Origin: Ignavibacterium sp.
GTDB lineage: Bacteria; Zixibacteria; MSB-5A5; GN15; PGXB01
NCBI GenBank assembly: GCA_020724775.1
Contig: DYGG01000025.1
Coordinates: 1 to 46,105, forward strand
Length of the DNA stretch: 46,105 nucleotides
Direction: 5' to 3'
Shown piece after piece: positions 1 to 46,105 of this stretch. Position 1 is the first letter of the stretch; each line of letters starts with the position of its first letter. Made by a program: the position numbers and the translations under genes. The notes beneath the pieces were generated by a model, which saw only the letters and a program-made list of their open reading frames with translations, ran no database searches and was not told where the DNA came from.

Positions 1-188
1 GCCCGTTAATCTTATTTATCCAATACCAAATTTACACAAAAGAATTTACACTACCGAAATTTAACAAAGGCGGTCCTTCGACCTTCGCAATGTCTTCGGG
101 CTGACAATGACGCTATAAAGATTTTTCAACAGACTCGTTTGGACAGATTGACAGCCTGACATGCCGCAAATCGGAATATCCCGAAATC
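1..188. other. Intergenic left edge, no gene seen
   Basis: This stretch lies downstream of the DUF1579-type gene that ends at 189. I see no convincing reading frame, RNA gene or intrinsic terminator in it. It may hold the 3' untranslated end of that gene, or a dispersed intergenic repeat, but one window cannot show copy number. Confidence 0.4.
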
Positions 189-767
189 TTAATTCCTCTT
201 AGTATAGACGGCGGTTGCCGAGAGCAGATAAGTCTTGCCACCGTCCATGGAATGCTCCATTTTCCACTCGAAACGGGTCGGTGTCTCGTTGAATGTCGAA
301 ATACGCGTCAAAAACTCCATCCCCTGATACCGGTCGACACCGGTTAAGGTGAGGATTCCGTCCTTTTTCTCGCCTTCATAGAGCGACACGCAACTGCTGA
401 TATTGTCACTCCAGACCGACTGCCATTTGCCGGTTTCACGATTGAAACATTGCAGACCAAATCCCTTAAAATTCATACCCATGAACTGCCCCTCATAGGT
501 CATCTCCATAACGGAGCCGTCCAGAATACTATCATATCGGCAGACTCCCTTGGTATCTGTGAAAGTGGTGGCAGTGTCCGACATTCTCATTTTCATATCG
601 ACATCCCAGACCCCGATAAGGTAGGCGATTTCTTTCATTTGCGGTGGCGGACCAACCGGGGGAATCTCTTCCGTAGTGGCGGCTTCAGTTTTCTCCTGAG
701 CCAGTACTGGCATTGAGCAAAGAAACAATGCCGCCAGGAAAAACATCAATGCGAATCTCTTTGACAT
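189..767 (-). CDS. Secreted DUF1579-family protein
   Basis: A 192-residue protein starting with a clear signal peptide: basic MSKR, then a hydrophobic stretch to VLAQ, with likely cleavage near residue 24. The mature part carries the beta-rich pattern of DUF1579 proteins, with a conserved IGVWDV near residues 51-56, GxGLQCFN in the middle and a closing WKMEHS segment. The family is of unknown function and is usually exported to the periplasm. The ATG at 767 is preceded by AAGGAG at good spacing, which supports this start. It lies alone, with the selenoprotein terminator between it and the upstream gene, so it probably has its own promoter. The family call comes from sequence pattern and is fairly secure; the biological role is unknown. 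Confidence 0.75.
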   Translation of the reverse strand: MSKRFALMFFLAALFLCSMPVLAQEKTEAATTEEIPPVGPPPQMKEIAYLIGVWDVDMKMRMSDTATTFTDTKGVCRYDSILDGSVMEMTYEGQFMGMNFKGFGLQCFNRETGKWQSVWSDNISSCVSLYEGEKKDGILTLTGVDRYQGMEFLTRISTFNETPTRFEWKMEHSMDGGKTYLLSATAVYTKRN

Positions 768-852
768 GGTGATTCTCCTTCTCTCTGGATTGATAGTTCA
801 AATCTAGATGATGGCTTGGAGATAATTACGAAATTTTGGGCGATGGCGCAAT

Positions 853-884
853 CATAAGAAAACCCGCGCCATTTCGACGCGGGC
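853..884 (-). terminator. Intrinsic terminator after the HesB-like selenoprotein gene
   Basis: On the minus strand a GCCCGCG / CGCGGGT stem with a short loop is followed directly by TTTTCTT. It sits 25 bp after the TAA of the selenoprotein gene, so it ends that single-gene transcript. Confidence 0.75.
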
Positions 885-908
885 ATTCATATCATTTATC
901 TTATTGAT

Positions 909-1229
909 TTAAGAGCACTTACAGTCGCCGCAACCCCCCTCACCAACCGAAATTTTATAGCCGCTGGCACCTTCTATCGTGGTAATATAATCAATACTGA
1001 TTGCCCCCGACTGAGATAGGTACTTATGCAGACCGCCATCTATATAGGCTATCACGCCGTTTGATTCAAGAAGTTCCAGTCCATCTGTCGACTCATCCAG
1101 AGCCAGTCCCAATTGGGGACCGCTTCAGCCGGCGCCCTGAAAAAATATTATAAGTTTCTTATTCCCCACTTCGGGATTGATGAGAACTTTTTTGAGTTCT
1201 TCACTCGCTTTATCGGTAACTACCAGCAT
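909..1229 (-). CDS. HesB/IscA-like selenoprotein (in-frame TGA = Sec35)
   Basis: From the ATG at 1229 the frame reads 34 residues, meets TGA at 1125-1127, then stays open for 71 more residues to the stop at 909, giving 106 residues. Both halves match one HesB/IscA-like domain: N-terminal MLVVTDKASEEL and KKLIIFFQGAG, then U35, then SGPQLGLALDE. Cys is expected at position 35, so TGA stands exactly where the family has its first ligand or redox Cys. A second cluster, CGDCKC, sits at 100-105. An AAAGG lies 8 bp before the ATG, a -35/-10 promoter lies upstream and a terminator downstream, so the locus looks intact rather than decayed. HesB-like selenoproteins are known in other bacteria. Likely role: iron-sulfur or redox chemistry in the cytoplasm (inference). 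An automatic caller would give only a truncated 67-residue protein from a TTG at 1112. No selA, selB or selC is in this window. Confidence 0.85.
1090..1127 (-). promoter_or_regulatory. Candidate bacterial SECIS element at the Sec codon
   Basis: Just 3' of the UGA the transcript can fold GGUCCC/GGGACU around a CAAUU loop (1105-1121). Alternatively it can fold GACU/AGUC (1105-1108 with 1090-1093) around an 11-base loop that starts with GG, about 20 nt after the UGA. Bacterial SECIS hairpins lie inside the coding region in this window and usually carry a G early in the apical loop, so the second fold fits better. Folding was done by eye, so the exact structure is uncertain. Confidence 0.45.
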
Positions 1230-1275
1230 CTTCAAGCCTTTCTGCAAAGGTGTCTAAATACCATTATTTGGAGAA

Positions 1276-1303
1276 ATTATACAACATTCCCAGGTATAAT
1301 CAA
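1276..1303 (-). promoter_or_regulatory. Sigma-70-type promoter of the selenoprotein gene
   Basis: On the minus strand TTGATT (1298-1303) and TATAAT (1276-1281) are separated by 16 bp, with a perfect -10. The predicted start is near 1269, giving a leader of about 40 nt. Confidence 0.65.
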
Positions 1304-1390
1304 CACCTTTTTCCGTACTGTTTTTCGGCAGATAGCCGGCTGAACCTGACGGCAGACTTGCCTGAACACAGAGGTATACACGGCAAAGGT

Positions 1391-1999
1391 TTACGACGCC
1401 TGTCCCTTTCTGATATTCTCTATTGCAGTCCTAAATGTCCCTGCCATTCCCCGCGCGGTCTTCTCCGGTCCGGTCAACTTGAAAAAGAGATTTCCCTCCG
1501 GCGCTTCCAGCACTATCGCCATCATATAATAGTTTTCTTTGGGAATGCTTGGACCGGACATCGGTCCCCCCATCGAAGCATTATATATCCCGGCTAACTC
1601 CACCAGATGCGCTTTCATTCCCTGGACTTCGAACTCCTCCCGCTTGGCTACGGTATGAGGGTCACCGCCGTCAGGAAGCGACATCTGCCCAATCCACCGT
1701 TCAATATTATCACCGATACCGCCGCCGCCGGTACCGAAGAAAAAGAGCGCCACGGTGGCCGAATCTATTTCACCTTCCAGAGGACCGTAACAGTAGTTGG
1801 CTTGACGCATCCCTGTAGGACCAAAGTCTTTCCAGAGCGAAGGCGGGGTAAAGGTGATACCGGCAATTCCGACCGGGGTGCCATCCAGAGCCACTTTTGC
1901 CGCCGCCGTATTCTGGTCGGCGCCGCTTTCGGCTTTCTTGCTCTCGCCAGAACAACCCAGTAGCGCCAGTAGTAGAGTGAACGCAATAAATTTTTTCAT
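1391..1999 (-). CDS. Lipoprotein of unknown function
   Basis: A 202-residue protein with a type II signal peptide: MKK, a hydrophobic run, and lipobox LLGC with Cys16 as the lipidated residue, so it is expected to be membrane-anchored on the outside of the cytoplasmic membrane or in the outer membrane. After a short Ala-rich linker there is one domain with several Gly-rich stretches (FGTGGGGIGDN near residues 88-98) and a C-terminal FRTAIENI. I do not recognise the family. The ATG at 1999 has AGGAAAGGAAA upstream. It is a single gene between the selenoprotein promoter and the YdeI-like gene; the 120-bp space upstream may hold its promoter, but no clear boxes are visible. Confidence 0.7.
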   Translation of the reverse strand: MKKFIAFTLLLALLGCSGESKKAESGADQNTAAAKVALDGTPVGIAGITFTPPSLWKDFGPTGMRQANYCYGPLEGEIDSATVALFFFGTGGGGIGDNIERWIGQMSLPDGGDPHTVAKREEFEVQGMKAHLVELAGIYNASMGGPMSGPSIPKENYYMMAIVLEAPEGNLFFKLTGPEKTARGMAGTFRTAIENIRKGQAS

Positions 2000-2117
2000 C
2001 TTATTTCCTTTCCTGATTTGCGCATCAATTCTAAACCTTTACGAACCGCCGGAAGATGGAGTTTGATAGGATGAAGAGCAAGTATATAATCAGATTGCGG
2101 AGCAGTTCCGATAAAGA

Positions 2118-2696
2118 CTATTTCATTCCAAGTTTGCGACCGTTTGTAAGATATTCCATCGCCTCGGCAATTCTTCGCTGGCGAGTCTTCTCTGTACGCG
2201 CCATACTGACCCAGAGAAGGAACTGGCGCTTGTAGGACGGCGCCAGACTCCGGAAAAACTCTGAGGCTTTCCGGTCGGACTGCAGAACCTTTCTGAAATC
2301 GAGCGGCATCTTAATAATTCTGGGCGCTCTCCGGTCGATTCTTTTCTTGTCTTTTCCGCTCAGGATGTCCTGGAACTGCTTCATACCGGAAGCGGTCATC
2401 TTCCCTTCCGCAATCATTTTCTTGGCACGCTCTATATTAGGAAGCGACCAGCTGCTTTGGCTTCGACGAGGCGAAAACTTCTGTTTATATCTGGCGTCGT
2501 CAATGCGGTGCAAAATGCTGTCGATCCATCCAAAGCAAAGCGCCTCTTCGACGGCATCATTGTACGATACGGTTTTGACGCCGGTATGCTTTTTGAAGAA
2601 TATTATCCAGATTCCGGGCGAGTACTGGTGGTTCTTTTCCAGCCACCGGCGCCACTTGGCGCGGGTGGGAAAATGGAGCGACTTTAACTCTTTCAT
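2118..2696 (-). CDS. YdeI/OmpD-associated family protein
   Basis: A 192-residue cytoplasmic protein with the hallmarks of the YdeI (OmpD-associated) family: N-terminal HFPTRAKWRRWLEKNH, a central EALCFGWIDSIL segment, and SPRRSQSSWS near residues 76-85. Members are often annotated as bacteriocin-protection proteins, but the mechanism is not established. The C-terminal basic segment (SMARTEKTRQRRIAEAMEYL) fits the family's helical end. The ATG directly follows the TGA of the upstream ADP-ribosylglycohydrolase with no gap, so the two are very likely co-transcribed and translationally coupled. Confidence is good for the family, low for the role. Confidence 0.8.
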   Translation of the reverse strand: MKELKSLHFPTRAKWRRWLEKNHQYSPGIWIIFFKKHTGVKTVSYNDAVEEALCFGWIDSILHRIDDARYKQKFSPRRSQSSWSLPNIERAKKMIAEGKMTASGMKQFQDILSGKDKKRIDRRAPRIIKMPLDFRKVLQSDRKASEFFRSLAPSYKRQFLLWVSMARTEKTRQRRIAEAMEYLTNGRKLGMK

Positions 2697-3467
2697 TCAG
2701 CACCCGAACCTTTTCGAGAATTCCCGGCAGATGTCCCAGAGATTCCGGTCAAGTCTTTCCTCAACTGCAGCGATTATATGCCCGGGAACTTCTCCATAAA
2801 ACGCCTGGGCAATTCCTCCGGCAATACAGGCAAGGGTATCGCTGTCCCCGCCCAGGGAGACAGCGTTTCGTATGGCATCCTCAAAGTCAGTCGATTCAAG
2901 AAAGCAGATGATTGCCTGCGGAACAGTACCCTGACAGGATTCGTCAAACTGATAAGCAGGTCTGATTTCTTCCAGCGTCTGCTTTATATTATATCCAAAA
3001 TCGCTTTCGATAAATTCCCGGATTCTTTCTTTGGATTCGCCTTTTCTGGCATAATAAATAGCCGACGCAACCGCCTGGGCGCCCCGAATTCCTTCCGGAT
3101 GATTGTGGGTGACTGATGTAAACTTAGCCGCTTCCTTAAGTACTGTATTCAGGTCGTCAAACGCGCATCCGACCGGGCTGATTCTCATAGCGGCACCATT
3201 ACCCCAACTGTTATAAGGCGCTGGATGCGGAGAGTTTGCCCAGATGTGAAAACCGGCTCCGTAACTGCAATGGGGATAGCGACGGTAATATTCTCGCATG
3301 ACACTACCATATTCCAGTCGGTTCAGGATGGTGTCGGCGAGCGCCACAGTCAGAACGGTATCATCGGTAAAACAACTGCTCAGTGAAAACAAGGGAAATT
3401 CTTTTGTCTTTATACGATTCCACTCGTAGGGAGCGCCGATTATGTCGCCGGCGATGGCACCCAGCAT
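2697..3467 (-). CDS. ADP-ribosylglycohydrolase family protein (DraG-like)
   Basis: A 256-residue protein of the DraG/ARH3 family, which removes ADP-ribose from modified proteins or small molecules using two Mg ions. The metal-binding signatures are visible: N-terminal GAIAGDIIG, the FTDDT motif (residues 33-37) and C-terminal GGDSDTLACIAGGIA. A His-containing VTHNHPEG lies in the middle. The length is near the family norm and the key acidic residues are all present, so it should be active. The substrate cannot be told from the sequence. No ADP-ribosyltransferase is seen next to it; the only tight neighbour is the YdeI-like gene. GAGGG lies upstream of the ATG at 3467, and a candidate promoter lies at 3530-3558. 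Confidence 0.88.
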   Translation of the reverse strand: MLGAIAGDIIGAPYEWNRIKTKEFPLFSLSSCFTDDTVLTVALADTILNRLEYGSVMREYYRRYPHCSYGAGFHIWANSPHPAPYNSWGNGAAMRISPVGCAFDDLNTVLKEAAKFTSVTHNHPEGIRGAQAVASAIYYARKGESKERIREFIESDFGYNIKQTLEEIRPAYQFDESCQGTVPQAIICFLESTDFEDAIRNAVSLGGDSDTLACIAGGIAQAFYGEVPGHIIAAVEERLDRNLWDICREFSKRFGC

Positions 3468-3529
3468 AAAGTATATCCCTCAATAAAGATTCGAAGGTTT
3501 GGGTGTGTACCCTGTGCCAGATAAATCTA

Positions 3530-3558
3530 ATAATAACGGAGAGTTAGAAATTCACCAA
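3530..3558 (-). promoter_or_regulatory. Candidate promoter for the ADP-ribosylglycohydrolase/YdeI pair
   Basis: On the minus strand TTGGTG (3553-3558) and TATTAT (3530-3535) are 17 bp apart, with a predicted start near 3523 and a leader of about 55 nt. The -35 box is a moderate match. Confidence 0.45.
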
Positions 3559-3951
3559 CGAAAAATTTTCTTAATTTCCCAGGAAACAATGTTGAACGGC
3601 TAACTTACTAATCTGATTTTCATTCTTCGGGGTAAAGAATTATTCTCTTCTTGCGCAAATGTCAATTCAGGTCAGAACTGCCACATATATATAATGAACT
3701 CTGCTTTTCTGTCAGAAGTTTTACAACACAATTGGCTTCGCGACGCGACGTCGGGGCGGTCGGCAACGCAGCAGACTCTAACAACTTTCTCTACAGAGTT
3801 TTTGAAACCTGCCCGAAAGGAAGCACCCCTTCAATTTTCGCGCGGCGATAGAGCCCAAAAGCACGCCAGAGAAGTGACATGCTATGGATAAAAGGATCTT
3901 ACTTATAAAGGCCTGCGAGATGCCCGCTCAAACTATTGGCTCTGCCCCAAT
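3559..3951. other. Intergenic stretch without a supported gene
   Basis: Nearly 400 bp between the ADP-ribosylglycohydrolase promoter and the end of the WYL-like regulator. Two plus-strand frames of about 65 codons overlap here (3651-3851 and 3694-3891), but neither has a good ribosome binding site or a recognisable product. A GC-rich patch near 3740-3770 differs from the AT-rich flanks. It could be decayed sequence. Confidence 0.4.
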
Positions 3952-4593
3952 TCAACATGAAAACACTTTTTCTACTTTGTCAAGGGAAACTGCAGTTTCA
4001 ATCCCCTTACCGGTGACCTTCCATCCTTCAGAGAAAAGAAGCGATGGTCTCTCGACTAAAAGAAGGTCGCCGTCCTTGCCATCTGGAGAAAGATTAACCC
4101 CCAGCCTGTCGCCCGACTTTACTGCGGAATGAACAATCAGGGAAGTGAGCAGTCCAGACAAGTCCTGTTTAGAATCGGCTATTACCCTTGATGAAAACGC
4201 CTGCCAGATATCTTCAATACCTTTAAAACTGGCGGAAATGATTCTGTTGGAAATGGTTTCAATGCTCTCCTGATAAAACGAATTGACTCTTCCGGCAAGG
4301 AGTTCCAGGGCAACGAGAATCATCAATCGTTCATCAAGCCTCAAGGATGCTACATTCAAGCGATCTTTATTCAATAATTTGTAACCGTGTATTTCGCGGT
4401 CATAGACTAAAGGGAAGTGGGCAGCAGAAATTACCTGGAGATATCTGTATACGGACCGCTCAGTAATGCCACAGATTCTTTCGATTTCGTCGATTGTGAC
4501 GACACTTCGATGATGCAGGAGATTCAGTATCAACAAGACTTTGGTTAATTTTTCCATATAATTTTGGGAGGGTGAGATGCCCCCTACTCTCAC
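3952..4593 (-). CDS. Helix-turn-helix regulator with WYL-like C-terminus
   Basis: A 213-residue putative DNA-binding protein. Residues 13-70 form a DeoR/HTH_11-type winged helix: LLILNLLHHRSVVTIDEIE, then ICGITERSVYRYLQVI as the recognition helix, then a YKLLN wing. The C-terminal part (about 160-213) resembles a compact WYL domain: RPSLLFSEGWKV, a strand, and VSLDKVEKVF, with the WYL triad itself not conserved. WYL regulators are often ligand- or nucleic-acid-responsive. The GTG at 4593 is preceded by AAGGGG at 9 bp; an internal ATG at 4557 lacks a ribosome binding site. It is 13 bp downstream of a small membrane protein gene and probably shares its transcript. The target is unknown. Confidence 0.65.
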   Translation of the reverse strand: MRVGGISPSQNYMEKLTKVLLILNLLHHRSVVTIDEIERICGITERSVYRYLQVISAAHFPLVYDREIHGYKLLNKDRLNVASLRLDERLMILVALELLAGRVNSFYQESIETISNRIISASFKGIEDIWQAFSSRVIADSKQDLSGLLTSLIVHSAVKSGDRLGVNLSPDGKDGDLLLVERPSLLFSEGWKVTGKGIETAVSLDKVEKVFSC

Positions 4594-4606
4594 CCTCTTA
4601 ATCCCC

Positions 4607-4870
4607 TTAGTAAATCAGTGAAACAATTATCAAAATCATGTCCGCAAGGATTGACGTTTCTTCTCCTCCAGTAGTCGCTCCCGAAGATGACAGGGTGTCG
4701 GAATAAGTGGAGTCCGATGGAGTGACGTTTTGAGAGATAGGGAGAATAGGGATGCCGCCGCCATCATCTGCCATAACAGCGCCGGACTTAAAATTGCCGC
4801 CAACCGGCAAAACAAGGGCAAAGATAAGCAGAAGGAGAATGACAATTGCGCTAAGACGGTAATACCTCAC
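4607..4870 (-). CDS. Small protein with two membrane segments, unknown
   Basis: An 87-residue protein with an N-terminal hydrophobic segment (about residues 7-24, possibly a signal anchor), a Gly/Ser/Thr-rich middle (SGATTGGEE) and a short hydrophobic C-terminal tail (DMILIIVSLIY). No family is recognised. The GTG start is well supported by a perfect GGAGG 8 bp upstream. It is followed after 13 bp by the WYL-like regulator gene and preceded by a weak sigma-54-like sequence. Its place next to the kinase/sigma-54 activator gene suggests a regulatory link, but that is inference only. Confidence 0.5.
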   Translation of the reverse strand: MRYYRLSAIVILLLLIFALVLPVGGNFKSGAVMADDGGGIPILPISQNVTPSDSTYSDTLSSSGATTGGEETSILADMILIIVSLIY

Positions 4871-4909
4871 AAGTTCGACCTCCGGAAAGAATTGGTGTCA
4901 GTTATTGAG

Positions 4910-4934
4910 ACTGCCGAACAAATGAGATGCCATC
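4910..4934 (-). promoter_or_regulatory. Weak sigma-54-like -24/-12 sequence
   Basis: The minus strand reads TGGCAT, five bases, then TTGT, compared with the sigma-54 consensus TGGCAC-N5-TTGC. The -24 GG is present, but the -12 GC is GT. It lies about 50 bp upstream of the GTG at 4870. The gene for a sigma-54-type activator is the next gene upstream. Treat as a lead only. Confidence 0.25.
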
Positions 4935-5129
4935 ACGGGCAATCGGCTCAATTTACTGTATCTAATTGGCTGGCTTGCAATTATGAGACCGCACGGGAGA
5001 CTTGCCCGACTTGAACCGCGCGCTGCGGCTAACCGGTCACCCCCTCATTCTGGACTAAGATACTGAAATATAAGAAGTTGAGTTAACCACTAAAATGGCA
5101 GAATTGTGGTAAGTAGCAAGGTTCTGTGA

Positions 5130-8100
5130 TTACCTTGGCTTCAGCAGGTCATATTTTTTCAGCATTCGACATAGAGTTGACAGAGGAATGTTGAGTTTCC
5201 TCGATACTGCCGATTTGTTCCAATTGTTTTCCGAGAGTAGCCGTTTCAACGTGGATGGGTCAACCGCGCCCTTACCTCGAGCGGTCCCCTCCTGAGGCTG
5301 AAAATTGACAATCTCCTGCGGAAGATGCGTTTTTTCGATGCGGGCGCCGGGATACAGAATGCAGAGACGTTCCACCAGGTTTTTCAACTCTCGAACATTT
5401 CCGGGCCAATTGTAATTCATCAGATAGGGCATGGTGCTATCAGAGATGGCAGGTCTTCTGCCCCGGTTGCACGTGGAAAGACTGAGGAAGTGCTCTATTA
5501 ATAGAGGAATATCATCTTCTCTTTCGCGGAGCGGTGGTATCTGAAGAGTGATGGTATTTATGCGGTAAAAGAGGTCCTCCCGGAACTTACCGGTTTTTAC
5601 CAACTCCTTCATCTCTTTGTTGGTAGCGGCAACATAGCGGATGTCGGTAGAGACCAAGCGGTTGCTGCCAACTTTTTCGAACTCTTGATATTCGATGGCT
5701 CTCAGAATCTTGCTTTGCGCTTCCAGCGGAAGGTCGGCAATCTCATCAAGAAATAGTGTGCCGGTATCAGCCGCGGAAAGTTTTCCTTCTCTTTCATCCA
5801 CACCGGTTGCCACGTTCCTGGCGATGCCAAACAGTTCACTCTCCATTAGAGTCGCCGGGATGGCAGCACAATTCAATTTTATCAACGGTTTTTCGGAGCG
5901 AAAACTCAGGTCGTGAATTAAGTGAGCCAGCAGTTCCTTGCCGGTGCCGCTTTCTCCCAGAATCAAAACTGGGGCGTTGCTTTTGGCGGCTAATTCCAGG
6001 CTGGACAAAAGATCTTTCATCTTGGAATTCCGGGTAATCAGGTGCTGGCCCGCTCCCAGCGTGCTCAAGTCCTGCTTCAGTTGCCTGGCGCTGATATCCT
6101 GAATACGAAATTTCTGTATGGTCTGGTATAGCGATGAGATGAAATTGGCTATCGAATTGATGAACAATATATCCTGGGGTTTGAAAAGCGCCGGGATGGT
6201 ATGATGGTCCAGATAGAGTACTCCCCGGATTTCGCCTTCCGCATGTATCGGAACGCAGATGACCGAAAGAATATTGTTTGCCATTACGCTTTTGAATCCT
6301 TTGGTTCTCTCATCCTGAAGCGCATTCGCGATAATCATCGGTTCTATATTGTGCGCCACTCGGTCGGTTATATGCGACGAAATCTTCCTTACGTCCGCTA
6401 TATCACTTTCGTCAAAATTGACATAGGTTTTCGGGTAGAAATCTTTCTTCTGTTCGTGTCTTACCAGGAATACTCCCCTTTCGGCGCCGGTCTCATCGAC
6501 CGCATATTCAACCAGTTTTGTCAGTGCCAGGTCATAATCCGTGACATTCTTAAGTATTTCCGAAATTCCGCTCAAGACATTGACAATTCTCGCTGAGTCC
6601 TCACGCGTATCCGGTAGGGCATCAATCTGACGAGTAATTTTCTCTTTCATAACTGAGTTCCTTAAGTTATCCGCAATGCTTCGGGCATGTTCATAATATT
6701 CAAGCGCCAGCCTTCTCTTGCCCATCTCGCAATAGAAATCCCCAATCCGCCGGCAGATAAGCGAGGCATGAAAACTGTCATTGGAGTGCAGAAGAATCTT
6801 CAACGCAATCTTCAAGTAGATATGGTTTTTGGAAATGTTCCCGGCGCCGTCATGGAAAGACCTGAGTTCGTTTGCCGCTTGAAATATTGGCACGGGAGAG
6901 CGCTTGAGAAACGGGGGGGAAGTATTATCATCCGGCAGGGCTATCTTGAAGTTTTTTCCTGAAAATGCGGCAAGGATATGAAATAAGCAGACACCGGCGT
7001 AATAATGGCAGTGCAAAGAACGCAACTCGTTCCAATTCTCGAGAAGAATCGAGGGTTCGGCGTCCTCATAGACAACAGCATACAATCGCCGTAGCAGCAG
7101 GGACTCCTGAAGCGATGCTTTATCGGCAATCTGCTCAAAGGATTCAAAGGCATGACCTATACATTGCTCGAACTCGGATTTATCGCCGGTATAGAAAGCA
7201 ATCAATGCCAGGTTAAAATAGATTTTGCCCCAGTTGCGGTCCTTTTCACCCTGGGTATAAAGATAGTAAGCGGAGAAGAGAGATTCCTTTGCCGGCTCTA
7301 ATTCCCCCATTCTTAAGTGCAAATTTCCTTTAAGAAAATAATAGTTCCGGTAAAAACTACTGTTGCCGATAAACCTGGCGCAGGAAAGGTATTTCTGGAG
7401 CCAGAATCTCGCTTTGTTATATTCTGCCAGACGAGCGTAACTGAGCACCAGATTGCTGTAAACGGCCGAAACCGCCGTGCTGCCGCTTCTCCCCTCAGCC
7501 ATGCTAACAGCAAGTTTCCCAAACTTGACAGACTTATTATATTCCGCCTGCTCAAAATATATCATCGAGAGGTTGCCCAAGGGAGCAATCAGGTCTTTCC
7601 GCTCCGACGACTTTTGGAGTAACTTGAGTCCTGCGAGAAAATCCTTCTCTGCATTCTCAAACGCTCCGGATTTCCAATGCCATAAGCCCGATATTACTTT
7701 TAATCTGCCCAGTTCGGGATAGCAGGCAAGCCGCTCTGCGTCCTGCATGAGTTCTTCCAGAATTCGTGGCGCCGAGTCTCGTCGCGTCGTGAATATTTCT
7801 ATTGATGCCAGTTGCCGGTTAAATGCCAACTTTGAGAGGGCATCATCATAGTTGTCCGCGATGGTAATCCCCCGCGTTATGAATCCGCGGGCAGCGGCAT
7901 AGTCGGCTTTTAGAAGACATACATTCACCAAAGTCTTCAGAAGTTGCAATTGACGGGATAAATCACTCTCGGAAAGGCTTAGCCCCCTTTCCAGAACTGA
8001 TTTCGTTTCGTCAATCCGGCCAAGTTCTAACCCCAATGCACTCAACTCCTGAATCAGGTCAAATGATTCCTTATCTGCGGAAATGCTCTTATCCTGCTCT

Positions 8101-9311
8101 ATGCTATCGTAGCAGTCTTTCAAAACATAGAACGCTTTTAACGGTTGCTCCTCTTTTCTTAATTTGTCAGCCTGCCTCACAGATTTACGAACACGGTTTC
8201 TCGAAATACGCTCAATGGAATTGTTACCTTCGGCAAGGCGGGCAGGGCCGAGTTTGGGCTGAAGTACCTTCCTGATTTCAGCATCATCCAATTCAACTTG
8301 CCAGAATTCACCGTGACGTTCTAAAGCGGCTGTTTCCAGGAGTCTTCTTATTTTTTTCAGAGTCGTGACACTATTGACCATGAATTCTTTGTTCAGCGAC
8401 TCAAGGATTTCACGCGGAATCCCTATGAGGTTGTTTTGTTCGGAGATGATGTCTGAGATGTGCGACTGCCTCTTTCTAAGCCTGTCACTCAATTCCCAAA
8501 AATCGGCTATCAATTTCATTCCTAATAATCGTCGCTGAATTTTGCGCAGTTCCTGCAGGTCAATTATCTGATACCGGTAAAGCGTTTCGGAAATATTAAG
8601 CGGGCGGCTGCCGCGTGAATCTTCTGTCAGCACTCGCGCCGTTCTCTTAAATTTCTCAAGAGAGGACTTTAATTGCAGACCTTCGTCAGAAGAACTGCTG
8701 GACAACTGCTCCGTCGCTATTAAGAGAGATTTACCGAGGGAATAACTGTCGGACTGGGGCGCCACAATTTCATTCCGGAAAATTTCCGGCGCGATTAATC
8801 CCGGTGTTCCAAAAATTCTCGAGTCGGGACAGGTATTTGATTCGGTCAGAAAGTCGAGGTCACAGAGTAAGACCCTGGTCTGGTTCGGGGAACGGCTTAT
8901 CCGGAAATTTTCAAGTTTGATATCGCCATGGACAAGTTTCAATAAATGCAGATAGTCTATAATCTCGGTTATCTGCACCAGTGCCTCGGGATAACGATTC
9001 AACAAATGTGAGGCGGATAAATCCTGCCAGTCAGAGTCAGAGAGATGAGGATATTCGATAAAGAGATTGCCGTTATCTGAAAATCGCCTTACCGCTTTAT
9101 TTATTATGCTGCTTTTTATACGTCTTTGCAGGTCAAAGGAGCGCCAGAGGATTGCTCTGGCACTTTCTTTGCCTATAGGCGAGTTTGGAGAAGGAATTTT
9201 CACAAAACGCTTGCTGCCGGAAACCGGGTCTTCGGCAAGCCAAGACTGGCTCAAAGCGTTCTCGGACAGTAAAGTTGAAAGTTTAAAAGTTTGTTGAACC
9301 GCAAATCTCAA
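5130..9311 (-). CDS. Ser/Thr kinase-like / TPR / GAF / sigma-54 AAA+ / Fis-HTH fusion regulator
   Basis: A 1393-residue one-protein signalling chain. Residues about 10-230 are a eukaryotic-type protein kinase fold with K38, HGDIKLEN (128-135; Asp130, no HRD Arg), DLD in place of DFG (151-153) and APE (174-176); the Gly-rich loop is poor. Residues about 370-900 are helical TPR-like repeats. A GAF domain follows (about 915-1070). A sigma-54-type AAA+ domain has Walker A GESGTGKE near 1115 and Walker B TLFLDEI near 1184, but the GAFTGA loop reads NVATGV near 1165. The C-terminus is a Fis-type helix-turn-helix ([23 protein letters not shown]). The start is a TTG at 9311 with GAGG upstream; a TTGACC-N17-TATATT promoter lies further up. 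Likely role: senses a signal through the kinase, TPR or GAF parts and activates sigma-54 promoters, possibly the flagellar ones in this window (inference). Confidence 0.85.
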
Positions 9312-9376
9312 TTTCCGCTAACCTCTAAATCCCCAGCCGGCTTAAGGACTTGAATATGTAGAATCTCTTCTATTTT

Positions 9377-9405
9377 AATATATTGTGAAGCATCAAATCG
9401 GTCAA
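9377..9405 (-). promoter_or_regulatory. Sigma-70-type promoter of the fusion regulator gene
   Basis: On the minus strand TTGACC (9400-9405) and TATATT (9377-9382) are 17 bp apart, giving a start near 9370 and a leader of about 60 nt before the TTG at 9311. Confidence 0.55.
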
Positions 9406-9476
9406 TGAAGAAAAGCAGGTGGGAATTAACAGGAATGAACCGCGCCGGGATAGACCGCGGAATTTTCAAGAAGGAG

Positions 9477-9524
9477 GGGTAGGGTTGGTAGAGGGGGCTA
9501 GGAAACTACCAATATAACCTACCC
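9477..9524. repeat. Two-part inverted repeat in the intergenic region
   Basis: GGGTAGG (9477-9483) pairs with CCTACCC (9518-9524), and inside it TTGGTAG (9485-9491) pairs with CTACCAA (9506-9512). All 14 pairs are Watson-Crick, with a 1 versus 5 nt internal loop and a 14-nt apical loop. There is no T-run directly after it on either strand, so it is not a classic terminator. It could be an RNA structure or a protein-binding site. Confidence 0.6.
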
Positions 9525-9715
9525 GCATCCTTCGCGTTTTTCCATTCCCTTAATGGACCGCGGCTTCGATTGTCCAATTATGTCAATCAAAACAGATTTG
9601 GCAAGAGAAATCTGATAACCATGTCAAGATTGTCGAAATTCGCTTAGAGGCTACTTTTTCATGCGGAGGAATCGATTACTGGCTTTCGATTCGGGTCTTT
9701 GGGTTGAACGACAAT

Positions 9716-9829
9716 TTAAGCCTGGTTGAGGTAATCAAGGAGGTCGGCAATCAGTTGGGCATATTGTTTCGGTTCTGCGAATTCGCACTGTCGTCGAGGA
9801 CTTTGAAAAAACTTGTGGCGCCTGTCCAT
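9716..9829 (-). other. Short reading frame, possible gene remnant beside tRNA-Ser
   Basis: From an ATG at 9829 the frame encodes 37 residues ending LIADLLDYLNQA. The same frame stays open upstream to about 9895, almost touching the 3' end of tRNA-Ser, and the upstream residues (ESRFGNYFGDALIAKRL) also look protein-like. No ribosome binding site at proper spacing and no recognised family. The 3' ends of tRNA genes are common integration sites, so this may be the tail of an inserted gene, but I see no duplicated tRNA end. Confidence 0.25.
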
Positions 9830-9898
9830 CCTCGTTAAGCGTTTAGCGATTAAGGCATCCCCAAAGTAGTTCCCAAACCGACTTTCCTGACAAAATTA

Positions 9899-9986
9899 CG
9901 GAGAGGCTGGGATTCGAACCCAGGGACGCCGGTTAAGCGTCAACTGCTTAGCAGGCAGCTGCCTTCGGCCTCTCGGCCACCTCTCC
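9899..9986 (-). tRNA. tRNA-Ser (anticodon GCU)
   Basis: An 88-nt class II tRNA. The acceptor arms GGAGAGG and CCTCTCC pair fully, the D arm reads TGGCCGAGAGGCC, the anticodon loop is CTGCTAA with anticodon GCT, a long variable arm typical of tRNA-Ser follows, and the T arm is CTGGGTTCGAATCCCAG. The discriminator is G and CCA is not encoded. It reads serine codons AGC/AGU. It is not tRNA-Sec, whose anticodon would be UCA. Confidence 0.95.
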
Positions 9987-10088
9987 TTATATTGCGAATT
10001 TGCCGGTTGCGGCAACCGAAAAACCAATATATGGCATCGCCAGCCAAATTCAAGAATTTTCTAAGATTAGATGGAGGGAGTGAAAATA

Positions 10089-10505
10089 TTAAATTGGCGC
10101 TTTTGTATTGACGGTAACTGCTTTTTGATTTGACAGGAAGCGCCAGTAGGCTCGCTCGATAATCAACGCCACTTCCTGCCCCTTAAACGGCTTGGTGATA
10201 TATTCATCCGCCCCAAGGCTGAGCGCTTCTTTGACCGAATAAGCATCGCCATACCCGGTCATCATGATGACGCCGACCTGCGGAAAACTCTTCTTGATTA
10301 CCTGTAACAACTCGTAACCGCTCATGACCGGCATCGAAATATCGGATACGACCAGGTCAACTTTGTTGCTCTTCATAAATTCCAGAGCCTCGCGAGCGCT
10401 GTCGACCCCTTTAATATTGTATCCTTTGCGCTGAAGCAACTGCTCCAGGACGCCCCGCACCATCGGGTCATCGTCAACAATCAATATGGTGACATTGTTT
10501 TTCAT
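10089..10505 (-). CDS. Stand-alone response regulator receiver (CheY-like)
   Basis: A 138-residue single receiver domain. The acidic pair DDD at 11-13, phospho-acceptor Asp55 (VVSDISMP), Thr in MMTGYGD and the conserved Lys in ITKPF are all present, so it should be phosphorylatable. There is no output domain; a C-terminal tail (FLSNQKAVTVNTKAPI) is unstructured. It acts as a CheY/Spo0F-type messenger or phosphorelay member in the cytoplasm. Its ATG overlaps the stop of the preceding receiver gene by 4 bp (ATGA). It is the last gene of the long flagellar/signalling run. A perfect CGGTTG/CAACCG hairpin lies downstream at 10004-10018, but it has no T-run. Confidence 0.9.
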   Translation of the reverse strand: MKNNVTILIVDDDPMVRGVLEQLLQRKGYNIKGVDSAREALEFMKSNKVDLVVSDISMPVMSGYELLQVIKKSFPQVGVIMMTGYGDAYSVKEALSLGADEYITKPFKGQEVALIIERAYWRFLSNQKAVTVNTKAPI

Positions 10506-10951
10506 GCTCTCGACCGCCGGTCCTGGCTCTTTTCCAATGTGACGATAATCTCGTTAACAAAGTCTTTCAGCATTACCGGCTTATACAAGAGCGATGCCGC
10601 TCCCCGGACACCCGCTTCGTTTACCAGTTTCTCGGTGGCGTTGCCGGTAACGATAATAATAGGCAGATACGGCCTCATCTCCTTTATGCGCGATACCGCC
10701 TCCACTCCGGCCATTTCCGGCATAATCAGGTCCATGGTAACCAGGTCGTAATCGCCCCCTTGGACTTTTTCCACGGCTTCCAGACCGTTGACCGCAATAT
10801 CGACCTCAACTGAGCGAGTAACTTCACAGAATTCTTTGAAAACATCCCGCACCCGAGGCTCATCATCCACGACCAGAATCCGAAAGGGTTTTCCCCGCTG
10901 TTGAGACATCGTCTCAATCTTTGTCAAATCGAGATTCTTTACGCTGTTCAT
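10502..10951 (-). CDS. Stand-alone response regulator receiver
   Basis: A 149-residue protein with a 20-residue N-terminal extension before a single receiver domain. VVDDE (27-31), phospho-acceptor Asp74 (VTMDLIMPEM), Thr in VTGN and Lys in YKPV are all intact. Built like CheY but with no output domain. The distance to the upstream helical protein gene is 43 bp, and it overlaps the next receiver gene by 4 bp. An alternative start at Met15 is possible. Partner kinases are not known; the nearest kinase-like proteins in the same run have defective ATPase parts. Confidence 0.88.
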   Translation of the reverse strand: MNSVKNLDLTKIETMSQQRGKPFRILVVDDEPRVRDVFKEFCEVTRSVEVDIAVNGLEAVEKVQGGDYDLVTMDLIMPEMAGVEAVSRIKEMRPYLPIIIVTGNATEKLVNEAGVRGAASLLYKPVMLKDFVNEIIVTLEKSQDRRSRA

Positions 10952-10994
10952 CTTTTTAAATCATCCTATTCCGGTCAAAGTCAGCCTTTCGAGC

Positions 10995-11381
10995 CTATCT
11001 ATAGTTATCGACCATTCCCCGCTTCTTCTTAATCTCCCCTACCGCTTTCAGAACGGTCTGACTTAAGTTGAGAATCTCATTCAAGGAGACCTCGATCCGG
11101 TCCATCTTTTCATTTTGCGGCGGCGGCGTGTAGACCATCTTCTCTTCATTGCGAAAAGCCTTCAGCATGGTCGTGATTTCTTTGATAACCTCGACCGAAC
11201 CGTTAATCAAACGGGTGAATTCCGGCTCCAGCACGGTCAGTTCCTTCAGATCATTCTTGGCTTTAGCCAGAGAAATGGCAAGATTCAACGCCAGGACTTT
11301 GACTTGACCGGCAAGTTCATCGAGTTGCAGATGCCAGTCGGCCGGCATCGGGTCATCACGTCGTTCTTCTGATTTGGTCAT
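10995..11381 (-). CDS. Helical protein with an MCP-tip-like segment
   Basis: A 128-residue, mostly helical protein. Residues about 20-45 read LDELAGQVKVLALNLAIS and on, close to the chemoreceptor hairpin tip (VLALNAAIEAARA in MCPs). The rest is coiled-coil-like and ends in a basic tail. A full methyl-accepting protein is far longer and has membrane segments, so this is at most a stand-alone signalling hairpin that could touch CheA/CheW arrays; that is inference. Its ATG overlaps the receiver gene before it by 4 bp (ATGA), so it belongs to the same operon. Confidence 0.6.
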   Translation of the reverse strand: MTKSEERRDDPMPADWHLQLDELAGQVKVLALNLAISLAKAKNDLKELTVLEPEFTRLINGSVEVIKEITTMLKAFRNEEKMVYTPPPQNEKMDRIEVSLNEILNLSQTVLKAVGEIKKKRGMVDNYR

Positions 11382-11731
11382 ATCATCACCAGTTCTTTGA
11401 TTTTTTCGCGAAGGGGAGTGATATCGGATGATTTTAAAATATAGCCGGCGGCGACCCAGGTATGAAAATCGGCTTTATATGTTGAATACGCCGAATTCAG
11501 AATCACCGGCAGATTACTGAAGGACTCCTTGAATCTCTTGAGCAGTTCCAGTCCGCTGGTTTCTTCCAGTTCTATATCCAATATCACCAGGTCAAAATGA
11601 GTGGACGCAGCCTTTTCCAGCGCTTCGTCGCCGGTAGCGGCCGTTTCCACCCGATATCCCTCCCTGGTAAAAACATCCGTATATAACTTTCTAATGTGGT
11701 CTTCGTCGTCAACCACAAGAAGTTTCTTCAT
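11378..11731 (-). CDS. Stand-alone response regulator receiver
   Basis: A 117-residue receiver-only protein: VVDDED at 6-11, phospho-acceptor Asp52 (VILDIELEE), SAYSTYK, and a Lys in YILKSSD about residue 101. I chose the ATG at 11731 (MKKLLVVDDE) because GGGAGG lies 5 bp before it and the receiver fold starts there; the open frame extends to 11878, but the extra 49 residues are Arg/Ala-rich noise inside the kinase gene. It overlaps the end of the histidine-kinase-like gene by 23 bp and its stop overlaps the next gene by 4 bp. Confidence 0.88.
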   Translation of the reverse strand: MKKLLVVDDEDHIRKLYTDVFTREGYRVETAATGDEALEKAASTHFDLVILDIELEETSGLELLKRFKESFSNLPVILNSAYSTYKADFHTWVAAGYILKSSDITPLREKIKELVMI

Positions 11732-13499
11732 CGCTGCCTCCCTTATACTGGGGTAATTCAACATAAATTCGGGGAAATTCATTCGGCACATTTTCAATGC
11801 CGTAGTTGCCGCCGTGGTAGCGAAGCGTTTCGCCCGCGACAATAATCGACAGTTTCTGCGTCCCGGTGCTGCTTCCAAAAATCTGCTTAAGCGTCTTGAT
11901 TATTTGCGGTTTGGCCTGGTCGCCCCCGCTGAAATCAATATTCATCAGCGCTTTTTGCTCCCGTTCCAAAGTGGAGATGATAACATTGCATCCGTCGGTC
12001 AACTCTTCCATTGAAATCAGCATAAACTGCAGCAGGGCGTGCTGAAGTTGGTCAGGATTCCCCCAGACCGGCAAGCGGGCATCCGTCAGGCGCAGGGTCG
12101 GGGGGTTGTGACGATGTCTCAATTTGGAATTTAGAAGTTGCACGGTGGCGGTGACGAGTTGATTGAAATCAATCAGCCGCGTCTTGGTCCGGCTGGCGCG
12201 GGAGAAATCGAGAACGTGATGCAGGACTGTCTCGGCCCTTTTTGTCTCCGCCAGAATAATATTAAGATATTCGGAGTTGCCGTCCATTCCTCCGGTCGAA
12301 AGCATCAGGTTAGCAAAGCCGCCGATGACAGTCAGCGGGTTGCGCAGTTCATGTGCGATTGATGACGTCAGTTCACCGATTACTGACATTTTCTCCACCC
12401 GAATCATCTGTTCCTGCGATTCCGCCAATTGCCGATTAATCAGTTCCAATTCGGCGGCATGCTCAACCAGATTATCATAGAGGCGCGAGCGCTCAATGGC
12501 AACCGCAGTATGGTTGGCGAAAGTCTGAAGCAACTTGACATCGGATGACGATATTCTTTTCCCGGTAATCTGGTTATCAGCCGCTATTATTCCGAGTTTC
12601 TTGTCTTTGCTGATTATCGGCGCTACGGCAAGATTAACCGTGTGCAGACGTCGCATAATCTCACGGGATGACTCGGGCAATTCATCCCGCCCGGTGACAT
12701 TGATGCCCATCCCCTCCTGGAGCGCGCGGCTGAAAAACGTTTCAGACGAAAGCGGAATCTTCCATCCCGAAATCAGCGAACTGAGCGAATAATTGGAAAC
12801 ATTCTCCCGGTCGCTGTAATCTTCCAGCATCTCTTTCAGGCTCTTCTGCTGACGCGACAACCGCGACCATATTTCCCCCGCTTCCTCCGGACTGCTCGGA
12901 CCGATAGCCACTTTTCCCTCGAGATAACCGCCGTCGGCGTCAATCAGAAAGAGAAAAGCTCGGTTAAAACCGAGTCCCTGATTGGCGGTAACTCCGGTCA
13001 GAATTATTCGAAGAACTTCATCCAGGTCGGCCGTCGACGAAAGCGCCTCGGAAACTTCGGCAAGAATCGACAATTCTAAGATTGCTTCTTCCAGTTCCGC
13101 TTTTCGCCGGGCGCTTTCGGTGACATCCTGCAAAGTCCCGATAATACCGAGGGTTTCTTCCGCCTGTCGTCGGAAGGGGCTCACATATACATTCAGAATG
13201 GCAAAATGTCCCTGACGATTGGAACAGCGGTGCTCCGGCAGCACCAGATTTCTCCCTTCAACAATCTGGCTGAGGGAGTTCATCAGACTGGCATTAATTA
13301 CCGCGTCAATATCCCGAAGTGAAGCGCCGGAGGCATCTTCAGGCACGCGGTACCCCAGAATGGATGAAGCATTCCGATTCATATAACTGATTATGCCCTG
13401 CCGGTCGGTTACAAAAATGCCCAGCGGCATATCATCAAACTGCGCTTTCAAGAACGAGAGATACTCGTTGGTCATTACATCCTGCAGAATTTCCATCAT
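11709..13499 (-). CDS. PAS-GAF-HisKA sensor with degenerate ATPase domain
   Basis: A 596-residue cytoplasmic sensor. A PAS domain (about 12-130, FVTDRQGIISYMNRNAS) is followed by a GAF domain (about 145-340) and a HisKA helix with the H box SSIAHELRNPL (His383). The C-terminal HATPase_c region is badly degenerate: the N box reads HALLQFMLISMEEL with no Asn, the DxGxG box is lost (DFSGG), and GTGLGL is absent (TGTQKLSI). It may therefore not bind ATP and could act as a phosphotransfer or scaffold protein, or be phosphorylated by another kinase (inference). The ATG overlaps the preceding gene by 4 bp. Neighbours are three receivers, fitting a multi-part relay. Confidence 0.8.
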   Translation of the reverse strand: MMEILQDVMTNEYLSFLKAQFDDMPLGIFVTDRQGIISYMNRNASSILGYRVPEDASGASLRDIDAVINASLMNSLSQIVEGRNLVLPEHRCSNRQGHFAILNVYVSPFRRQAEETLGIIGTLQDVTESARRKAELEEAILELSILAEVSEALSSTADLDEVLRIILTGVTANQGLGFNRAFLFLIDADGGYLEGKVAIGPSSPEEAGEIWSRLSRQQKSLKEMLEDYSDRENVSNYSLSSLISGWKIPLSSETFFSRALQEGMGINVTGRDELPESSREIMRRLHTVNLAVAPIISKDKKLGIIAADNQITGKRISSSDVKLLQTFANHTAVAIERSRLYDNLVEHAAELELINRQLAESQEQMIRVEKMSVIGELTSSIAHELRNPLTVIGGFANLMLSTGGMDGNSEYLNIILAETKRAETVLHHVLDFSRASRTKTRLIDFNQLVTATVQLLNSKLRHRHNPPTLRLTDARLPVWGNPDQLQHALLQFMLISMEELTDGCNVIISTLEREQKALMNIDFSGGDQAKPQIIKTLKQIFGSSTGTQKLSIIVAGETLRYHGGNYGIENVPNEFPRIYVELPQYKGGSDEETSCG

Positions 13500-14383
13500 C
13501 CCTTTACTCCCAAAGTCGATTTATGAAGATTCAGCATTTTCACGCCGTCCAGGTCATTCAGATAAGTTTCCGATACGAGGTCTTCTATCTGAAGAAGCCG
13601 GCGGTTAATCTCGGCTATTTTCATTGCCTCATTTTCAATGCATTCCAACCGTTCCATAACATCCGGCGCCAGCCGGTCGCTAATTAGCGCCAGGCACTGC
13701 GTCTGCCCCACAATCACAGCCAGCGGATTGTTGATTTCATGATTGACCGACCGCGCCAACTCCTTCACCGCCGACAGTTTTTCGTGATTTATAATGTGGC
13801 GTTGCGACTCCATCAACTCCTCATGCGCCTTCTGGAGCGCCAGATTTTTCGCTTCCAGTTCCGCCTGATATATGAGGCGTTCTATCGATATAGCAATCTG
13901 GTCGCCGACAATGGTTAATAGTTTAAGGTCTTTGTCGCGGAAAAAGTCGGGCAGCGTATGGGCGAAGTTTACGGCTCCGATAAGTTCCTCCGCCACCAAA
14001 AGCGGGATGCTAAGAAAGGAACTGCGGGTTTTTTCGGGGGGGCGGTCCAGGTTGCGGATATTGGACAGAAGCACCGGCTTTTTCTGACGTGCCGCCCATG
14101 CCGTGATGCCACTTCCGACTTCAAACTGAACAAAATCTATCGGCTCCACCCGTTCCCCCAGCGAAACCATCTCATCCAGTCGTTTCTTTTTCTTGTCATA
14201 AAGATAAAGTGTTGCCGATTCAAAGGCGACAATCTCCTGAATCATCTTAAGAACTCGAGCAAAGGTTTCCCGACCGGGCGGTTCATTGCGGATTACCGCC
14301 GCCACTTCGGCTACCAGACTGATTTTATTCCAGAAGCGGCTGATAGGCTCTTCTGATTTCTTTCGTTTGCTTGCCAGAGTCAT
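13496..14383 (-). CDS. GAF-HisKA protein lacking a HATPase domain
   Basis: A 295-residue protein with a GAF domain (about 28-170) and a dimerisation/phospho-acceptor helix pair with the H box NHEINNPLAV (His215). The protein stops after the second helix (residue 295), where a histidine kinase would continue with about 110-150 residues of ATPase. The stop is real and overlaps the next start as ATGA, so this is not an obvious frameshift: the following frame starts a complete PAS domain. It could pair with another kinase as a phospho-acceptor or regulate dimerisation. It overlaps the secreted-protein gene upstream by 4 bp. Confidence 0.75.
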   Translation of the reverse strand: MTLASKRKKSEEPISRFWNKISLVAEVAAVIRNEPPGRETFARVLKMIQEIVAFESATLYLYDKKKKRLDEMVSLGERVEPIDFVQFEVGSGITAWAARQKKPVLLSNIRNLDRPPEKTRSSFLSIPLLVAEELIGAVNFAHTLPDFFRDKDLKLLTIVGDQIAISIERLIYQAELEAKNLALQKAHEELMESQRHIINHEKLSAVKELARSVNHEINNPLAVIVGQTQCLALISDRLAPDVMERLECIENEAMKIAEINRRLLQIEDLVSETYLNDLDGVKMLNLHKSTLGVKG

Positions 14384-14991
14384 TTTTTTGCCAGACTTTT
14401 TATTTTGTCCAGGATGTCATCGGCTGCTTGTCGCTCCAGGGCATCGAAGAGAATAATCTTCTGGTCCGCCGGAATCATAAGGGACGGATGGTCGGGGTCA
14501 TCTTCCGATATCTGCCACTGGTCGGAGGCTTTGATCTCGCAGGAAATTTTCTCGGCGGCAATGGCGCTTCCCCGCTCCAAGTCGAAGATTCGGAGCCTTC
14601 CGCTCAAGACGGCATAGGTGCGGTACCGAAATACAAGAATTGGAAAAATGGTTGCCTTTTTCCTGGTCAGGTCGATACGGTCGATCAAGACATCAACAAT
14701 AAAGCGCGCCTGGCGGTTGCGCCCAAAGGATATGATCCTTTCCAGTTCACTTACATGGTCGGCGCCGTGGCGGTCGAAAGCCCCCCGACTGACAACCGAT
14801 ATCGGCGCCGCTATTTGCGACAGTCCATATTCAATCTTTTGCGATAGACGATTGTCACAGTACGGCGAATCGACAGTCCCCACCGCGACAATTATCGTCG
14901 ATTGCGCCGCCACCGATGAAACAGCGACGAATAGAACAATACCTGTAAGAACCGGCAGGCAGAGCCGCCGTTTAAATCTCGTCCCTGCCAT
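14380..14991 (-). CDS. Secreted protein of unknown function in the flagellar/signalling operon
   Basis: A 203-residue protein with a signal peptide (basic MAGTRFKRRL, hydrophobic core to about residue 29, VAAQ-S cleavage site). The mature part alternates strands and helices (RFIVDVLIDRIDL, SGRLRIFDLERGSAIAAEKISCEI), reminiscent of the CsgG/FlgT-like periplasmic fold that binds outer-membrane or flagellar parts, but no diagnostic motif is certain. The start overlaps the end of a PilZ gene by 20 bp and the stop overlaps the GAF-HisKA gene by 4 bp, so it is firmly inside the operon. A role outside the membrane tied to motility is inference from context. Confidence 0.65.
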   Translation of the reverse strand: MAGTRFKRRLCLPVLTGIVLFVAVSSVAAQSTIIVAVGTVDSPYCDNRLSQKIEYGLSQIAAPISVVSRGAFDRHGADHVSELERIISFGRNRQARFIVDVLIDRIDLTRKKATIFPILVFRYRTYAVLSGRLRIFDLERGSAIAAEKISCEIKASDQWQISEDDPDHPSLMIPADQKIILFDALERQAADDILDKIKSLAKK

Positions 14992-15502
14992 ACTTGGTGA
15001 CTTTCTTGAAGAAGATATACTTGTTCAGAGTCTTTTTTATCTTTTCATCAAATGATGCCACATCATCTGGAATCAGCACCTGTTCGGGGCCGGAAAATAT
15101 ATCCACAAAGTTCTCCCGCGGCACAAATTCAACCCCCACCAGCCACTCTTTCTCATCGGCTTCACTCCGCTTTACCACACCGACAATCCGGTCCACCACC
15201 TCAACCTCCTGCAGCGAAATCTTCAAAAGCACGACGGCATTCTCCTCGACCGGAAATTCTGTCACCAGAAGCAGACCGCCGGCGGATATATTGAGAATAG
15301 AGCCGTGAAATGACGGTCCATTGAGGTCGGGCCAGAAATCCCCGGAACGGCTCTTGAGAATTGTCCCCTCCATCGGTTCCGAAATCTCCAGCCGGATATA
15401 CCGCCGCTGTTTGTCGCGACCCAGTTTGAAGGGAGGTTTTACCCCGACAGTATCATCGCTTACCGTGACATCGGAGATTACTTTAACTCGTGACTGTTCC
15501 AT
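14972..15502 (-). CDS. PilZ-domain protein (third of three)
   Basis: A 176-residue protein with one PilZ domain. The c-di-GMP-binding pieces are both visible: RRYIR at 33-37 and NISAGG at 71-76. It lacks the YcgR-type N-terminal barrel of its two upstream paralogues and has an acidic/basic C-terminal helix instead (SFDEKIKKTLNKYIFFKK). PilZ proteins bind cyclic di-GMP in the cytoplasm and often brake or steer flagellar motors. It is separated by 10 bp from the preceding PilZ gene. It probably came from duplication within the operon followed by divergence. Confidence 0.85.
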   Translation of the reverse strand: MEQSRVKVISDVTVSDDTVGVKPPFKLGRDKQRRYIRLEISEPMEGTILKSRSGDFWPDLNGPSFHGSILNISAGGLLLVTEFPVEENAVVLLKISLQEVEVVDRIVGVVKRSEADEKEWLVGVEFVPRENFVDIFSGPEQVLIPDDVASFDEKIKKTLNKYIFFKKVTKYGRDEI

Positions 15503-15512
15503 CGCGGTTCCT

Positions 15513-16259
15513 TTATTCTAATTGGTCTCTGAATTTTTCGGTTAAGATTGAGGCCAGTTCCAGACGCATCTGGTCATCGAAGTCGAACAGTTTGGCAGGA
15601 AGATTCTTGATCAGATTGCGGGGGAGTTTGTGCGGGCAGTCCTCTTTTACCATGAATTCCACGCCCACCAGGGAGCTGTTGTCATCGCTGCGGCGTTTGT
15701 GACGAACTCTGGCAACCAGAAGACTCGGCATATTTATCTCTTCCATATCGATATTAATCACCATATAATCATCCCGGGAAAGATAGACCGGAATCTTGAC
15801 CAGGGCGCCGCCCCCGCTGACATTCATTGTTGAGGTTTCCATCCATTTCAGTTTGCTTAAGCGAAAGTAGCCGACATTAGTATCATCGAAGAAAGTCAGT
15901 TTCACGGCCCGGGCAATCGGGAACCGGATATAGCGGCGCCTTACCCGCGGAGAAACTTCTTCGGCAATCGGTATCTGCACCCGACCCGGACGGGGGATGA
16001 TAACTTTAGAGGTAAATCCGACCGGTTCCCCTTTATAATCAAACAACACTTCAATATTCTGATTGGCAATCAACTGGTCGATTCGCCCTGCCGACCCGGA
16101 GCGATCCAAAATTAAATTGCCGTCAGTTATCGCCATGACCTTGGTGCTGAGAAATCGACCGGCGAACTGTTCTGTTTTCAACTGAATTTCCCGACCGACC
16201 AGTTTGGAATAATCGATGGTGCGGCTGCTGATAATGACGTTGTCGCTTTCAGCCGTCAT
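15513..16259 (-). CDS. YcgR-like PilZ protein (second of three)
   Basis: A 248-residue cytoplasmic protein with an N-terminal YcgR-like beta barrel (about 20-100) and a PilZ domain with RRRYIR (107-112) and NVSGGG (146-151), the two motifs that hold cyclic di-GMP. Known YcgR proteins bind the flagellar switch/stator and slow the motor when c-di-GMP is high. The ATG at 16259 follows the stop of the preceding PilZ gene directly (no gap). Downstream by 10 bp is the third PilZ gene. Confidence 0.87.
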   Translation of the reverse strand: MTAESDNVIISSRTIDYSKLVGREIQLKTEQFAGRFLSTKVMAITDGNLILDRSGSAGRIDQLIANQNIEVLFDYKGEPVGFTSKVIIPRPGRVQIPIAEEVSPRVRRRYIRFPIARAVKLTFFDDTNVGYFRLSKLKWMETSTMNVSGGGALVKIPVYLSRDDYMVINIDMEEINMPSLLVARVRHKRRSDDNSSLVGVEFMVKEDCPHKLPRNLIKNLPAKLFDFDDQMRLELASILTEKFRDQLE

Positions 16260-17009
16260 TTAGAGTATCCCCTTCTGTCTTTCCTGAATCTGGCGGTCAA
16301 AAACAAATCGCACCAGACGGTTCTGAACGCCTGCGGTAAACCCTTTTACCGGCGCCGGCAGCACCGCCATCTCGGTGGCGCTGAAATATTTGGAGAGATT
16401 ACGTTCCAGAATGAACTCCACCCCGGCACAGCGGGCGTCATTCATCCGGACTATCCGGCAACAGCATGTCGCCAGGAGACGTGGCATTGAGAGTTTTTCG
16501 TATTCCGACAGTTTGATGAAGAGCAAATCCCCTTTCTTTACTGATTCATCTACTTTTAGAAGAAGTCCACCTGCGGAAATATTTATCGAATGAGAATTGT
16601 TCCACTTCATCATGGATAAATCGATTATCGCCGAGGGTCTTTTGAGCAGGGCGTACTTCAGGTCAATCTTCATATCAATTCGAACGTATTGCCTCCGCTG
16701 CACCCGTTCCATGTTTCCAATGGAATAGATCTGGAGCATTCCGCCCGTTTGCTCCCCCAACGAGCGAATCCGCGCCGGGAAACGATAAAGAGCGTCGGGG
16801 CGCATGAACTGCACATAGACGGCGGCGTTGGCTGTTAAAAGACGACTCCCGCCGACAAAATCCGGCTTGGTAATCACAAGGCCGTCGCTGTTGAAATCTT
16901 CTATCCGGGACAGATAAACTCCCTGGTCGCCATCTTCCCCGACAACTACTTCAATTCTATCCCACAACTTGAAGGGAAGGTTGGTGGGGTACTTAGTTGC
17001 CTTATCCAT
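16260..17009 (-). CDS. YcgR-like PilZ protein (first of three)
   Basis: A 249-residue protein with the same layout as the next gene: N-terminal YcgR-type domain (about 15-95) and a PilZ domain with RRQYVR (105-110) and NISAGG (143-148). A linker segment of about 30 residues between the two motifs (SAIIDLSMMKWNNSH) is shared in position with its paralogue, supporting duplication. Predicted role: c-di-GMP-responsive control of motility. It lies 9 bp after the DUF2225 gene. Confidence 0.87.
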   Translation of the reverse strand: MDKATKYPTNLPFKLWDRIEVVVGEDGDQGVYLSRIEDFNSDGLVITKPDFVGGSRLLTANAAVYVQFMRPDALYRFPARIRSLGEQTGGMLQIYSIGNMERVQRRQYVRIDMKIDLKYALLKRPSAIIDLSMMKWNNSHSINISAGGLLLKVDESVKKGDLLFIKLSEYEKLSMPRLLATCCCRIVRMNDARCAGVEFILERNLSKYFSATEMAVLPAPVKGFTAGVQNRLVRFVFDRQIQERQKGIL

Positions 17010-17018
17010 TCTGTTTCA

Positions 17019-18203
17019 CTACACCGCTTTGGCTTCCGCCAGGTTATGACGCCCCTGCTCTATTGCCAATTCCAGAATCTTGCGCGCCAGCGCCGTGCGA
17101 CTCTGGTCCCCTTTGTTCTTGTAAATAAATTCCTGGCCGGTTCGAATGGTCGTATTGAAGTATTCCCGGGCGGTGTCGTAATCGCCTATCCGCCGCGAAA
17201 GTTCGGCTATCAGATACGATGCCTGAATCTGCTGGTTTCCTTCGGCGATATCGCGCCCCTCTTCAAAGGCGATTTTGTAATATTTGACGGCGTACTTCAG
17301 CGCCTCTTTTTCATTGAGAGGAACACCGTCCCATTTCTCTTTAATATGAATCAAGAAGTCGTAGAAGGACCGGTGGGCGTGAAAACCGGCCTGAGTGTCG
17401 TCGCCTACCCCCCCCAGCGCCGTTTTCTTCAGTTCACGGTTGAGTTCCTCCAGAGCAGTCAACTTGCCTTCCAGCAATCCAATCAGGTCGCGGCTCGATG
17501 AAATCTCCAGGTCATATTTGTCCTTTATGGGATAAAGAAGCGATTTCACTTCGGCCGGAATTTTCTCATCCTCAAACTGTGCCCCGATGGTTTGCTCAAA
17601 CGCTTTGAGCCGTTCTCGTGCGGCTACCAGAGCGCTCCCCACAGCGTCGAACTTATGGTCAATATCTATCAAGTGTCCCTTTATAGCCTGATTGTTGGTG
17701 CTTTCGCCGTTATCCATCTCCCGGAAAATCCAGCCAATTCTGAGGTAAAATCTCCCGAGGTCAAGGTCCATCTGCTTCTCGTTCAGAGTCTCGTCAATGA
17801 TTGTCAGGAGCAGTTTCAGAATGGCGGTTTCGCTGGGATGCCGATTCGGGTCCAGTTCCTGTCCGATCGCCTTGATTACCGAATCGGAACGCGCCAGCAT
17901 ATCGAGGTGACGCTCTTTGACGGTCTTCAGACGGTACGTCTTGAAGTAGGAATCCTCTTTCCAGTCCTTGAAACTGTTGTTGAATTCCCTTGAATAAAAG
18001 CAGTTGGCGCAGGTGGCGGTGAAATAGAGAAGAGGATTATATGCCTGATAGCGCGGGTTGCGCCATTTGCGACCCGATGGACAAAAATCAGTGTCGCGCT
18101 CCGCTTCCGTATAAGCGCCGACGCGGATGGTCTCGTATTCGTTCACCGTTTTACAGATGGGACATTCCACCTTGGTCATAAAAAAGGGTGATTCCGTCCC
18201 CAT
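17019..18203 (-). CDS. DUF2225 protein with a zinc-ribbon-like Cys set and TPR-like tail
   Basis: A 394-residue cytoplasmic protein. The N-terminus carries CPIC (14-17) and CANC (65-68), a probable zinc site, with the DUF2225 context (NPLLYFTATCANCFYS). The C-terminal half is helical and TPR-like (ASYLIAELSRRIGDYDTAREYFNTTI). The role of the family is unknown. The ATG overlaps the upstream stop by 1 bp (TAATG), and GAGG lies upstream; an internal ATG at 18179 has no ribosome binding site. Its fixed place between fliA and the PilZ genes suggests a link to motility or its signalling. Confidence 0.8.
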   Translation of the reverse strand: MGTESPFFMTKVECPICKTVNEYETIRVGAYTEAERDTDFCPSGRKWRNPRYQAYNPLLYFTATCANCFYSREFNNSFKDWKEDSYFKTYRLKTVKERHLDMLARSDSVIKAIGQELDPNRHPSETAILKLLLTIIDETLNEKQMDLDLGRFYLRIGWIFREMDNGESTNNQAIKGHLIDIDHKFDAVGSALVAARERLKAFEQTIGAQFEDEKIPAEVKSLLYPIKDKYDLEISSSRDLIGLLEGKLTALEELNRELKKTALGGVGDDTQAGFHAHRSFYDFLIHIKEKWDGVPLNEKEALKYAVKYYKIAFEEGRDIAEGNQQIQASYLIAELSRRIGDYDTAREYFNTTIRTGQEFIYKNKGDQSRTALARKILELAIEQGRHNLAEAKAV

Positions 18204-18649
18204 TATCTCATCCTCGCTTTCCCTTGAAGTTTCTGGCTCTGCTTTATCAGGGTTATCTCGGCTTCGGTAACCGGAAGAATCTTCTGTACCGTGGCGGTTC
18301 GCTTCTTCTGAGCCAGCATCTCGCGCGCCTGTTCCAGTATTTCTTTGCGGTCCCGCACCCGATATTCGCCGCGCAGCGCGCCGGGCGTATCGGACTTACT
18401 TATAGAGTCATTGTCAACCAGTCGCACGAACTGGGCATCCGGCAATGTTCTTTCCGGACGACCGGGCGAAGTAGCGTCAACGACATCCGCTCTCGTAATC
18501 GCCGCGGCATTATTTCTTCCGGCAGCGCGCCCCTGACGGCTTGTCGAAATCCAGTGATAGACATAAAAAGTCAAAATCCCGGCGGTTAAAAATCCGGTAA
18601 AATTCAATCCTATATCCAGAAGTTGTAAAGGTGAAAATCCCATTTTCAT
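18203..18649 (-). CDS. Single-pass membrane protein of unknown function in the flagellar operon
   Basis: A 148-residue protein with one N-terminal transmembrane helix (about 10-32, LDIGLNFTGFLTAGILTFYVYHW) and a long charged cytoplasmic tail with a heptad-like helix (RKEILEQAREMLAQKKRTA). No family recognised. It overlaps the DUF2225 gene by 1 bp and follows the 99-residue protein after 11 bp, so it is co-transcribed with fliA. It could anchor a partner at the membrane. Confidence 0.6.
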   Translation of the reverse strand: MKMGFSPLQLLDIGLNFTGFLTAGILTFYVYHWISTSRQGRAAGRNNAAAITRADVVDATSPGRPERTLPDAQFVRLVDNDSISKSDTPGALRGEYRVRDRKEILEQAREMLAQKKRTATVQKILPVTEAEITLIKQSQKLQGKARMR

Positions 18650-18660
18650 TATTCCTTTCT

Positions 18661-18960
18661 TCAGGCTTTCAGATCCAGATGTTCCGGCGGGGAACCTGGC
18701 TCACTTTCTTCGTCCTTTCGCTGGTCATCCTTCTTCTTATCCTTATTCTTCTCTTCCTGTTTCTCTTTATCTTTGCTGATGATTATCAGGTCGGTTTTTT
18801 CGGTCTCGTGTGTCCGTTCGGCGTCAACGGTCGCTTTATCTTTGATGGCTGCCGCCACCTGCCGCTGCTCCATCTCGGAATGCGCCTTCTGTATCTGGTT
18901 AATTTTTCCGGCGACTTCCGTCTTGGAGAGATTGTCCGAAAGTTCCACGGGACGAATCAT
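18661..18960 (-). CDS. Small charged protein directly after fliA
   Basis: A 99-residue, highly charged protein: an N-terminal helix (MIRPVELSDNLSKTEV) and a Lys/Glu/Asp-rich C-terminal tail that looks disordered. It lies 14 bp after the fliA stop. The FlgM anti-sigma-28 protein is also small and near-disordered and is sometimes found by fliA, but the FlgM C-terminal motif is not evident, so I do not call it FlgM. Co-transcription with fliA is clear from the spacing. Confidence 0.55.
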   Translation of the reverse strand: MIRPVELSDNLSKTEVAGKINQIQKAHSEMEQRQVAAAIKDKATVDAERTHETEKTDLIIISKDKEKQEEKNKDKKKDDQRKDEESEPGSPPEHLDLKA

Positions 18961-18974
18961 ATCTGTATTCCTCT

Positions 18975-19850
18975 TTAGCCGCTCAAGGCAAATTTCTCCC
19001 GAATCATGCCGCGCAACTTGATGACCGCCTTAGTGTGTATCTGCGAAACCCGGGATTCGGAGATAGACATTACTTCTCCGATTTCCTTGAGAGTCAATTC
19101 CTCAAAGTAGTAGAGGGCAATGACCAGTTTCTCCTGTTCCGTGAGACGGTCAATGGCGGTGACCAGAAACGCCCGCAGTTCCCCTTTCTCCATATCGCCC
19201 AGAGCGGTCGCTTTCGCCTCATCTCTGATCGTTTCGATACGGGGAACCTGGCGGTTGTCGTCTTCACGATAGATGGTCTCATCGAGAGAGAGCAGTGATG
19301 AACCGCTGACATCGCCGATGGCGTGCATTAATTCCTCCACGGAGCATTTGAGTTTCATAGCCAATTCCGCTTCGGTCGGGGGCCGACCAAAATCATTTTC
19401 CAGTTCTAATAAGGCTCGTTCAATTTCACGCGAGCGGGCGCGCGTTGAGCGCGGCACCCAGTCGAGAGCGCGCAGCTCGTCAAGAATCGCTCCCCGGATA
19501 CGGGGGACGGCGAAGGTCTCAAACTTCACTCCCCGGGTCGGGTCAAAATTCCGAAACGCTTCCACCAGACCGATGACGCCGGTGTTAATAAGATCGGCAA
19601 GTTCTACCGAACGGGGAAAACCGATCGCCATCCGACCGGCAACGTTTCGCACCAGCGGCAGATACTGCTTGAGCAATCGTGCCCGTATCTCCGGATTGCC
19701 GTCGCGCTGATATCGAATCCAATCGATTGATAACTCGGCCGGCTTCCGCGGCGGCATCGTTTCCTTCGGGGCGCGATAGACCGACACCCGCCGGGTCTTT
19801 CCCGCATTTTTCTCCTCCCGTTTGCCTCGACTTTTGCGTGTGCTAATCAT
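18975..19850 (-). CDS. fliA: Flagellar sigma factor FliA/WhiG (sigma-28)
   Basis: A 291-residue sigma-70-family factor of the FliA/WhiG group, which directs RNA polymerase to late flagellar genes. Region 2 is clear (LVRNVAGRMAIGF, then DLINTGVIGLVEAFRNFDPTRGVKFETFAVPRIRGAILDELR), region 3 follows, and region 4 ends in a helix-turn-helix (LTLKEIGEVMSISESRVSQIHTKAV). A basic N-terminal extension of about 40 residues (MISTRKSRGKREEK) is unusual for FliA. The stop of flhG lies 7 bp upstream, and the small charged protein follows. Confidence 0.93.
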   Translation of the reverse strand: MISTRKSRGKREEKNAGKTRRVSVYRAPKETMPPRKPAELSIDWIRYQRDGNPEIRARLLKQYLPLVRNVAGRMAIGFPRSVELADLINTGVIGLVEAFRNFDPTRGVKFETFAVPRIRGAILDELRALDWVPRSTRARSREIERALLELENDFGRPPTEAELAMKLKCSVEELMHAIGDVSGSSLLSLDETIYREDDNRQVPRIETIRDEAKATALGDMEKGELRAFLVTAIDRLTEQEKLVIALYYFEELTLKEIGEVMSISESRVSQIHTKAVIKLRGMIREKFALSG

Positions 19851-19857
19851 TTGAATG

Positions 19858-20730
19858 CTATTCCTTTATATCGGCTGCTACTATGTGGGAATTTATCTTT
19901 TCCTTGTTTTCTTTTGCTAAACCTTCAAGAAGATTCCCGCTCTCGCGAAGAATCAGTTTCGAAAGGTCCTCTATACCCTGCCCCGAGATTGAATTTCCAT
20001 CCAATTGGAAAAGAGGCTTTTGCGCTCCTATCGACTCGGCAACGCGCGAATCTTCAAGCAGATATCCGGCGTCATGAGGGACCCGTCTCAGGAACCGCTC
20101 TGTCAAATAAGAAAATTTCTGATAGATATACTGCGCTTCCCCGGCGTTCTTTACGCGGTTGTTCAAAATATGCACAGTCAACTGGCGATTGGCTTTCAAA
20201 ATGTACTTGAACAGACCATATCCGTCGGCAATCGCCGTCAGTTCCGGATTTATAACGATGAGATTCAGGTCCGAAGCCGATGCCGCCAGCGCCACCAGTT
20301 CCACTATTCCCGACGCGGTATCGAGCACCAGAAAATCATAAGAGGCAAACAGACGGCGCAAATTCGAAAGCATGCGCGCGAAATCGGCTTCGTGGAATGA
20401 CTCGGCCGCTTTGCTTAGCGATGCCGATGCCACTACACGAAGATATTCGTTGACCGGGGCAATGTTGGTCGTCCCGCTTTTCTCCGGATGAATCATATCA
20501 TACAATGTCGCCTGCGGCATTACATTTGCCAAAATATGCTGATTGCCGAAATGCCAGTCGGCATCAATTATGACGGTGTGAAACTGACGACGCGCCAATT
20601 CTGAAGCCAGATTGAAAGATATCACCGATTTCCCCACCCCTCCTTTGCCGGACAGGATAGAGACCACAAAGGGACGCTGTTTCGGCGCCGCCGATAGATT
20701 ATCAAGACTGCGGAGACGATTAATGGTCAT
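19858..20730 (-). CDS. flhG: FlhG/FleN MinD-like ATPase
   Basis: A 290-residue deviant-Walker ATPase of the MinD/ParA type with KGGVGKS at 29-35, DADWHFGNQ and a C-terminal helical tail. FlhG (FleN/YlxH) sets flagellar number and place by acting on FlhF and on the flagellar regulator. The N-terminus (INRLRSLDNL) recalls the DQAxxLR segment that stimulates FlhF, only loosely. It overlaps the flhF end by 11 bp and precedes fliA, the usual order. Confident from motifs and context. Confidence 0.92.
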   Translation of the reverse strand: MTINRLRSLDNLSAAPKQRPFVVSILSGKGGVGKSVISFNLASELARRQFHTVIIDADWHFGNQHILANVMPQATLYDMIHPEKSGTTNIAPVNEYLRVVASASLSKAAESFHEADFARMLSNLRRLFASYDFLVLDTASGIVELVALAASASDLNLIVINPELTAIADGYGLFKYILKANRQLTVHILNNRVKNAGEAQYIYQKFSYLTERFLRRVPHDAGYLLEDSRVAESIGAQKPLFQLDGNSISGQGIEDLSKLILRESGNLLEGLAKENKEKINSHIVAADIKE

Positions 20731-21836
20731 TTTGATTTTCCTCCAGATTGAGAAGTCGCCGCGCCAGCGCCGCCGGGTTTGGTCGTTCCAGAAGCCCGCT
20801 TCCGGCGGGAGTCTGGGAAATCAATGCCAGCGGTTTTTCCAGATACTGGTTCAGGGTGATAATGCCGCCCCAGCGACCGGTTTCATCAAGATGGCTCGCC
20901 AGCAGATGAGTCGGTCTCAGGTAATCGAATAAGCCCACGGCATCCACCAAATCGGAGGTGCGGGTGCAGACGGAAAAAACCAGGAAGAGTATATCCGGGT
21001 TCAATTTTTCCAACCGCTTTATAAGCGTCGATATCTTCTTATCCTGACAGCGGAACGAGGGAGTGTCAACCAGCAGTATGGAATCATCGGTGTGATTGCT
21101 TTCCGGCACGCCGGTCAAATCGAGCGGCAACCCCAGTATGTCGGCGTAGCCGCCAATCTCTTCGTACGATGACACCTTCAGGTTATCCAGCGATGCCAGT
21201 GTAACTTTCTTGCTCTCTTTGATAGCCAGACGGGCCGCCATCTTTGCTAATGCGGCAGTTTTTCCCGAACCGGACGGTCCCGCAAAGACTATTTTCATAC
21301 CGGCTTTGATTTCGAGCGCAGGACTGATAACTTTGTTCATCAGTGTCGTCATCACTTCCAGTGCGGCGACATTGATTTGGTCGTCAGTTACCTCTTTCTT
21401 GGCGGTATCATCGATAATCTGCCGGACAATCTCCTCCGGAATATCGGAATCGAGTAGATTGAGAAAGAGCGGTTTATACGTGGGCGAAATTTCGGGGGAA
21501 ATCATCCCGGCCCGGTTCGACTTGATAATCAGGTCGATTTTCTTATCCAGTCTGTCGGCGAACTCGAGCGGCTCGGATATGTCCGGCGGTAAAGGAGTCT
21601 CAACATCACGCTTAATTGCTTCCGCATCTTCATTCCGGACAGCCGGGCTTTCTTTGACCGGCGCCGTTTTCCTCGCCACCGATTTCTCATCAATACAGGC
21701 GGTGACTTCTACCCGGTGCCCGGTCAGTGCCGTTTCCTCCGGCGGGCAGTGACGTGTCCGCAGTATGATAGCGTCATTGCCGAGTTCTTCCTTAATCATC
21801 TTAAGGGCATTGGCAACGCCGGGAGCCGAATATGAT

Positions 21837-21847
<11 letters not shown>
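20720..21847 (-). CDS. flhF: FlhF, SRP-type GTPase (with divergent G motifs)
   Basis: A 375-residue protein with a typical FlhF N-terminus (MIIKSYSAPGVANALKMIKEELGNDAIILRTR), then an N domain and an SRP-type GTPase domain. G1 is intact (GPSGSGKT, 190-197), but G3 reads DTPSF (261-265) instead of DTAGR, the G4 set is SHLDET (318-323) instead of TKLDET, and the DTYRxGA segment reads LDNLKVSS near 220-227. FlhF recruits early flagellar parts to the pole. Start and end overlap flhA and flhG by 11 bp each. The alterations may weaken GTPase activity or dimerisation. Confidence 0.9.
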
Positions 21848-23912
<2,065 letters not shown>

Positions 23913-23914
23913 TA

Positions 23915-24982
23915 TCAGACCTCAGCCCCTTTAAGGCGATAAACATAAGCGAGCACCTCGGCAACCGCCCGGTACAGTTTCGCCGGCACCAGAGAACCGA
24001 CCTCGCACATGCTGAAGAGGGCCCGCGCCAGAGGGGGATTTTCGACCACGGGGACATTCGCTTCACGGGCAATCTCTTTGATCTTTTGAGCGATTAAGCG
24101 CTCTCCCTTGGCAACCACCATGGGGGCATCCATTTCATCGGGGTTGTACTTGAGCGCCACCGCGATATGGGTCGGGTTGGTTACCACCACATCGGCTTTC
24201 GGTATATCCTGCATCATCCGTTTGCGCGACATTTCCCGCTGAATCTGCCGTATCCGCGATTTTATCTGCGGCGAGCCCTCGGTGTCTTTGTACTCGTCCT
24301 TGATTTCCTGACGGCTCATCCGGATTGACTTTTCGTAGTCGTATTTCTGATAGGCGTAATCGAGTATGCCGAGTATCAGCATGACGGCTCCAATCTGAAG
24401 CGTCGTTTTGAGAGCCATCGTCCCCATCGCTCCGGCGAAGACAGTGACAGAATTATCGGCAAGCAAATAGAAGGTATCCATCTGGGATGAAATCGCTTTG
24501 TAGCCGACAAAGCCGATGACGATCAATTTGACGGTATCCCGGAGCAGTTCCATGAGGGAGCGACCCGAAAAGAGTCTTTTGATGCCGTTGGCGAAATTAA
24601 GTTTCTCCGGTTTTGGTTCGAGCGGTTTGCCGGTGACAAGAAAGCCGACCTGCATCACATTAATACCGTATGCCACCACCACCAGAATCACCAGAATCGG
24701 CCCCATCAGGTAAAAGAAGGTGAGAATCCGGGTCGAAAGAAGCGCCAGAAGAGAATCATAGTCGGCGCTCATGGTGGGGGCTTCACGGAAGATAAATATC
24801 ATGAACTGCTGCAGTTGGCGAATGAGAAGCGGTCCCAGAAAATAGATAGCGGCTGAGCCCAGGCAGAGTATGACGGCCGAGTTGAGTTCCAGCGAACGGG
24901 CTACTTTCCCTTCTTCGCGGGCTTTCTCCCGTCGTCGGGGAGTTGCTTGTTCGGTTCGTTCTTGAAATTGCTCTTCTGCCAT
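23915..24982 (-). CDS. flhB: FlhB, flagellar export switch protein
   Basis: A 355-residue protein with four membrane helices and a cytoplasmic tail with the self-cleavage NPTH site (VVTNPTHIAVALKY). FlhB switches export from rod/hook to filament substrates after FliK signals hook length. The N-terminus (ERTEQATPRRREKAREEGKVARS) is typical. It lies 6 bp after fliR and 2 bp before flhA. Confidence 0.97.
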   Translation of the reverse strand: MAEEQFQERTEQATPRRREKAREEGKVARSLELNSAVILCLGSAAIYFLGPLLIRQLQQFMIFIFREAPTMSADYDSLLALLSTRILTFFYLMGPILVILVVVAYGINVMQVGFLVTGKPLEPKPEKLNFANGIKRLFSGRSLMELLRDTVKLIVIGFVGYKAISSQMDTFYLLADNSVTVFAGAMGTMALKTTLQIGAVMLILGILDYAYQKYDYEKSIRMSRQEIKDEYKDTEGSPQIKSRIRQIQREMSRKRMMQDIPKADVVVTNPTHIAVALKYNPDEMDAPMVVAKGERLIAQKIKEIAREANVPVVENPPLARALFSMCEVGSLVPAKLYRAVAEVLAYVYRLKGAEV

Positions 24983-24988
24983 ATCTCT

Positions 24989-25780
24989 CTATGATGCTGT
25001 TCCTAAACCATGGAGAAGTCGATGAACTTCGCTATTGAGAAACTCCACCGAACGCTCGATGACAAAACGGAAGACCGGGAGCGCTATCGCTATGACCAGT
25101 ATTCCGACCCCGATTTTCAGCGGCAAACCGACAATGAAAATGTTCATCTGGGGTACCGTCCGCGCCACCACTCCCAGCGCCACCTCGGTAAGAAAGAGGG
25201 TTATGATAACCGGTGCGCCAATTTTGATCGCCATCACAAAGGAGTAAGCGGAAAACCGGATAATGAAATCGAGGGCGCCGCCTGAAAAATCGAAAGACCC
25301 CACGGGAACTATCTTATAACTGTCGAACAGCGCCGAGATAATGGCGTGATGTCCGTCAATTGCCAGGAATATAAGCGCCGCCACAAAGAACCAAAACTCT
25401 CCAATCAGCGGTACTTCCGTTCCCATCTCCGGGTCCAGCACATTAACCAGAGAAAGCCCAATTTGATAGCCGACCAGTCCTCCCGCCATCTGAACCGCCA
25501 TGAAGAGAAGCGCAAAGAAAAAGCCGATAAGAAAACCGACCAGCATCTCTTTCGCCGCCAGAACGGCCAGAAGCCAGACGGAATTAACCGGCTCTATTGG
25601 GGTTTTGCCGACCGCCGGAATCAGAATAATTGCCAGCATTATCGCCAGCCCGGCTTTGACCATGCGAGGAATAAAGCGGTGACCAATTATCGGCGCCCCC
25701 AGAAACAGACCGGCCGCTCTAAAGGAGATTAAGAAGAAGGTCTCGAGTTTAGCGGCGCTGTATGTTACGAATTCAAACAT
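24989..25780 (-). CDS. fliR: FliR, flagellar export apparatus protein
   Basis: A 263-residue membrane protein with about six helices and the FliR pattern (RAAGLFLGAPIIGHRFIPRMVKAGLA near the N-terminus; VARTVPQMNIFIVGLPLKI). It forms the export gate core with FliP and FliQ. Unlike the rest of the run, it is separated from the upstream gene (fliQ) by 200 bp, where a sigma-54-like promoter lies, so flagellar export genes here may be expressed from an internal promoter. Confidence 0.95.
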   Translation of the reverse strand: MFEFVTYSAAKLETFFLISFRAAGLFLGAPIIGHRFIPRMVKAGLAIMLAIILIPAVGKTPIEPVNSVWLLAVLAAKEMLVGFLIGFFFALLFMAVQMAGGLVGYQIGLSLVNVLDPEMGTEVPLIGEFWFFVAALIFLAIDGHHAIISALFDSYKIVPVGSFDFSGGALDFIIRFSAYSFVMAIKIGAPVIITLFLTEVALGVVARTVPQMNIFIVGLPLKIGVGILVIAIALPVFRFVIERSVEFLNSEVHRLLHGLGTAS

Positions 25781-25821
25781 GGTCCTTTTACCTATAGTAC
25801 GGGTCTATCGTCAAGACTTTA

Positions 25822-25837
25822 ATCAAGTCCCGTGCCA
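25822..25837 (-). promoter_or_regulatory. Sigma-54-like promoter upstream of fliR
   Basis: The minus strand reads TGGCACG, four bases, then TTGAT, against the sigma-54 consensus TGGCACG-N4-TTGC. The -24 element is perfect; at -12 the GC is GA, which is a serious mismatch. The predicted start is near 25811, about 30 bp before the fliR ATG. The distance to the ATG (42 bp from the -12 end) matches that of the better site before the MotE-like gene. Confidence 0.45.
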
Positions 25838-25980
25838 GTTTGAAACAGCCCCAAAAATGAATGTAAGTTGCTATAATCTAAAAACTTAGAAATTCTGCGA
25901 TTGGTCTATTTGGAGAACCAGTAAGATGCTGCCGGAAAATAATGCCGAACACCTGAGAAATCTTTTCAATAGAGGCTTTC

Positions 25981-26244
25981 TCATAAGGCACTAATCATGC
26001 TGTAAAGATGATTGGTGAAATCGACCATTTTGCTGATAATCCAAGGGAGGAAAATCAGAAGCGACAGGGCCACGGCGATAATCTTGGGAATGAAAGTCAG
26101 GGTCATCTCATGGACCTGGGTGATAGCCTGCAGAATGGAAATTATTAAGCCAATCAAAAGTCCCGAAAGAAGCATCGGCGCCGATACCAGAAGCATAACT
26201 ATTAAGGCTTCACGCGCTAATGAGACGACCATATCGGGGGTCAT
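25981..26244 (-). CDS. fliQ: FliQ, flagellar export apparatus protein
   Basis: An 87-residue protein with two membrane helices (about 15-40 and 50-75) and the FliQ signature (SILQAITQVHEMTLTFIPKI). It is a part of the FliPQR gate. The usual length is 88-90 residues. It follows fliP after 10 bp. The 200-bp gap to fliR downstream is odd for this gene pair. Confidence 0.95.
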   Translation of the reverse strand: MTPDMVVSLAREALIVMLLVSAPMLLSGLLIGLIISILQAITQVHEMTLTFIPKIIAVALSLLIFLPWIISKMVDFTNHLYSMISAL

Positions 26245-26254
26245 AAATCAGCCT

Positions 26255-27004
26255 TCATTGAAACGATTCCACCAGCGATTTGACCAGCAGATACCAGCCA
26301 TCAACCAGCACAAACAGCAATATTTTGAAAGGCAATGCCACGATTGTAGGCGGCAACATCATCATACCCATCGACATCAGGACCGATGCCACAATCATAT
26401 CGATTATGAGAAACGGAACAAAGACCAGAAAGGCGATCTGGAAACCAGTCTTTAACTCGGAAAGAACAAATCCCGGAATAAGCACATGCAGGGGGATATC
26501 CTCGGGAGTATTCGGCTGGGGCAGTTCCGCTAAATTGACAAAGAGCGCCAGATCTTTTTCGCGGGTCTGCGCCAGCATGAATTCGCGAAAGGGAGTAATG
26601 CCTTTCTTAAAGGCTTCTTCTTTAGTGATTTTTTCTTCCAGGTACGGCTTCAGCCCTTCATTATAAGCCTTATTAGCCATCGGACTGATTATGAAAAAAG
26701 TTAGGATCAGGGAGAGAGAAAGAATCAGTTGATTGGGCGGAAGTTGCTGGGTGCCAATCGCCTGGCGCAAAAATCCCAACACTACTACTATTCGGACGAA
26801 GGATGTTACCATCAATATGATAGAGGGCGCCAGTGTCAGGACTGTCAGCAGGAGCACAATCTGCAGGGTTGCGGAAAGATCCGACGGTTTGGCTGATTGC
26901 CCCAGTTCTACCGAAATTTTAGGAACTCCCTGCGCAACGGCAGGAAGGGAGGTAACGACAGCGCAAAGCGCTGTCAAGATGACAATTTGCAGTTTCTTAT
27001 TCAT
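26255..27004 (-). CDS. fliP: FliP, flagellar export apparatus protein
   Basis: A 249-residue membrane protein with a cleavable signal peptide (residues about 1-25, VVTSLPAVAQG) and four helices. The signature LTLAPSIILMVTSFVRIVVVL and the motif ending MGMMMLPPTIVALPFKI are canonical. It forms the export channel core. The gap to fliO upstream is 55 bp. Confidence 0.96.
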   Translation of the reverse strand: MNKKLQIVILTALCAVVTSLPAVAQGVPKISVELGQSAKPSDLSATLQIVLLLTVLTLAPSIILMVTSFVRIVVVLGFLRQAIGTQQLPPNQLILSLSLILTFFIISPMANKAYNEGLKPYLEEKITKEEAFKKGITPFREFMLAQTREKDLALFVNLAELPQPNTPEDIPLHVLIPGFVLSELKTGFQIAFLVFVPFLIIDMIVASVLMSMGMMMLPPTIVALPFKILLFVLVDGWYLLVKSLVESFQ

Positions 27005-27059
27005 ATCCTATGAATCAAGACAATCCTATTGGGCGGCATCATGCCGCTATTTTATGCGC

Positions 27060-27656
27060 CTATGCGGCGGGTCCGGTCTCTTTGAGATTCTGTCCGACCA
27101 TTCTCCGGAGATTAAGGGTGCGATATTTTTCACGGGCTTCGGAAAGAAGATTACGGAAGCCGGTGATATTCTTTACGGGGACTGCTTCCTGCAGCAGGCG
27201 GGCGGTCTCCTCGGAATCGAGTTCCGCCAGGGGAGCAATGCTGTTTTCGGAACTGCCAATCAGGATAGCGCGGTCGGCAAAGCGGACCAGAGATATCGAT
27301 TTTTTCTGCCCGATATAAGTTGTTTCCAGCAATTCCAGATACCGCCGGCTGCGGTTGGTCGAGAGTTTCTTTCCCATCATTTTTCGCAACAGGAAGAGAA
27401 AGCCATAAATCGCTCCTATTACCACAATCATCGCGCCGGCAAGTTTGAGAGCCGAAAGCCATGCCGATGAGTTTTCCCGCTTCACCTGGACAACCTGGCT
27501 TTCTATCTGCCCGTGGCTCACTCTCATTGTAACTATCGGGTTCGCGTCTTTCGTCGGCGTCAGAGTGGTTGTTGCCGGGCGCAAGAAACCAAGCAGGAAA
27601 ATAAGCGCCGCCAGCGACGCTACCAATACTATCTGGACTTTCAGTTTCCGACTCAT
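27060..27656 (-). CDS. fliO: FliO, export-gate assembly protein
   Basis: A 198-residue protein with an N-terminal hydrophobic segment (8-25) and a second, central membrane helix (about 70-92, LKLAGAMIVVIGAIYGFLFLL) followed by the conserved FliO cytoplasmic part (LELLETTYIGQKKSISLVRFADRAILIG). FliO helps assemble the FliPQR gate. Its ATG overlaps the fliN stop by 4 bp. It is longer than the typical FliO of about 100-130 residues because of the N-terminal periplasmic part. Confidence 0.88.
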   Translation of the reverse strand: MSRKLKVQIVLVASLAALIFLLGFLRPATTTLTPTKDANPIVTMRVSHGQIESQVVQVKRENSSAWLSALKLAGAMIVVIGAIYGFLFLLRKMMGKKLSTNRSRRYLELLETTYIGQKKSISLVRFADRAILIGSSENSIAPLAELDSEETARLLQEAVPVKNITGFRNLLSEAREKYRTLNLRRMVGQNLKETGPAA

Positions 27657-28183
27657 CGCAAATTCTTAATTCTTTCTTCGGGGGGCATTAACTGCGTGAT
27701 TCTCAACCCGAAATTTTCCTCGACCACAACCACTTCCCCCCGCGCCACGCATTTCTGGTTGACCAGAAGGTCCACCGGCTCGCCGACCAGTTTATCCAAC
27801 TCTACCACCGAACCAGGTCCCAGTGCGAGTATGTCGGCGATACTCATTTTAGTTCGCCCCAGTTCAATCGAAACCGGCAGGTCCACATCCATTAAGAGGT
27901 CGATATTCTGCGGCGGGCGCGACTCCCGCGCCGACGACAACTGCTGGAAATCCGCCTTGCGGGCGACCGGACGCGGCATTTCTCCCTCTTCGCTGATTTT
28001 GCCGTCGGCGATGTCTTTCAGCACATTGTCAATCGACTCCTGGCTAAGCATCGACTCGCGCGGTTCTGCGACGGGCTCTCCCTCTTCCAGAGACGAGTCC
28101 GGCTCCTGCTGAGGGATATCCTGAGGCGTCTCCTCGGGCGGCATCGCTTCCGCCGGAATCTTCCCTTCGTTCTTATCTTCCAT
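27653..28183 (-). CDS. fliN: FliN, flagellar switch protein
   Basis: A 176-residue protein with an acidic, Pro-rich N-terminus and a C-terminal SpoA domain (about 100-170: DLPVSIELGRTKMSIADILALGPGSVVELDKL). FliN sits in the C ring and binds CheY-P and FliH. I chose the ATG at 28183 because AAGGAG lies 8 bp before it and it begins just after the FliM stop; an upstream start at 28231 lies inside fliM. Confidence 0.93.
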   Translation of the reverse strand: MEDKNEGKIPAEAMPPEETPQDIPQQEPDSSLEEGEPVAEPRESMLSQESIDNVLKDIADGKISEEGEMPRPVARKADFQQLSSARESRPPQNIDLLMDVDLPVSIELGRTKMSIADILALGPGSVVELDKLVGEPVDLLVNQKCVARGEVVVVEENFGLRITQLMPPEERIKNLR

Positions 28184-28185
28184 AA

Positions 28186-29181
28186 TCAATTCTCCTTCGA
28201 TATCACCGGAAATATCTCGGTTATCTGGCACGCCCGTTTTTTGCCGGCCAGTCCCGGGCGACAGAGGAATTTCCTGCGCCGCGCCACCAGCAACTCCACC
28301 GGCGATGATATTTTATTCTCGGTCGGGATGATATCCCCCACCTTTAAGTTCAAAAAGTCTTTCATTTTCAATTTGGTGCGCGCCAGAATCGCCGCCAACT
28401 CCACATTTACCACCTGAATATTATCCCGATTATAATCGCGGCTTTCGGTCAGATTCCGCCGCTTGGTGGCATCTATCCAGTTCTGCGCCGAAAGTTTCCC
28501 CAGCACCGACTCCAGCGAGACATAAGGGTAGCAGATGGTCAATAGTCCGGTGGTGCTGAACATTTTCAACTGCAGCGATATGACAATCACCGTTTCGTTT
28601 GCCGGCACAATCTGTATGAACTGGGGATTGGTTTCAAAGGAACGCTGCTCAATTACTATCGGCACAATATTCTGCCAGGAATCTTCCAGGTCATTGTATA
28701 TCTTCTGGGCAATCTTGGTCATGACCGATTTTTCAATTCCAGTCAGTTCCCGCTCAATCTCCAGAATCTTTTCACCGCCGCCAAACATACGGTCTATGAA
28801 AGCGAAGGTCAGCGCCGGATTGAAATCCATGATACAGAGCCCTTCCAGCGGCGGCGCTGCGAAGGTATATGTGCATGACGGCGATACCAGGGACATGATA
28901 TACTCGGAATAGTTTATCTGGTCCACCGAAATCAGGTCAACGTCGACCATCGAGCGAAGCATCGCCGAAAGCGTCGAACTGATATGCCCGGCAAAATTGT
29001 CATGCATGTTTTCAAACGTCCGCACTTGGTCTTTGGAGACCCGATTGGGATGCTTGAAGTCATAATTGACCACCGAGCGGACTTTTTCCGATTTGCTTAC
29101 CGCCTGCTCCGCTTCCGGCTCGCTCGACGAGACGGTCGAGAGAAGGGCATCAATCTCTTCCTGGGTCAGTATCTTGGCCAA
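28186..29181 (-). CDS. fliM: FliM, flagellar switch protein
   Basis: A 331-residue protein whose N-terminal MAKILTQEEIDALL is the CheY-P binding helix. The middle domain (about 45-230, VNYDFKHPNRVSKDQ, FIDRMFGG) and C-terminal SpoA domain follow. It forms the C ring. The start is a TTG at 29181 with AGGAG 7 bp upstream; an ATG at 29214 overlapping fliL is less likely, as the family start is MxxxLSQEEIDALL. The fliN ribosome binding site lies in its last codons. Confidence 0.93.
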   Translation of the reverse strand: MAKILTQEEIDALLSTVSSSEPEAEQAVSKSEKVRSVVNYDFKHPNRVSKDQVRTFENMHDNFAGHISSTLSAMLRSMVDVDLISVDQINYSEYIMSLVSPSCTYTFAAPPLEGLCIMDFNPALTFAFIDRMFGGGEKILEIERELTGIEKSVMTKIAQKIYNDLEDSWQNIVPIVIEQRSFETNPQFIQIVPANETVIVISLQLKMFSTTGLLTICYPYVSLESVLGKLSAQNWIDATKRRNLTESRDYNRDNIQVVNVELAAILARTKLKMKDFLNLKVGDIIPTENKISSPVELLVARRRKFLCRPGLAGKKRACQITEIFPVISKEN

Positions 29182-29200
29182 TTCCGTTCTCCTGCCTTTT

Positions 29201-29746
29201 TCACTGCAATACAAAATCGGTGAAATATACCGCCGCCAGGTCTTCTATCCCCAGCAACTGTTCCACCCGCTTCTTGATTTGAAAACGAGTTATTTCTTTC
29301 TGTTTTGGGTCGGTCAACTGTTCGATGGTCTTAGAGCCAAGAATCGTGATGAGCGCGTCCTTGATGAGCGGTTTTCGCTCTTCCAGCAGTTTCTGCGTGG
29401 TGGGAGAACCGACCTCAAATCCCAGCGATACCGAGAGGAACCTGGTGCCACCGGTACCGGCCGGATTGACGATTACTCCTTCCATCAGAAAGACCGAGGT
29501 CGCCCCAGCGGCACCCTGGCTTTTTGACGACTTCTTCGTTTCCTTGCTTTGCTCTGCGACTGCCTTCTCCTCGACACTCTTGGCAGAACCGAAAAACTTG
29601 GTGCCGACAAAATACCCCAGACCGACCATCACCAGCCCTATCACCGCATATATCGCCACCGGCGGTATTTTTTTCTTTGTATTGCTCGCCGCTTCGGGCG
29701 CTGTCTTTGCATCCGGCTCTGCCGGCTCATTACGGGGAGGCATCAT
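29201..29746 (-). CDS. fliL: FliL, basal-body-associated protein
   Basis: A 181-residue single-pass membrane protein: a disordered N-terminal tail, a membrane helix (about 29-48, VAIYAVIGLVMVGLGYFVGT) and a periplasmic domain ending YFTDFVLQ. FliL aids stator function. It precedes fliM, the usual order. Confidence 0.9.
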   Translation of the reverse strand: MMPPRNEPAEPDAKTAPEAASNTKKKIPPVAIYAVIGLVMVGLGYFVGTKFFGSAKSVEEKAVAEQSKETKKSSKSQGAAGATSVFLMEGVIVNPAGTGGTRFLSVSLGFEVGSPTTQKLLEERKPLIKDALITILGSKTIEQLTDPKQKEITRFQIKKRVEQLLGIEDLAAVYFTDFVLQ

Positions 29747-29762
29747 GTCTCCTTTCTATTTC

Positions 29763-29969
29763 TTAACGATGCTCGACCGGAGAATCGATTCCTGCCACCA
29801 GACGACGGAAACTCGCCACCCGCTTGATAATCTCATCGGGCGTCTCCTTTACCATAATCTTCTTACCATCCGTGAGGCTGATAATGGTGTCGGGAATCGA
29901 TTCCACGAACTCGATCAGGTCATCGTTAATAACGATTTCGCTGTTATTTAACCGCGTTACTTTAATCAT
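29763..29969 (-). CDS. flbD: FlbD/SwrD family flagellar protein
   Basis: A 68-residue protein matching FlbD (SwrD): MIKVTRLNNSEIVINDDLIEFVE at the start, then ISLTDGKKIMVKETPDEI. This small protein is known to raise flagellar torque in Bacillus. It lies between flgE and fliL, as in many flagellar operons. High confidence for the family. Confidence 0.93.
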   Translation of the reverse strand: MIKVTRLNNSEIVINDDLIEFVESIPDTIISLTDGKKIMVKETPDEIIKRVASFRRLVAGIDSPVEHR

Positions 29970-29983
29970 GACGATTCAATTCA

Positions 29984-31954
29984 TTATCTCTTCAGATTCA
30001 CCAGTTCATCCAGCATCTGGTCGGAGGTGGTGATAATGCGGGCATTCGCCTGGAATCCGCGCTGAGTCGTTATCATGCTGGTAAATTCCTGCGCGATATC
30101 GACGGACGAAGACTCCAGCGCCCCTGAGGATATTGTTCCCGAGACGGTTTCACCCGCCACGCCGATTATCGCCTGCCCCGAGTTTGCCGATTCCTGATAC
30201 AGCGATTGTCCGGCTTTGAGAAGACCGGCGCTGTTATTGAAGTCAGCCAGGACCAGTTGCGCCAAAACTCGGCTTACGCCGTTGGTGAAAATGCCGAAGA
30301 TATATCCGCTTTTGTCTATCGAAATATTATCGAGAATACCGACGCCGTAGCCATCCTGCGTCAGAATCGACGCCGTATGAGGAGAGGCGAATCCGGTCAA
30401 ACCGTCGTACTGTCCACTGGTGCCGGCGTCAATGCTGATATCCACCACTGCGGCTCCATTATTGGGATTGAAGGATAGCGAATTGGCGCCGCCGTTATAG
30501 GTGAAAGTCAAAAGGGAGCCATCGGGATTAAAAGTTGCCATTCCGCTGCCGCCGCTGATGATAGTCTCATTGCCGCCGAAAGATGCGGTCCAGGACCATT
30601 CGTTGGGATTGACCGACTTGAGAAACTCAATGGTCAGAGAATGAATCGCGCCCTGGGAATCATAGACTGTAATCGATGCCGCGTGGGTGGTATCTTCGGT
30701 GGTAATCACGGCGTCGCCGGCGCTCAAGCCGTTCAAACTGCTGATTTCGACACCGCCGTTACCGAGTCCGTCGATGCCGGTCGCCAGACCGGTTACCTCA
30801 TCGACGATTATACTCAAAATTTCCGGAGACTGAGCGGCGCCACCGGAGGGAGTAAAGGTGTCGGCACAGACAAAGGTATGGTCGGTGCCGTTGTTAGCGC
30901 TCAAAGTGGCGCCGTTAGCGACTCCAAAAATTACACCGACAATATTCCCGGCCGTGGCAACTCCATTGGCGTCGAGAGTGACTGAAGATGTTGAAGACTC
31001 AATATTGTAGTCCACTCCGGAGCCGGCCCGTTCGCGTGTCAGGACAACCTCACCGCCCACCAGTTCGGCTCTAATTCCCTGAAGTTGATTGATGGCGGTA
31101 ATCAGGTCATTGACCGTGGAATCGAGGGTCAGACCCGAGACGGTCTCCACTCTTGTGCCGTTATCCAGGGCAAGAGTAAAGCCGGAGATATCGGTTACCC
31201 CCAGATTACGGAGAATCATATTGCCCGAGAGGGTCGCGCCCGGGAATCCGGTGCCGTCATCACAAACATTGGCGCCGGTGAAACTGGAATTAGTTGCCTG
31301 GTTTCCGGTGATTACCAGATTATGTGTCCCGCCGGCGCCGTTGATGGTTATGCCGGAAACGGTACTGATATTAGTTGTTCCGGCCGATACCAACGTGGCG
31401 CGCGAATCACTGGCGACCGAGTTGATGTTGTTTCCCAGCGCAATCTCAGTGGTGGCGCGAGCCGGGTCCTGCTGACCGAACGGCATCGTTATGTTGCCGA
31501 CCGTCGCCGTGGTTCTAATCACGCCATTCTGGTCCGCCATCCGTCCCTGCACAAACAGCCCTGTAGAAGGGTCTACCAGATTGGAGTTGGCGTCAAATCC
31601 GAAGGAACCGGCACGACTGTAATAACGTCCGGTGTTATCGGAAAGAACAAAGAAACCGGCTCCCTGCAATGCCAGGTCGGTTATCTGTCCGGTGGTCTCC
31701 AGACCGCCCTGCTGGAAGAGGTTATCGATGGATGCCACCGATACGCCCAGCCCCAGCTGGATCGGATTGGTTCCGCCTGAGAGAGTGGAAGGTCGCCCGG
31801 CGCCCTTATAGGTCTGCACCAGCGCTTCCTTGAAAGTCACCCGACCGGTTTTGAAACCGATGGTGTTTACATTGGCGATATTGTCGCCGATCACGTTCAT
31901 TTTTACCTGATGGTTTCGCAGTCCCGAAACCCCGGCGAATAGTGATGCCATCAT
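29984..31954 (-). CDS. flgE: FlgE, flagellar hook protein (large form)
   Basis: A 656-residue hook protein. The N-terminal rod/hook motif (SLFAGVSGLRNHQVKMNVIGDNIANVNTIGFK) and the C-terminal helix (QEFTSMITTQRGFQANARIITTSDQMLDELVNLKR) are intact. The central region, about 140-560, is much longer than in enteric FlgE (about 400 residues) and carries several Gly/Ser/Thr-rich repeats, suggesting extra surface domains. ATG at 31954 with GGAGG upstream. A leader with two hairpins, one covering part of that GGAGG, precedes it. Confidence 0.93.
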   Translation of the reverse strand: MMASLFAGVSGLRNHQVKMNVIGDNIANVNTIGFKTGRVTFKEALVQTYKGAGRPSTLSGGTNPIQLGLGVSVASIDNLFQQGGLETTGQITDLALQGAGFFVLSDNTGRYYSRAGSFGFDANSNLVDPSTGLFVQGRMADQNGVIRTTATVGNITMPFGQQDPARATTEIALGNNINSVASDSRATLVSAGTTNISTVSGITINGAGGTHNLVITGNQATNSSFTGANVCDDGTGFPGATLSGNMILRNLGVTDISGFTLALDNGTRVETVSGLTLDSTVNDLITAINQLQGIRAELVGGEVVLTRERAGSGVDYNIESSTSSVTLDANGVATAGNIVGVIFGVANGATLSANNGTDHTFVCADTFTPSGGAAQSPEILSIIVDEVTGLATGIDGLGNGGVEISSLNGLSAGDAVITTEDTTHAASITVYDSQGAIHSLTIEFLKSVNPNEWSWTASFGGNETIISGGSGMATFNPDGSLLTFTYNGGANSLSFNPNNGAAVVDISIDAGTSGQYDGLTGFASPHTASILTQDGYGVGILDNISIDKSGYIFGIFTNGVSRVLAQLVLADFNNSAGLLKAGQSLYQESANSGQAIIGVAGETVSGTISSGALESSSVDIAQEFTSMITTQRGFQANARIITTSDQMLDELVNLKR

Positions 31955-31964
31955 AACGGCATTT

Positions 31965-32006
31965 CCTCCTTACGCAACGGTAAGGCTTCCCCGTCTCGAT
32001 ACAGGG
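31965..32006 (-). promoter_or_regulatory. flgE leader with two hairpins, one overlapping the Shine-Dalgarno
   Basis: On the minus strand CCCTGT/ACGGGG (32001-32006 with 31989-31994; one G-T pair) and CCTTAC/GTAAGG (31980-31985 with 31968-31973) form two short stems just before flgE. The second uses half of the AGGAGG at 31965-31970, so it could hide the ribosome binding site. Stability was not calculated. Confidence 0.45.
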
Positions 32007-32050
32007 ACCAGCCCGTCGTTTGGTTTATTGTGTTTCTATTTTTTTTCATA

Positions 32051-32440
32051 TCACAAAACAATCGCGGAATCGATGGATGTTACCACCCCTTCCCGCAGAT
32101 GCTCTTTTCCGAATGCGGTTACCACTGTCCGGGTCGGAACGGAGACAACATAGGCAGAGTTGTCGTCAAGAATCAAAGTCTCGCGTGACCCCTTGGTTTC
32201 GGCTTTGTCAATTGCCTGTGCAATCTGCGTCAATTTGGAATCAGAGAGTTCAATGCAGCGGGAGAAAAGCCGCTCCCGTGCATGTCTGGAAAAATTGACC
32301 CGGCAGGCGTCGGCAAGTTCCCGCGAAAAATTGTCGGTTCTGGTTTTGTCCGGGCGTAACCCGCCGCTTTTCTCGACCGCGTTGCCCCGCCGGGCAATCT
32401 CGAGAAGATTTACATCACGATTGAAATTTTCTGTTCTCAT
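32051..32440 (-). CDS. TIGR02530-type flagellar operon protein
   Basis: A 129-residue protein with the pattern of the small 'flagellar operon protein' group (TIGR02530): FSRHARERLFSRCIELSDSKL, then LTQIAQAIDKAETKGSRETLILDD and a closing VVSVPTRTVVTAFG...VTSIDSAIVL. Function unknown; it is found between flgD and flgE in many phyla. It lies 12 bp after flgD, and 96 bp before flgE. Confidence 0.85.
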   Translation of the reverse strand: MRTENFNRDVNLLEIARRGNAVEKSGGLRPDKTRTDNFSRELADACRVNFSRHARERLFSRCIELSDSKLTQIAQAIDKAETKGSRETLILDDNSAYVVSVPTRTVVTAFGKEHLREGVVTSIDSAIVL

Positions 32441-32452
32441 CGCAATCCTCCC

Positions 32453-33130
32453 TCAATCGTCGCCCATATCAATAGCGCTGACATCCGCCAGGGCTATCTC
32501 CAGCCCGTTCACTTTCAGGAACGCGGCGCCGTCATGATACACTACCCCCTGCACCGTTCCGGAGACGAAGGTGGAAGGTGTAATGGCATTGCCCGAGGCA
32601 TCCTCAGCCGTTACCTCTATGGTGTAATAGCCCGACTCGGCGCGGTTGCCGGCAGTATCTTTTCCGTCCCATTTGAGAGAATTGACACCGGCCGAAAGGT
32701 CAACTTCGGTAAGTGTCCGCACCACTCTTCCCTCCATATCCAGTATCTTGACAGTCGCTTTGGCGGCGGGACGGTCCGTCGTGAAATTTATCGTCGGCTG
32801 ATTTTGCCGGTCAAGATATACGCCACTGTAATTCGCGGTGACACTACGACCGATGAGAGAGGTCGCCATGGTATTGTTGATAGTCTGCATCTGCAGATAA
32901 TCCCACTGCAACGCCGACGAGAGGGATTCATTAATATTGCTCATCTGCTCCAGCGATGAGAACTGCGCCAGTTCCGCAATAAAGGACTCATCATCCATCG
33001 GATTGAGCGGGTCCTGGTTGGTCAACTTGGTTATCAGAAGTTTCAGGAAATCATCTTTACCAAGCACATTGGTCGCCTGAAACATATTCTGCTGATTGGC
33101 GCCGTTGTTAATAGAGGATACTACTCCCAT
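32453..33130 (-). CDS. flgD: FlgD, hook cap protein
   Basis: A 225-residue hook-capping scaffold with the signature [41 protein letters not shown] and a C-terminal FlgD Ig-like/tudor part ([35 protein letters not shown]). Needed for hook assembly outside the cell; exported through the flagellar gate. It follows fliK after 9 bp. Confidence 0.95.
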
Positions 33131-33139
33131 ATATTTCTC

Positions 33140-34723
33140 CTATGCCACCCAGTTCACGCCGGTGGCGCTGATATAAAGTCGCTGATTGAGAATTTTTTCG
33201 CTCAATCCCGAGATGGGATGTGATGGTATTCGACTGTTGTGACGAGACGCACCGCCGGTATCAGCCGGGGAACGGCGACCGCTGAAGGCTCGCTGTCCTA
33301 CCTGACCTCCCGCCAGCGAAATCTGAAAGGAGTCAAGTTTGATTCCCTGACGCGACAGATGCTCCTGGAGTTGGTCTAGACTCGCCTCTACCGCCGCCCG
33401 AACTTCCGCTGACTGTACTGTCATTCTTCCGTGCAAATTGTCACCGCTGGCGGATAGGGTTAGACGAACCGTGCCCAAATGCTCCGGTTCCATCTTTATG
33501 ATGACTGTCCGTCCCAATTTCAACTCCCGAATATCCGATTCCGAGGGGGCCGTTAACCGGACGGAATTTATTTCCGGCTTCTCAGTATGCTGCAGCCGAT
33601 GATTTATCCGGCCGTCAAATGCCAATTCCTTCCCCGCAATTACTTTCCCATCTTTCCACACCGGTTCTGACGCTTCGACACTGTCATCTGTGTCATAGAT
33701 AATCTTGTCTGTCACTTCTCTTACTTCCGGTCTCTTCGGAGCAGTGTTATCAGCATTCTTTATGGAGCCGTCCGGCCCCTCCAAATTGCCCATGCTCTCT
33801 CCGGAATTCTTCCCGGAGGAGTTTTTCGCCGACGACAATAATCTCATTGCTGAGAAATTCATACGGTCGTCAAAAAAGATTGGTTTCAAAGTCAACGTTT
33901 CAGAATCGCAATAATCCTGTTCAGAAATATCTCCGGTAAAGGAGGATATTCTTATCCCTTTCAGGTCACGTTCAAACGTCTTCAGTCCGGCAAGCAGCGA
34001 TTCGGCCGTCTTATCGACCGGATATTGCAGATTGAGGTCGCTTTCAACCAGCAAGGGAGCCTGGATACGCACGGCTGTTTCGGGAAAACCGGACAGCCCG
34101 GAAGGATTGCTGCCCTGCCTGAAATCTTGGTTTTGGAATGACCAGTCGTTACCTGCGGTTGCCGCCGACAGAGACAATTTATTTATGAAATTTTCAGATG
34201 CCATCTTCTCGTTAACGATAAACGGCATCTCCGGTATCAGCCGGCTATTTGACTTGTTTAATAGTGGACCGGTATTCAACTCTGCTGCGCTAAACTTTCC
34301 TGTAGCCGCCAACCCCTCTTCAATCTTCCCGTTTTGGAGAGGCTCTCCGGAATCAAGAAGTATTCCAGATAAAAAGTTATCCTTGGTGAAAGCAACCGGT
34401 GCCGGATTATTTCCCGCCAATGGGCGATTTAATGATGCCAATATTTCGCTGGCTGCTCTTTTGCTTTTGTCACGGCTATTTTCCGGGACTGAAACTTCCA
34501 GATTTTTTGGCGGCGTTAGAAATTCTGATTCCTGTCTCACCGGGATATAACCCATATCCGGAGGATTATCGGCTTCAGTCGTCATCCCGGGGAAATCTCC
34601 AAGGAGCCCGAGAAACATCTTGAAGCCATGCGAGTCCTCCTGATTGCCGCCAATAACCGGAACCGCCGTTTGCGAGACGCTCTCGGCTGTCAAGGAATCG
34701 AGTATGTTTATTCCGTTATTCAT
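33140..34723 (-). CDS. fliK: FliK, hook-length control protein
   Basis: A 527-residue protein with a long, low-conservation N-terminal two-thirds and a conserved C-terminal hook-length domain (about 405-475): LKLGRTVIIKMEPEHLGTVRLTLSASG and RAAVEASLDQLQEHLSRQGI. FliK measures hook length and acts on FlhB. It starts with the 1-bp TAATG overlap of the MotE-like gene stop. Confidence 0.88.
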   Translation of the reverse strand: MNNGINILDSLTAESVSQTAVPVIGGNQEDSHGFKMFLGLLGDFPGMTTEADNPPDMGYIPVRQESEFLTPPKNLEVSVPENSRDKSKRAASEILASLNRPLAGNNPAPVAFTKDNFLSGILLDSGEPLQNGKIEEGLAATGKFSAAELNTGPLLNKSNSRLIPEMPFIVNEKMASENFINKLSLSAATAGNDWSFQNQDFRQGSNPSGLSGFPETAVRIQAPLLVESDLNLQYPVDKTAESLLAGLKTFERDLKGIRISSFTGDISEQDYCDSETLTLKPIFFDDRMNFSAMRLLSSAKNSSGKNSGESMGNLEGPDGSIKNADNTAPKRPEVREVTDKIIYDTDDSVEASEPVWKDGKVIAGKELAFDGRINHRLQHTEKPEINSVRLTAPSESDIRELKLGRTVIIKMEPEHLGTVRLTLSASGDNLHGRMTVQSAEVRAAVEASLDQLQEHLSRQGIKLDSFQISLAGGQVGQRAFSGRRSPADTGGASRHNSRIPSHPISGLSEKILNQRLYISATGVNWVA

Positions 34724-35472
34724 TATTCATCGATTATAGTGATCAATTGCGTGGAGATGCTCGCAGCCCGTTTGGGTGGTAGAAGCGCCAGCAGTTTGGC
34801 GGCATTGACCGGTTTCATCCGCGGAATTATCGCCACGACCAGGGAATCATCCAGATTCGCGACCAGTTGCGCTACATCTTCCGCTTTCATACCGTCGTAG
34901 AGTCGCGCCAAACTCATTATCCGAGCCGTCTCGGCATCATCTAACTTTGCCAGCCCCTGCACTACTTTATTCTCTTTCTCCTGCAACTCGGCCTGCTTTT
35001 TGTCGAGTTCGGCTTTTTCGGCAGCCAGAAGTTCCCTTGCATTTTGAATATCGCTCAGACTGTCAGTTGCTGCCGCCGAATCGCCCGGGGCGACCGGAGT
35101 TTTTTCTTCAAAGTCGAAATCGAGAAACGCCAGTTCTTTCATCACCTCGTTGGTGTCAAAATCAATAACGAGCAGTTCTTCCGGAGAAAGTCCTGATACC
35201 GGGACAACAGCAGCGGAATCGGTCACGACCGCGGTGGAATCGACATTTACTGAGGGCTCACTTTGCTCCGGGACTCCCTGAAGAAACATTGAGATCGCCA
35301 TCGCCAGCGCAAACAGGCCCGCTCCCACTACCGCGGGAAGAAGGAATCCCTTGAGTCCTTTGCCGCCATCCGGATTTTTGGCTTCCCCTTCGGGACTGTC
35401 CAGACCAACTATTTCGCTGTTGGCCGGTTTCTCCGGCTCTTTGCTCTGCTCTTTTGACTTTTTATCTGCCAT
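34723..35472 (-). CDS. MotE-like membrane protein, first gene of the flagellar unit
   Basis: A 249-residue protein: a charged cytoplasmic start, one membrane helix (about 42-64), an acidic linker, a coiled coil (about 135-165, LAAEKAELDKKQAELQEKEN) and a C-terminal MgtE-N-like helical part (LYDGMKAEDVAQLVANLDD). MotE-like proteins stabilise motor parts in the periplasm. I use the ATG at 35472 because the TTG at 35517 would lie within the sigma-54-type promoter. No clear ribosome binding site is seen at 35472, which is a weakness. It ends in the TAATG overlap with fliK. Confidence 0.75.
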   Translation of the reverse strand: MADKKSKEQSKEPEKPANSEIVGLDSPEGEAKNPDGGKGLKGFLLPAVVGAGLFALAMAISMFLQGVPEQSEPSVNVDSTAVVTDSAAVVPVSGLSPEELLVIDFDTNEVMKELAFLDFDFEEKTPVAPGDSAAATDSLSDIQNARELLAAEKAELDKKQAELQEKENKVVQGLAKLDDAETARIMSLARLYDGMKAEDVAQLVANLDDSLVVAIIPRMKPVNAAKLLALLPPKRAASISTQLITIIDE

Positions 35473-35512
35473 ATCAAAAATGAAAAAATTACATTTTTCC
35501 GAAGTTCCGTTG

Positions 35513-35528
35513 AGCAAGGGGTGTGCCC
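35513..35528 (-). promoter_or_regulatory. Sigma-54-type promoter of the flagellar unit
   Basis: The minus strand reads GGGCACACCCCTTGCT, matching the sigma-54 consensus TGGCACG-N4-TTGCW at the -24 GG and -12 GC with exact spacing; only the first T and the seventh G differ. The predicted start, near 35502, is 30 nt before the ATG at 35472. No enhancer was identified. Confidence 0.65.
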
Positions 35529-35676
35529 AATTTCGATGGCGAACCGTAAGGCTATGAATTCAAATGTCTTAGCCGGCAGAAAGAAATTGCCAAGAAGTGA
35601 TTGAGCCCCTTGTTTCCAGAATTCTTTTCCTTAGAGCAAGGCAAAAAATTCCGTAATTGTCAAACCCTGTATAGGA

Positions 35677-36963
35677 TTAAATAGTCACTGGAGTACCGAC
35701 CAAGAATCCGTCACCAATCGAAGCGACCCTCAGTGAAACTATCGCTCTGCCATTTCTATCAGATTGAGGCATCGATATTCTGAGGTAGTTATCCGTAATC
35801 CCCATATGAAGCTCCCCCTTTTTTGCTGTTCGCTCTGCAATCGCCCCCAGAATCTTTCCCGTTTGCCGTTCCAAAGCCTTCCTGTACGACCGTAATGAGA
35901 TTTTTCGCAGAATTTCGTTTCGCTCCTTAATCACCGAAGACTTCAGTTTCCCCTCCAACTGCGAGGCTTCTGTTCCCTTACGGTCCGAGTAAGAAAAGAC
36001 ATGGAGATAATCCAGAAATCCGCTCTCCGCCAGGGCAACTGTCTGCGCAAAATCATCTTCGTTCTCCGACGGGAATCCGACAATTACGTCAGCCCCGATT
36101 GTAATATTGTCAATGCTGTCTTTTATCGTTTTGGCTGTTTCCAGATATTCTTCTCTGGCGTAGGGACGATGCATCAATTTCAAAATCCGATTCGAACCGG
36201 ACTGGAGCGGCAGATGCAGATGCCGGCAGACTCGCGGGGAATTATTCGCCATGAATTTTATAAGTTCAGATGTTATCTCCTGAGGCTCAATTGAAGAAAG
36301 TCGTACCCGGTTCAGTTCCGTTTTGTGCAAAATGATTCCCAAAAGGGCTGTCAGCGACGAGACATTATCGTAGCGGTACTCACCGACATGCACGCCGGTT
36401 AGAACCACTTCCTGGTATCCCGAGCGAACCAAGACGTTAATCTCATCGATTATCTCCTGCGGCGCCCGGTTGACCAGCCTTCCCCGAACCAGGGGAACAA
36501 TACAATAGGAGCAATTCTGATTGCACCCATCTCCAATCTTAACCCAGGCGCGGTTGTGCTGATAAAATTCCGAAAGCAGAGAAGGTTCGGCTTTTTCCAA
36601 TTGATTTGAAAACAACTCGGGCCACTGTCGGCTCAGCAGATGTACAATATTGTCCTTCTGCTTGTTACTAACAACCAGGTCAACGCCGTTAAGACTTGCC
36701 ACCTCTTCGGGGGTGGCGCTGACCATACATCCGACCACGATAATCCGTTTTTTGCCGTCGTGTCGTGCCGCGGCGGATATCGCCCGACGGCAACTGGCAT
36801 CGGCCCGCCCGGTAACGGTGCAGGTATTTATGATGTAAAGGTCGGCCTCCTGCTCGAAAGCGACTCGTCGGAATCCCTTCAGCGACAACTGCGCCGCCAT
36901 GCTCTCGGTCTCATACTGGTTGAGACGGCATCCAATTGTCTCAAAGGCAACACGCGGCGTCAT
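35677..36963 (-). CDS. mtaB: MtaB, tRNA t6A37 methylthiotransferase
   Basis: A 428-residue radical-SAM enzyme that adds a methylthio group to t6A37 in tRNA, giving ms2t6A. The N-terminal UPF0004 domain has Cys12, Cys48 and Cys79, and the radical-SAM cluster is Cys147-x3-Cys151-x2-Cys154 (GDGCNQNCSYC). A C-terminal TRAM domain closes the protein. The N-terminal FETIGCRLNQYETE matches MtaB rather than MiaB or RimO. It is a single gene between the rpsA terminator and the flagellar promoter. Confidence 0.92.
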   Translation of the reverse strand: MTPRVAFETIGCRLNQYETESMAAQLSLKGFRRVAFEQEADLYIINTCTVTGRADASCRRAISAAARHDGKKRIIVVGCMVSATPEEVASLNGVDLVVSNKQKDNIVHLLSRQWPELFSNQLEKAEPSLLSEFYQHNRAWVKIGDGCNQNCSYCIVPLVRGRLVNRAPQEIIDEINVLVRSGYQEVVLTGVHVGEYRYDNVSSLTALLGIILHKTELNRVRLSSIEPQEITSELIKFMANNSPRVCRHLHLPLQSGSNRILKLMHRPYAREEYLETAKTIKDSIDNITIGADVIVGFPSENEDDFAQTVALAESGFLDYLHVFSYSDRKGTEASQLEGKLKSSVIKERNEILRKISLRSYRKALERQTGKILGAIAERTAKKGELHMGITDNYLRISMPQSDRNGRAIVSLRVASIGDGFLVGTPVTI

Positions 36964-37023
36964 ATCTCTTATACTCGCCTCTGTTTTAAAGCAACTACAA
37001 CAGCCATATCATAATCACAAACG

Positions 37024-37053
37024 AAAAGGCAGGAGCGTTTGCTCCTGCCTTTT
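37024..37053 (-). terminator. Intrinsic terminator of rpsA (bidirectional form)
   Basis: A perfect 13-bp inverted repeat, AAAAGGCAGGAGC / GCTCCTGCCTTTT around a 4-base loop, 73 bp downstream of the rpsA stop. Being symmetric with A and T runs, it can act in both directions, but only rpsA lies upstream of it. Confidence 0.85.
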
Positions 37054-37125
37054 CTTATGTCAACAGACCTTTTTCAAGGCCATTTTCTTCTTAGAACTCT
37101 CGCCGTATCGCCCTTTCAGTTCGCG

Positions 37126-39162
37126 TCATACAGCGGGAGGCTCCTGCCCTTCAGGAGATTGCTCGGCCGTGGTCGACATTTCGCCGGAGCCACTCTGACC
37201 GAGAGCCTCGCCCATAGAAACTGTCCGGGTCGGGTGCTTTGTCAGGTATTGCTGATACTCGGCATCCTCACGATCTTTGTAGTACGCCGAAACCGAAAGC
37301 ACTATCTTGTGTGAGGCACGGTCAAATTCAATCACTTTGAGCGGTATCTGCTCTCCTTCAGAGAAAACATCACCGGGATTGACCAGGTCCGGTTTCCCCA
37401 ACTGCGCAGTCGGGACAAACCCCTCCACATCGCCGTCAAGGTCCACCGTCACCCCCCGATCCAGTACCCGCGATATAGTACCGAGACACTCGGCTCCCAT
37501 AGAGTACTTTTTCGAGATTTCGGGCCAGGGGTCTTCTCTCAACTGTTTAAAGCCAAGCGAAATGCGGCGATTCTCATGGTCGATGCGAAGAATTTTGACT
37601 TCGATTTTATCCCCCTTCTTCATCAGTTCCGAAGGGTGCTGAATCCGCTTTGTCCACGACATATCGCTGATATGAATGAGCCCGTCAATCCCTTCCTCCA
37701 GTTCCACAAAGGCGCCGAAGGCGGTCAGGTTACGGACTTTCCCGCTCACTATCTTGCCGGCCGGATATTTCTTCTCAATCGTATGCCACGGGTCCGGCTC
37801 CATCTGCTTGATACCGAGCGAAATCTTCTCATTCTCCTTATCCACCGAAAGGACTACCGCGTCAATCTTGTCCCCGACATTCATAATCTTGGAAGGATGC
37901 TTGATATGCTGTGTCCAGGACATTTCCGAAATATGAATGAGACCCTCGACCCCTTTCTCCAGTTCCACGAATGCCCCGTAATCGGTAATAGAGACAACCT
38001 TGCCGGTCACTTTCTTGCCGATAGGGTATTTCTCTTCAATATTCTCCCACGGGTACGGGGTCAGTTGTTTCAAGCCGAGCGAGATGCGCGAGGTCTTCTC
38101 GTCAAAATCAAGAATCTTGACCGAAATCCGGTCTCCCAGAGAGACCATTTCGCTGGGATGCTTGATTCGTCCCCAAGACATATCGGTGATATGGAGAAGT
38201 CCGTCAACTCCGTTAAGGTCGATGAAAACGCCAAAGTCGGTGACGTTTTTGACAATTCCTTCACGAACCTGACCGACCGCGATCTCCTTAAGAAGATTCG
38301 CCTTTTTGGATTCTCGCTCCTCTTCAAGAACTACTCGTCGGGAAACAACTATATTTCTGCGATTTTTGTTCAGTTTGATTATTTTTAGATCCATCGAGGT
38401 GCCGATAAGAGCATCAAAATCGGGCACCTGGCGAAGTGCTATCTGCGAACCGGGCAGGAAGGCATCAACTCCCATGATATCAACCACTACACCGCCCTTG
38501 ATCCGTCGCGCCACTTTGCCGCTGACCAACTCGCCGGAATCATGAGCCTCCTGGATCCGGTCCCAGACTCTCATGAAATCGGCTTTCTGCTTGGAAAGAA
38601 TCAACTGACCGTTTTGGTCTTCAATCTCCTCTAAATAGACATCAATCTTGTCCCCGACGGCGATATTGATTGGCTCCATGAATTCCGAAATCGGAATGAT
38701 TCCTTCCGATTTAAATCCGACGTCGACTATCACATCATCGCGGGTCACCCCCAGGACAACGCCCGCCACGATTTCTCCCTCTTTGATGCTCTTGATAGTG
38801 CCATCATACATATCAAGCAACCTCTTGTACTCATCAGGGGAATATTCGCGGCTGTCGATTTCGGTAAGTTTCATCGAAGCCACAGTAACCGGTTCCGCCG
38901 GGCCCGGCGGAGGGGACACCTCAACGCGGGCGGCTGCTTTCTCCGAGAGACGCTGCCGTCGCGCCGTAACTATCTGTTCTTGTGATTCTGTTTCGGCTGA
39001 CTCGACCAGATGACTCGGCTCGGTCTCGACTTTCTTGACCAGCTTTATCTTCTTGGTCTTTGTCTTCTTAGCCATTCCTGCTTTCCGTTTGGTCAGCTTT
39101 GGCGCTTGCTCACCTCCTGCTACTGCCACTTTACTTGTGCTTGGGTTCTTGGCACTTGCCAT
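37126..39162 (-). CDS. rpsA: 30S ribosomal protein S1
   Basis: A 678-residue protein with a Lys/Ala-rich N-terminal extension of about 100 residues and six S1 RNA-binding domains (about 127-191, 211-276, 296-365, 383-452, 470-539, 556-624). Each of the middle four shows the DGLLHITDMSW-type motif. S1 brings mRNA to the 30S subunit. The C-terminal tail is Ser/Pro/Gly-rich. GGAGG lies 11 bp before the ATG, slightly long spacing. It has its own promoter, leader hairpin and terminator. Confidence 0.97.
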   Translation of the reverse strand: MASAKNPSTSKVAVAGGEQAPKLTKRKAGMAKKTKTKKIKLVKKVETEPSHLVESAETESQEQIVTARRQRLSEKAAARVEVSPPPGPAEPVTVASMKLTEIDSREYSPDEYKRLLDMYDGTIKSIKEGEIVAGVVLGVTRDDVIVDVGFKSEGIIPISEFMEPINIAVGDKIDVYLEEIEDQNGQLILSKQKADFMRVWDRIQEAHDSGELVSGKVARRIKGGVVVDIMGVDAFLPGSQIALRQVPDFDALIGTSMDLKIIKLNKNRRNIVVSRRVVLEEERESKKANLLKEIAVGQVREGIVKNVTDFGVFIDLNGVDGLLHITDMSWGRIKHPSEMVSLGDRISVKILDFDEKTSRISLGLKQLTPYPWENIEEKYPIGKKVTGKVVSITDYGAFVELEKGVEGLIHISEMSWTQHIKHPSKIMNVGDKIDAVVLSVDKENEKISLGIKQMEPDPWHTIEKKYPAGKIVSGKVRNLTAFGAFVELEEGIDGLIHISDMSWTKRIQHPSELMKKGDKIEVKILRIDHENRRISLGFKQLREDPWPEISKKYSMGAECLGTISRVLDRGVTVDLDGDVEGFVPTAQLGKPDLVNPGDVFSEGEQIPLKVIEFDRASHKIVLSVSAYYKDREDAEYQQYLTKHPTRTVSMGEALGQSGSGEMSTTAEQSPEGQEPPAV

Positions 39163-39195
39163 CGTTAAAAAATCCTCCTTAAACGATATATTTAT

Positions 39196-39220
39196 CCCCG
39201 GGCGCGCTCGCCCTGCGGGG
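39196..39220 (-). promoter_or_regulatory. Leader hairpin in front of rpsA
   Basis: On the minus strand CCCC-GCA-GGGCG, a 4-base loop, then CGCCC-GGGG: a 9-bp stem with a 3-nt bulge. It lies between the promoter and the ribosome binding site. In E. coli, rpsA is regulated by its own product through leader hairpins, so a similar role is possible here. Confidence 0.5.
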
Positions 39221-39269
39221 GATATTCAATGTCAGTGAGTCGCCCAATAATGAATCGACCCAGATTGTC

Positions 39270-39298
39270 ATTATCGTATATTTCGCCCCTAATGTCAA
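39270..39298 (-). promoter_or_regulatory. Sigma-70-type promoter of rpsA
   Basis: TTGACA (39293-39298) and GATAAT (39270-39275) on the minus strand with a 17-bp spacer. The -35 box contains the TGA stop of plsC, so the promoter is packed against the preceding gene. The start is near 39263, about 100 nt before the rpsA ATG, leaving room for the hairpin. Confidence 0.72.
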
Positions 39299-39924
39299 GC
39301 CTTCCTTGACTTTTTCAGTAATTCCTCCCGCAACCCCTCTATTCGCCGCATTATCGCTTCCGCCAGTTTATGATACCCCTCCTTGTCGCTTCCGAAAGAC
39401 CCGGTCTCATCTTTATCCATCGGATTGCCATATACAATTGCCAGCCTTTCCTTACCGATGAAGCAGCCAAACAGATTATTCGCTCCATGAATGTAAACCG
39501 GCACTACCGGTGCCCCGGTGTTTTTGGCTATCATTCCTATCCCCGGACGAGGCGCCAGGAATTTCCCCTGTTTTGCCCGGGTACCTTCCGGAAAGATAAT
39601 AAGCCCTTTCCCCTCTCTTAATAGCCTCTCGGCAAGTTCCAGCGCCTTTTTATCAAAACCCTGCCGATTAAGAGGATGCGCATTAAGCGCTGAAATCAGT
39701 TTCCCAAACAATTTATTGCGGAAGAGTTCTCTCTTTGCCAGAAAATGGACCTCCCGTTTCACAAAACTCCCTACCAGGGGCGGGTCATAATAAGAGATAT
39801 GATTGCTCGCCAGGATAAACGCCCCCGCCGGTGGCACCTTATCGGAATCATAGATTTTGATGCGGAAAATCAGTCGGGCGATTATTCTAACCAGGGTAAT
39901 ACAGCAAAAATAGAAAGGTCTCAT
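39295..39924 (-). CDS. plsC: PlsC-like acyltransferase
   Basis: A 209-residue lysophosphatidic-acid acyltransferase with NHISYYD at 41-47 (HX4D) and FPEGTR at 112-117, the two hallmark motifs. It adds the second acyl chain to make phosphatidic acid at the cytoplasmic membrane; an N-terminal hydrophobic stretch is the membrane contact. The length is near the small end of the family. Its ATG overlaps the cmk stop by 4 bp. Confidence 0.88.
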   Translation of the reverse strand: MRPFYFCCITLVRIIARLIFRIKIYDSDKVPPAGAFILASNHISYYDPPLVGSFVKREVHFLAKRELFRNKLFGKLISALNAHPLNRQGFDKKALELAERLLREGKGLIIFPEGTRAKQGKFLAPRPGIGMIAKNTGAPVVPVYIHGANNLFGCFIGKERLAIVYGNPMDKDETGSFGSDKEGYHKLAEAIMRRIEGLREELLKKSRKA

Positions 39925-40625
39925 ACTCCCGAAAATCGTGCTTTGGCAAGTTTGATGATTTTCTCCACCTGCTCCTCGATGGTCAGATTCGAGGTATCAA
40001 TCACCACGGCATCGCCGGTCCGAGTCAACGGCGAATGCTCCCTGCCGCTGTCGTAAGCGTCCCGACGGGCAAGTTCCTCCTTCTGGTCATCCAGTGAGGA
40101 GGGTATATTTAAACGGGCAAAATCGAGCAGACGACGTCGCGCACGCTCCTCAATCGATGCCTCCAGGTACACTTTCAAATCGGCATCAGGGAATACCACG
40201 GAGGTAGTATCTCGTCCTTCTGCCACAATATTCCCGTCTTTTCCGAGTTCTTTCTGCTGCCGCACCAGCGCTTCCCGCACCTCTTTGTGCGCCGAAACCT
40301 GCGATACCGCCGCCGTCACCTCGGGAGTCCTAATCGCCGCGCTGACATCCTCTCCGTTGAGAAATACCAGATTGCGGTCATCTTCATTTCTGAAGGTTAT
40401 TTTCAACTTCCTTGCGGCATCGCCGAGGGCATCTCCATTATCCGGCGGTATCCCCTGCCGCAAAGCATACAGGGTCACCGAGCGGTACATCGCTCCCGTA
40501 TCGAGGTAGATATACCCCAAACGCAATGCCAGCAACTTGGCGGTCGTAGATTTACCGGAACCGGCCGGTCCATCGATGGCGATAATCTTCCCGGCTAATC
40601 CGGTCAACTTGTACGGTCTGGACAT
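39921..40625 (-). CDS. cmk: Cytidylate kinase
   Basis: A 234-residue CMP/dCMP kinase: P-loop GPAGSGKS at 19-26, YLDTGAMYR, and EGRDTTSVVFPDADLKVYLEAS. It phosphorylates CMP and dCMP in pyrimidine salvage. No ribosome binding site is seen before the ATG; a TTGATT-N16-TATCTT promoter would put the start about 2 bases from the ATG, so the message may be leaderless. The cmk-plsC pair is common in bacteria. Confidence 0.95.
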   Translation of the reverse strand: MSRPYKLTGLAGKIIAIDGPAGSGKSTTAKLLALRLGYIYLDTGAMYRSVTLYALRQGIPPDNGDALGDAARKLKITFRNEDDRNLVFLNGEDVSAAIRTPEVTAAVSQVSAHKEVREALVRQQKELGKDGNIVAEGRDTTSVVFPDADLKVYLEASIEERARRRLLDFARLNIPSSLDDQKEELARRDAYDSGREHSPLTRTGDAVVIDTSNLTIEEQVEKIIKLAKARFSGV

Positions 40626-40762
40626 AGGGGCAATAAGATAAAGAATCTCACCGAAAAATCAAATAGGGAAACCGCTGCCTCCCATGGCAAATCCTTCATT
40701 TCTTTCTGTCACAGCTATATCGTATCCCCCTCATGCTCAGAAATCAATGCCTCGCCTCCAAA

Positions 40763-40791
40763 GAAAAAGCCCGCTCCTTCCGGCACGGGCT
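40763..40791 (-). terminator. Intrinsic terminator after the LiaF-like gene
   Basis: On the minus strand GCCCG / CGGGC around a 12-base loop is followed by TTTTTC. It lies 26 bp past the LiaF-like gene and ends the holA-to-LiaF-like gene run. Confidence 0.7.
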
Positions 40792-40816
40792 CTTCTCAGA
40801 GATCACGCTCGCTGCC

Positions 40817-41713
40817 TTAATAGTAATCTATAGACAGGTGACTCAGATTCCCCCCTAATTTCAGATTCACCTGCACTGCCGCCGAGTCAAAACCGGCCGA
40901 CCGATACAATCCCCCCTCATCCGCCAAATCCATAGCCTTTAAATAGGAGGCATATTCCTCACCATCAACGGTCAGGCCGGCCTCGCGCGGAATACGCAGA
41001 TTGAATCGGGAATCATCACCCGAAATTTCCAGTTCCACCTTCGGGCGCTGCGAGCCAACCTTCAGATAGATCTCTCCGTCATCGTTGTCTATCTTGAGAT
41101 ACTCGAGATGATTGCCTTGAAAATTTAGACTGATATCGGCGTCTTCTCCCCGGGTATTCATTCTGATCGGGACATTCTCGGGAAACGACATGGTCCAATC
41201 ACGCCCGTACCGGTGACCATCAATCACAATCACGCCGTCCCGTCCGAAACGGCGCTTGATTTCAATTCGACCCACCCCATCGACCTTCTCGAATTTTATC
41301 TCCGGTTTGCGGGAGAAGCGGTCGAAGCGGGCCGTAATCAGGTCGGCTGTCGCCCGGTTCATGAAAATATCGGCGCCACCATGCTCAACGGTAACATCTA
41401 AAAGGCTAATCTCTGGCTCGACCGGTTGCTCCCAGCGATAAGTGGAAAAGAATCCTTTATCTTCCCCCTCGGAGCCAGTTTCGACGGCGACTGCCACCAT
41501 AGCCACAATCAATATTAAAGGCGAGAGATAAGCGATAGCGCTCCATTTCGATTTCTGGAATATTTTCTCCAGGCCGATGGCAATTAGAATCAGAGGCCAC
41601 CACATTATCAGTTCGCCCCAGTATGACCAGTCCAGCGCCCCCAGATTATTGAGAAGCAGCATAACTCCTATGGCGAGCAGAAGGAGTCCCCACCTCAGTC
41701 GACTCGGCGTCAT
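40817..41713 (-). CDS. LiaF-like membrane protein
   Basis: A 298-residue protein with three N-terminal membrane helices (about 9-24, 33-50, 57-78; a LiaI/LiaF-type region) and a beta-solenoid-like C-terminal domain of repeated short strands (DUF4097-like: LDVTVEHGGADIFMN, LKIDNDDGEIYLKVGS). Related proteins modulate cell-envelope stress signalling. Its ATG overlaps the PspC gene end by 4 bp. Confidence 0.7.
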   Translation of the reverse strand: MTPSRLRWGLLLLAIGVMLLLNNLGALDWSYWGELIMWWPLILIAIGLEKIFQKSKWSAIAYLSPLILIVAMVAVAVETGSEGEDKGFFSTYRWEQPVEPEISLLDVTVEHGGADIFMNRATADLITARFDRFSRKPEIKFEKVDGVGRIEIKRRFGRDGVIVIDGHRYGRDWTMSFPENVPIRMNTRGEDADISLNFQGNHLEYLKIDNDDGEIYLKVGSQRPKVELEISGDDSRFNLRIPREAGLTVDGEEYASYLKAMDLADEGGLYRSAGFDSAAVQVNLKLGGNLSHLSIDYY

Positions 41714-42153
41714 TTTGTCCCCTCCTGTGGAAGCATATCATTATGCGAGTTTTTCCGTCCGATTACACCGAGCAGCACAATGGCTCCTATGACTATCAGG
41801 ATTATCGGGAAAAGATAATCAAAGTCGAACCACCACCAGTACATATTATGCATCAAAATCAATCCGCCGACAACAATCAGTATGATTCCGGGGATAAGTC
41901 CCCTCTGGCTGGAAGATGGTTTTTCTACAGGCGGCGGGGTCATATCCAGTTTTTCAAATTCCAACTGAATCGGTTTCTTCGGCATCGCAATCCAGGCGAT
42001 GATATAGATTAAAATCCCGATTCCGTGCAGGAAAATCAAAGCCAGAGCGGCGATACGGACCAGGGTTGGGTCGATATCAAAATATTCTGCAATCCCTCCG
42101 CATACTCCGGCAATTTTTCGGTCCATCTGTGAACGATAAAGCCGTTGGGTCAT
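41710..42153 (-). CDS. PspC-domain membrane protein
   Basis: A 147-residue protein with an N-terminal PspC domain (MTQRLYRSQMDRKIAGVCGGIAEYFDIDPTLVRI, residues 1-60), a membrane helix at about 32-57, a Pro-rich linker, and two more helices (86-103, 112-131). PspC-family proteins act in phage-shock/envelope stress. A strong GGGAGG precedes the ATG. It lies 68 bp after the anti-sigma gene. Confidence 0.88.
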   Translation of the reverse strand: MTQRLYRSQMDRKIAGVCGGIAEYFDIDPTLVRIAALALIFLHGIGILIYIIAWIAMPKKPIQLEFEKLDMTPPPVEKPSSSQRGLIPGIILIVVGGLILMHNMYWWWFDFDYLFPIILIVIGAIVLLGVIGRKNSHNDMLPQEGTK

Positions 42154-42221
42154 ACAAACCTCCCTTTATCAGGCTTGATTTTTTTCTAATGTTTAGTTAC
42201 GGAAAGAGGGCAAAAAAGTTC

Positions 42222-43379
42222 TTACTTAATTGCCGCTTCCAGAGATGTAATAAATTCCTGAATCTTTTCGGATGTTTTCACGTCGGCACGTTCGCGAAGC
42301 CTCTGCAGCCGTTCCAGCATCTCCCTCTGCTCCGTCGAATCGGGACTCAACTTCCCGACATTAAAGAAAACTTCCCCCATCTCAAGAAAGATAACCCCCA
42401 GTGAATCGGGCGACGGCTCTATCCGTTGTTTGGCGGCCGCCTCCGGGTAGTGCGGCGATAGATACGCAGCATATCGCGCCGAAAGATATTCCGCCCGGCT
42501 CTTCCATAAAATATATTCCGCAAGGTCGGCTGTGTCGGCGCCGACTTTATCCGGCTTCACCGCCATATAAGTCATTTCCTGTGATTCCACTTTGAGGACA
42601 GTGCCAAGCTCGGCTTTCGCCGCCTTCTTCGGTTTCTCTCCCCCCTTAGCCGCCCGAGTTTCCGGTTTAGCGGAAATAATCTGCCGCTCCGATGAGTCGG
42701 CGATTATCTTTTTCTCCGGCGCCATTTCCGCCGCCGGTTGATAGATCTCCGCCGATTTGGCTTCTTCCGGTTCCAGATGACTCTCCAGAATCATTTTCTC
42801 AGTCGGCGGCAACGCAGAATGCGGCTCTTCAACCTTTAATGCTAATCTATTTCCTGCTCCTGTAGCCTGTTTGGTTGGAAGTTTTTCCAATTCTTGAAGT
42901 TTATCACCGTTAACTTTCTGTTCAGCCCCTCCATCTGCCATTTTCTTTATCTCATCTGTTTCTTTCTCTGTCTCATTTTCAACCTCAATCAATGGTATCG
43001 GCTTCACACTCTCTTTCTTGTACCACCCTTCATAGTAAGAAATGAACGCCACCAGTACGACCGAAGCCGCTACCGCCGTGAAACGAATCCAGGTTTCGGC
43101 GCGGCTTTTGCCCCGCACGTTGACAATCTCTGCCGGAGGTACTTCCGGTATCCCGGCAAGTATCCTTTCCCGGCTCCCTTCCCAGTACTCCGCGTTACCT
43201 TCAAATTGAAAGTCTTCCGCCATGCTCTCCAACTTTTTCATCTGCTCGAACTGGTGACGGCACTGCGGACAGCCTATCAGATGATTTTCCACTTCGCCCA
43301 TTTTTCCGCGCGTCAGACGTCCATCCAGATACTGCCCCAGGAGTTTTCTTATTTTGTCACAATCTATCATATTCGTCAC
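42222..43379 (-). CDS. Anti-sigma factor with zinc-finger domain
   Basis: A 385-residue single-pass membrane protein. The N-terminal zinc-binding anti-sigma motif is H33-x3-C37-x2-C40 (ENHLIGCPQC); a membrane helix follows (about 97-115), then a Lys/Glu/Ala-rich linker and a long extracytoplasmic part. It should hold the ECF sigma factor encoded just upstream and release it on an envelope signal. Its start overlaps the sigma gene by 4 bp (ATGA). Confidence 0.88.
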   Translation of the reverse strand: MTNMIDCDKIRKLLGQYLDGRLTRGKMGEVENHLIGCPQCRHQFEQMKKLESMAEDFQFEGNAEYWEGSRERILAGIPEVPPAEIVNVRGKSRAETWIRFTAVAASVVLVAFISYYEGWYKKESVKPIPLIEVENETEKETDEIKKMADGGAEQKVNGDKLQELEKLPTKQATGAGNRLALKVEEPHSALPPTEKMILESHLEPEEAKSAEIYQPAAEMAPEKKIIADSSERQIISAKPETRAAKGGEKPKKAAKAELGTVLKVESQEMTYMAVKPDKVGADTADLAEYILWKSRAEYLSARYAAYLSPHYPEAAAKQRIEPSPDSLGVIFLEMGEVFFNVGKLSPDSTEQREMLERLQRLRERADVKTSEKIQEFITSLEAAIK

Positions 43380-43984
43380 AGCAAATCCTTCAATGCCTCG
43401 GTCAATTTCTGTCGTGCCCGGTTAAGACGAGAATCAACTGTCCCAACCGTAATCCCCAGTTCCTTGGCAATCTCCTCATAACTCAATTTCTCAAAACTTC
43501 TCAAGATAAATACGGCGCGAAACGGCGCCGGAAGCCCCTTAACCGCCGCCAGAAATCGCTTTTCATTCTCCTTTTCCAGAAGTTCTTCGAGGGGATTCAT
43601 TGACGGTGTTGCCTTTTCCAGCAGAAAGTCGTCATTCTCCCCAACCGGCATCTCCCGCAATTCCCGCTTTATCTGATTTACCGCCAGATTACGAGCAATG
43701 GCGGCAATCCAGGGGTAAAAGGGACGGTCTTTCTCGAATCGTGCCAGCGATTGATAGGCTTTTACAAACGCTTCCTGCACAATATCTTCCGCCGTATCAA
43801 ACCGTCCTACCATAAGATAGACCATCCTGAACACCTTCTTCTGATATTTCATTATCAGCCTGCCATAAGCCCGATGGTCTCCGGAGCAAGCCGATAACAC
43901 TAAATCCCGGTCAGAGACATCACTACCTTCATTATTTACCCGGCTGGGCTCGTTTTCTTCCCGAAAAATCTTCATTAATTTCAT
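43376..43984 (-). CDS. ECF sigma factor (RpoE-like)
   Basis: A 202-residue sigma-70 ECF-type factor with region 2 (LIMKYQKKVFRMVYLMVGRFDTAEDIVQEAFVKAYQSL) and region 4 (LSYEEIAKELGITVGTVDSRLNRARQKL). It is paired with the anti-sigma factor next to it and overlaps holA upstream by 4 bp. The target regulon is unknown; the downstream PspC and LiaF-like genes are plausible members. No matching promoter was found. Confidence 0.92.
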   Translation of the reverse strand: MKLMKIFREENEPSRVNNEGSDVSDRDLVLSACSGDHRAYGRLIMKYQKKVFRMVYLMVGRFDTAEDIVQEAFVKAYQSLARFEKDRPFYPWIAAIARNLAVNQIKRELREMPVGENDDFLLEKATPSMNPLEELLEKENEKRFLAAVKGLPAPFRAVFILRSFEKLSYEEIAKELGITVGTVDSRLNRARQKLTEALKDLL

Positions 43985-44964
43985 GCTTTTTTGCTGGCCA
44001 TGCGGCAGATGTTCAAAATCAATCTCTCCAGCACCAGTTTCTCCGGCTTTATATTCCCGCGCAGGTCACGGTCGGCGTCGGACATCAGAAGGATTATGTC
44101 TTCCAACTGCCCGTTCTCGAATCTTGCCGCCTGCTGACGATATTTCCCGGTCATCCATTTCCGAAACGGCGGCAGCGGTCTCTCATTCTTGACAAAATAT
44201 AGTTCCTGAAAATGATTACTCAACCAGAAAAAAACGCCCGATTCTTTCTCGCCGCCGTTGAGCATATTTTCCAGCATCGCCAGCGCCCGGTCAAAATCGC
44301 CCGCGGCAACGTGGTCTCCCAGTTCAAAGACCTTGAACGCCTGGTAATCGGCGCTGAGTCGAGCCACATCTTCGCGGCTTATCTTTCCCCCATCACCGGC
44401 ATAATTGATGAGTTTATTAATTTCTTCCGTGAGTCCCCCCATGTCTCCGGCGCTCAATTCCAATAGAAGTCTTACCGCTTCTCTTTCAATCTCAATCTTA
44501 TGCTCCGCCAGAGATGAGATTATTTTCCGCTCCGCGACATCACTGCGCACCTTCCCGAATTCCACTTCCGCTGTCTTTTTAAGCAGAAGTTTCGTTGACG
44601 CCGCATCTTTCTTGTATTTCGCGCCCGGAGTTATCATGATGACTACTCGGTTCGGGTCGGGTGGGGTCAGGAGTGAAAGTATCTTTTCGACCTCCGACGG
44701 CACCAGGGATTGAATATCATTTATAGTGAAAACCTGACGCTCCCCCAGCATTGGGACCACGGCCAGTTCGTTGAGAATATCCTGCAATTTCCCTTTGGCG
44801 GCAGTCAGGGTGATATGATTGACAGAGACCAGCGATTTTGGCAGGAAACAGGAAACAAGTTTTTTCTCGGCTTCCTTCATCCGATAATCTTCGGAGCCGT
44901 AGAAATAGTAGACCGGCTTAAACTTGCCGGATTCAATTTCACGATTGAGTTCCGCCGGTGTCAC
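43981..44964 (-). CDS. holA: DNA polymerase III subunit delta
   Basis: A 327-residue clamp-loader delta subunit. The N-terminal part (PVYYFYGSEDYRMKEAEKKLV), the middle (LSAGDMGGLTEEINKLINYA) and the helical end (LDLRGNIKPEKLVLERLIL-like) follow the HolA pattern; the typical length is 330-345. It loads the sliding clamp. The GTG start at 44964 lies one base after the predicted transcript start, so it looks leaderless. Confidence 0.92.
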   Translation of the reverse strand: MTPAELNREIESGKFKPVYYFYGSEDYRMKEAEKKLVSCFLPKSLVSVNHITLTAAKGKLQDILNELAVVPMLGERQVFTINDIQSLVPSEVEKILSLLTPPDPNRVVIMITPGAKYKKDAASTKLLLKKTAEVEFGKVRSDVAERKIISSLAEHKIEIEREAVRLLLELSAGDMGGLTEEINKLINYAGDGGKISREDVARLSADYQAFKVFELGDHVAAGDFDRALAMLENMLNGGEKESGVFFWLSNHFQELYFVKNERPLPPFRKWMTGKYRQQAARFENGQLEDIILLMSDADRDLRGNIKPEKLVLERLILNICRMASKKA

Positions 44965-44971
44965 GGAGAGA

Positions 44972-45000
44972 ATTTAACGGGGGAAGCGCACCGCTGTCAA
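44972..45000 (-). promoter_or_regulatory. Promoter of holA, leaderless type
   Basis: TTGACA (44995-45000) and TTAAAT (44972-44977) on the minus strand, spacer 17 bp. The -35 includes the TGA stop of the upstream gene. The predicted start is about one base before the GTG. Confidence 0.5.
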
Positions 45001-45392
45001 TCAAAAAGGGAATTTAAGGCAGGATTGTTCTCTTTCGGTATCCAGCCGAGACTGAATTCATACTTGACTTTGTACTCAAGGGTTTTCTTCAGCAGCTCGG
45101 TGAATTCATATTGGCAGACAGATTGCATATTGACCTGTTTTATCAGGTCCAGGTTGTTTCCATAGATATTCAGTTCCTTTCCCTGAAACAGTTTCTGATT
45201 CAGCTCAATAAACTCCAGAAGAGTCAAAAGCGAGGCGTATTCGGTATGAAGTTCCTCCCCGGCAAAGGGTGCTTTGAAACTTATGCCGGCGTCCGGTATC
45301 GAGAAACAGACCAGCATCTTATGATTGCCGGCGGAACTAAAACGGGGCGCCGCCTGCTTTGAGGGACGATATGCACCGAAGTAACATTCCAT
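44997..45392 (-). CDS. RNase H-like protein, probably without catalytic site
   Basis: A 131-residue protein with an RNase H-like strand and helix order: an N-terminal beta sheet (MECYFGAYRPSKQ... MLVCFSI), an EELHTEYASLLTLLEFIEL helix and LNIYGNNLDLIKQVN, where the active RNase HI would have an Asp (TDS). The first Asp is also missing. Thus it looks like a catalytically dead RNase H relative; the family match is weak. AAGG precedes the ATG. It is 32 bp upstream of holA. Confidence 0.5.
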   Translation of the reverse strand: MECYFGAYRPSKQAAPRFSSAGNHKMLVCFSIPDAGISFKAPFAGEELHTEYASLLTLLEFIELNQKLFQGKELNIYGNNLDLIKQVNMQSVCQYEFTELLKKTLEYKVKYEFSLGWIPKENNPALNSLFD

Positions 45393-45435
45393 GCCTTTTC
45401 TTCAGGGCAAATCTCATGCCTTTCTTAAGTCGCTT

Positions 45436-45621
45436 TTAGAACAGATTTAATCCATTGTGGCGCTTACGAATAAGACCGATGCTTACAATTGCGCCAGACG
45501 GCGATATGAATCGCTCTTCACTCTTCTGCACCTCCAGGCGTATTTTCTGTCTGGCGGTCTGAACCAGGAACAAGCGACCAACCCATTCTCCCGCGGAATC
45601 TAGCCTTGTTGGCGGCGACAA
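45436..45621 (-). CDS. Short open frame, doubtful
   Basis: A 61-codon frame from a TTG, open upstream for only a few more codons. The text (KIRLEVQKSEERFISPSGAIVSIGLIRKR) looks protein-like, but there is no ribosome binding site and no recognised family. It could be a small protein or the end of a decayed gene. Confidence 0.22.
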   Translation of the reverse strand: MSPPTRLDSAGEWVGRLFLVQTARQKIRLEVQKSEERFISPSGAIVSIGLIRKRHNGLNLF

Positions 45622-45645
45622 AATTTCAGTAACTTTTCATTGCAC

Positions 45646-45673
45646 TTGAATTGAGGTGTAATTCGTCTATATT
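45646..45673 (+). promoter_or_regulatory. Plus-strand sigma-70-type promoter
   Basis: TTGAAT (45646-45651) and TATATT (45668-45673) with a 16-bp spacer, followed 20 bp later by a GGAGGGG ribosome binding site for the small secreted protein. Confidence 0.55.
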
Positions 45674-45704
45674 ACAAAGATAGGCCAATGATTGGAGGGG
45701 TATG

Positions 45705-45980
45705 ATGAAAGTCGATAAGATTCTGATAATCTGCACGGGCGTCATGCTATTCCTGCCCGCAATAAGTTCCTCACGCTCACTTTATTCGGACAAGACGGTT
45801 GATTCGGGAATCTTCTTGTCTACTCCCCAAATCATTATTGCACCCGATTCAATAGTTGACCCGGTCATAAATTGGCCGGTCTATGCCGCCCTCCAGCAGA
45901 CGGCAGAGTTATCTGCTTCCTTTGACTGCTTCGGCATGTTCGGCACAGGTGGCGGAAACGGGCACTATCTGACCGCCTGA
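45705..45980 (+). CDS. Small secreted protein of unknown function
   Basis: The only well-supported plus-strand gene. A 91-residue protein with a signal peptide (MKVDKILIICTGVMLFLPAISSS; cleavage near 23-25), then a short mature part with two Cys-free strands and a C-terminal Gly-rich stretch (FGMFGTGGGNGHYLTA). I use the second ATG at 45705 because GGAGG is 6 bp upstream; the first ATG at 45702 would leave 3 bp. No family recognised. It converges with the dockerin-type gene, only 17 bp between the stops. Confidence 0.6.
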   Translation: MKVDKILIICTGVMLFLPAISSSRSLYSDKTVDSGIFLSTPQIIIAPDSIVDPVINWPVYAALQQTAELSASFDCFGMFGTGGGNGHYLTA

Positions 45981-45997
45981 AATTCATTCCATCTTCG

Positions 45998-46105
45998 TTA
46001 ACACACCAGTGGCGGCCCCCCCTTGTACAAGTTTGCCAGAAGATAGGTAGCATCAATGATATTCACGGTGCCATTCCCATTACAGTCCGCTGATTCCAGC
46101 GGAAA
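45998..46105 (-). CDS. Protein with C-terminal dockerin-like repeat (partial, cut by window edge)
   Basis: The last 35 codons of a gene that continues past the right edge. It reads a dockerin-like calcium-loop repeat, DCNGNGTVNIIDATYLL then ANLYKGGPPLVC and stop. Such endings are common on secreted or surface proteins of Zixibacteria and related FCB bacteria. The rest of the protein is not seen, so its function is unknown. Confidence 0.75.
   Translation of the reverse strand, partial: FPLESADCNGNGTVNIIDATYLLANLYKGGPPLVC

Follow-up and report, generated by a model that had tools for sequence, protein, structure and literature searches.

The window, a stretch of 46,105 nucleotides, corresponds to contig C56 of a draft genome of 3.07 Mb (95.7% complete, 87 contigs). 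On its minus strand, a frame runs from the ATG at 1229 to the TAA at 909-911 and contains a single internal TGA, at 1127-1125 (Table 1). Read through this codon, the product is MLVVTDKASEELKKVLINPEVGNKKLIIFFQGAG-U-SGPQLGLALDE...GGCGDCKCS*. The initial annotation had described one frame with a lone TGA, both sides of which fit one HesB/IscA-like domain. The frame was borne out by the sequence and its translation, and the domain by a single profile that spans the two sides (NF038090, 3e-14; TIGR01911, 1.8e-9); the IscA_HesB_Se profile covers residues 1-95 of the read-through product. The promoter, the ribosome binding site, and the terminator had also been called intact. This stands for the ribosome binding site, and the other two are consistent with the claim but weakly supported, because the signal scan expects nearly as many sites by chance (promoters, 3 found and 1.3 expected; terminators, 1 found and 0.7 expected). 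The gaps to the end of the upstream gene and to the start of the downstream gene are 161 nt and 142 nt, respectively, and the gene appears to form a unit by itself. No conserved operon was found, as the flanking ORFs across 61 loci share only lineage-specific neighbours. Elsewhere in the window (5130-9311), a protein of 1393 aa combines Ser/Thr kinase, TPR, GAF, sigma-54 activator, and Fis-type HTH domains.

Table 1. Features of the selenoprotein locus, in window positions.
Feature	Position	Strand	Details
Predicted HesB/IscA-like selenoprotein gene	909..1229	-	106 residues and TAA stop
In-frame TGA, predicted selenocysteine 35	1125..1127	-	First A-type ligand Cys position; motif UxGP
Bacterial SECIS hairpin	1089..1105	-	Stem UGGCUC / GAGUCG; frozen codons, covariation, bSECIS rules
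Second small hairpin	1105..1121	-	GGUCCC-CAAUU-GGGACU; between the UGA and the SECIS loop
C-terminal Cys tail	912..938	-	GGCGDCKCS, with Cys100, Cys103, and Cys105; alignment
Ribosome binding site	1237..1242	-	GAAAGG, 7 nt ahead of the ATG; sequence
Sigma-70-like promoter	1276..1303	-	TTGATT-16-TATAAT; weak statistical support
Intrinsic-terminator-like hairpin	862..884	-	10 bp and T tract; weak statistical support

A selenoprotein at this locus had been taken to imply selA, selB, selC, and selD, and the search of the window genome recovered all four. The tRNA-Sec gene (selC) was found with Rfam (73 bits) and with ARAGORN (anticodon TCA), selA (485 bits) and selB (325 bits) are adjacent on contig C75, and selD (393 bits) contains its own single in-frame TGA (AGUASKLGP). 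With these four genes, the organism qualifies as a Sec-decoding host. Above-cut-off selA was detected in 116 of the 132 Zixiibacteriota genomes, and the phylum as a whole is very probably Sec-using. The selD gene (L018; G000 contig C25, start 1471) is itself a selenoprotein gene, and a SECIS-like hairpin with the loop GUU is located about 20 nt downstream of its TGA. Another Zixibacteria selA (L200; G059 contig C64) has an in-frame TGA at 1570-1572, residue 324 (VFAI-TGA-EKLL), where the SelA of the window genome has Leu; this TGA is probably a mutation or an assembly error and not a Sec codon. Formate dehydrogenase was considered as a second selenoprotein of the window genome, and its six matches there carry no TGA, none of them exceeding the family cut-off. 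A YHS-domain search added no information.

The search for homologues covered 132 genomes of the phylum Zixiibacteriota and gave 84 copies with 31-67% identity to the window protein. The Sec codon is TGA in 80 of the 84 copies and a Cys codon (TGC or TGT) in the other four. Outside Zixibacteria, 47 relatives were retrieved, chiefly from Syntrophales and other delta lineages but also from two Acidobacteria and one Salipaludibacillus, and 46 of them have TGA. This outside sample, in which Cys forms may be under-represented, is the best 80 of 304 confirmed loci. Thus, with few exceptions the homologues carry TGA and not the sense codons that the initial annotation had named as a possible refutation, and an error in the raw reads, another of its concerns, is excluded because independent assemblies share the TGA at the same codon. 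Nor is the TGA a product of chance, since one profile matches both of its sides and 80 phylum homologues keep it at the exact codon. The suggestion that the novelty lies in a single lineage did not hold, as the gene occurs widely across Zixiibacteriota and is akin to the deltaproteobacterial members already known, whereas the compact single-gene unit named with it agrees with the intergenic gaps given above. No relatives were detected in viral contigs in two scans. The collection scan could not use the 49-member alignment, where conservation was too low in every stretch, and it succeeded with a shorter one that began past the Sec codon.

The same data bear on the meaning of the codon. TGA is the stop codon of 14 of the 33 window genes and of several homologues of the selenoprotein gene, so the code is not reassigned. 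Together with the dedicated Sec system of the genome and with Cys as the only natural replacement at the site, this makes a genome-wide reassignment of TGA, or its chance readthrough, to a non-Sec amino acid extremely improbable, and we rejected it. The terminal UGA of some homologues was also considered as a second Sec codon and was rejected; it is read as an ordinary stop past the last Cys.

Downstream of the UGA lies a bacterial SECIS hairpin, an element absent from the initial annotation. It pairs positions 20-25 after the UGA with positions 31-36 around the 5-nt loop UGGAU (1099-1095), which starts 25 nt past the UGA and has G at its second position. The bSECIS model describes a loop of 3-9 nt, a stem of 4-16 bp, a G in the first two loop positions, and a distance of 16-37 nt from the UGA (PMC13188914), and the window hairpin conforms to it in loop, stem, G, and spacing. 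Relative to the energy limit of -7.5 kcal/mol, the 44-nt region is within the limit (-15.1) and the isolated apical hairpin is slightly weaker (-6.8). Folded alone, the 56-nt region was not significantly stable (z -0.71); the SECIS emerges from the comparative data and not from the folding of a single sequence.

In the homologues, codons 8-12 past the TGA stay frozen as GCT or ACT, CTG, GAT, GAG, and TCA (GCT CTG GAT GAG TCA in the window, for Ala, Leu, Asp, Glu, and Ser); they were observed at 79-99%, where 15-59% is expected. Codon 16, observed at 0.30, matches its expectation of 0.31, and synonymous codons elsewhere in these genes vary freely. The 4-bp core of the SECIS forms in 79 of 80 Sec genes, compared with a mean of 3.2 and a maximum of 9 in 500 synonymous recodings, a null in which codons are redrawn from the same genes' own usage and shared ancestry is not modelled. 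Judging from the sequences, ancestry alone would be an insufficient cause of this conservation, because protein identity falls to about 31% and the neighbouring codons vary freely. Compensatory double changes occur at three pairs: C23-G33 to U-A (L088), U24-A32 to C-G (L065), and G22-U34 to U-A (L085). When the partner was slid by 1-3 columns, the paired cells dropped from 96% to 22-53%. RNAalifold recovered the same hairpin unprompted, and it is also present in homologues from Syntrophales, other 'Deltaproteobacteria', Acidobacteria, and one Bacillales genome. The second small hairpin folds in the window sequence and in the RNAalifold consensus, and in the MFE structure of only 25 of 80 homologues. 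The codons beside the UGA (1130-1122 in the window, and in the homologues) are biased, with GGC before and AGC or GGC after it (81-84% vs. 29-37% expected), and a CCC...GGG mini-hairpin precedes the SECIS.

We consider it close to certain, on comparative sequence grounds, that UGA 35 of the HesB-like protein is decoded as Sec. SelB with Sec-tRNA-Sec would bind the hairpin at 1105-1089 and insert selenocysteine at this codon; without the insertion, translation would end after 34 residues. A pseudogene, or a stop created by a sequencing or assembly error, might be suspected in a draft genome of 87 contigs, the more so as the gene is missing from the only congener genome. Such an origin has hardly any probability left in view of the same-codon TGA in 80 copies from independent assemblies, the synonymously frozen and covarying RNA hairpin, and the intact frame and C-terminal Cys residues, and the comparative data refute it. 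The congener (G077, the only same-genus genome compared; 98% complete) contains selA and no copy of the selenoprotein gene, so the selenoprotein is dispensable in that genus or the gene is missing from the G077 assembly. Standard annotation would split or miss the selenoprotein frame, and the gene is corrected here.

By its sequence, the window protein is a divergent member, in the broad sense, of the known HesB-like selenoprotein family (IscA_HesB_Se, motif UxGP), within a phylum-wide clade. The initial reading as a HesB-like selenoprotein is thus supported by the sel genes, the TGA of the homologues, and the alignment with the family Cys position. The protein scores under the curated cut-offs (NF038090, 53.1 of 85; TIGR01911, 38 of 66.35; Pfam PF01521, 19.4 of 26.3 bits), which are naming thresholds and not biological features. 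An accepted deltaproteobacterial homologue reaches 116 on NF038090 and only 40 on TIGR01911, and therefore the curated cut-offs do not cover such divergence. Common ancestry with the accepted members is indicated by 41% identity (E 1e-22) to a deltaproteobacterial member above the NF038090 cut-off, by a 131-member tree, and by the shared frozen SECIS. The protein resembles the members of NF038090 and TIGR01911 in Sec at the first ligand Cys, USGP, size, fold, and the bacterial SECIS. It differs in that the Zixibacteria copies form their own clade and that the window member, with 53 bits against 85, would escape automatic naming. The cataloguing of HesB-like selenoproteins goes back to the mid-2000s (PMC1794560, PMC13188914). 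The literature search for selenoproteins of Zixibacteria found no study, which is not proof of absence; one paper only lists a Zixibacteria genome (PMC8318568).

The AlphaFold2 model has a pLDDT of 87, with the Cys-rich tail of low confidence. Its top Foldseek matches were HI1723, IscA (including the cluster-bound 1x0g), and SufA, and the predicted fold is IscA/ErpA-like. In the alignment, Sec35 falls on the GCSG-motif Cys of ErpA-like HI1723 and of Aquifex AQ_1857, which agrees with the earlier placement of the TGA at the family Cys position. The ligands of A-type carriers are Cys35, Cys99, and Cys101, and these three positions (35, 99, and 101 of IscA) are kept as Sec35, Cys103, and Cys105; in the homologue alignment, Cys103 and Cys105 are each conserved to 90% or more. 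The IscA/ErpA/SufA carriers thus share the fold and the three ligand positions with the window family, which differs from them by Sec in place of Cys35, by GP where ordinary members have GF or GL after CS, and by a Cys-rich tail that is longer and variable where they have CGCG.

Based on analogy with these carriers, a role as an A-type carrier of Fe-S clusters (or of metal) with a selenolate ligand appears somewhat the better supported. A cluster or a metal ion would be held by Sec35 and Cys103/Cys105, and the selenolate may alter cluster lability or redox behaviour. There is a substantial, if smaller, chance that the selenoprotein does not deliver Fe-S clusters and that Sec35 with the C-terminal Cys residues forms a redox pair or a site for another metal. 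The spacing of the Cys tail varies among the homologues, no Fe-S operon neighbours were recognised at 61 loci, and the window genome already encodes a separate ordinary Cys-type IscA-like protein (GGCSG ... SCGCGSSF), so the selenoprotein is not the sole A-type candidate. Other selenoproteins with a possible metal-binding Sec have been discussed (PMC13188914). The HesB-like selenoprotein of M. maripaludis, found via mutagenesis and 75Se labelling, has a function called unclear, and its disruption mutant still fixes nitrogen, unimpaired (PMC11097638). Against such a role stand the kept A-type ligand positions and the match of the predicted fold to cluster-bound IscA. If the carrier reading is correct, the selenoprotein would act as an auxiliary carrier next to the ordinary Cys-type protein.

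The tree was built from 131 members and the genome's own IscA-like protein, with few columns and a very long outgroup branch. In it, a single clade (support 99/95) beside other phyla unites the Zixibacteria copies. The dominant state is Sec, and the tree requires three Sec/Cys changes. The Zixibacteria Cys copies cluster with their genomes' own Sec copies (99/87 and 99/91). Sec and Cys copies share the genomes of L046, L067, L069, and L070, in tandem in three of them and 5.3 kb apart in the fourth. The four Cys copies of the phylum break 1 to 5 of the 6 SECIS pairs, and the SECIS is gone wholly or nearly in three of them and partly in L046. This resembles the Sec-to-Cys HesB-like protein of Desulfitobacterium hafniense (PMC1794560) in that the Cys forms descend from Sec forms and that L046 retains a decaying remnant of the SECIS. 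The difference is that the Zixibacteria Cys copy stands beside a retained Sec copy. The near-invariant SECIS across phyla and the coexisting Sec and Cys copies make up a natural experiment on the contribution of selenium to an A-type Fe-S protein.

It is a tentative and rather doubtful proposal that the Zixibacteria clade is a subfamily set apart by its function, that its selenolate-ligated A-type site would be ancestral in the phylum, and that the near-invariant LGMALDES motif would be kept largely since its codons form the SECIS. In the Cys duplicates, which are freed from the SECIS, LGMALDES has changed to sequences such as TVDTK. The SECIS, and not the protein, may be what maintains the ALDES motif, which three of the Cys copies have also lost.
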